Shown one piece after another: positions 1-29,726 of a DNA stretch of 29,726 nucleotides. Source of the DNA: a virus. The notes under the pieces are model-generated. The model was not told the origin of the DNA and ran no database searches. It was given only the letters and a program-made list of their open reading frames with translations. Position 1 is the first letter of the stretch; each line of letters begins with the position of its first letter. The translations under genes were made by a program, and so were the position numbers. Where the stretch lies: positions 1 through 29,726 of IMG/VR virus record IMGVR_UViG_3300027770_000021; one strand, written 5' to 3'.

Positions 1-127
1 CAGAGATTGTCAGGTAGTCCTGATCTGCCCAAGTGTCGGTGCCGATTGCCGTTGAGGTCACGCTGGCTTGCGCCACTGTGGAGGTTCCGTTGAGCGTCAC
101 TGCGTCAATGAGGCTGTCTCGCAGCCA
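1..127. repeat. Terminal direct repeat, left copy (circle overlap)
   Basis: Bases 1-127 are identical to bases 29600-29726. An exact 127-base overlap is the size typical of a de Bruijn assembler run at k=127 that closed a circle, so this is more likely an assembly overlap than a biological terminal repeat. The same gene reads through both copies in one frame. It shows that the contig is circular or terminally redundant and that the genome is complete. Confidence 0.95.
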
Positions 128-391
128 AGTGCGCCACGCCATCAGGTCCGCGTACTTGCGGCCGAGGTCAGCCTGTGGCTGGATGTAGACCGTGGCGTTG
201 ATGGTCAGCACGACCTGGCGATTGCTCGCGCCGTAGCTGATCGAGTCGTCGCCAGGGATCAGCACGATGGCTGGGACCACGGCGAGATTGTCTGGCGGGT
301 AGGTGTGGACTTGTCGCAGCGTGTAGCCGCTTGGCGAGGTTGCCGCCGTCAGGTGTGCAGCGAGTCCGGCGAGGATCGTGGCGTCGTTCAC
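1..391 (-). CDS. Tail terminator / tail completion protein (5' part; gene crosses the circle junction)
   Basis: This GTG-start gene (GTG at 391, overlapping the previous stop as GTGA) runs off the left edge and continues at 29599 to a TAG at 29553, giving 145 aa in the circle. The N-terminus reads VNDATILAGLAAHL and is followed by a beta-rich middle (VVPAIVLIPGDDSISYG, QVVLTINATVYIQPQADLG). This fits the small alpha/beta tail-terminator (gpU/minor tail) and head-tail joining fold. It lies between the connector block and the tail tube gene, where siphophages encode the terminator that caps tail polymerisation. The assignment rests on position, size and general sequence character, and no diagnostic motif is visible. 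Confidence 0.65.
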   Translation of the reverse strand, partial: MNDATILAGLAAHLTAATSPSGYTLRQVHTYPPDNLAVVPAIVLIPGDDSISYGASNRQVVLTINATVYIQPQADLGRKYADLMAWRTWLRDSLIDAVTLNGTSTVAQASVTSTAIGTDTWADQDYLTIS

Positions 392-522
392 TCTGCCTCC
401 GGCTCTGGCTCAGGATATCGTTCGTTCTTGCCGACAACCTTCCCTGTCTCAGCGTCTCGCACGATCTCCACAAGCATCCCAGTCTCTGGGTCTAGGTAGG
501 CTGGTTCAGTGATGACTGCCAT
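388..522 (-). CDS. Small acidic hypothetical protein (44 aa)
   Basis: The ATG at 522 overlaps the TAA of the fibre gene (TAATG), and the TGA at 388-390 overlaps the GTG of the tail-terminator gene (GTGA). The short product begins MAVITEPAYLDPETG and ends in a run of P/E pairs (PEPEPEAE). The coupling on both sides in the same style as the rest of the genome is the main evidence that it is real. It contains a DPETG...VRDAETGKVVGKNERY segment of the kind seen in small phage structural-block proteins. Function unknown. By position it may be a minor connector or fibre-associated peptide. Confidence 0.6.
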   Translation of the reverse strand: MAVITEPAYLDPETGMLVEIVRDAETGKVVGKNERYPEPEPEAE

Positions 523-2159
523 TATGAGACCTCCGCATAGAATCCACCGCCAGTTCCAGCGATTCCAGCAGTAGAACTAGCCACCAAGTCTGATTGTGAA
601 GCCTGGCTATAGTGCTGTCCGCCCGTTGCTGCATTTGCTGCGGTGCTTGTTCTCAATGTAGCACCTAAGATATTTGCTACTGTTGTTGCAACAACAATAA
701 ATGAAATCCAATACTCTGTCCCAGCCGTTAGTGTATATGTCGCTGGGTATCCACCAGTTGTGTCAAGTGCTCGGGTATACTTTGTACCAGTAGCGCTAAA
801 GATACTTGTATCACTTGCCGTTCTTGCTACAAGGGTAAATGTAGTGCCGCTTCTTGTATAGATTCCAAACCTTACAAGCGTTGCAGCAGTATTTGCGATT
901 GTTCCAGAAGTAAACGAAATATTACTTACGGTGAAGTTTTTATATGGTATTAGTCTACTATGAGTGATTGATCCACTTGCTACGTTGGAGTTTGATGTCA
1001 GGACAAAAAGAGGATGACTTCCAATAACTCCAGAACTTCCAAACTGACTCGTTCCATACGCCGTACCAGCCACTGCCGCATCAGCCGTAGCCTGTGCTGT
1101 AGCGGCATTGGTGACCCCTGTTGAGCCTCGGTCATAGGCTGACTTCACTGCCGTAGGGGTGGCAGCAAGGACACTGCTGGTGGTAGAGGTTGAGTCACTG
1201 AGCTGCACCACGCCAGCCGATGCAGTACCTGCTGCGCTCACGCTGATGTTTGCGCTGCCGCTTGTGCCTGAGTTGGTGAGTGGGGCATTGACCGTGACTA
1301 CCCCTGATGAGCCTGCTGCCCCTGTTGCGCCAGTGGCCCCAGTTGCGCCGGTGGCTCCAGCAGAGCCAGCCGCACCTTGAGGAACTCCGAAGTCAAAGAC
1401 GGCTGCGGAGGATGAGCCTGTGTTGCTGACTGTTGCGGAAGAGCCAGCAGGCAAAGTGGTCGTCGTGCCGACGGAGATGGTTGCAGCTGCACCAGCAGCG
1501 CCAGCCGAACCAGCAACGCCTTGAGGAATGCCGAAGTTGAATGTGCCTGCGGCAGAACTGCCGACATTGGCGACGGTGGCCGCTGATCCTGCGGCGAGCG
1601 TCGTGGTTGTGCCAACCGAGATCGTGGCTGCCGCTCCAGTTGCTCCTGTGGCGCCAGTTGCTCCGGTGGCGCCTGTCGCACCTGCGGCACCAGCCGAACC
1701 AGCAACGCCTTGAGGGATGCCAAAGTTGAATGTGCCAGCGGCAGAACTGCCGACATTGATGACGGTGGCTGCCGAGCCTGCGGCGAGCGTTGTGGTCGTA
1801 CCGACGGCAATCGTCGCGGCCGTCCCTGTCGCTCCAGTGTTGCCAGTGTCACCCTTCGCTCCAGTTGCGCCGGTGGCGCCTGTTGCACCTGCGGCACCAG
1901 CCGCACCTGTTGATCCTTGCGGCCCTTGCGGAATTGTGAAGTTGAAAGTGCCAGCGGTTGAGGAGCCAGAGTTGGTGACCGATGCAGTCCCGCCAGGTGC
2001 GCCTGTCGTTGTGGTGCCTACGGCAACGCTTACCACCGTTGCGCCTTGAGGACCAGTCGATGCAACGGAGACAGTCTGCGTGACTGGGCTGACGGTGACG
2101 ATATCCCTGCCGTCGTCGATCGTGACGGTCTGCTTCGTGACAGAGACGCTGACACTCAC
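522..2159 (-). CDS. Collagen-like, Phage_fiber_2-type fibre protein (545 aa)
   Basis: A long fibre starting with GTG (GTGA overlap with the upstream gene). Residues 40-286 alternate beta modules of about 38 residues (the VGTTTTLAAGSAATV...GTFNFGIPQG type, four copies) with collagen-like Gly-X-Y tracts at about 79-112, 151-177, 214-224 and 261-286. Residues 305-365 (TASAGVVQLSDSTSTTSSV...AVKSAYDRG) match the Phage_fiber_2 repeat found in tail fibres. Residues 375-545 form a separate beta-rich tip rich in Thr and Ser. The gene lies inside the head-tail connector block, unlike the usual tail-fibre position after the tape measure, so it may form a head or neck fibre or be a relocated receptor-binding fibre. 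The codons for the C-terminal tip (522 to about 1050) are visibly richer in A+T than the neighbours. Confidence 0.8.
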   Translation of the reverse strand: MSVSVSVTKQTVTIDDGRDIVTVSPVTQTVSVASTGPQGATVVSVAVGTTTTGAPGGTASVTNSGSSTAGTFNFTIPQGPQGSTGAAGAAGATGATGATGAKGDTGNTGATGTAATIAVGTTTTLAAGSAATVINVGSSAAGTFNFGIPQGVAGSAGAAGATGATGATGATGATGAAATISVGTTTTLAAGSAATVANVGSSAAGTFNFGIPQGVAGSAGAAGAAATISVGTTTTLPAGSSATVSNTGSSSAAVFDFGVPQGAAGSAGATGATGATGATGAAGSSGVVTVNAPLTNSGTSGSANISVSAAGTASAGVVQLSDSTSTTSSVLAATPTAVKSAYDRGSTGVTNAATAQATADAAVAGTAYGTSQFGSSGVIGSHPLFVLTSNSNVASGSITHSRLIPYKNFTVSNISFTSGTIANTAATLVRFGIYTRSGTTFTLVARTASDTSIFSATGTKYTRALDTTGGYPATYTLTAGTEYWISFIVVATTVANILGATLRTSTAANAATGGQHYSQASQSDLVASSTAGIAGTGGGFYAEVS

Positions 2160-2512
2160 CGAGTCACCTCAGGCGAGATAGTTGCCAAACCCTCCAATAG
2201 TCTCGTGACGACTCCGCCGCCGCTCACAAGTTCAAGGTCGTAGACGCCGCTGAACGGCGCTGTCAACGCGGCCGTGACGGTTGCGCTTGCGGCAAGCGTG
2301 ATGGTTCCAGCAGCGCCGCCGAGGACGATGCCAGCGTTCGCCGTGGTCAGCGTCAAGACGGCGCTGGTTGATGCGTAGGTCTCGCGCACATTGAGGCGAG
2401 CCGTGTACCCAGTCAGGTCAATTGCTGTGCCACCAGAGTCCGTCCAAGTTGCGACCAGCGCCAGCGTTGCGCCCTGCTTGATCTCAAGGTTGTAGGTATT
2501 CAGGTTTGGCAT
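2156..2512 (-). CDS. Beta-rich structural protein, BppU-N-like (118 aa)
   Basis: The product begins MPNLNTYNLEIKQGATL and contains the pattern LVATWTDSGGTAIDLTGYTARLNVRE. This resembles small phage virion proteins and the N-terminal domain of baseplate upper proteins: a beta-sandwich starting with a 'KQG..' strand and a 'DLTGYTA' turn. The ATG overlaps the connector stop (TAATG) and its TGA overlaps the GTG of the fibre gene. Tight coupling to the fibre suggests that it joins the fibre to the neck or acts as a head-decoration or adaptor protein. Family placement is from memory of sequence style, and the role is inferred. Confidence 0.6.
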   Translation of the reverse strand: MPNLNTYNLEIKQGATLALVATWTDSGGTAIDLTGYTARLNVRETYASTSAVLTLTTANAGIVLGGAAGTITLAASATVTAALTAPFSGVYDLELVSGGGVVTRLLEGLATISPEVTR

Positions 2513-3111
2513 TAGCGCACCAGACCAGATCGCTTGCGGTATGCCTCAAGCAACACTTGCGCCTCTGGATGCAGTGCGCGTGTCTGGCGTAGGATGCCAC
2601 CGAGGTCAGCAGAACCGATCACGCCGAACGGCGAGGTCCTTGATGACCAGACTGCGCTGGCTTGAATCAGTGCGCTTTGGATCACTGCGCTTGGCACGGC
2701 AGGGAAGCCGAAGACTCCCACAATCTGCACGCCCCGATACACATTCTTTGGGAAGTTCTTTGGATAGGTGACGCTCACATCGACTTGGGTGTAGGGGAAG
2801 CCATCAAGTGCGGCGTTGCCTGGTGCAAGGTTGTAGTCCGTCAGCGTCGTCCAGGTGGTGTCATACGAGCCGACTCCGAGGTCATCGGTCTTGAGGGTGG
2901 TGATGCTCACAAGGTCATCGGTCAGGACATATTCGTATTCCTCAGCCGTGTAGTAGCGCGTCTCGGTCGCGGTGCCGAAGCCAGTCTTGCGGTCGCAGTA
3001 GAGGTCGATCAGCGCGTCGGTCGCATCAAGGACAGACTGCAACGCCGTGTCATCAACGGAGTCGGTGATGCCGATGCTGCTCTTCAGTTGCGCGAGTGTG
3101 GCGTAGCTCAT
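2512..3111 (-). CDS. Head-tail connector protein, HK97 gp6-like (199 aa)
   Basis: The N-terminus MSYATLAQLKSSIGI..SVDDTALQSVLDATDALIDLYCDRKTGFG is the classic start of gp6/gp15-like head-tail adaptors: two helices followed by a Y-C-[DG]-R motif. The C-terminal half (VPSAVIQSALIQASAVWSSRTSPFGVIGSADLGGILRQTR..) carries the conserved helix that lines the connector ring. These proteins form a dodecameric ring below the portal and close the packaged head. The start ATG at 3111 overlaps the previous stop (ATGA). The order capsid, small protein, connector, terminator is normal for this group. Confidence 0.85.
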   Translation of the reverse strand: MSYATLAQLKSSIGITDSVDDTALQSVLDATDALIDLYCDRKTGFGTATETRYYTAEEYEYVLTDDLVSITTLKTDDLGVGSYDTTWTTLTDYNLAPGNAALDGFPYTQVDVSVTYPKNFPKNVYRGVQIVGVFGFPAVPSAVIQSALIQASAVWSSRTSPFGVIGSADLGGILRQTRALHPEAQVLLEAYRKRSGLVR

Positions 3112-3275
3112 TCGTCTGACCTTTCCCTGCGATCCACAGGCTCTCTCTTCAGGGTGGCTGTCTCACCCCATTTGATCAGCATAGCGCGCTCTGGGAGCCG
3201 CGTTGGTGCCTCTGCGTTGATTCTAGCCGCATCCCTGCGGCGTGCCAGTTGCTTCAAGACCTTGAGCAGATTCAT
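3108..3275 (-). CDS. Small basic protein downstream of the capsid gene (55 aa)
   Basis: A start at ATG 3275 is preferred because AGGAGGGG lies directly upstream. A longer in-frame reading from 3329 would run through the strong hairpin at 3292-3321 and is unlikely. The product starts MNLLKVLKQLARRRDAARINAE and is highly basic (RRR, RERSDE). Its TGA overlaps the connector start. Small basic proteins between capsid and connector genes are common and mostly uncharacterised. Possible roles are nucleic-acid contact or capsid decoration, but neither is shown here. Confidence 0.6.
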   Translation of the reverse strand: MNLLKVLKQLARRRDAARINAEAPTRLPERAMLIKWGETATLKREPVDRRERSDE

Positions 3276-3291
3276 ACCCCTCCTAACTAAA

Positions 3292-3321
3292 CAGGGGGCC
3301 GAGCCGAAGCCCGACCCCCTG
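3292..3321 (-). terminator. UUCG-capped hairpin after the capsid gene
   Basis: On the minus-strand RNA the arms CAGGGGGUCGGGC and GCUCGGCCCCCUG pair over 13 positions, including two G-U pairs, around a UUCG loop. The exceptionally stable C(UUCG)G closure is present. It lies 25 bases after the capsid stop and is followed by only three T residues, then by the ribosome site of the next gene. It could be a partial terminator that keeps capsid mRNA in excess, or a 3' stabiliser of the capsid message. Confidence 0.75.
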
Positions 3322-3346
3322 CTGTTCAAGTGCTACGACCTAAAGA

Positions 3347-4483
3347 TTAGGAAGCGGCGTTCTTGAGGAACTTGACCGCGTTCGCCTGAACGAGGTTGGT
3401 CGCACCACGAACGGTGCACTTGTACGAGATCAGGTCGGTGTCCCAAGCAAACTCCTTGCTGGACTCGATCTGAACCCCACCGACGAGTACGGTCACGATC
3501 TGACCGAGGTCGCCGAACAGGATGCCGCGAGCGTTCGCGGCGAAGTCTGCGATTCCACCGGTCGTGTAGACAGGCTTGCCGAGGAGACGATCAACGCCAC
3601 CCTGACCACCTGGCTGGAAAATCGGCACTGACGAGGAAGTGATCCCAAGAACTGTTCCGAGGTTGGTGTCGGTAGTCAGCCAGCCAGCCTTGCCCGCGTT
3701 ACGGTATTGCTGTTTCACGGCATACTGCAAGCCCACTAACTCGGAATATGTGACGGTGGTTGCCGACGAGCCAACCGCGTACGAACCAGCCGCAGCCGCG
3801 ACAGCGGTGCCTGCAACGGCGCCGTGCTTGACTGCAACTTCTGAACCCATCTTGTCAGCGATCATCGCTGAAAGATCGAATGCCGCGTCGTTCACCAACT
3901 CATTGGTGACCTGAAGGATGATGCCGTACTTCACTGGGGTTAGGTCCAGGGAGGACAGCGTTCCGTCAGACTCGGTGATCTGTGCTGCTTCAGCAAATGA
4001 ACCAGCAGTTCCCAAAGCCGTGACGCGAGGGAAGGACAACTGATTGCCGGTGCTGACATTGTAAACCGTTGTTGCGTTTGCATCCAGGAATGGGTTGATC
4101 TGACCAGCGACAACATTCACTCGGGTGAAGATGTCGACTGGGTTCCCAAGACCGGTTGCGCGGGAAACATCGCGCTTCTCAAAGGTCTTGGACCCACCAT
4201 TGCGGCCAAGTTCTCGGAGTTCTGCGTTGTCGTCGCGGTCAGCCTTTGGAGCGATCACAGCAGCGAACTCGGCACGGGCTGCATCAGCCTGTGAACGAGC
4301 CTCTGTTGCGGCCTTCTCCGTGCGGATTGCTTCAGCGATTGTGCCAGCCTCTGCAACGAGACCGTCAAACTGCTGCTTGGCGTCACCCTCTAGAACTCCA
4401 CCCTTCTCGGCGAGGTCCGTGGCGATCGCCTGAGCCTGCGTGAGCAGGTTCGCTCGCTTGTCAGCGAGTGCGTCGTATGCCAT
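3347..4483 (-). CDS. Major capsid protein, HK97 fold (378 aa)
   Basis: The start at ATG 4483 is chosen because AAAGGAG lies seven bases upstream. An in-frame ATG at 4504 lacks such a site. Residues 1-95 are helical and charged (KRANLLTQAQAIATDLAEKGG...AEARSQADAARAEFAAV), which is the HK97-type delta/scaffold region. The mature capsid domain follows from about residue 105 (ATGLGNPVDIFTRVNVV, then FAEAAQITESDGTLSSLDLTPVKYGIILQVTNELVNDAAFDL, a typical E-loop and P-domain helix pattern). The scaffold region should be removed by the protease encoded just upstream. It has a long untranslated leader and a strong hairpin after it, as expected for the most abundant protein. Confidence 0.95.
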   Translation of the reverse strand: MAYDALADKRANLLTQAQAIATDLAEKGGVLEGDAKQQFDGLVAEAGTIAEAIRTEKAATEARSQADAARAEFAAVIAPKADRDDNAELRELGRNGGSKTFEKRDVSRATGLGNPVDIFTRVNVVAGQINPFLDANATTVYNVSTGNQLSFPRVTALGTAGSFAEAAQITESDGTLSSLDLTPVKYGIILQVTNELVNDAAFDLSAMIADKMGSEVAVKHGAVAGTAVAAAAGSYAVGSSATTVTYSELVGLQYAVKQQYRNAGKAGWLTTDTNLGTVLGITSSSVPIFQPGGQGGVDRLLGKPVYTTGGIADFAANARGILFGDLGQIVTVLVGGVQIESSKEFAWDTDLISYKCTVRGATNLVQANAVKFLKNAAS

Positions 4484-4608
4484 TTGGTTACTCCTTTGCG
4501 TCACTTGGACGCGCTTCTATTCCTTGCTATTGCTATTTCGACTCACCAAGCGGGATGACCTGATCGCGGGCTTGCCTACATCGGGCAGCGGGGCGGGGTC
4601 TCGTGGCT
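4484..4608 (-). promoter_or_regulatory. Capsid gene leader (125 bases)
   Basis: This is one of the longer non-coding gaps in a genome whose genes mostly overlap. On the minus strand it has a G+C-rich first part and an A-rich second part containing the near repeat AATAGCAATAGCAAGGAATAG, then AAAGGAG before the start. No convincing -35/-10 pair is visible (a TTGGTG occurs without a good -10). It may hold a capsid promoter of unfamiliar type or an RNA leader that enhances translation. Confidence 0.4.
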
Positions 4609-6117
4609 TTAGAGTTCCTGATCCATCAAGCGCTTGGTCTGCAACATCGCCAACGCAACGGATGGATCAACTCCAACCGGCTTTGGCGCGAGCCTCTCGC
4701 GCACCTGGTCAATCACCTGAAGATCATCTGGCGTCAGCGGGTTTGCTGACTTGATGTTCTCCAGCGTAGTCATTAACCGGTCGCCGTCTACGCCGAGCTT
4801 CGCGGCGGACAGTTTGCGAACAGCCGTGAGACCAATGGTTGCTGGGTAAGCAGGGGTCTGCCCAGCGGACAGGACGCTCACCTCAAACAGATTGATCTCG
4901 TTGAGTGTGCGGATATTCTCTTCCCAGACATCGCCGCTCTTTGGGATGGAGAACCCGAAGGACATCCCCATCGAGCGCGCTTCGTAGGTCAGTTTGCTGA
5001 TGACGCTTGCGGCATCTGGATCGGCTGGGTCAAGCTTCGCTTCAACCTTCAAGCCGCGTGCATCCTCGGTCAGTGTCAGACGGCCGCTTGCGGTCGTTGC
5101 AAGTGCGCGGGTCTCGTCGTGTCCGAAGAGGAACGAGATCATCTTCTTGCCATCGGCAACGCGCTTCAGCGTTCGGGTGAAGGCGTTCGGCGCGATGATC
5201 TCGGTGAACTGCATTCCGTCGGATGGCACATTGAACAGCGCGGCGTAGCCGCTGAAGGTCTTCTGTCCATCCTCACCCTCGGTGACGGTGAAGTCGCCCA
5301 TTGGAAGTGCGCGAGTCTCAAGTTCCTTCAAGTCAATGATCTCCCTGTCTTCAAGCGCGGCAACGATGCCTTCTGCCCATCGTACAACGCGGTCGGCGCC
5401 GTCTGATTGTGTGGGGTTTACGCCCCAAAGGTAGGCGGCCACAGCGCCAGGTCCAGGGAAGTTCTCGTTGGATTCGTCGCTGTTCTGCGGTACGCCTTCC
5501 CAGTCCACGCGATGCCGCGCGATCCACGCGATCATCCTTCGCGCCTTCTCATCGCTGACGCTGCCACCGGCAAGGTCGCGTGCGTCGCTGATTGTCTGCT
5601 CGACCAGTCCGTCCCCGCCAAGTCCTTCGGCGTAGTAGGCAAGTCCCTTGTCGGCTGCGCTCTGGATGTAGGCAGGAACATCGACCTGCGCGCGGATGGC
5701 ATTCTGCTCCTCAGTCACATCCATCGTTGAGGCGATCGCCTCTTCTGGAGTTAGTGCCTCAAGCCCCAACTCACGAGCCATAGCGCGCACATCGGCGTCG
5801 TTGTCCACGACCATCTCAATGTTGTCAGCGCCAAACTCCTCAATGAGCAGTTTGTATTTGTATTCCTTGAACGCCAGCCCAGTGGCAAACGGCGTTCCCT
5901 CAAAGTCGTTCAGGTGTACGGCCTCAACTCCAGCCACCTTGTTCTCCTGAAGCCAAGCGCGGGTCTCTTGAAGTCGGTCAATGCTGCGTGCGCTTACGAC
6001 GATGATCTGCTCTTCGCCGCTCATTACTTGCTCGTTCAGCCAGTCAATGTAGGGCTGATTGGGCGTGTCACCAGTTGTCGTCAGCGTGCCGTCAATGTCG
6101 GTAATGATGTAGCTCAC
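4609..6117 (-). CDS. HAD-phosphatase domain fused to HK97-type prohead protease (502 aa)
   Basis: Starts with GTG (GTGA overlap with the portal stop, AGGAG upstream). Three parts are visible. Residues 1-120 form a HAD domain: DIDGT with D7 and D9, VVSAR with S42, the lysine-rich KEYKYK near 85-89, and VVDNDADV with D105 and D107. It resembles the phosphatase half of T4 polynucleotide kinase. Residues about 147-250 form a helical module (VPAYIQSAADKGL...GPGAVAAYLWG...VVRWAEG) that also accompanies proteases in other actinophages. Residues about 285-425 are the S78 prohead protease (FSGYAALFNVPSD, H333 in FGHDE, S386 in SMGMSFGF). The protease should cut the capsid scaffold region. What the HAD domain does in the prohead is unknown. 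Confidence 0.9.
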   Translation of the reverse strand: MSYIITDIDGTLTTTGDTPNQPYIDWLNEQVMSGEEQIIVVSARSIDRLQETRAWLQENKVAGVEAVHLNDFEGTPFATGLAFKEYKYKLLIEEFGADNIEMVVDNDADVRAMARELGLEALTPEEAIASTMDVTEEQNAIRAQVDVPAYIQSAADKGLAYYAEGLGGDGLVEQTISDARDLAGGSVSDEKARRMIAWIARHRVDWEGVPQNSDESNENFPGPGAVAAYLWGVNPTQSDGADRVVRWAEGIVAALEDREIIDLKELETRALPMGDFTVTEGEDGQKTFSGYAALFNVPSDGMQFTEIIAPNAFTRTLKRVADGKKMISFLFGHDETRALATTASGRLTLTEDARGLKVEAKLDPADPDAASVISKLTYEARSMGMSFGFSIPKSGDVWEENIRTLNEINLFEVSVLSAGQTPAYPATIGLTAVRKLSAAKLGVDGDRLMTTLENIKSANPLTPDDLQVIDQVRERLAPKPVGVDPSVALAMLQTKRLMDQEL

Positions 6118-7304
6118 TTAGGCGGCTCCTGACCCACCACTCCAATGTTCAGCGGCTTCCAGTATTCATCTCCTGCTGGTCCGATTGGCGAGCGGTCCTC
6201 AAGTGAGCGCACTTCGTTCAGGCTCAGGAAGCCGTTGTTCAGCGCGGTGCTGTAGGAGTTATATCGCTCCTGCGTTGTGGCGCGGAGCAAGCCATCAAGG
6301 GTGAACTTCAGGAAGGTCTGCTGGCTGCCCGGCACGAGCCGCTGGAAGCCAGCCTCAAGTCGAGCGATGAGTGGGCCGAGTCCAAGACGCAGCCACTCAA
6401 TGCCGATCAGTTCCACCGAAGCGTAGGAGGTGTTGCCACCTGGCACCTGAAGCATATGGAGTGGGATTCCGTAGAGCCGCGCGATTGACTCCACGCTGTA
6501 GTGCATCGTCTCAACGAGCTGCAAGTCGGAGACCTTCGCACCGAGTTGCTGGAAGTCTGCGCCGCCGGTAAGGACGGCGACCTTGAAGGCGTTCTTGACG
6601 CTGCTGTTGCGGCGAGAGAATCCGTTGCGAAGTGCGTCAGCCTGGTCCTGTGTCAGTTCGCCTGGAACCTTCACGATGCCGCCAACGCTTGCGTTGTTCT
6701 CGTAGAACTTGGCGCTGAAGAGTTGCGTTGCGGCCGCAAGTCCGAGAGTCACCTTGTGATGCTCGATTGGCGACAAGCCGCGCAGCGACTCGCCAGTGCC
6801 AAAGAGTGTGATGTGAACGATGGAGTCAGCGCCGAGGACGGTGACGCCGTTGGTGGTCTTGATGTGGTAGCGCGGCTCGCCGTTCTCGTGCTGAACTACA
6901 TCAACCTTCTGCGGATCAAGCACGCGAGTCTCAACGACATCGCCGTTTCGACCAGTCAGGAAGAGGACGAAGGCGTTGCCGTCTAGCAGCAAGCTACTGG
7001 TTACACGATGCTTGAAGTCAAAGGATGTGAAGTTCGGGTTGTTTGGTAGCGGCGTGTCAATCCAGGACGGTCGCGGACGATATGGTCGGCGCGTTCCGTC
7101 AATGCGGATGTAGGTATCCCACGGCAGTGCGGCAACAGTGTCGGCGTACAACTTGACGGCCGCATAGACGGCGCCAATGCTGGTCGCGTTCTCCTGATTG
7201 ACTGAGACGCCTGCGGCTGAATCTGTCTCGCCGCTGAACCATCGTCCTCCGATGGTTCGCTCCTCGGATTGCTGGCGCCCTAGAAGGCGATCAAGGATTC
7301 CCAT
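6114..7304 (-). CDS. Portal protein, HK97 family (396 aa)
   Basis: The product begins MGILDRLLGRQQSEE and contains portal signatures: VYAAVKLYADTVAALPW (N-terminal helix), SSLLLDGNAFVLFLTGRNG, VLDPQKVDVV, HITLFGTGESLRGLSPIEHHKVTLGLAAATQLFSAKFYENNASVGGIVKVPGELT and IARLYGIPLHMLQV. These define the HK97-type dodecameric portal through which DNA is packaged and ejected. AAGGAG lies seven bases before the ATG. At 396 aa it is at the compact end of the family. The gene sits between the large terminase and the protease, the standard order. Confidence 0.95.
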   Translation of the reverse strand: MGILDRLLGRQQSEERTIGGRWFSGETDSAAGVSVNQENATSIGAVYAAVKLYADTVAALPWDTYIRIDGTRRPYRPRPSWIDTPLPNNPNFTSFDFKHRVTSSLLLDGNAFVLFLTGRNGDVVETRVLDPQKVDVVQHENGEPRYHIKTTNGVTVLGADSIVHITLFGTGESLRGLSPIEHHKVTLGLAAATQLFSAKFYENNASVGGIVKVPGELTQDQADALRNGFSRRNSSVKNAFKVAVLTGGADFQQLGAKVSDLQLVETMHYSVESIARLYGIPLHMLQVPGGNTSYASVELIGIEWLRLGLGPLIARLEAGFQRLVPGSQQTFLKFTLDGLLRATTQERYNSYSTALNNGFLSLNEVRSLEDRSPIGPAGDEYWKPLNIGVVGQEPPK

Positions 7305-7312
7305 TTGTCTCC

Positions 7313-8935
7313 TTACAGTTCAATCCACTTCACCTCAGCGCGCGGCTTTGGCGCCAGTGCGTTCCCAAGTGTACCCGCTCGGCTGTGTGCCATCAGCGCA
7401 GCGACCAGAAGGTCGATGCGCTTGAGTGAGGTCTTGGACTCTTTGCGAATCATAAGCCCATTCCTGCTGTAATACGGCGTCGCATTTGCGGCGTGTCTGG
7501 CAAGGCTGGGGTCGCCGTTGTGCTTCACGCGGCCATTGACCACCGCGTCGTAGAAGGCGGCAGTCGCTGGCACCATTCGGCTCGGCGTCTGCGGGAACTC
7601 GACCACAGGCAAGCCGATCTGCTGCCAGGCTTCCATTGACCGCTGCCAGCGGAATGGGTCGCAGACAATCTCTCGGACGGTGTGCGTCTGGCAGATCTCC
7701 AGCATCTTGGCTTCCACCTCCTCCACCGGCACACGCCAGTTGAGTTCTGCATCGAGCGGTCGCTCCCAGTGTCCGAGGACAAAGAACGCCTTGTCAGCTA
7801 CGCGACAGGCGACGATGGCAGTGGAGTCGTTGCTGAACGAGCCGTCAAAGCCCAGCACCACTTCGTCCTCCTTGTTGAGTGCGATCTGGTCATCCTTGCA
7901 GGCTTCCCAAGTGCCAGTCGGCAGGAAGGCTTGCGAGCTGCTGACCCATTGGTTCAGGCGCTTGGTTCTGAACTCCTGCTCTGGCGTGCGCTTCTTGGCG
8001 CTCTGCAAGTCCTCAAGACTCAGGATGGCGGGGTCGCTCATCAAGCCAGGGTTCGCTTCGCTCCACTTCGTCTCGTCGCCGTAGGCGTCGTCAGCCGCTT
8101 CCCACCACGCCATCCCCAGCGTCGTGTCGTCATTCTCTCCAGAGATGCGGCGACGCGCGAGTTGGTAGAGCGTGTAGGCGATGGAGTCGCCGCCGGTGGA
8201 GTCCACCCTCGGTCCAGCCGTCGTGATGGCAACGAAGAGCGGCGAGCGCCTGGCGCCCATTGAGAGGCTGAGAACATCAAAGAGTTCACGAGACGGCCAC
8301 GCCGCCAACTCGTCAGCGATGACCAGCGAGGCGCTCAAGCCTTCCTTTGTGAAGGCCTCCGAAGACAACGCCTTGTAGACGGTCCCAGTTCCCTTGAACT
8401 CCATCGCGTCGCGGTAGACCTTGATCTGACCAGCCAGTTCCGGACTCATCTCAACGGCTCGTCTGGCGTGGCTCATCACCAACTTCGCTTGGTCTCGGTC
8501 AGCGGCTGCTGAGTAGATCTCACCGCCGCGGTCGCCGTAGAGTCCGAAGAAGAGCGGCAAGGTGGAGGCGAGCGCCGTCTTGCCGTTCTTGCGCGCGATG
8601 CCTGTCAGGAAGAAGCGGTGGGTGAAGGTGTCATCCTCGCGCCGAGCGAGCATCCTGCGGAGCAGGCGTCGCTGCCACTGCCTGAAGATCAGCGGTTCGC
8701 CGGAGGCGCCAGCGATGGAGTCTTTGGCGATGGGGACCAGTTCCTCAGCGAAGTCCGAGACGATATCGCCCAGGCTGCGGGTCAGGTCAGCAGGGGCGAC
8801 AGGGGTCAGCCAGCGCGGTGGCCAGCCTTCGCCGCTAGGCGTTCGCGGTACTTGTCCACTTTGCTCTGGCTTTCCACCATCGCGATCCCCAGCTTGGCTC
8901 GGTCCGCTGGCGTCAGTCCCAAGTGATTCATCCAC
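7313..8935 (-). CDS. terL: Terminase large subunit
   Basis: The packaging ATPase/nuclease is clear from GIARKNGKTALAST (Walker A, about residues 112-120 from GTG 8935), ASLVIADELAAW (Walker B with D208 and E209), the AITTAGPRVDSTGG coupling region, and the nuclease motifs LGFDGSFSNDSTAIVAC and VCDPFRWQ. The start is uncertain. The conserved beginning (PRWLTPVAPADLTRSLGDIVSDFAEEL) lies around the small-subunit stop at 8806, but no ATG, GTG or TTG exists there in frame. The nearest conventional start is GTG 8935 with GAGGAG about ten bases upstream, giving 540 aa and a 130-base overlap with the small subunit. A CTG start near 8812 or coupled reinitiation are alternatives. The frame stays open further up to 9112. 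Confidence 0.9.
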   Translation of the reverse strand: MDESLGTDASGPSQAGDRDGGKPEQSGQVPRTPSGEGWPPRWLTPVAPADLTRSLGDIVSDFAEELVPIAKDSIAGASGEPLIFRQWQRRLLRRMLARREDDTFTHRFFLTGIARKNGKTALASTLPLFFGLYGDRGGEIYSAAADRDQAKLVMSHARRAVEMSPELAGQIKVYRDAMEFKGTGTVYKALSSEAFTKEGLSASLVIADELAAWPSRELFDVLSLSMGARRSPLFVAITTAGPRVDSTGGDSIAYTLYQLARRRISGENDDTTLGMAWWEAADDAYGDETKWSEANPGLMSDPAILSLEDLQSAKKRTPEQEFRTKRLNQWVSSSQAFLPTGTWEACKDDQIALNKEDEVVLGFDGSFSNDSTAIVACRVADKAFFVLGHWERPLDAELNWRVPVEEVEAKMLEICQTHTVREIVCDPFRWQRSMEAWQQIGLPVVEFPQTPSRMVPATAAFYDAVVNGRVKHNGDPSLARHAANATPYYSRNGLMIRKESKTSLKRIDLLVAALMAHSRAGTLGNALAPKPRAEVKWIEL

Positions 8936-9294
8936 TTTCTGATGCTCTCCTCTGTGCTGTGCCTCATCCCCATCGCAGGGTGAGCATAGGCGTATCCCTT
9001 GTCGGTGTATAGGACAGGACCATCTACGCTCACTCGCGCCTCTAGGTTTGCGAGCAGCTCGATGTCCTTGACGAGCATCGTAAGTGAGTCTCGGTCGCTG
9101 ACCGCGATCCACGCACCGGCGTACTGCACGATGCGATCCCAGGCTTCGGTGGCGATAGGTCCGAGGCCGTCTGGAACGCCCAGCTCTGAGGCGCGAGGCA
9201 GGCTGTTAGCGATCTGCACCACCACGGCACGGCTCGGTTTGAGCGTGCCTCGGCGCGCTTTGATTTCGTTCGGTGTCTTGGCTGGTCCGCTCAT
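8806..9294 (-). CDS. terS: Terminase small subunit, P27 family (162 aa)
   Basis: The product starts MSGPAKTPNEIKARRGTLKPSR, the typical opening of P27-type small terminases (basic, 'P..K...G..RP.R'). It continues with PDGLGPIATEAWDRIVQYAGAWIAVSDRDSLTMLVKDIELLANLEARVS, the helical oligomerisation core of this family. It recognises the packaging site and regulates the large subunit encoded just downstream. AGGGGGA precedes the ATG. The 106 bases before it are non-coding and are the natural place to look for the packaging site. Confidence 0.9.
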   Translation of the reverse strand: MSGPAKTPNEIKARRGTLKPSRAVVVQIANSLPRASELGVPDGLGPIATEAWDRIVQYAGAWIAVSDRDSLTMLVKDIELLANLEARVSVDGPVLYTDKGYAYAHPAMGMRHSTEESIRKWMNHLGLTPADRAKLGIAMVESQSKVDKYRERLAAKAGHRAG

Positions 9295-9400
9295 AGTCCC
9301 CCTAGCCTAACCTGACTGCGCCTGCGCAGCACTCGGCGCTGGATAGCGTCCCCCCTCGTGTTCGTAGAATAAAGACCGCCCCCCATTTGGAACGCGCGTT
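9295..9400. other. Intergenic region upstream of the terminase, with inverted repeats
   Basis: No gene is visible here. The region holds a perfect 12-base palindrome GAACGCGCGTTC (9390-9401, touching the stop of the glycosyltransferase gene), an inverted repeat CTGCGC/GCGCAG separated by two bases near 9315-9328, and a TATTCT on the minus strand near 9367 that could be a -10 box, without a clear -35. By analogy with cos/pac regions next to small terminase genes, it may include the packaging initiation site and the late promoter. Both are inferences. Confidence 0.4.
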
Positions 9401-10600
9401 CTACTTCTTGCGAGAAGCGCGGCGCTCGGCGCGGTTCGCCGGCGCGACTGGCTGCGTGCGAGCTGCGAGCAACTCGATCAGCGGCCGCCAGTGCTTGTCG
9501 TAGATCAGGTCGGCGTCGTAGTGCAGAGCGAACGAGCGCACCTTGATGCGATCCACGGTGCCAGCCTTCGTCTCTTGGTAGTTCATCTCCAGCGCGCCGT
9601 GGATCTGCCGCGTGTCAGGCACGATCCAGAACGACCCCTGGAACTCGTCCCACATCTTCTGTCCGTGGATCAGCACGCTGTGCGCTCCTGCCAACTCTGC
9701 GCTGCCAGCGAACTGGCTGACGATGACCGGCGTGCCGCACGCCTGCGCCTCAATGGTAGGGATGCCGAAGCCCTCCCCCATTGAGGTGGCGAGCAGGACA
9801 TCAGCCGCCGAGTAGATGTGCTTCAAGTGTTCATTCGGGATGCCGTTGCGGAACGCCATCTGCTCTGGCCACCTGAAGCGGTCCATCGGTGCGCCGATGA
9901 AGCTGAGGAAGCGCGGCAAGTTCATCCCATCGCTGATCCCTTCAGGCTCGGTGTGGATGTATGCCCAAGCGTCTGGGTGCTTCTTCATATGCTCACTCAA
10001 CGCAAGCAGGTTCTCAGCGAACGCCTTGCGGATCGGGATGCGTCCACGGTTCGCGGCGTTCATCACTGTCAGGTGCGCGTCCTCAGGGATGCCCATCGCC
10101 TTGCGTCCAGCCTGTCCGACATCCGTGAAGAGTTCCTTCGTGTCAATGGCGTGTGGGATGTATGTCACGCGCTCTCTCGGCATACCGCGCTTGAGCAACT
10201 GCTCCTCGCCGTAGCGCGTCATCGCAATCGCCATCGCGCCTGTTGCGTTGAAGAAGTCTGTCACGCCTGGAGGCACAGGGTCGTGATCAATGGGAACCCA
10301 CCACGAGAGGTTCAGGTCCTTCAGTTGGTTGGCGACAGGCATCATCGGCCAGGCGTCAAAGAGTCCGATGCTGACGCCGCCCCACGCCTTGAGCTGCGCT
10401 GGAAAGATGTCCAGGCTGTATTGCTTCAAGCCGTCAGCGAAGACAGGGATGTTCTGATAGGTGATGCTCGCCGCCGCGCCGTAGTTGCTGATGACGGCAA
10501 CCTCGTGTCCGTCAGCCTTTAGCCGGAGTGCGACCTGTGCGGTCTGCTGCCCATAGCCAGATGGGATGTGTGGTGCGTTGCTATACCAGCCGATCCTCAT
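9401..10600 (-). CDS. Glycosyltransferase, GT4-like (GT-B fold, 399 aa)
   Basis: Start at ATG 10600 (MRIGWYSNAPHIPSGYGQQT), with AGGAGG five bases upstream. A further in-frame ATG lies at 10648 but lacks a site. The N-terminal half has the GT-B opening (YSNAPHIPSGYG, HEVAVISNYG). The C-terminal half has the donor-binding GEGFGIPTIEAQACGTPVI with the E-x7-E pair E276 and E284, characteristic of GT4 enzymes. These transfer sugars from nucleotide-sugar donors. In a phage it could modify host surface glycans to block superinfection, glycosylate virion proteins, or modify DNA. The substrate cannot be read from sequence. The methyltransferase at 11869-12435 is a possible partner. Confidence 0.85.
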   Translation of the reverse strand: MRIGWYSNAPHIPSGYGQQTAQVALRLKADGHEVAVISNYGAAASITYQNIPVFADGLKQYSLDIFPAQLKAWGGVSIGLFDAWPMMPVANQLKDLNLSWWVPIDHDPVPPGVTDFFNATGAMAIAMTRYGEEQLLKRGMPRERVTYIPHAIDTKELFTDVGQAGRKAMGIPEDAHLTVMNAANRGRIPIRKAFAENLLALSEHMKKHPDAWAYIHTEPEGISDGMNLPRFLSFIGAPMDRFRWPEQMAFRNGIPNEHLKHIYSAADVLLATSMGEGFGIPTIEAQACGTPVIVSQFAGSAELAGAHSVLIHGQKMWDEFQGSFWIVPDTRQIHGALEMNYQETKAGTVDRIKVRSFALHYDADLIYDKHWRPLIELLAARTQPVAPANRAERRASRKK

Positions 10601-10608
10601 TGCGCCTC

Positions 10609-10920
10609 CTACTTGTGCCGCGTCTCTCTGCCGTGGCAAGGTCTGCATACTACCCGAAGCCTGTGCTCTGGTGCGAGCAGTGGGCCGCCCTTGCTGATCG
10701 GATCAAGGTGGTCCACGGTCAAGTCGGTGGTTTTGCCACAAACTTCGCACCACGGTCGCTTGCTCCTGATCTGGCTGCTCAACTTACGCCACGCTGGGTC
10801 GGCGTAGGGGTTCGGTCTGCCCTCCTTCCACTTCGCCTGAGCTGCCGCTCGATGTGTCTGGCATCGGTTGCCCACCATCGTCAGCACACCGCAGTCAAGG
10901 CAGGGACGCTGGAAGGTCAC
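10609..10920 (-). CDS. HNH endonuclease (103 aa)
   Basis: Start at GTG 10920 is preferred because GGAGG lies five bases upstream. A TTG at 10980 gives a longer reading. The product has a CLDC...CQTH Zn pair near the N-terminus, then WRKLSSQIRSKRPWCEVCGKTTDLTVDHLDPISKGG...HRLRVVCRPCHGRETRHK. This is the complete HNH motif (DH, N/H region, CxxCH) with Zn knuckles. Small HNH nucleases beside terminase genes are needed for DNA packaging in several siphophages (known for HK97-like phages), so this is a packaging-associated nuclease rather than necessarily a homing enzyme. The glycosyltransferase gene now separates it from the terminase. Confidence 0.9.
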   Translation of the reverse strand: MTFQRPCLDCGVLTMVGNRCQTHRAAAQAKWKEGRPNPYADPAWRKLSSQIRSKRPWCEVCGKTTDLTVDHLDPISKGGPLLAPEHRLRVVCRPCHGRETRHK

Positions 10921-11054
10921 GCCTTCCTCCAGAGTATTCGGGAGAGGCTTCCTCCTGCTCTGCAGAATGGCTGAAGCCAAGAGTATTTACCCGGCTGTTC
11001 TTCTCGGTTCATACGCTTGGCAAGCCCAATGAGGGCAGAAAGACTGGAGGGAAT
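10921..11054. promoter_or_regulatory. Divergent intergenic region
   Basis: This gap lies between the minus-strand HNH gene and the only plus-strand gene, so at least one promoter must lie here. On the plus strand TTTACC at about 10986 followed by TCATAC at 17 bases is a weak candidate. On the minus strand TAAATACT is a possible -10 without a good -35. A GGAGGG ribosome site for the plus-strand gene is clear at 11045-11050. The promoter assignments are low confidence. Confidence 0.4.
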
Positions 11055-11318
11055 ATGAACGAGATGGATAGGTACAAAGCCGAGTGCAAAGAACACCTAG
11101 CAGAAGTGGACCGCGTGGTGGCTGAACGCATCGTGGCAACCCTGCGGATGATGGGCCAAGTGCTACGACTGAGAGACAGCGCGATCCGGCTCGGTCGGTA
11201 TGACCAGGCGAAGAAACTGGAGTCAGACATCAATGATTTGACGATGGACGCAGGGCTGACCCTCCGAGACGCTCTCAAGGCATACAGACAGGTGGACTGG
11301 GAAGTCATCACGCCTTAG
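11055..11318 (+). CDS. Only plus-strand gene: small helical charged protein (87 aa)
   Basis: ATG 11055 follows GGAGGG at good spacing. The TAG at 11316-11318 overlaps the tail of the convergent minus-strand gene by 11 bases. The protein (MNEMDRYKAECKEHLAEVDRVVAERIV...LRLRDSAIRLGRYDQAKKLESDINDLTMDAG) is almost wholly helical and charged and looks coiled-coil forming, with no recognised domain. An opposite-strand gene in an otherwise unidirectional phage is a typical place for a regulator or host-takeover protein, but nothing in the sequence shows DNA binding. The ORF on the other strand over the same bases (11009-11311) is hydrophobic and Ser/Arg-rich and is a shadow. Confidence 0.75.
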   Translation: MNEMDRYKAECKEHLAEVDRVVAERIVATLRMMGQVLRLRDSAIRLGRYDQAKKLESDINDLTMDAGLTLRDALKAYRQVDWEVITP

Positions 11319-11721
11319 GGAACTCTGGCATCGGCAGGTTCGGAGCCAGCAACTTGGCGATGTGGTCCACCACGCGCTCAGTGGCATTGACATACTGCGG
11401 CTCAAAGATTGCCCACGCGATCTTGCCGAACGCTTCCTCCATCGCCTCCACCGTCTGGTCAAGCCGTGCTGTGACGATGTGCAGCATCTCGTGCGCGAGG
11501 ATCTCGCGTTGATGGTCTGGCGTCTGCTTCCAGAAGTCGTAGGAGACGCGCAGTTCTGCGCTCTCTGCCTGCTCGTGCGGGTTGATGTCAGCCCAGGCTT
11601 CAACATCGGACGCCTCGCGCACGACGGTGATCTTCCAGATGGTGATGCCCAGCGCCTCTTGCAGCTCAGCGACATACGCTTCAAGCGCGTCAAACCTGTC
11701 TGGCTTTGGTGCTGCTGGCAC
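11308..11721 (-). CDS. HExxH zinc-metallopeptidase-like protein (137 aa)
   Basis: Start at GTG 11721 is set by AAGGAGGACAA directly upstream. A frame-extending start at 11769 would run into the hairpin leader. The key motif is EILAHEMLHIVTARLDQ, an HExxH zinc site, with a helix before it (DFWKQTPDHQRE) and VEAMEEAFGKIAWAIFEPQY after it, like SprT/minimal gluzincin-type domains. It could be a small protease or a catalytically minimal zinc protein acting on host proteins. It is preceded by a 147-base leader containing the structured RNA element at 11799-11850. It converges with the plus-strand gene. Confidence 0.7.
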   Translation of the reverse strand: MPAAPKPDRFDALEAYVAELQEALGITIWKITVVREASDVEAWADINPHEQAESAELRVSYDFWKQTPDHQREILAHEMLHIVTARLDQTVEAMEEAFGKIAWAIFEPQYVNATERVVDHIAKLLAPNLPMPEFPKA

Positions 11722-11798
11722 TTGTCCTCCTTGTCCCCAGTAGTTGATGGAGCCGGCGGTGAGTCGCACACCGCGTCTGCTACTCGGCCCCAGAGTTA

Positions 11799-11850
11799 GC
11801 CTGCCGATGGGAGGACTCCACCGGCAGGCGATGGGCCGCCCGAAGGCGGC
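11799..11850 (-). ncRNA. Tandem RNA hairpins, copy B (terminator-like leader element)
   Basis: In minus-strand RNA order: GCCGCC-UUCG-GGCGGC (11850-11835), a CAUC joint, then a 12-pair stem GCCUGCCGGUGG / CCAUCGGCAGGC (11829-11799) with a 7-base loop containing GUCCUC. Copy A at 19653-19704 has the same layout and the same first hairpin and joint, but a different second stem that still pairs. The sequence spanning the loop, GUCCUCC, is the exact complement of GGAGGAC in the ribosome site of the gene at 11721. It may act as a terminator, an RNA switch, or both. Confidence 0.6.
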
Positions 11851-11868
11851 TCGCCAGAGAGTCTACCC

Positions 11869-12435
11869 CTATGGCTTGCGCCAGACCGTGATGTAGGAGC
11901 GCAGCACAGGCTCCACGCCAAGGCTGCTGAGGAAGTCCCTCACGAAGCGGTGCTTGCCGTGCTGCTCATCCACACAGTCATCTATGGCGATCAGGCATCC
12001 TGACGGCAGCTGCGCGTAGATCGAGGCAAGTTCAGCCAGGTGGTGCAGCGGCGAGTCAATGGTCTCCGTCAGGTCGTAGGAGTCCAGATACAGCAGGTCG
12101 ATCTTGTCTTGGTCCTGCGTGGTGCGGAGTCCGACCACTGAGTCGCACTGCACGATCTCTGCCTTGCTGACCATCTTGCGTCCCTCAATGATGTTCAGGT
12201 GGTTGATCTCGTAGGTCACTGAGCGTCCACCGGCGCGAGTGATCAGCCAGTCCCACAGGACCGTGCTGAGTCCGTCGCCGCCCCAGTTGCCCACTTGCCG
12301 AGCGCATCCTGTCTCCACGATGTAGAGCGGACGGCCGCGCGCAATCAGGTCCTCGGCAATGAAGGTGAACGCATCCCAGCGGTGCGTCTTACCGAGTGCG
12401 CCGCTGAACGCCTTGTCAAAGTCAGCGAGGGTCAC
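11869..12435 (-). CDS. SAM-dependent methyltransferase-like protein (188 aa)
   Basis: Starts with GTG (GTGA overlap). Residues about 37-60 carry LYIVETGCARQ...GGDGLSTVLWDWLI, a class I methyltransferase motif I with the extended 'GxG' loop seen in TylF/cephalosporin-hydroxylase-like and Methyltransf_24 proteins. SVTYEINHLNIIEGRK is motif II (acidic end of strand 2). IDLLYLDSYDL is motif IV, and SGCLIAIDDCVDEQHGKHRFVRDFL is the typical metal-binding-like IDD region. This family often methylates sugar or small-molecule hydroxyls. Together with the nearby glycosyltransferase it suggests glycan modification. Its TAG is followed directly by the structured RNA element, so it is probably the last gene of the early operon. 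Confidence 0.75.
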   Translation of the reverse strand: MTLADFDKAFSGALGKTHRWDAFTFIAEDLIARGRPLYIVETGCARQVGNWGGDGLSTVLWDWLITRAGGRSVTYEINHLNIIEGRKMVSKAEIVQCDSVVGLRTTQDQDKIDLLYLDSYDLTETIDSPLHHLAELASIYAQLPSGCLIAIDDCVDEQHGKHRFVRDFLSSLGVEPVLRSYITVWRKP

Positions 12436-13052
12436 GCACCGACTCTGTGGCTGAAGGTCTCGCAGGTGACATTGAACACCAGCCCATTGACCTCCTTCAC
12501 CTTGTCATCCACTGCTCCGACCATCCCGCACACCTTGCAGAGTGCAAGCCAGTCCTCGCTCACGACGAGCGTGTCAAACCCGTGCGGGTACTTGAGGCGT
12601 GCTTCCTGCTCGTCAAGGCGATGGTCAATCATTCGCAGACGCCCTTGGGTCATCGGGTTCTGCTCCCAGTCCAGCGCGTGTCCGAGGACATCCTGCGCCA
12701 AGATGCTGGATTGACGAATCGCACCTTCACGCCAGGTGGTGCGTTCGTGCTGTGCCTCTTCTACCGTTGGCTTCTTGTCAATCAGAACTTCTGGTTCTCG
12801 TTTATAGGATGGGCGCTTCATCTCAACGACGCGCCAGCCGTCCTCTGCAACATTGCCGAAGAGTGCGATGAAGCGCATCTCAACCGCCTCCGGCACGCGG
12901 CGCTCCTCAGCGACATAGGCGTAGCAACTGCGTGCGCTGATCTGGAGTGCCTCGGCGAGTGCCTTGACTCGTCCTGCGTGCGGCTTACTTGGGAAGGCGT
13001 TCTTGGCGATGGTCTTGAGCCACGCGCCACTGATCGAGCGAACTGTCTTCAA
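12432..13052 (-). CDS. Protein with N-terminal Cro/C1-like HTH (206 aa)
   Basis: TTG start at 13052 with AGGAGAGGGGGG upstream. Residues about 25-70 (AGRVKALAEALQISARSCYAYVAEERRVPEAVEMRFIALFG) read like a helix-turn-helix of the XRE/Cro type. The middle is charged and helical (EEAQHERTTWREGAIRQSSILAQDVLGHALDWEQNPMTQGRLRMIDHRLDEQEARLKYP), and the C-terminus holds a CKVC pair that could bind zinc. It is the best candidate for a transcription regulator in the genome and could act on the palindrome at 19594-19618. That link is inferred from there being no other clear HTH repressor. No lysogeny genes are present. Confidence 0.6.
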   Translation of the reverse strand: MKTVRSISGAWLKTIAKNAFPSKPHAGRVKALAEALQISARSCYAYVAEERRVPEAVEMRFIALFGNVAEDGWRVVEMKRPSYKREPEVLIDKKPTVEEAQHERTTWREGAIRQSSILAQDVLGHALDWEQNPMTQGRLRMIDHRLDEQEARLKYPHGFDTLVVSEDWLALCKVCGMVGAVDDKVKEVNGLVFNVTCETFSHRVGA

Positions 13053-13069
13053 GTGTCCCCCCTCTCCTG

Positions 13070-13540
13070 TTATGGCAGGACTGTGACTCTAACCCTTTGC
13101 ACTCCCATATACAAGTCCACTCCCAACGCGGTGAACGCGGCTGGACTGAGGTCCACCAGCTTCTCGTTGTCTGTCTGTCCTCGGCATCCGCACCAGTCCA
13201 CCACCCACGCCACGATTGCCTTGCCGTTCTTGAGGTTCTCCACGATGATGCGGTACGGCTTCTTGCCCCATCGGAAGTCCTTGATCTCGCGTAGTGCTGG
13301 TCCTGCCGCCGCGTAGAACAGCGTTGGCTTCTTGCCCAGCGTGTACCAGGCGTTGTTCTTTGTCGCGTCGTACCAAGTTGCCTTGCCCCTCACGGAGTGC
13401 AAGACCGGCGCGGCGACTGGTGTGGCTTCTGGCATAAATGAATCGTGCAGCGGCCGTGTCGCTGAAGCGACAGGAATGATGACGGTGGAAGCCACCAGCA
13501 GTATCAGTGCTAAGAGCAAGACCGCCAACCTCAAGATCAC
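13070..13540 (-). CDS. Secreted RlpA-like double-psi beta-barrel protein (156 aa)
   Basis: Start at GTG 13540 (GGAGACGAGCGA upstream; GTGA overlap with the micropeptide stop). A GTG at 13561 is also possible. Residues 1-30 (ILRLAVLLLALILLVASTVIIPVASA) form a signal peptide or membrane anchor. From about 52 onward GKATWYDATKNNAWYT...FYAAAGPALREI....YRIIVEN...AIVAWVVDWCGCRGQTDNEKLVDLSPAAFTALGVDLYMGVQRVRVTVLP matches a double-psi beta-barrel of the RlpA/expansin type, with the conserved Asp in VVDWCGC. Such domains act on or bind peptidoglycan. It is encoded in the early operon, far from the lysis genes, so a role in superinfection exclusion or envelope alteration during infection is as likely as lysis. 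Confidence 0.8.
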   Translation of the reverse strand: MILRLAVLLLALILLVASTVIIPVASATRPLHDSFMPEATPVAAPVLHSVRGKATWYDATKNNAWYTLGKKPTLFYAAAGPALREIKDFRWGKKPYRIIVENLKNGKAIVAWVVDWCGCRGQTDNEKLVDLSPAAFTALGVDLYMGVQRVRVTVLP

Positions 13541-13596
13541 TCGCTCGTCTCCGCTAGCCACCAGACGATCACGATGATGAGGAGCAGCCCAATCAA
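13537..13596 (-). CDS. Membrane micropeptide (19 aa)
   Basis: TTG at 13596 overlaps the stop of the upstream nuclease gene as TTGA, and the TGA at 13537-13539 overlaps the GTG of the double-psi beta-barrel gene as GTGA. The product is IGLLLIIVIVWWLAETSE after the initiator Met: one short transmembrane helix followed by an acidic tail. The TTGA coupling is also used at 14606-14609 in the same operon, which supports it. It may help target or modulate the secreted protein encoded next, or only serve translational coupling. Confidence 0.5.
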   Translation of the reverse strand: MIGLLLIIVIVWWLAETSE

Positions 13597-13967
13597 GCAG
13601 TCGGCTCCGTTGCTACAAACCAATCACAGAAGTCGTCAAGGTCAAGGATGATGACGGCACGACGGCGACCACCGCCCACGCCTGGGCTGTCGCCGATCAC
13701 CAAGCCACGGAGTTGGTCGCTCTTTACCGGCACAGTCTGGAGCCATTCCCATTGGCGCTCGCTGAAGCTGCCGCCGACCTTGCACTGCACGGCAAGCCAG
13801 TCGTTCGCCACATCCTGCTTGCCGCCGAACTGCCCAACGCGCTGACCGATCAGGCGCTTGGCAACCTCGCGCTCAAAGGCGTTGCCCCGCGCACGGCTGT
13901 TCTTTCCCTTGCGACTCTTCTCTGGGTCAATCATCTGCTTGATCGCCTGGTCCTTGTAGTAGCCCAT
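13593..13967 (-). CDS. PD-(D/E)XK nuclease, Holliday-resolvase-like (124 aa)
   Basis: The core is SRARGNAFEREVAKRLIGQRVGQFGGKQDVANDWLAVQCKVGGSFSERQWEWL. The pattern is E...(x)n...D-V followed by QCK, the catalytic signature of Hjc/VRR-type PD-(D/E)XK nucleases (E32 region, D52, QxK at about 61-63). The C-terminus (RRRAVIILDLDDFCDWF) is a typical final strand and helix. It may resolve branched recombination or replication intermediates before packaging, along with the endonuclease VII protein at 16440-16865. Its start overlaps the upstream stop (TGATG). Confidence 0.75.
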   Translation of the reverse strand: MGYYKDQAIKQMIDPEKSRKGKNSRARGNAFEREVAKRLIGQRVGQFGGKQDVANDWLAVQCKVGGSFSERQWEWLQTVPVKSDQLRGLVIGDSPGVGGGRRRAVIILDLDDFCDWFVATEPTA

Positions 13968-14257
13968 CAGGGGATCAGCCGTGCAAGGAAGGTTGAGTTG
14001 CCGTCGCTCAGGGTGAACTGACTCTGCTGAATTTCCATCAGTCCGTGCTTCAGGAGGTCAAGCGTCGTCTTGCGGTTCCCGAGTCCGTTGTAGAGAAAGA
14101 ACCAGCCCTCTGGCGCGATGGCGTCGGGATAACGAATGGAGAGGTTGCACCAGACGCGACCGGTGACGCCAGGCTCCTCGCACCACGCGTCAGCGCCTTC
14201 CTGAACGGCGACCACCTTGTCATCAAGGAACGGTGCAGCGCGCTCAATGCGGTTCAT
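13967..14257 (-). CDS. Hypothetical protein (96 aa)
   Basis: ATG 14257 overlaps the stop of the Zn-protein gene (ATGA). A longer reading of this frame up to 14605 has no coding character and overlaps two better genes. The product (MNRIERAAPFLDDKVVAVQEGADAWCEEPGVTGRVWCNLSIRYPD....EGWFFLYNGLGNRKTTLDLLKHGLMEIQQSQFTLSDGNSTFLARLIP) looks like a compact alpha/beta protein with two cysteines. No family is recognised. Its place between DNA-metabolism genes suggests an accessory early function. Confidence 0.7.
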   Translation of the reverse strand: MNRIERAAPFLDDKVVAVQEGADAWCEEPGVTGRVWCNLSIRYPDAIAPEGWFFLYNGLGNRKTTLDLLKHGLMEIQQSQFTLSDGNSTFLARLIP

Positions 14258-14439
14258 TTGACGCAGGTCCTGTGATGCCAGGCGTAGCTGCTGTGTCGCT
14301 TGGTGCCGACGAAGTAGATCGACTTGACGCGCCACGCCTGCTTCAGCGTGTCCAGCACGCCGTTGCACGCGGCGCACTGCGTCGCTGCGAACACTGGCTC
14401 CTTGCGTGGTCCACCACGCTGTGCTTTCACTGCGGCCAT
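14254..14439 (-). CDS. Small Zn-ribbon-like protein (61 aa)
   Basis: ATG 14439 has AAGGAGCG upstream. The protein is basic at the N-terminus (MAAVKAQRGGPRKEP) and has CAAC in the middle and HHRTC near the end. These four Cys/His positions could form a treble-clef or Zn ribbon. It is one of at least five small proteins with paired Cys motifs in this early region. Function unknown, and nucleic-acid or protein binding is inferred from the metal-site pattern. Confidence 0.65.
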   Translation of the reverse strand: MAAVKAQRGGPRKEPVFAATQCAACNGVLDTLKQAWRVKSIYFVGTKRHSSYAWHHRTCVK

Positions 14440-14609
14440 AGTGCGCTCCTTGCCATCCAGACTGTGTTGGCAAGCGCCACCACGAGATAGATCGTAGCCG
14501 CTGCGCCGCCCCCTGCCTTGCTGGTTCTAGGAAGCGCGGCCGCGATGAGGAACGCCAGCACGATGTTGGCGAAGACCAACAGCACGCCGATGCTCTCCCA
14601 GCCACTCAA
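14427..14609 (-). CDS. Small membrane protein, two TM helices (60 aa)
   Basis: TTG start at 14609, overlapping the previous stop as TTGA. Two hydrophobic helices are visible: IGVLLVFANIVLAFLIAAAL and GGAAATIYLVVALANTVWMA, separated by a short basic loop (PRTSKAGG). It resembles small phage inner-membrane proteins of unknown role and could also be a holin or antiholin. It lies outside the lysis cassette and is coupled to early genes, so an early membrane function is favoured. Confidence 0.65.
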   Translation of the reverse strand: MSGWESIGVLLVFANIVLAFLIAAALPRTSKAGGGAAATIYLVVALANTVWMARSALWPQ

Positions 14610-14797
14610 TGTCCGACCCTGTTCAGCACGGCGACCAGCCGCTCAACCATCTTCTCAATGGCGTCCTGAGCGGTTGCGCCGGTGGTCTTGATCTCGCCAG
14701 TCTCATCGTCAAGGATGACCGTCCAGACGCCTTCAATCTGCACGCAGTCCTGGACTCGATAGCCGACCTGTGCGGCAAGCACTTCAAGTTCGTTCAT
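14606..14797 (-). CDS. Hypothetical protein (63 aa)
   Basis: ATG 14797 overlaps the kinase stop (ATGA), and its stop overlaps the next start (TTGA). The sequence (MNELEVLAAQVGYRVQDCVQIEGVWTVILDDETGEIKTTGATAQDAIEKMVERLVAVLNRVGH) predicts a three-stranded sheet and a C-terminal helix, as in dsRNA-binding-like or DUF-type small domains. I do not recognise a family. The gene is supported by coupling on both sides and a coherent amphipathic pattern. Confidence 0.7.
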   Translation of the reverse strand: MNELEVLAAQVGYRVQDCVQIEGVWTVILDDETGEIKTTGATAQDAIEKMVERLVAVLNRVGH

Positions 14798-15357
14798 ACA
14801 ACCTCCTCCATAGCATCCGTGATCTGACGATACGCTTCTTCTGGCGAGATGTCCGAGGTGTCCACCGTAAGGTCAAACTCGGCTGCTGTCCATCCCATTT
14901 CTGTGATGTCGCCTGTGCCGATCAGTTGCCCACCCATCCTGCGCTCCCTGACCTCGTGGTCAGCGGTGAGGCGCACGACGAAGATCTGTGGGTCAACCAT
15001 CCTGAGGTAGTCCACCTCCTCCGGCAGACGCACATCGTCAATGACCACGCCGTAGCCCATCCGCTGGATCTCAAAGTAGTCCTGACGCCAGACGCGGAGC
15101 CAGAACTTGCGGTCCACCTCACGCAAGGCCGCACCAATGTCTTGGAGCAGCTCGCGCCCAGTGATCACCGTCAGCCCTGAGTAGCGGTCCACCGTCAGGG
15201 TCTCGTCCTTGCCCAGTTGCCGATAGGCAAGGTTGGCGAGGTGCTTGATCGCGTCAGCGATGCCGTGCCGCTGGTAGCCACGATGCTCACCGAACAGCAC
15301 CGCGATGCTTGACTTCCCAGCACCCTGTGGTCCGAGGATCGCCACCGACCTACTCAC
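14794..15357 (-). CDS. Deoxynucleoside monophosphate kinase-like P-loop protein (187 aa)
   Basis: Starts with GTG (GTGA overlap). LGPQGAGKSS at residues 8-17 is a Walker A loop. YGVVIDDVRLPEEVDYLRM at 102-120 is the hallmark of T4 gp1-type dNMP kinases (the 'DVRFPNE' motif), with RERRMGGQLIGTGDITE a lid-like Arg-rich segment. TGRELLQDIGAALREVDRKFWLRVW fits the nucleotide-binding helix. It would phosphorylate dNMPs from degraded host DNA to feed phage DNA synthesis. It is the only clear nucleotide-metabolism enzyme in the genome. Confidence 0.85.
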   Translation of the reverse strand: MSRSVAILGPQGAGKSSIAVLFGEHRGYQRHGIADAIKHLANLAYRQLGKDETLTVDRYSGLTVITGRELLQDIGAALREVDRKFWLRVWRQDYFEIQRMGYGVVIDDVRLPEEVDYLRMVDPQIFVVRLTADHEVRERRMGGQLIGTGDITEMGWTAAEFDLTVDTSDISPEEAYRQITDAMEEVV

Positions 15358-15758
15358 GGTAGCCTAATCGCATCAACGACCGGCAGGAAGCCGACCACCT
15401 TGACGATCTCCTCGGTGTCCTCAAAGTGCGTGGTGGCTGGCATCAGGCGAGGCGCCCAGCTCGGCTCCTTCACCCGATACAGGTCCCACGCGAAGATGCC
15501 TTGCGGCGTCCAGTTCACATAGGCTGGCTTCGCTGAACGCTTGCCTGCCTCCTCGATCAGCCAGTCGTACTTCGCCTGCTCAATGAGCATCTCTGGGTAG
15601 TGGGTCTCTCGGCATTTCAGTTCCAAGATGAAGTCCACCCTCCCAAGAGAGGTCTCGTAGAAGGCCGTGCAGTCCCAGTGGCTGAAGCCGTACTCCATAC
15701 GCTCTAGGTTCGGCACGCTCGTTCGTGCCAGGTGCGTGAGTAGCTGCTGCTCATTCAT
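15354..15758 (-). CDS. PD-(D/E)XK nuclease-like protein (134 aa)
   Basis: The segment GFSHWDCTAFYETSLGRVDFILELKCRETHYPEMLIEQAKYDWLIEE has the order E...(x)n...D-(x)n-ExK (D42 in RVDFILELK, E46, K48), followed by a helix, as in restriction-endonuclease-like folds. The rest (AYVNWTPQGIFAWDLYRV) supplies the later strands. It may be a small exonuclease or a nickase for host DNA breakdown or for replication. The active-site reading is by eye. ATG 15758 overlaps the previous stop. Confidence 0.6.
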   Translation of the reverse strand: MNEQQLLTHLARTSVPNLERMEYGFSHWDCTAFYETSLGRVDFILELKCRETHYPEMLIEQAKYDWLIEEAGKRSAKPAYVNWTPQGIFAWDLYRVKEPSWAPRLMPATTHFEDTEEIVKVVGFLPVVDAIRLP

Positions 15759-16183
15759 CCCTGTCCTCCAAGAATCTCTCGCAGACTCGCTGGTCGCTTA
15801 GTAAGAGTCTGGCTCTTCTCTCTCTCTTCTCTGCTCTTCTCTAGTGCGTGACCGAACCGTGACTCAGCCCCTTTTCCCGCACGACTGCGTTGCTGCCGTT
15901 CGGCTGAGGTCGGGTCGACTTGCCAGCGAGACCAGTGTGAGACGGTGATGAGACCGCTCTGAGACTCCTCCAGCAAGCCTTCGGTAATAAGCCGAGGGAC
16001 CGCGCGAGAGAACTCTGGTCCGAGGATTGTCTGGAGGTGCTTTCGGTCTCGGAACTCGCCCCCCTTCCGCATCTCCTTTGACACTTCAAGGATGATGACG
16101 AAGGCGCGGAACTGAAGATGCGTGAGGCTGCTGATGATTGCGTCCTTGTGTGCCTGTGCTGACCACTTGATCCATAGATTCAT
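15755..16183 (-). CDS. Winged-helix replication protein, replisome-organiser-like (142 aa)
   Basis: ATG 16183 has CAGGAGGACGAA upstream. The N-terminus ([74 protein letters not shown]) matches the N-terminal winged helix of phage replication initiators of the O/DnaD-like group: a sheet-helix start, 'F R .. iiLe', then a recognition helix. The C-terminus is charged (SREEREKSQTL) and ends SLREILGGQG, possibly the contact for a host helicase loader. No phage helicase or loader is encoded, so it should recruit the host replisome. A direct origin sequence (iterons) was not recognised. Confidence 0.65.
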   Translation of the reverse strand: MNLWIKWSAQAHKDAIISSLTHLQFRAFVIILEVSKEMRKGGEFRDRKHLQTILGPEFSRAVPRLITEGLLEESQSGLITVSHWSRWQVDPTSAERQQRSRAGKGAESRFGHALEKSREEREKSQTLTKRPASLREILGGQG

Positions 16184-16443
16184 TTCGTCCTCCTGTTTCT
16201 ATTCTTGATTTGACCGCTGAGTAGGATCATCGCCTCATCAAGCGAAGTGGCCACCGCAACGATCTTTAGTTCTGATTGTGGTTCTCCATACGGATAGCAA
16301 CTAACTGACCAACTATTCGCCCATTTGACCGTAATCGTGGATCGACCGTGAGCCTCTTCATAAAGCCGGACGAGCGAATACAGTTCGCCAGCGACCATTT
16401 GTGATGCGACCTGGAGCTCTCGTGGCGTTGCGGCCAGCATCAT
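16180..16443 (-). CDS. Hypothetical protein (87 aa)
   Basis: ATG 16443 overlaps the endonuclease stop (ATGA). The protein begins with an amphipathic helix ([27 protein letters not shown]) and continues with strands ([37 protein letters not shown]) and a basic end (KNRNRRTK). No known family is recognised. Coupling to the endonuclease VII gene suggests co-expression in recombination or replication. Confidence 0.7.
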
Positions 16444-16865
16444 TTCGCGACCCTCTTCATAGCCTTGCCGCGTAGCCCCTCACCAAGACCCCTATTGCGA
16501 GTTTCAACTAGCAGGCTCTTGCCCAAGTAGCGATTGACCCACCAAGAGAACTCGGCGACAAGTTCTAGTTGACCAAGAAGCGAGTTGTGCCTGAAACAGA
16601 GAACACCTCGAACGCATTTGCCACAAGAACTAACGCCGGGACAGCAACTGTGGTCGTGGTCGATGGCAAGTGTCTCCGTGGTCACGCAGCCAGGAAAGAA
16701 GCACCCCTCAAACAGCAGGCCCTCAACCTCGCTTTCAGCCAAGTTGTACTTAGCGGCTCGCGTCCTAAGATTTTTCTTCGCCTTGATTTCTTTTTCCCTG
16801 CGGACCCATTCGTTATCGGGCTGAGCGATTGCCATAACTGCCAACACATTTTTGACTTGATCCAT
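16440..16865 (-). CDS. Recombination endonuclease VII-like protein (141 aa)
   Basis: Start at ATG 16865 ([15 protein letters not shown]) with AGGAGG four bases upstream. A longer reading to 16907 enters the intergenic hairpin. The core [46 protein letters not shown] has the endonuclease VII layout: CxxxC, LAIDHDH, RGxLCxxxN..LG, with a Zn site from the Cys pairs and a catalytic HNH-type core. A basic helical region precedes it ([18 protein letters not shown]). Such enzymes resolve branched DNA before packaging. Confidence 0.85.
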
Positions 16866-16882
16866 TTGTCCTCCTGCTAGTT

Positions 16883-16910
16883 GGGGAGCGGCAGAACCCG
16901 CTGCCACCCC
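16883..16910 (-). terminator. GC hairpin between the annealing protein and endonuclease VII genes
   Basis: GGCAG/CTGCC arms around a six-base loop are extended by GGGG/CCCC after a small internal loop. It lies between the TAA of the upstream gene (16922) and the AGGAGG site at about 16871. There is no T-tract. The otherwise fully overlapping operon opens here, so it may be an attenuator or an mRNA processing or stability element. Confidence 0.45.
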
Positions 16911-16921
16911 CCCAGAGATGT

Positions 16922-17635
16922 TTAGAACGGCAACTCGCTGAGGTCTTCCTCAGGCACGAGCTTGGGCTTTGCCGGTGCCGCAGAGTGCGCTGCGACCCAC
17001 TGCTGGCTTGGCTTGTCCTTGCAGAACGAGCCGTCAGGTGCTTTGTGGCTCGCCGCCCAGAACGCGTTGTAGGGCTTGCCACTGGCCTTGCTGATGCCGC
17101 CTGGCTTCAGTTGCCACTCCTCGCCGTGCGAGCAGGCGCCGTCGTTGGCTCCAGCTACAAACAGCATTGCCGCCGCCGCCATCACCTGATCGTCTGCGGA
17201 CATCCTGCTAGAAGCCTCTGGCGTGCCTGTAGGAGCCACGGAGCGGGGCGCAACCCTGCCAAGTGGCACTGGGACACCCTTCTCTGGGCTGTAGAGGCTC
17301 CTGCCCACGCCGACCTGAGCGGCGCAGCGCCGGAGCGCATCCGAGGCTGCTGACTTGAGCGGCTCGTCATCCTGCGTGGAGTTCGGATAGCCGAAGTCCT
17401 GCTTGATGGTGGACTTGCCCTCGATCACGATGACCAGCGAGCCGTGAACCACGCCACGGATCGGGTCAGCCACCTTGACCTCAAACTGCCAGCCCTCAAT
17501 GCCGAGGACATCATCCAGCCGCTGCGCGACCGCTCGCGCATCGGCGTAGGTGAAGGTCATCCCTGCTCGCCCTCGGCGATGCTTCAGGTCCTTCTCATCG
17601 AATGGTGCTGCTAGTGCTGCTGCGATCTTGCTCAC
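16922..17635 (-). CDS. Rad52/22-like single-strand annealing protein with SSB-like tail (237 aa)
   Basis: GTG 17635 ([12 protein letters not shown]) overlaps the exonuclease stop as GTGA, with GAGGAGG upstream. Longer in-frame readings overlap YqaJ. Residues about 5-125 ([49 protein letters not shown]...[18 protein letters not shown]...[25 protein letters not shown]) are the Rad52-type annealing core (DxR...A..L..V.G...W). Residues about 165-215 hold a Zn-like module ([29 protein letters not shown]...[10 protein letters not shown]). The protein ends [12 protein letters not shown], similar to the acidic D..PF tip of bacterial SSB. It pairs strands produced by the YqaJ exonuclease encoded just before it. 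Confidence 0.85.
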
Positions 17636-18579
17636 TTGTCCACCTCCTCTGTCTTGAACTTGAATACTCGCGCACCGGGAACTTCCCGCGTGTACGCATC
17701 TACGACTTCCACCGCAGGCTTCAGAGCCTCCAGCAGAAGTTTGTAGTCCACCTTCTGGCTTGACTTGTTCTGCTTCCAAGTCGCAGACCAGCCTTCGCCT
17801 ACGACGCCAGCCTTCTCGCCGATGGCCTCCTTGAGACTGATGGCGAGGTTCTGGAGTTCTTGGTCCAGCAACTTGGCTTCGTAGTGCTTCTCGGCGTAGA
17901 GCTGCGCCACGCGGTTGATGCCAGTGTCAGCCTGCGCCCACTCCTCCAGTCCGTTCCACGGCGTGACCGCCGCCAGCGCGTCGCTATCCTCGCCTTGCAA
18001 GGTCGGCGGCGTGTTGGTGGCGAGCAGTTCGCGAAACTCCTCTGCCTTGCGATACAGCTGCGCCTGATACGCGGCGTCTGGCTTCACCCGCTCAATGCGG
18101 AAGACCAGACCACCGAGTAGCACCGCCACATCGCACCACGGTGCGTTGGTCACGAACATCTGCCACTGCACCTGCGCGACCACCTCTGGCGGCACAGGGT
18201 GCAGGCTCCATCGAGGTGAGGTGCTGGTCTTGATTTCCACCAAGCCGTCCTCGCCAACGATGGTGCGGTCCAGCGACGCCATAACCCACGGCAGATGCTT
18301 GAGCCGGACAATGCCGTTGCTGCGGCGTGTCTGGCGGCCAGTCTCCATTTCGTAGAACTCAGCCACTGCGTTCTCCAGCAGGATGCCGCGAACGGCGGCA
18401 GGACCTACAGGGTCTGGCTGGAACTTCCCAAGCTTCTCAGCCCAGAGCTGGTACGGCGTCTTGTACGGATTCAGCCCTGCGATGACTGAGACCTCAGTTG
18501 CCGTGATGCCGTCAGCCCGAAGTGCGAACCACTCAGGACTGCGCTGCTCTGCCTTGACGAACTCGTATTGCTTGCTCAC
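17632..18579 (-). CDS. YqaJ-family viral exonuclease (315 aa)
   Basis: GTG start (GTGA overlap) with AAGGAGG seven bases upstream. The lambda-exonuclease-like motifs are all present: RSPEWFALRADGITATEVSVIAGLNPY (R13, E16), RGILLENAVAEFYE (E69), SLDRTI (D104), VEIKTS (E115 and K117) and VPPEVVAQVQWQMFVTN (the QxQxQ-type helix). It degrades one strand of dsDNA ends 5' to 3' and hands ssDNA to the annealing protein encoded next, forming a SynExo recombination pair. This pair also supports concatemer formation when no phage polymerase exists. Confidence 0.95.
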   Translation of the reverse strand: MSKQYEFVKAEQRSPEWFALRADGITATEVSVIAGLNPYKTPYQLWAEKLGKFQPDPVGPAAVRGILLENAVAEFYEMETGRQTRRSNGIVRLKHLPWVMASLDRTIVGEDGLVEIKTSTSPRWSLHPVPPEVVAQVQWQMFVTNAPWCDVAVLLGGLVFRIERVKPDAAYQAQLYRKAEEFRELLATNTPPTLQGEDSDALAAVTPWNGLEEWAQADTGINRVAQLYAEKHYEAKLLDQELQNLAISLKEAIGEKAGVVGEGWSATWKQNKSSQKVDYKLLLEALKPAVEVVDAYTREVPGARVFKFKTEEVDK

Positions 18580-18773
18580 GCCTTTGCCTCCTTCTTTGCC
18601 TGCTCCAAGAGCAGCTTCGCCTCACTGAGTTTGCAGCCGCCCTCAAGCCTGTAGATGTCCACCAGCCGCTTGTAGTGGTTCACCTTGCACTTCAGGCACA
18701 GCCGCTGCCCGATCCCTGGCTTGACTTCGCTCTGCTGCTTTGTCTCGCAGATCAGACACTTCCACTTGATCAC
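18576..18773 (-). CDS. Small Zn-finger protein (65 aa)
   Basis: GTG 18773 (VIKWKCLICETKQQSE) overlaps the upstream stop (GTGA) with AAGGAGGGCAA before it. Two knuckles CLIC and CLKC about 20 residues apart suggest one Zn ribbon, followed by a basic and helical part (NHYKRLVDIYRLEGGCKLSEAKLLLEQAKKEAKA). It is probably a DNA- or RNA-binding early protein, directly coupled to YqaJ, and may be an accessory of recombination. Confidence 0.75.
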   Translation of the reverse strand: MIKWKCLICETKQQSEVKPGIGQRLCLKCKVNHYKRLVDIYRLEGGCKLSEAKLLLEQAKKEAKA

Positions 18774-18961
18774 TTGCCCTCCTTCTTTGCTCGGTCCTTC
18801 TTTGCCCAGCCCTTGCCGGTGAACACAATCGCCGCTGGCGTGTAGACCATCCGCATCCAGCGGCCGCACTTCTCACAGCGCGGGTTGTATGTGTTGGTCA
18901 TCGAATGGCTGTGTTCCTCACGCGCACCACACTCGCCGCAACGATACTCGTAGACAGGCAT
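18770..18961 (-). CDS. FmdB-family zinc ribbon protein (63 aa)
   Basis: ATG 18961 overlaps the previous stop (TGATG). The product (MPVYEYRCGECGAREEHSHSMTNTYNPRCEKCGRWMRMVYTPAAIVFTGKGW) is the FmdB/CxxC regulatory ribbon: M-P-x-Y-E-Y-x-C-x-x-C, a second CxxC, and the F-x-G-x-G-W end. A basic tail (AKKDRAKKEGK) follows. The family is common in actinobacteria and their phages, with a presumed regulatory or DNA-binding role. The biochemical function is unknown. Confidence 0.85.
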   Translation of the reverse strand: MPVYEYRCGECGAREEHSHSMTNTYNPRCEKCGRWMRMVYTPAAIVFTGKGWAKKDRAKKEGK

Positions 18962-19122
18962 CAGCCCAAGATCCCAAACAGGAACACGACGAAGCCCAGT
19001 GCAAAGCACAGGATGCCGATGTCGAGCAAGAGCGCCGCGCGCTTCTGCTCCTGCTCCAAGATGCTGGTCTTGATTGCCATCTGCCTGTAGACGACAGGCT
19101 GCGTTGCTCGGTTCAGCTTCAC
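18961..19122 (-). CDS. Small membrane protein (53 aa)
   Basis: GTG 19122 overlaps the previous stop (GTGA) with GGAGGTGAGCAA upstream, and its TGA overlaps the FmdB start (TGATG). The protein begins MKLNRATQPVVYRQMAIKTSILEQEQKRAALLL (amphipathic helix) and ends with one strong transmembrane helix (IGILCFALGFVVFLFGILG). A single-span protein with a cytoplasmic helix is consistent with an early membrane effector or a holin-like peptide. No family is recognised. Confidence 0.65.
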   Translation of the reverse strand: MKLNRATQPVVYRQMAIKTSILEQEQKRAALLLDIGILCFALGFVVFLFGILG

Positions 19123-19217
19123 TTGCTCACCTCCAATGCGATCAGCACGCCGATGCCGGCGTAGATCGCCAAGATGCCGACGAGTGCGAACTTGCTGTTG
19201 AAGAATCGGTCAATCAC
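19119..19217 (-). CDS. Membrane micropeptide (32 aa)
   Basis: GTG 19217 overlaps the stop of the 111-aa gene (GTGA), and the TGA at 19119 overlaps the GTG of the next gene (GTGA). It is a single transmembrane helix flanked by a short charged N-terminus (IDRFFNSKF) and an acidic/basic end (LEVSK), with ALVGILAIYAGIGVLIA in the membrane. The two-sided overlap fits the genome's coupling rule, which is the main support. Function unknown. Confidence 0.6.
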   Translation of the reverse strand: MIDRFFNSKFALVGILAIYAGIGVLIALEVSK

Positions 19218-19549
19218 TTGCCCTCCTCTGCGAACGCCGACCACGGCGTCGCTACTACTTGATTGCGCTTGACGCGGCGCGGTGCCGGTACGCCGTAGCT
19301 GAAGACCAGCATCGGCATCTTTGGATCAGTGGACTTGATGATCTGCGTGCAGACGCCGTGCCTCACGCTGGTGTTGGCGCGGATGAACTCGTGATCGAGT
19401 TCTGGCATCGCGGCGCAGCGGCCGCACTTGCCGTCCTCAACTTGCATCCAGTCGCGGAGTCGCATCCCCGCGCTGTAGTTTATCGTGTCCTTCACGCACT
19501 GCTCGCAGAGCGCCTGCTCTGAGTTCGGGTGCTGGTACAACTCCGTCAC
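19214..19549 (-). CDS. Zn-finger protein, first gene of the main early operon (111 aa)
   Basis: GTG 19549 (VTELYQHPNSEQALCEQCV) is chosen over a longer reading to 19618 because GAGGAGG lies six bases upstream and the longer frame would include the operator and -10 region. CEQC and CGRC, 34 residues apart, form a probable Zn ribbon. The rest is mixed alpha/beta (ELDHEFIRANTSVRHGVCTQIIKSTDPKMPMLVFSYGVPAPRRVKRNQVV). The gene lies about 45 bases after the predicted transcription start and is likely among the first expressed. No family recognised. Confidence 0.75.
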   Translation of the reverse strand: MTELYQHPNSEQALCEQCVKDTINYSAGMRLRDWMQVEDGKCGRCAAMPELDHEFIRANTSVRHGVCTQIIKSTDPKMPMLVFSYGVPAPRRVKRNQVVATPWSAFAEEGK

Positions 19550-19593
19550 TTGAACCTCCTCATCAGGATCAGCCGAGTGGCTGTTCCTCCCTG

Positions 19594-19631
19594 ATGTCAC
19601 AAGCCTAGAGCGTGACATAACGGCTTGTCAA
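19594..19631 (-). promoter_or_regulatory. Early promoter with palindromic operator
   Basis: On the minus strand a perfect -35 TTGACA (19631-19626) is followed after 18 bases by TAGGCT (19607-19602), which fits the actinobacterial TANNNT -10. A perfect inverted repeat, ATGTCAC and GTGACAT separated by 11 bases (19618-19594), straddles the -10. It is an ideal operator geometry for a dimeric repressor. The start site would fall near 19595, about 45 bases before the GTG at 19549. Confidence 0.75.
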
Positions 19632-19652
19632 GGGGGTAGTCGCAAGGTGGTC

Positions 19653-19704
19653 CCCCCTGCCGTGGAGGAGGTCACGACAGGGGGATGAGCCGCCCGAAGG
19701 CAGC
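19653..19704 (-). ncRNA. Tandem RNA hairpins, copy A (terminator-like)
   Basis: Minus-strand RNA: GCUGCC-UUCG-GGCGGC (19704-19689), joint UCAU, then a 12-pair stem CCCCCUGUCGUG / CACGGCAGGGGG (19684-19653, one G-U) with the loop ACCUCCUC. It follows the TAG of the upstream gene directly and stands just before the early promoter, so it can terminate read-through from the upstream unit. The layout repeats copy B at 11799-11850 with a differing but still paired second stem. The loop is the exact complement of GAGGAGGU in the ribosome site of the gene at 19549. Confidence 0.65.
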
Positions 19705-19899
19705 CTAGTCAATGTCCTCGTCCACAAGGTCCACGATCACCTCAATGCAGGCGGCGCAGAGCGCGTGCGAGACGCTCAGAGTGTAGCCGCTGCCTGCCTG
19801 TAAGGTCTCCTCACCAAACCGCCAAACGCGTCCAGATTCGTTGCAGCTTGAGCAGACTCCAGGCTGCGGCGGGTCGGTACGCATTGGGAGGAACGGCAC
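19705..19899 (-). CDS. Small Zn-finger protein (64 aa)
   Basis: GTG 19899 overlaps the stop of the phosphoesterase gene (TAGTG). An ATG at 19884 is an alternative. The product (MPFLPMRTDPPQPGVCSSCNESGRVWRFGEETLQAGSGYTLSVSHALCAACIEVIVDLVDEDID) has CSSC and CAAC about 30 residues apart and an acidic tail. The pattern is like a rubredoxin/Zn-ribbon knuckle pair. It is the last gene before the hairpin pair and promoter. Confidence 0.7.
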   Translation of the reverse strand: MPFLPMRTDPPQPGVCSSCNESGRVWRFGEETLQAGSGYTLSVSHALCAACIEVIVDLVDEDID

Positions 19900-20912
19900 T
19901 AACTGAGCCTGACGAGGTACTCCGCAGTGACGCCCTTCTCATTCTGAAAGAGGAGCCACTGACACGGCTCACCGGCTGCCGCCAACTGTTCCTGCGCGAA
20001 GGTGTTGGTGGACTCAATGCTGCCACCGTTCCAATGAGTCAAGCCGTTGAGATACATCCTCGTCGGCGTGTGGAAGTGCGCGCCGACTGAGTAGTCAAAC
20101 TCAGCAACGCTCGCTCGCCATCCACTCAACTTCTTGCCGAAGCCGTACCAGGGGAAGCCAGCGAAGCCACCGCCCACCTGATCGCCGTGGAAGAGGAACC
20201 ACCGCTTGCCCAGCACATTGTCTACGGCGTACCAGTGGCGCTCACCTTGTGTGAAGGTCTCTGGCCAGTCCAGTCGCTTCTCGTCCCCAACCGCCATCCG
20301 CGCGATGCGGTACATCATCGCGTCAGCGTTGCTCTCTGGTCTGAAGGTTCCCTTGCGTCCGAGCCTGCCGTGGTTGCCGATGACGCCGACCACCTTGACC
20401 TTCTCAAAGTGTCCGAGCATCTCGCGCACTAATCGAGCGAGCGCCTCAGCCGCGCCGAACATTTGCGAGTAGAGACCTGAGTCAATCAGGTGCGCCTGTC
20501 CAGGGAAGATGTCCTCACCTTCCACAAGGTCGCCAAGCAAGTGGATGTGCAGCTCACGCACTGGATGCGCCGTGCGCTGAATGTCCACGAGCCGCTTCAC
20601 CTTCTCGCCAAGTTCCTTGACTCGGATCGCTGCGATCTCGCTGTTGTAGGTCGGTGTGATCTTGCCCCACTGCCAATCGCTTGCCAGTAGGATCGCGTGT
20701 TCAGGTTCGCCCTTGCGCTTGTCTGGCTTAGGCGCTGAGACCTTCGGGATGTTCATTCCAAGTGCCGCATCTCGTGCCGCCTGGAACACCGCCTCAACCA
20801 GTTCGCCGGTTGCCTGCTCACGCTTCGCGAGCGCACGCAGCGCGCGGCCGTGTGCCGCCTTCAGCTCTTGCAGTTCGTCTGCCTTCAGGAACTCGCTCAA
20901 GTCTTCTGACAT
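19899..20912 (-). CDS. Calcineurin-like metallophosphoesterase (337 aa)
   Basis: Start at ATG 20912 (MSEDLSEFLKADELQEL) with AGGAGAGGAG upstream. A GTG-type extension to 20981 is unlikely. Metal-site motifs appear in order: SDWQWGK (D79, with Q81 where the family normally has His), LLGDLVEGED (D128), GVIGNHGR (N180, H181), FLFHGDQ (H242) and GAHFHTP (H279, H281). A helical N-terminus of about 70 residues precedes the catalytic domain. Similar large phage phosphoesterases resemble SbcD/Mre11 nucleases and may process DNA ends. The Asp-x-Gln first motif recurs in some phage members and could change metal use. Confidence 0.85.
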   Translation of the reverse strand: MSEDLSEFLKADELQELKAAHGRALRALAKREQATGELVEAVFQAARDAALGMNIPKVSAPKPDKRKGEPEHAILLASDWQWGKITPTYNSEIAAIRVKELGEKVKRLVDIQRTAHPVRELHIHLLGDLVEGEDIFPGQAHLIDSGLYSQMFGAAEALARLVREMLGHFEKVKVVGVIGNHGRLGRKGTFRPESNADAMMYRIARMAVGDEKRLDWPETFTQGERHWYAVDNVLGKRWFLFHGDQVGGGFAGFPWYGFGKKLSGWRASVAEFDYSVGAHFHTPTRMYLNGLTHWNGGSIESTNTFAQEQLAAAGEPCQWLLFQNEKGVTAEYLVRLS

Positions 20913-21133
20913 TTGCAGTCTCCTCTCCTGTGGCGTGCGATGTTGAAGTAGGTCCAAGTCTGACCCCTCAACTCGCACCATTTCTGGATTGCTTTGGAAG
21001 TAATAGAGGCTGACGCAAGCGCCGCATCAAGCGGCACTCGATCAGCCTCTGAGACCTCTAGCAGTTGGTATCCGCAGCGCGGACCCTTCACCACATCTTG
21101 CAGTTCTCTGAACTGCTGTAACGGATCGTCCAT
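20897..21133 (-). CDS. Small putative DNA-binding protein (78 aa)
   Basis: ATG 21133 has GGGGAGGACAA upstream. The product (MDDPLQQFRELQDVVKGPRCGYQLLEVSEADRVPLDAALASASITSKAIQKWCELRGQTWTYFNIARHRRGDCKCQKT) has a helical core resembling the actinophage pattern of an 'L..A....I....I..WL...G......IARHRRGxCxC' HTH-like domain with a basic, Cys-containing end. It is the first gene after the TTGACA promoter candidate and overlaps the phosphoesterase gene by 16 bases. It may regulate or assist that enzyme. Confidence 0.65.
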   Translation of the reverse strand: MDDPLQQFRELQDVVKGPRCGYQLLEVSEADRVPLDAALASASITSKAIQKWCELRGQTWTYFNIARHRRGDCKCQKT

Positions 21134-21148
21134 TTGTCCTCCCCTACA

Positions 21149-21203
21149 GTGGCGCAGCTACACACCACGCCACGAGACTGAATCCTGCTCAGGCTATTGT
21201 CAA
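21149..21203 (-). promoter_or_regulatory. Promoter candidate behind the holin gene, with inverted repeat
   Basis: A perfect TTGACA (21203-21198) overlaps the holin stop. The best-spaced -10 (17 bases) is CAGTCT, which is weak. Downstream, GTGGCG and CGCCAC form an inverted repeat (21149-21173) with a 13-base spacer that could be an operator or an RNA hairpin. It would drive the two-to-three-gene unit 21133-19705. Confidence 0.4.
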
Positions 21204-21529
21204 GCCCCCAGCTTGGCGCGGTACACGGCGGCTTCTACGGCGTTGCCGATGGCCTCTTCGTCCAACTTGATGCCACGCTTGGCGCACTCGCTGCGAACGA
21301 GCGCAAGTGCGGCTGCCTTCTTCTCTTCGCCAGCCTTAGATGCGAGCGTCTGGTTGATGCTCGCCACGGTTGCAGATGCGATCTTCTCCAGCATCGCGTA
21401 CTGCTCACGACTGACATTCGCTTGAATCAACTTGATGACTTCGTTGGCGAGATAGCCGAGCGCGCCGATGGCGACCGGCACGAGTCCTACGATCAGTGCG
21501 TTCAAGAGGTCGTTCACGAGTGGGTCCAT
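21200..21529 (-). CDS. Holin, LL-H family (109 aa)
   Basis: An N-terminal membrane helix (PLVNDLLNALIVGLVPVAIGALGYLANEVIKLI) is followed by a soluble charged helical domain (SREQYAMLEKIASATVASINQTLASKAGEEKKAAALALVRSECAKRGIKLDEEAIGNAVEAAVYRAK). The pattern GEEKKxxAL..V......GI.LD...I...VEAAV is diagnostic of LL-H-type phage holins. These form membrane lesions that release or activate the endolysin. It follows the peptidase gene by seven bases. The family is mostly found in phages of Gram-positive bacteria, which supports an actinobacterial or firmicute host. Confidence 0.85.
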   Translation of the reverse strand: MDPLVNDLLNALIVGLVPVAIGALGYLANEVIKLIQANVSREQYAMLEKIASATVASINQTLASKAGEEKKAAALALVRSECAKRGIKLDEEAIGNAVEAAVYRAKLGA

Positions 21530-21536
21530 TGGTCTC

Positions 21537-22103
21537 CTACTTTCTGTGGATCAGGATCATCGCAGGCGGGGTCGGGAACCCAGCCTCACCCTTCGAGTCT
21601 CGCAGGGTCTTCACTTCATCAGCAGTGGCTGCCCTTCCAGGCTTCCCTTCCTGCATCGTTGGACAAGCATAGACCCAGCCGCCGTTCTCCCAGACCAGCA
21701 CGATGTAGTGGCCATAGGTTGCAAGTGGCTGCTTCTTCCAGTAGTCGCGCTGCCACTTGGACCGCAAGCCTTCTGGCACAACCTTCTGGCTGGCTTGGAT
21801 GTTCAGGATCATCGCCGCGCCGCCCTTGACTTGGTTGCTGACTTCGCTCCAGTCGTACGCGACACGAGAGTGGACGCCGAGGATCTGCCCAGCCTTTGCT
21901 AGCTCGCGTGCGCTCGTGCCTTCTGCGCCGGTCGGCGTGTCTACGCGCCCAGCCTGAGCGCAGGCTGCGTGCGCCTGCTTCGTGGTGGTCGGTAGTCCGA
22001 GGAAGGTTGCACAGGTGGCGAGGCTTGCAGGACCGCAGTCGTCCATCGCCTTCACGCCGAGGCGCTCCGCCAGTCCGAGCTGCGAGCGGACGATCAGGCT
22101 CAC
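21537..22103 (-). CDS. C39-like cysteine peptidase, probable endolysin (188 aa)
   Basis: GTG 22103 overlaps the upstream stop as GTGA. ATG 22124 (seven residues longer) is equally possible, and neither has a strong ribosome site. The fold is papain-like/C39: QLGLAERLGVKAMDDCGPASLATCATFLG with the nucleophile Cys23, and YGHYIVLVWENGGWVYACP with the catalytic His near 131. The third residue, usually Asp in 'DP' after the last strand, reads CP here. The middle (TPTGAEGTSARELAKAGQILGVHSRVAYDWSEVSNQVKGGAAMILNI) is as in peptidase_C39_2. Coupling to the holin makes endolysin the best reading, with a peptide bond in peptidoglycan the likely target. Confidence 0.75.
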   Translation of the reverse strand: MSLIVRSQLGLAERLGVKAMDDCGPASLATCATFLGLPTTTKQAHAACAQAGRVDTPTGAEGTSARELAKAGQILGVHSRVAYDWSEVSNQVKGGAAMILNIQASQKVVPEGLRSKWQRDYWKKQPLATYGHYIVLVWENGGWVYACPTMQEGKPGRAATADEVKTLRDSKGEAGFPTPPAMILIHRK

Positions 22104-22285
22104 TTGCTCTGACCCATCAGCCACGCCGTTACGCCGCCCAAGCCGGAGATGCCGAGGAGTGCCACAACGAACTTGGCAAGCCGATACGCACCACGAGTCT
22201 CAGCCAGTTCGGTCTTGATGACGCCGAGGTCCTGCTCGATGCGCTCAAGACGCTTGAGGATCTCCTGGCTTTGGTTCGCAGTCAT
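22100..22285 (-). CDS. Coiled-coil plus TM protein, XhlA/holin-like (61 aa)
   Basis: ATG 22285 overlaps the upstream stop (TGATG). Residues 5-32 (QSQEILKRLERIEQDLGVIKTELAETRG) form a heptad coiled coil, and residues about 36-57 (LAKFVVALLGISGLGGVTAWLMG) form one membrane helix. This architecture matches XhlA/hemolysin-XhlA and small holin-accessory proteins in lysis cassettes. It probably assists or regulates the LL-H holin two genes downstream. Confidence 0.7.
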   Translation of the reverse strand: MTANQSQEILKRLERIEQDLGVIKTELAETRGAYRLAKFVVALLGISGLGGVTAWLMGQSK

Positions 22286-22509
22286 CAGATAATCTCCGTG
22301 GCTACTTCAGGCGCTGGCGGGTTGAATGTGCCGTCAGTATACGAGCCGCCAATCCAGACGCTTGCCTCGCCATCCACGGCAACGATCTGGGTCGCGCCGA
22401 AGACCTGGCTGTAGTCGCTCAGGAACTGCTCCTGCTGCTTCGCATCAAGGTCACCAACGATGACTTGAACCACGATGCCGTCAGCGTTGATGAAAGCGTA
22501 GCGGTTCAT
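22285..22509 (-). CDS. Small fibre-associated hypothetical protein (74 aa)
   Basis: ATG 22509 overlaps the fibre stop (ATGA). The product (MNRYAFINADGIVVQVIVGDLDAKQQEQFLSDYSQVFGATQIVAVDGEASVWIGGSYTDGTFNPPAPE) resembles short proteins placed after fibre genes in aquatic phages, reminiscent of the N-terminus of tail fibre assembly/DUF4376-type proteins (YAFI....V..VI.....W.G..Y..G.F). It may be a chaperone for the glycine-rich fibre encoded immediately before it. Confidence 0.65.
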   Translation of the reverse strand: MNRYAFINADGIVVQVIVGDLDAKQQEQFLSDYSQVFGATQIVAVDGEASVWIGGSYTDGTFNPPAPEVATEII

Positions 22510-24113
22510 CCGATGTAGACCACTGCTACGAAGGAGCCGCTGCCACCATCGCCGCCAGCGCCACTAGTAGGCGTTCCGTTAGTCGCTGCTGCGCCACCGC
22601 CACCGCCGCCTGCGGCAGAGTTGCTTCCAGCCGCTCCGCCTGTACCGCCCGTGACATTTGCTGAAGTCGACTTTGCCGCAGTTCCACCGCCGCCACCGCC
22701 GCCAGCCCCACCGTTTGACGGTGCGCTAGATGGTGAACCAGTAAACAGGTTTGCGTTCATTCCTCCAGCCCCGCCGCCGCCACCGATACCAGCGACCCCG
22801 CCAGTCGCTCCAGCGTTCGCTCCAGCCGCAGGGTTTAGTGCGCCGTAGTACGGAATGTCTGTGAATCCAATCAGCGTTGATGCGCCTCCAGCGGTAGCCG
22901 CCGTGACGAGAGTGCCGCTCCCTGTGTAGACAGCAGAGTTGCCACCAGCGTCGCCGTCGTACTTCTCTGGAGCCAAGACCGCAGCCGACACCGTACCGCC
23001 GAGGCCGCCTGTGCCGCCTGTCCCTGTGGCTGTTCCTCCTGTGGTGGCACCGCCACCAACTCCACCTGCTCCTCCGTTAGAGACAACCAGCGAGCCGAAT
23101 GTTGCAGCGCCTCCTGTGCCGCCGTTGCCGCCTGAAGCGGTGGCGCCAGTCGCGGCAGTTCCTCCTGCGCCGCCAGCGCCAACGCCCACTGTGATTGAGG
23201 CAGAGCCAGAGACATTGACGCCCTGAATGAAAGCGTACGCGCCGCCACCACCGCCGCCGCCGCCGCGAACGGAGTGCGTGGCACTCGTCCCCTTGAACAC
23301 GCCACCTCCACCACCGCCGCCTCCTGATCCCATCGCGATGACATCAACTTTCGTCACGCCTGCTGGGACTGTCCAGGTGCCGCTGCTCGTGAAGGTATCA
23401 ACGAGAACAAACGCCGACAGCGCACCGATCTTGCTGGAGAGCAGGCAGGACTTGATGGTGACCTTCGCCGTGCCAGTCACGGCGGCAGTTGCGGTCAGCT
23501 TGAACTGCAACTCGACAAAGCGCGCTGACGCTGGGATCGCCGTCCCGCCAGTCGTCGTGAAGCCGCTGATGCTGGACCAAGTGCCAGTGTCTAGTGCCGT
23601 GCCGATAGTCGCCGTGCCGATAGGGTTGTTCGTCGTGTCGTAGTAGATCGCGCTCAGGGTGAGGTTCCACTCGGTCGTCGCCGCAGCAGTTCCTGTTTTG
23701 GAGATGACGGCGAACGCCTTCTGGCGCAGGCTCAGGTTGTCATCATTCACCAGATAGGAGCGCGTCGTGAACAGGCAGTAGTCGCCGCTAGCTGCGGTGC
23801 CTGGGTTGATGATGACTCCCCAAGTCTGCGCCGTCGTGTCGTATATCGGTGTCGCGGTCATCACGGCGTCGCTGTATTCGATCCAGTCCCAATACGGCAA
23901 CTGGTTGTCTTGGCTGAGTGCGCCGTAGACATTCGGCGGGGTTAGGTTGAAGGTGCCGTTCGGCAGTCCGAAGAGTTGCTGTCCGAGCAGCGCGACGCCA
24001 GCCGGAGATGAGCCGAAGGCCGTGTCGGACGAGATGACTGGATTGCCCTGTGGGTCCACCGTCGCCGTGAGGCTTTGCGTGACCATCCCGACGCTTGAGC
24101 CAGTCTGTGCCAT
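22506..24113 (-). CDS. Glycine-rich tail fibre protein (535 aa)
   Basis: AAGGAGATAGG precedes the ATG. Residues 1-230 are beta-rich (DNQLPYWDWIEYSDAVMTATPIYD...) and look like a tail-tip attachment and carbohydrate-binding-type sandwich. Residues about 236-268 (VDTFTSSGTWTVPAGVTKVDVIAMGSGGGGGGGG) begin the 'SSGTWTVPAGVTKV' glycine-rich module common in phage tail fibres. The remaining 260 residues are poly-glycine blocks alternating with Ala/Thr (GGGGGGGAYAF, GGAGGVGGGATTGG, GGGGGGGTAAK). Such regions fold into polyglycine-II sandwiches and serve as adhesin tips. Likely receptor-binding protein. The frequent glycine tracts make it prone to length variation. Confidence 0.85.
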   Translation of the reverse strand: MAQTGSSVGMVTQSLTATVDPQGNPVISSDTAFGSSPAGVALLGQQLFGLPNGTFNLTPPNVYGALSQDNQLPYWDWIEYSDAVMTATPIYDTTAQTWGVIINPGTAASGDYCLFTTRSYLVNDDNLSLRQKAFAVISKTGTAAATTEWNLTLSAIYYDTTNNPIGTATIGTALDTGTWSSISGFTTTGGTAIPASARFVELQFKLTATAAVTGTAKVTIKSCLLSSKIGALSAFVLVDTFTSSGTWTVPAGVTKVDVIAMGSGGGGGGGGVFKGTSATHSVRGGGGGGGGAYAFIQGVNVSGSASITVGVGAGGAGGTAATGATASGGNGGTGGAATFGSLVVSNGGAGGVGGGATTGGTATGTGGTGGLGGTVSAAVLAPEKYDGDAGGNSAVYTGSGTLVTAATAGGASTLIGFTDIPYYGALNPAAGANAGATGGVAGIGGGGGAGGMNANLFTGSPSSAPSNGGAGGGGGGGTAAKSTSANVTGGTGGAAGSNSAAGGGGGGAAATNGTPTSGAGGDGGSGSFVAVVYIG

Positions 24114-24115
24114 TC

Positions 24116-26308
24116 CTATCTCCTTTGGCTGGCGATGATGGTCGCCAGGTCTGCTGGGTTCTTGCGGTTGAAGGTGATGCCGATGACCTGATCATAAGAC
24201 GCTGGCTCAAAGGTAAGACTGACCTGCTCAACTCGATAGAAGCCTGAGAGGTTCAGCGATGGCGCGGTGATGTCCACGAACTGACCTGGCGCCCACGCCG
24301 TCAGCGCGAATGTTGATGCGCCGCTCTGGTAGTAGCCCTCAAGGAAGCCGTAGGAGTTATGCGCCGCCGTGCCAGCTCCGCGCAGCTCAAAGGAGCCAGA
24401 GAGCATCGGCTGGTGACGCTCCTTGAACCACGCTCCCGCCGCGACGCTCACGAGTGCAGGCGATGCGTTCGGGAAGTCCACGACGGTCTCAAAGATCGGT
24501 GCGCCGGCACGAGTGGCGTAGGTCTGAACGGCTGTGCCTGATGCTGCGCTACCGCCGTTGTTCTGAACGAGGTCCGTGTACGCGATGACGGTATTCAGGT
24601 CCGTCTCGCCATTCACGGCAGGCGTGTTGAACTGCGCTCGCTTGGTCGTCTCGTGATCAAGCGTGACCGTCAGGTTGTAGGGCGCGACGGTCGCAGCCGA
24701 CGCCGTGACATTTGGTGAGCCAGCGCCGCTGACGATGATCTTGTACGGAGCGGTCGCGTAAGTAGGAACAGCGTCTGAGTCGATCAGCGAGTAGGTGAGT
24801 TTGCCCTGCGGTGAGATGAAGTAGCGCCGCAGGCGCGTGTCCGACTGGTAGGTCTCCACGATGGTGTCAAGGGTGGAGCGCAGGCTGGTCGTGGACATAT
24901 AGAGCGCGGCAGACGGGGCGTAGGCAGTGCCACCACTGATCGCGCTTGTGTCGTCTGTCGCAAGCAAGCGTTGCAGAGGGTAGTCATCGCTGTGCCAAGT
25001 GTTCACAACAGCGAGCATTTGCTGAACGGCGGCCGTCTCCGTTGTGTTGGACTTGATGATGAGCGAGGTCTGACCTCCAGTGTTGGAGCCGTCCCACACT
25101 CGCCCTGATGATTGGAACACCGATGCGTTCCCACCGAATGAGCATCCAGAGCGCACCGATCCAGAGATCGCCCCAGGCAACTTCAGCCTGAAGGATGTGT
25201 CCGAGATTCTCGTGACATTTGCACCTGTGTGAACTTTGCCCGCATTGAGGACATCACCAAAGAGCAGTCGTTCTACTTGTGCGGTGTTGGTAAAGCCAAT
25301 TGCACGACAACTTGACTTGAACAGGATGACCGCCTGGCCAGTTCGTACATACGCTGAGTCTGCGGTCGTCGTTGTCAGGATCACGCTCAATGCGCTAAGA
25401 CCGTCAAGGCTCACGTCGTATCGGACCGTGCCGTTCGTGCTGCTTGCGTTGTAGTCCGCGCCAGTCTGCGCGTAGGTCAGTGAGGTGGTGCTTGGGACGG
25501 TCGCAATCGGGAAGATGCCGTTGAAGGAAGTGGCATTGCCACCTGGAACTGCCTCAACCGTCACGACCTGCCCAGCGACAAAGCCGTGCGCCTTCTTCGT
25601 GTTGAGCGTCACAACATTGGTCAAGCGCTTCGGACCTGTGCCAGAGATTCCGTTATGCACTGCCGCAACTCCGCCGCCGTTGCCGAATACGGCAACGCGA
25701 TCAAGCAGCGTGTTGACATCGTTCAGATTTAGTTCGGCAAGCGAGCCTTGCCCTGAGCCGTTCATCCGTAGGGAGTAGGAACTCATATAGCCGAGGAACA
25801 GCACATCCGCGGCTGCTGGAGCTGTGCCGGTATCGGCTGCGGCGAAGCGGATGCGAGTCTGGTCAGGCAAGAGACTCATAAACGGACCGCCTGATGGCGT
25901 GGTCTCTTGCAGGACCGAGGCGCTCATCGAGGAGCCAGAGCCGTCGCCGTTCGCCGTGAGATTCAAGCTGCTGATGTCAGCGTTAGCTGAATACTGTCGG
26001 GCCGTTCCAGCGGCGTAGTTGCTGAGTGGATTGAGCAGGTCATACGACGCCACCCCTGCTGTCACTGTCGCCGTCCCAGCAGAGCCAGCGATGGTCGCGG
26101 TGAACACTGTGCCGCTAGTAACAGTCACCTGAGCAACGGTGTTCATTGAGGTGCCGACTGCGGTCGTCAGCCCAGCGAGTTGGACATAGGCGCCAGTCTG
26201 GATTCCGTGCGCGGATGAGGTGGTGATGGTTACTGCGTCAGCACCGACGCGAACTGCCGAGGCGATTGGCGCCAGGTCGATCCAGAGTTGATATGGAGCC
26301 GTCGCCAC
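24116..26308 (-). CDS. Large tail-tip / minor tail protein (730 aa)
   Basis: Starts at GTG 26308 directly after the tape measure stop (TAAGTG), with a weak GGGGG ribosome site. It is the only large protein between the tape measure and the fibre, so it must combine distal-tail and hub roles. Two beta modules of the 'HGI..GAYVQLAGLTT...VTVTSGTVFTATIAG' type are seen (about 30-90 and 250-310). The middle has LRMNGSGQGSLAELNLNDVNTLLDRVAVFGN. The C-terminus (LDHETTKRAQFNTPAVNGETDLNTVIAYTD...GFYRVEQVSLTFEPASYDQVIGITFNRKNPADL) is like tail-tip proteins with an OB/galectin-like end. The exact family is not certain. Confidence 0.7.
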   Translation of the reverse strand: MATAPYQLWIDLAPIASAVRVGADAVTITTSSAHGIQTGAYVQLAGLTTAVGTSMNTVAQVTVTSGTVFTATIAGSAGTATVTAGVASYDLLNPLSNYAAGTARQYSANADISSLNLTANGDGSGSSMSASVLQETTPSGGPFMSLLPDQTRIRFAAADTGTAPAAADVLFLGYMSSYSLRMNGSGQGSLAELNLNDVNTLLDRVAVFGNGGGVAAVHNGISGTGPKRLTNVVTLNTKKAHGFVAGQVVTVEAVPGGNATSFNGIFPIATVPSTTSLTYAQTGADYNASSTNGTVRYDVSLDGLSALSVILTTTTADSAYVRTGQAVILFKSSCRAIGFTNTAQVERLLFGDVLNAGKVHTGANVTRISDTSFRLKLPGAISGSVRSGCSFGGNASVFQSSGRVWDGSNTGGQTSLIIKSNTTETAAVQQMLAVVNTWHSDDYPLQRLLATDDTSAISGGTAYAPSAALYMSTTSLRSTLDTIVETYQSDTRLRRYFISPQGKLTYSLIDSDAVPTYATAPYKIIVSGAGSPNVTASAATVAPYNLTVTLDHETTKRAQFNTPAVNGETDLNTVIAYTDLVQNNGGSAASGTAVQTYATRAGAPIFETVVDFPNASPALVSVAAGAWFKERHQPMLSGSFELRGAGTAAHNSYGFLEGYYQSGASTFALTAWAPGQFVDITAPSLNLSGFYRVEQVSLTFEPASYDQVIGITFNRKNPADLATIIASQRR

Positions 26309-27475
26309 TTATCGCCCCCTGCCGGTGTTCCTTGTTCCTGTCGTCGCGCCGTTCTTCAAGCCGAGATACAAACTTGTGTTGTTGGCGACAACACGGCCGT
26401 CAAGGTAGAGGTTGGTATTGGTCGTCAGATTTGTTGATGAGGCTCCAGCGTTCATCGGATTGACATAAGAGCCGCCACTATAGCCACCAGTCTCCGCTGC
26501 CCTACTGAGATTGCCTGCCTTCGTATTGCCTGCTCCGAAGCCAATGACCTTCAACCCAAACACAATCGCGTCTACCACAATCTTGATCGCTGTCAGAGCG
26601 GCTTGCAATGGGGCGAGCGCCAGCGTGATGAGGTTGATGGAGCCTTCGCCGTTGGTAAAGATTGCAAAGAGTTCGCCAACGGAATCAACGAGCGGTCGAA
26701 CATAGTTGTCTACGAGTTCAGTGAAGATCGGTCCGATGGTACTCATCAGACCCTCAAAGGCTGGCAGAGCCGTCTCGGTGAGGAATGACAGCGCCTCGTT
26801 CACCATCGGCAGCAACTTGGAGCCGAAGGACTTAATGGCTTCGTTGAAGCGAATCTGCGCTGCGGCGAACTTGCCGCTCGTGCTGTTGGCAACTTCCTCA
26901 GCGACGCCGAGATACTTCTCGTCTGCAAGTCGCAGGATGTCCTTGAGTTTGGCGCCCTTCTCCACCTCGATGCCGAGTGCCAGCAATCCTCCCCTGCTGC
27001 CTTGAGCGCCCTTGCCGAGCGCCATCATCACGCTAGCGAGGTTTTTGCCGGTGGCGGCAGAGATGTTGGCTGCGACCGCGTTTGCCTTTAGGAGATTGTT
27101 CTGGTTCTTGAAGAATCGTGAGCCGATTTCTAGACCAGCGCGAACATCATCGTCGGTGAATCCCAGACGAGCCATTGCCGTGATCTGAGCGTCAATCTTG
27201 GGACCGAGTTGATCCATCTGGTATCCGCGTGCCTTGAGTGCGGCGTTGAGGCGAATGGTTGCTTTCTCATCCTCCGCTGCGGCCATAATCGCCTCACCTG
27301 CGAAAGCGACAAGTGCGGCTCCTGCTGCAAGTGCGGCTGCGCCGATAGCCTTGAACGCAGTGCCGGCGAAGCTCTTGAGTTTTCCCATCGCCTTGCCGAC
27401 ATTCCCAAGCGGCTTGGTGGCGGCATCCTTTGCCGCGATGACGAAGTTCGCTGAGCGGTCAGATCCGAATGCCAT
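26309..27475 (-). CDS. Tape measure protein (388 aa)
   Basis: The product begins MAFGSDRSANFVIAAKDAATKPLGNVGKAMGKLKSFAGTAFKAIGAAALAAGAALVAFAGEAI, the typical tape-measure start with an amphipathic helix and a hydrophobic segment (about 36-62). It continues with long helices (FTDDDVRAGLEIGSRFFKNQNNLLKANAVAANISAATG..) and has a second hydrophobic block at about 255-300. At 388 residues it is very short. At the usual ~1.5 A per residue this predicts a tail near 58 nm. Placement after the chaperone and gp10-like genes and before the tail-tip gene fits. Confidence 0.9.
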   Translation of the reverse strand: MAFGSDRSANFVIAAKDAATKPLGNVGKAMGKLKSFAGTAFKAIGAAALAAGAALVAFAGEAIMAAAEDEKATIRLNAALKARGYQMDQLGPKIDAQITAMARLGFTDDDVRAGLEIGSRFFKNQNNLLKANAVAANISAATGKNLASVMMALGKGAQGSRGGLLALGIEVEKGAKLKDILRLADEKYLGVAEEVANSTSGKFAAAQIRFNEAIKSFGSKLLPMVNEALSFLTETALPAFEGLMSTIGPIFTELVDNYVRPLVDSVGELFAIFTNGEGSINLITLALAPLQAALTAIKIVVDAIVFGLKVIGFGAGNTKAGNLSRAAETGGYSGGSYVNPMNAGASSTNLTTNTNLYLDGRVVANNTSLYLGLKNGATTGTRNTGRGR

Positions 27476-27478
27476 TGG

Positions 27479-28006
27479 TCACCTTCTCTTGAATCGCAGG
27501 ATGGTGTTCTTGAACGCTTCGTTGTTGAAGAATGATTCTACCGTCTTTGCCATCGCTTCCATCGCACGAGCCTGATAGGTCGAGTTGCCGGAGACGCGCG
27601 TCACGAATGGATTGGCAGGCACCGCCTTCACAGCCTTAGGGCCGCTCTTGGTTTGCCGCACTCCACTAATACCGCTTGTTACGAACCAGCGATACCACGC
27701 GCCGCCATTGACGCCTGCTCGATTACGACCGGCACGCGGTCCGACGACAGCTGCTGGCGTGCCGAAGCGCGCGCGGCGTGCAGTAACTGCCTTACGAAGT
27801 CGCCCAGGGTTCTGCGTCGTCTTGCCAACTGGAGCCTGTGCGCGCATCGGTCCAACCATCGTGCGAGTGGCGTTTAGGGTGGCGATGCTGAGGAGGCGTT
27901 TGTAGGCGGCTGGGTTTGATCCCTCTAGGAATCCGAGGCGCAGCGCCTCATAGTTTGCGTCAACGCTGAAGGAGATCGTCAGCCTGTCTTGTGAGTTAGC
28001 GGCCAC
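27479..28006 (-). CDS. HK97-gp10-like tail protein (175 aa)
   Basis: GTG 28006 overlaps the frameshifted chaperone end by 11 bases. The motif block ATLNATRTMVGPMRAQAPVGKTTQNPGRLRKAVTARRARFGTPAAVVGPRAGRNRAGVNGGAWYRWFVTSG, then VPANPFVTRV, is the HK97 gp10 signature (AP..TG.L..S....V....YA.F...G...PFl.pA). These proteins join head and tail or act in tail completion. The usual place is before the tail tube gene. Here it sits between the chaperone and the tape measure, an unusual order. It is strongly basic, with several RAR and RAGR stretches. Confidence 0.8.
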   Translation of the reverse strand: MAANSQDRLTISFSVDANYEALRLGFLEGSNPAAYKRLLSIATLNATRTMVGPMRAQAPVGKTTQNPGRLRKAVTARRARFGTPAAVVGPRAGRNRAGVNGGAWYRWFVTSGISGVRQTKSGPKAVKAVPANPFVTRVSGNSTYQARAMEAMAKTVESFFNNEAFKNTILRFKRR

Positions 28007-28477
28007 GGCTCATCGGCTCCTTTGGCTGTAGGTCTGACATCAGTTGCGCGGTGCGCTGGAAGTCACCAGCATCCCACTCAAGCACTTCGTGCGGCGCGAT
28101 GCCGAACTCTTTGCCGATTAAGTGTGCCACGAGTAGCGGGTGAGGCGAGATGGAACGACCTGCCGCCAGCCTCTGTGCGTCAAGCCTCAGCGTGGGGGGA
28201 GTGCTGCTACCGCGTCGCTCCACCTGCCAATGCACTCAGTCAGTGCATCCATCGGTGCATCAAGCACGGTTGCCGCCGGCTCGCCAGTCTCATCAAGGAA
28301 GTTGTGCGCCACGATCAGGCGCTCTACTGCCTTCATTGCGCGCTCCACATTTCCACTCTGTAGCTCAATGAAGACTCGTGCAGGTACTCCCTCGGCGCGC
28401 ATCGTCGCCGTCCAGCCCTCAAAGGGCTCAGGGAGATTTACTTCAACAGTGCGAAAGGTCGGCTTGCTCTGTGCCAT
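27996..28477 (-). CDS. Tail assembly chaperone, -1 frameshift (G-T-like) form (about 160 aa)
   Basis: Reading 28477 down to the slippery site, shifting -1 there, and continuing to the stop at 27996-27998 gives one protein of about 160 residues. The downstream part (PPTLRLDAQRLAAGRSISPHPLLVAHLIGKEFGIAPHEVLEWDAGDFQRTAQLMSDLQPKEPMSRGR) has no good start of its own and contains the T-like segment typical of these fusions. The two forms are made in a fixed ratio in known siphophages. The fusion end overlaps the next gene. Confidence 0.85.
28187..28477 (-). CDS. Tail assembly chaperone, short (G-like) form (96 aa)
   Basis: ATG 28477 has AGGAGGAGCAA upstream. It is the first gene after the tail tube, where siphophages encode the G protein. 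The product (MAQSKPTFRTVEVNLPEPFEGWTATMRAEGVPARVFIELQSGNVERAMKAVERLIVAHNFLDETGEPAATVLDAPMDALTECIGRWSDAVAALPPR) is a compact domain that ends just after the slippery stretch. It guides tape-measure folding and tail-tube assembly. Confidence 0.85.
   Translation of the reverse strand: MAQSKPTFRTVEVNLPEPFEGWTATMRAEGVPARVFIELQSGNVERAMKAVERLIVAHNFLDETGEPAATVLDAPMDALTECIGRWSDAVAALPPR
28193..28199 (-). other. -1 frameshift heptamer C CCC CCA
   Basis: In the zero frame codons CTC CCC CCA CGC TGA end the short chaperone. Slipping by -1 on C CCC CCA pairs both tRNAs again and enters the open -1 frame CCC CCC ACG CTG. It is a canonical X XXY YYZ site four codons before the stop. A stimulatory structure was not clearly seen in the following 40 bases. 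Confidence 0.85.
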
Positions 28478-28500
28478 TTGCTCCTCCTACTCTCTCTAAC

Positions 28501-29508
28501 TTATGGCAGGGCTGCGAGGTCGCTCCCTACAATGATCCTGAGACTCTTGGCGCTGGTCGGGTCATAGACCAGCGTGCCGGTGACTGCCATCGTCGTGAGG
28601 CCGTCTTCGGCTCCAGCCATCTGCTGCACATCGGTCGGAACGATCATCGTCATAATGTTCGCCGTTCGTGTGCCGTCGCTCCAGGCAAGCCGAACGCCGA
28701 CTGGCGTTGCAGCTCGATATGCGTCGTACCAGATGCTGACCGCAGTTGCGGTGCTGCTCACGGTCATCGTGAGTGTGCCGGTGAATGGTGCCGACTCAGC
28801 GTGCGTGCTGAAGATGGTCGTGCCAGCGAGGTAGGACTGACGCATCAAGCCAGCGTTGAACTCCAGCGAAAAGTCCAGTAGATAGTTGTATGCCGTCCCT
28901 GATGCCGTACCTGGGAAGACGGTGCCGCTCTGATATGCACTCCAGAGTCGACCAGCCAAGAATGGTGATGTTGGCGTGGTCTCTGCGAGCACGGCTGAGT
29001 TCTTGGCAATGTCTTGCGCGAAGAGTGAGGCGCTAAGGCTTGTCAGGCCGCTTCGATCAGCGGCGATGGTGATGGACTCAGCCAACACATAGTTGGCAGC
29101 GTATTGCTGCAAGCCGTCGGTGGCGATGAGCGTGTAGGACTTTGGGTTGTTGCTTGCGGTCATTGACCAGTCGTAGTCCCAGATGATTGGCGTCGCTGTA
29201 CCAGAAGGAGTTGCCGTGCCGAGCATTGAGAGCCAGAGTGGGAGTTCACCGATGCTCACCGCAGGAACGGTGGCGCTCAGTGTTGGCTCCGTGGAGACGA
29301 TGGCGCCAGTCGTGGAGATGAGCGGGTTGCGAAGTGCAACGGATCGCTCTGCCCCGAGCTCAATCGTGACGCCGTTGGAGATCACACCGGTTGGCGTGGT
29401 CAGCAGCCGGCGACCACCTGAGGTCAGCGTAGGGATGGTTCCAGGAGTCGCCTCCTTAAAGGCAACCAGTTTGCTGAATAGAACATTCCCTGCGGAGGCG
29501 GCTGGCAT
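28501..29508 (-). CDS. Major tail (tube) protein (335 aa)
   Basis: AAGGAGAA lies seven bases before the ATG. The product (MPAASAGNVLFSKLVAFKEATPGTIPTLTSGGRRLLTTPTGVISNGVTIELGAERSVALRNPL...) is rich in beta and Thr/Ser. It has the segment LPLWLSMLGTATPSGTATPIIWDYDWSMTASNNPKSYTLIATDGLQQYAANYVLAESITIAADRSGLTSLSASLFAQDI, typical of actinophage tail tube proteins that assemble as stacked hexameric rings. Its position just before the frameshifted chaperone is decisive. The length is normal for tail proteins carrying an extra C-terminal beta domain. Confidence 0.9.
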   Translation of the reverse strand: MPAASAGNVLFSKLVAFKEATPGTIPTLTSGGRRLLTTPTGVISNGVTIELGAERSVALRNPLISTTGAIVSTEPTLSATVPAVSIGELPLWLSMLGTATPSGTATPIIWDYDWSMTASNNPKSYTLIATDGLQQYAANYVLAESITIAADRSGLTSLSASLFAQDIAKNSAVLAETTPTSPFLAGRLWSAYQSGTVFPGTASGTAYNYLLDFSLEFNAGLMRQSYLAGTTIFSTHAESAPFTGTLTMTVSSTATAVSIWYDAYRAATPVGVRLAWSDGTRTANIMTMIVPTDVQQMAGAEDGLTTMAVTGTLVYDPTSAKSLRIIVGSDLAALP

Positions 29509-29552
29509 TTAGTTCTCCTTGTCTTCTGCCGCAGTGCGGCGTGGGGTTGATT

Positions 29553-29726
29553 CTACGCTGAAGTGCTGATTGCCTCTACGACTGCCACCTCTACTGTGGC
29601 AGAGATTGTCAGGTAGTCCTGATCTGCCCAAGTGTCGGTGCCGATTGCCGTTGAGGTCACGCTGGCTTGCGCCACTGTGGAGGTTCCGTTGAGCGTCACT
29701 GCGTCAATGAGGCTGTCTCGCAGCCA
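29553..29726 (-). CDS. Tail terminator / tail completion protein (3' part)
   Basis: C-terminal part of the 145-aa protein that starts at 391 on the other side of the circle junction. Bases 29600-29726 duplicate 1-127, so only 29553-29599 is new sequence. It encodes the last residues (ATVEVAVVEAISTSA) and the TAG stop. It is followed after 44 bases by the tail tube gene, whose AAGGAGAA ribosome site lies in that gap. On its own this piece would look like a truncated orphan, but it is an artefact of where the circle was cut. Confidence 0.8.
   Translation of the reverse strand, partial: WLRDSLIDAVTLNGTSTVAQASVTSTAIGTDTWADQDYLTISATVEVAVVEAISTSA
29600..29726. repeat. Terminal direct repeat, right copy (circle overlap)
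   Basis: Exact copy of bases 1-127. Removing it gives a unique circle of 29,599 bp. Joining 29599 to 1 restores an open tail-terminator gene with its stop at 29553-29555, which independently supports the circular closure. Confidence 0.95.

Follow-up and report, generated by a model that had tools for sequence, protein, structure and literature searches.

The window, the whole 29,726-nucleotide stretch of DNA analyzed here, carries an open reading frame encoding, in one protein, a predicted HAD phosphatase domain, a helical module (MID) and an S78 prohead protease; like other genes for S78 proteases, it is located between the portal and HK97-type capsid genes (Table 1). The ORF begins with a GTG at position 6117 that forms a 4-bp overlap with the portal stop (GTGA), and AGGAG, a Shine-Dalgarno sequence, lies 8 nt upstream, so that the HAD and the protease belong to one reading frame and translation unit. 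Internal starts that might permit dual initiation were found at M273 (ATG), which lacks a good ribosome site, and at V134, a GTG within the first linker, and neither is convincing. When the 502-aa protein was searched against Pfam, PF04586 matched residues 280-428 with 101.9 bits against a cut-off of 21, and PHROGs returned head maturation protease (1.2e-36), while a phmmer search of the PDB with the whole fusion protein gave nothing beyond a chance match. The catalytic residues of the S78 domain, H333 (His) and S386 (Ser), are kept in all 131 distinct full-length copies of the protein. The full-length structural model contains three folded parts, joined by linkers in which pLDDT falls below 50 (residues 133-142 and 257-272).

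Table 1. Positions of the fusion ORF, its parts and other genes of the window (aa, residues of the fusion protein).
Feature	Position	Strand	Remarks
Collagen-like (GXY repeat) protein, probably tail or head fibre	522-2159	-	
HK97-type major capsid protein	3347..4504	-	PF05065, 9.7e-30
Whole fusion ORF, HAD - helical module - S78 prohead protease	4609..6117	-	502 aa, single frame
Helical C-terminal tail, aa 431-502	4612..4827	-	least constrained part, dN/dS 0.25
S78 prohead protease domain, aa 272-430	4828..5304	-	PF04586, 5.3e-29; H333, S386
Linker 2, aa 257-271	5305..5349	-	E267-x-R269-[A/S] at 5311-5319; candidate cleavage site before protease
Helical module (MID), aa 147-256	5350..5679	-	GL..GDGL...AR...W..RH; phrog_2859, phrog_80
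Linker 1, aa 127-146	5680..5739	-	R142-[A/V] at 5692-5694; candidate self-cleavage site freeing the HAD
HAD phosphatase domain (predicted), aa 1-126	5740..6117	-	D7, D9, S42, R44, K84/K87, D105
Portal protein	6114..7304	-	PF04860, 2.2e-75; directly upstream of fusion ORF, 4-bp overlap
Group 1 glycosyltransferase	9401-10648	-	inside head/packaging region
P-loop kinase, deoxynucleotide monophosphate kinase-like	14794-15357	-	PF21448, 6e-9
Endonuclease VII, Rad52-like and YqaJ recombinase genes, adjoining	16440-18579	-	

The initial annotation had described a complete-looking HAD catalytic set, a helical module and an S78 protease within one protein, and the single ORF, the Pfam matches and the model all agree with this description; the motifs D7-I-D9-G-T, S42, K84/K87 and D105-N-D107 lie where it had placed them. 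The HAD is of the capless type, and AlphaFold2, supplied with an alignment of 30 HAD sequences, predicted a Rossmann-like HAD fold and no other (pLDDT 95.4, pTM 0.89). Comparison of this model with the PDB using Foldseek gave the phosphatase of T4 Pnkp as the first match (5uj0, E 2.4e-6, TMq 0.70), followed by bacterial Pnkp1, Nir2 LNS2 and lipin. The proposed resemblance to polynucleotide 3'-phosphatases is borne out by this best match, by PHROGs families annotated as polynucleotide kinase (phrog_415, 2.8e-9; phrog_505, 3.8e-5), and by HAD_PNKP (PF25109), which matches 28 of the 30 HAD family members. For the window protein itself the HAD_PNKP match is sub-threshold over residues 4-122 of the whole protein (E=6e-4), and reaches 1.6e-5 for the HAD domain alone, with 25.5 bits lying below the gathering cut-off of 27.6. 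S42-x-R44 and D105 agree with PNKP motifs, and by sequence alignment there is no conserved arginine or aspartate at the places of the T4 Pnkp substrate residues R176 and D254. Lipin/LNS2-type HADs match nearly as well as PNKP, and no 5'-kinase domain was detected by Pfam within the 502 residues. Compared with T4 Pnkp and bacterial Pnkp1, the domain shares the capless fold (TMq ~0.70-0.74), DxDGT, S-x-R, the lysine and the motif IV aspartate, but identity is only ~20%, and the domain is fused to a capsid protease. The HADs of lipin and Nir2 LNS2 have a similar fold score and motif spacing, and differ in being eukaryotic lipid phosphatase or lipid-binding domains. On the basis of the model, the predicted fold is of the PNKP/lipin type, whereas membership in PNKP is not established, because the Pfam score is below the cut-off, the protein lacks a fused kinase, and sequence alignment shows no conserved equivalents of R176 and D254.

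The same fusion was found in many other phage proteases. IMG/VR contigs yielded 182 complete HAD-MID-S78 ORFs, a redundant set, since several contigs were retrieved repeatedly, with 140 distinct HAD sequences as HMM hits; 173 of the HAD-MID-S78 proteins fell into 62 clusters at an identity threshold of 95%, and into 21 when it was lowered to 80%. Thus, the fusion is shown to be conserved in a clade of uncultured freshwater phages. The window is part of a metagenomic virus record, which could raise the suspicion that the HAD is not truly part of the protease and that the fusion is an artefact of annotation or assembly. This is refuted by the single open frame with its own Shine-Dalgarno sequence and by ~180 collinear ORFs from many metagenomes, and we regard it as having almost no chance of being correct; we likewise rejected a mis-assembled ORF and erroneous read-through from a free-standing HAD gene. 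Three HAD-S78 ORFs in IMG/VR loci have no MID (L095, L114 and L105). One locus (L103:3371-4585) displays a natural in-frame loss of most of MID, with HAD and S78 retained. No stand-alone HAD was present in the IMG/VR loci fetched, and tblastn with the HAD alone found nothing in 50,697 phage records. HAD-bearing alignments found no relative in two scans of 84,980 bacterial and archaeal genomes; their patterns came from the HAD region only, so that other proteases of the family may have escaped. This negative result fits a non-lysogenic life but does not prove it.

Conservation of the HAD active site was evaluated in the 131 distinct full-length copies, in which D7, D9, R44, R48, K87 and R111 are invariant. 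Motif II has S or T at position 42 in 131/131, motif III has K87 in 131/131, and motif IV has D105 in 129/131. Because selection of these copies had used a [DA]xDGT filter, motif I was rechecked on all 140 distinct HMM hits, of which 138 have DxDx(T/A); of the remaining two, one is cut by a contig end (L011) and the other lies at a non-coding junction (L210). Both aspartates are present in copies with DNT or DGA, and the divergent HAD of L262 and L278 (~33% identical) keeps DIDDT, TGR and DNN. The aspartate pair singled out in the initial annotation, D7 and D9, is therefore found in every complete HAD copy, down to ~33% identity, and a degenerate HAD was rejected. The main departure from the family pattern is in motif IV of L012 and L013, where SDD replaces DND. 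Median dN/dS values for close pairs, which are non-independent, were 0.106 for HAD, 0.127 for MID, 0.062 for S78 and 0.245 for the C-terminus. That the active site is complete and under purifying selection, as read from these sequences, argues for catalysis.

Examination of relatives revealed that the N-terminus of the protease is an array of swappable cassettes, and that the HAD is one module among several. The segment between HAD and protease had been called a helical linker module; a helical module is indeed present, but it is itself one of the swappable modules. CPGWA-type, HiPIP-like, DUF5824 or DUF3721 modules stand in place of the HAD or beside it, and 70 relatives have MID-S78 without a HAD. 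One relative (L211) combines CPGWA, HiPIP-like and DUF5824 modules without HAD, and L024, whose 5' end is cut, is alike as far as it reaches. Other combinations are HAD with DUF5824 (L012/L013), HAD with DUF3721 (L080), CPGWA-HAD (L246) and, in a protein of 773 aa, CPGWA-HiPIP-HAD-DUF5824 (L262). The HAD and the protease exchange independently, since L012/L013 are 96% identical to the window in S78 and 39% identical in HAD, while L032 and L104 are 41% identical in S78 and 73% in HAD. The nearest isolate by terminase (46%) and protease (40%) is Pontimonas phage phiPsal1, whose prohead protease (MG835450) has a MID-S78 core 40% identical to that of the window and likewise a multi-module N-terminus, but with CPGWA-type and HiPIP-like Cys modules where the window has the HAD. 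Kinship with phiPsal1 suggests a freshwater actinobacterium as host of the group. In Actinomycetia phage DSL-LC01 (L290:5596-6639), a DUF5824-type module lies in a gene shortly after the portal gene; this module is thus also found outside S78 proteins, still in the head gene cluster.

The two linkers are otherwise variable and disordered, and R142-[A/V] and E267-x-R269-[A/S] are their fixed points. R142 is present in 127 of 131 aligned copies, and E267 and R269 in 131/131, with A or S at residue 270. Among 98 distinct HAD-to-MID linkers, 97 contain R[ADV], and 74 contain E.R[ADV], compared with 8 expected in shuffles (maximum 13). R[ADV] also occurs at the junctions of the CPGWA (12/14), HiPIP-like (27/32) and DUF5824 (22/27) modules, with the arginine ~4-6 residues ahead of the next module; these counts exceed those in all 500 shuffles, which control for composition and not for shared ancestry. 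In the capsid protein, E109-x-R111-[D/A] (positions 4172-4180) is present in 140/140 and marks the presumed delta-domain (scaffold) junction, at a depth close to that of the HK97 delta-domain junction. The motif common to the capsid protein and the protease linkers is E-x-R|[A/D/S] or R|[A/V], a likeness of sequence only. The two cuts mapped in the capsid proteins of phage phi12 have nothing in common but a basic P1 residue, K or R (PMC8569155). Taken together, the linker fixed points, the junction enrichment, the capsid motif and the basic P1 of phi12 are most simply read as self-cleavage at R|A/V/S, and the junction motifs hint at possible removal of the HAD, in place of a role within the protease. 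ETRA also recurs within folded parts (residues 51-54 and 335-338), which means that a site is not defined by the motif by itself, and in linker 1 of the window P3 is A, not E (AIR|A). Helix capping, or module edges set by recombination, could also account for R-[A/V].

These observations led us to favor, with a probability of roughly 0.45, a reading in which the 502-aa product is the precursor of a prohead protease and carries a catalytically competent HAD as N-terminal cargo, which it would itself release in the prohead. The precursor would be enclosed in the prohead, where the activated S78 protease would cut the capsid delta domain and also cleave itself in the linkers, at R142|A and at E267-T-R269|A, freeing a HAD of ~16 kDa within the head. 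The freed HAD might act during packaging, or stay in the head and travel with the DNA. Its substrate would probably be PNKP-like, either a nucleotide or the phosphate at the end of a nucleic acid, and we guess that the likeliest benefit would lie in countering host defence or damage by host nucleases. Because cleaved fragments leave the head in HK97, as does the protease, a 16 kDa domain would not necessarily be retained.

Similarities to known systems are consistent with parts of this arrangement. The window shares with HK97-type systems the gene order terminase-portal-protease-capsid and a capsid protein with an N-terminal scaffold-like region, and the protease resembles the HK97 gp4 type (PF04586/phrog_80) in its fold, H333 and S386. 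The N-terminal HAD and helical module set it apart, and HK97 gp4 is not known to carry such modules. T4 internal proteins and Alt are cargo cut by the prohead protease gp21 within the head, but their genes are separate from that of the protease. Temperate phages have MuF polymorphic toxins, in which variable enzymatic domains are borne by a head-module protein and are proposed to be phage-delivered (PMC5576092), but there the carrier is MuF, not the protease, and the fused domains are toxins. The initial annotation knew of no role for a HAD-protease fusion, and our literature search, which left out most subscription journals, likewise found no description of one. Domains on a head protein (MuF) and protease-cut cargo (T4) are thus already known, while cargo joined to the protease itself appears to be new.

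The HAD might instead stay attached and serve head assembly, as a folded pro-domain or targeting module setting the copy number, position or timing of the protease, with its phosphatase chemistry directed at a head protein or with none. Its place is invariably the protease N-terminus or close by, its module mates CPGWA and HiPIP-like look non-enzymatic, and relatives cope with very different modules there, which fits a generic pro-domain. However, a mere pro-domain has no need to preserve all of its catalytic residues in copies as divergent as ~33% identity, and the junction motifs resemble the capsid junction. We consider this account rather unlikely. We found no specific support for phosphate-based control of head maturation, one of two roles put forward in the initial annotation.

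The other role, packaging-coupled DNA-end repair, would require a true PNKP 3'-phosphatase cleaning DNA ends at or in the head. The T4 Pnkp fold match, the HAD_PNKP matches across the family and the PNKP-like S42-x-R44 and D105 are in its favor. The lack of conserved equivalents of R176 and D254 in the sequence alignment and the almost equal scores of LNS2/lipin HADs count against it; terminase makes its own ends, leaving the need unclear, and a Pfam screen of 24 of the window's ORFs revealed no partner ligase for RNA or DNA. We found no specific support for this role either, and hold it to be quite improbable. The lack of a ligase among the ORFs screened also weighs against a special case of the cargo reading, an injected counter-defence enzyme that would enter the host with the DNA and remove a phosphate produced by a host nuclease or signal system, for example from cleaved RNA ends, as do low dN/dS and the fact that retention and injection are inferred steps. 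Repair of ribotoxin-cleaved RNA does involve PNKP-type phosphatases (PMC4411300), MuF proteins already offer a case of effector domains joined to a head-module protein (PMC5576092), and module swapping fits an arms race, yet we judge this special case to be improbable.

The proposed release of the HAD inside the new head suggests that these phages use attachment to the protease as a means of loading enzymes into their heads. A broader proposal, which we advance tentatively and consider doubtful, is that the protease is a self-processing polyprotein carrying variable enzyme and binding modules in front, which would enter the prohead at protease stoichiometry, be released at the same motif as the capsid scaffold and be co-delivered with the DNA, the HAD being a virion phosphatase. 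If the protease does free its own fused modules, small phages would have a simple way to load enzymes into heads with no separate targeting signals, module boundaries would be predictable from the junction motif, and cargo could be listed across uncultured phages. The DUF5824, DUF3721, CPGWA and HiPIP-like modules would then acquire a testable role.

Among the other genes of the window, that for the P-loop kinase may point to modified nucleotides. The glycosyltransferase gene has a parallel in phiPsal1, where glycosyltransferases are likewise encoded near the capsid gene.
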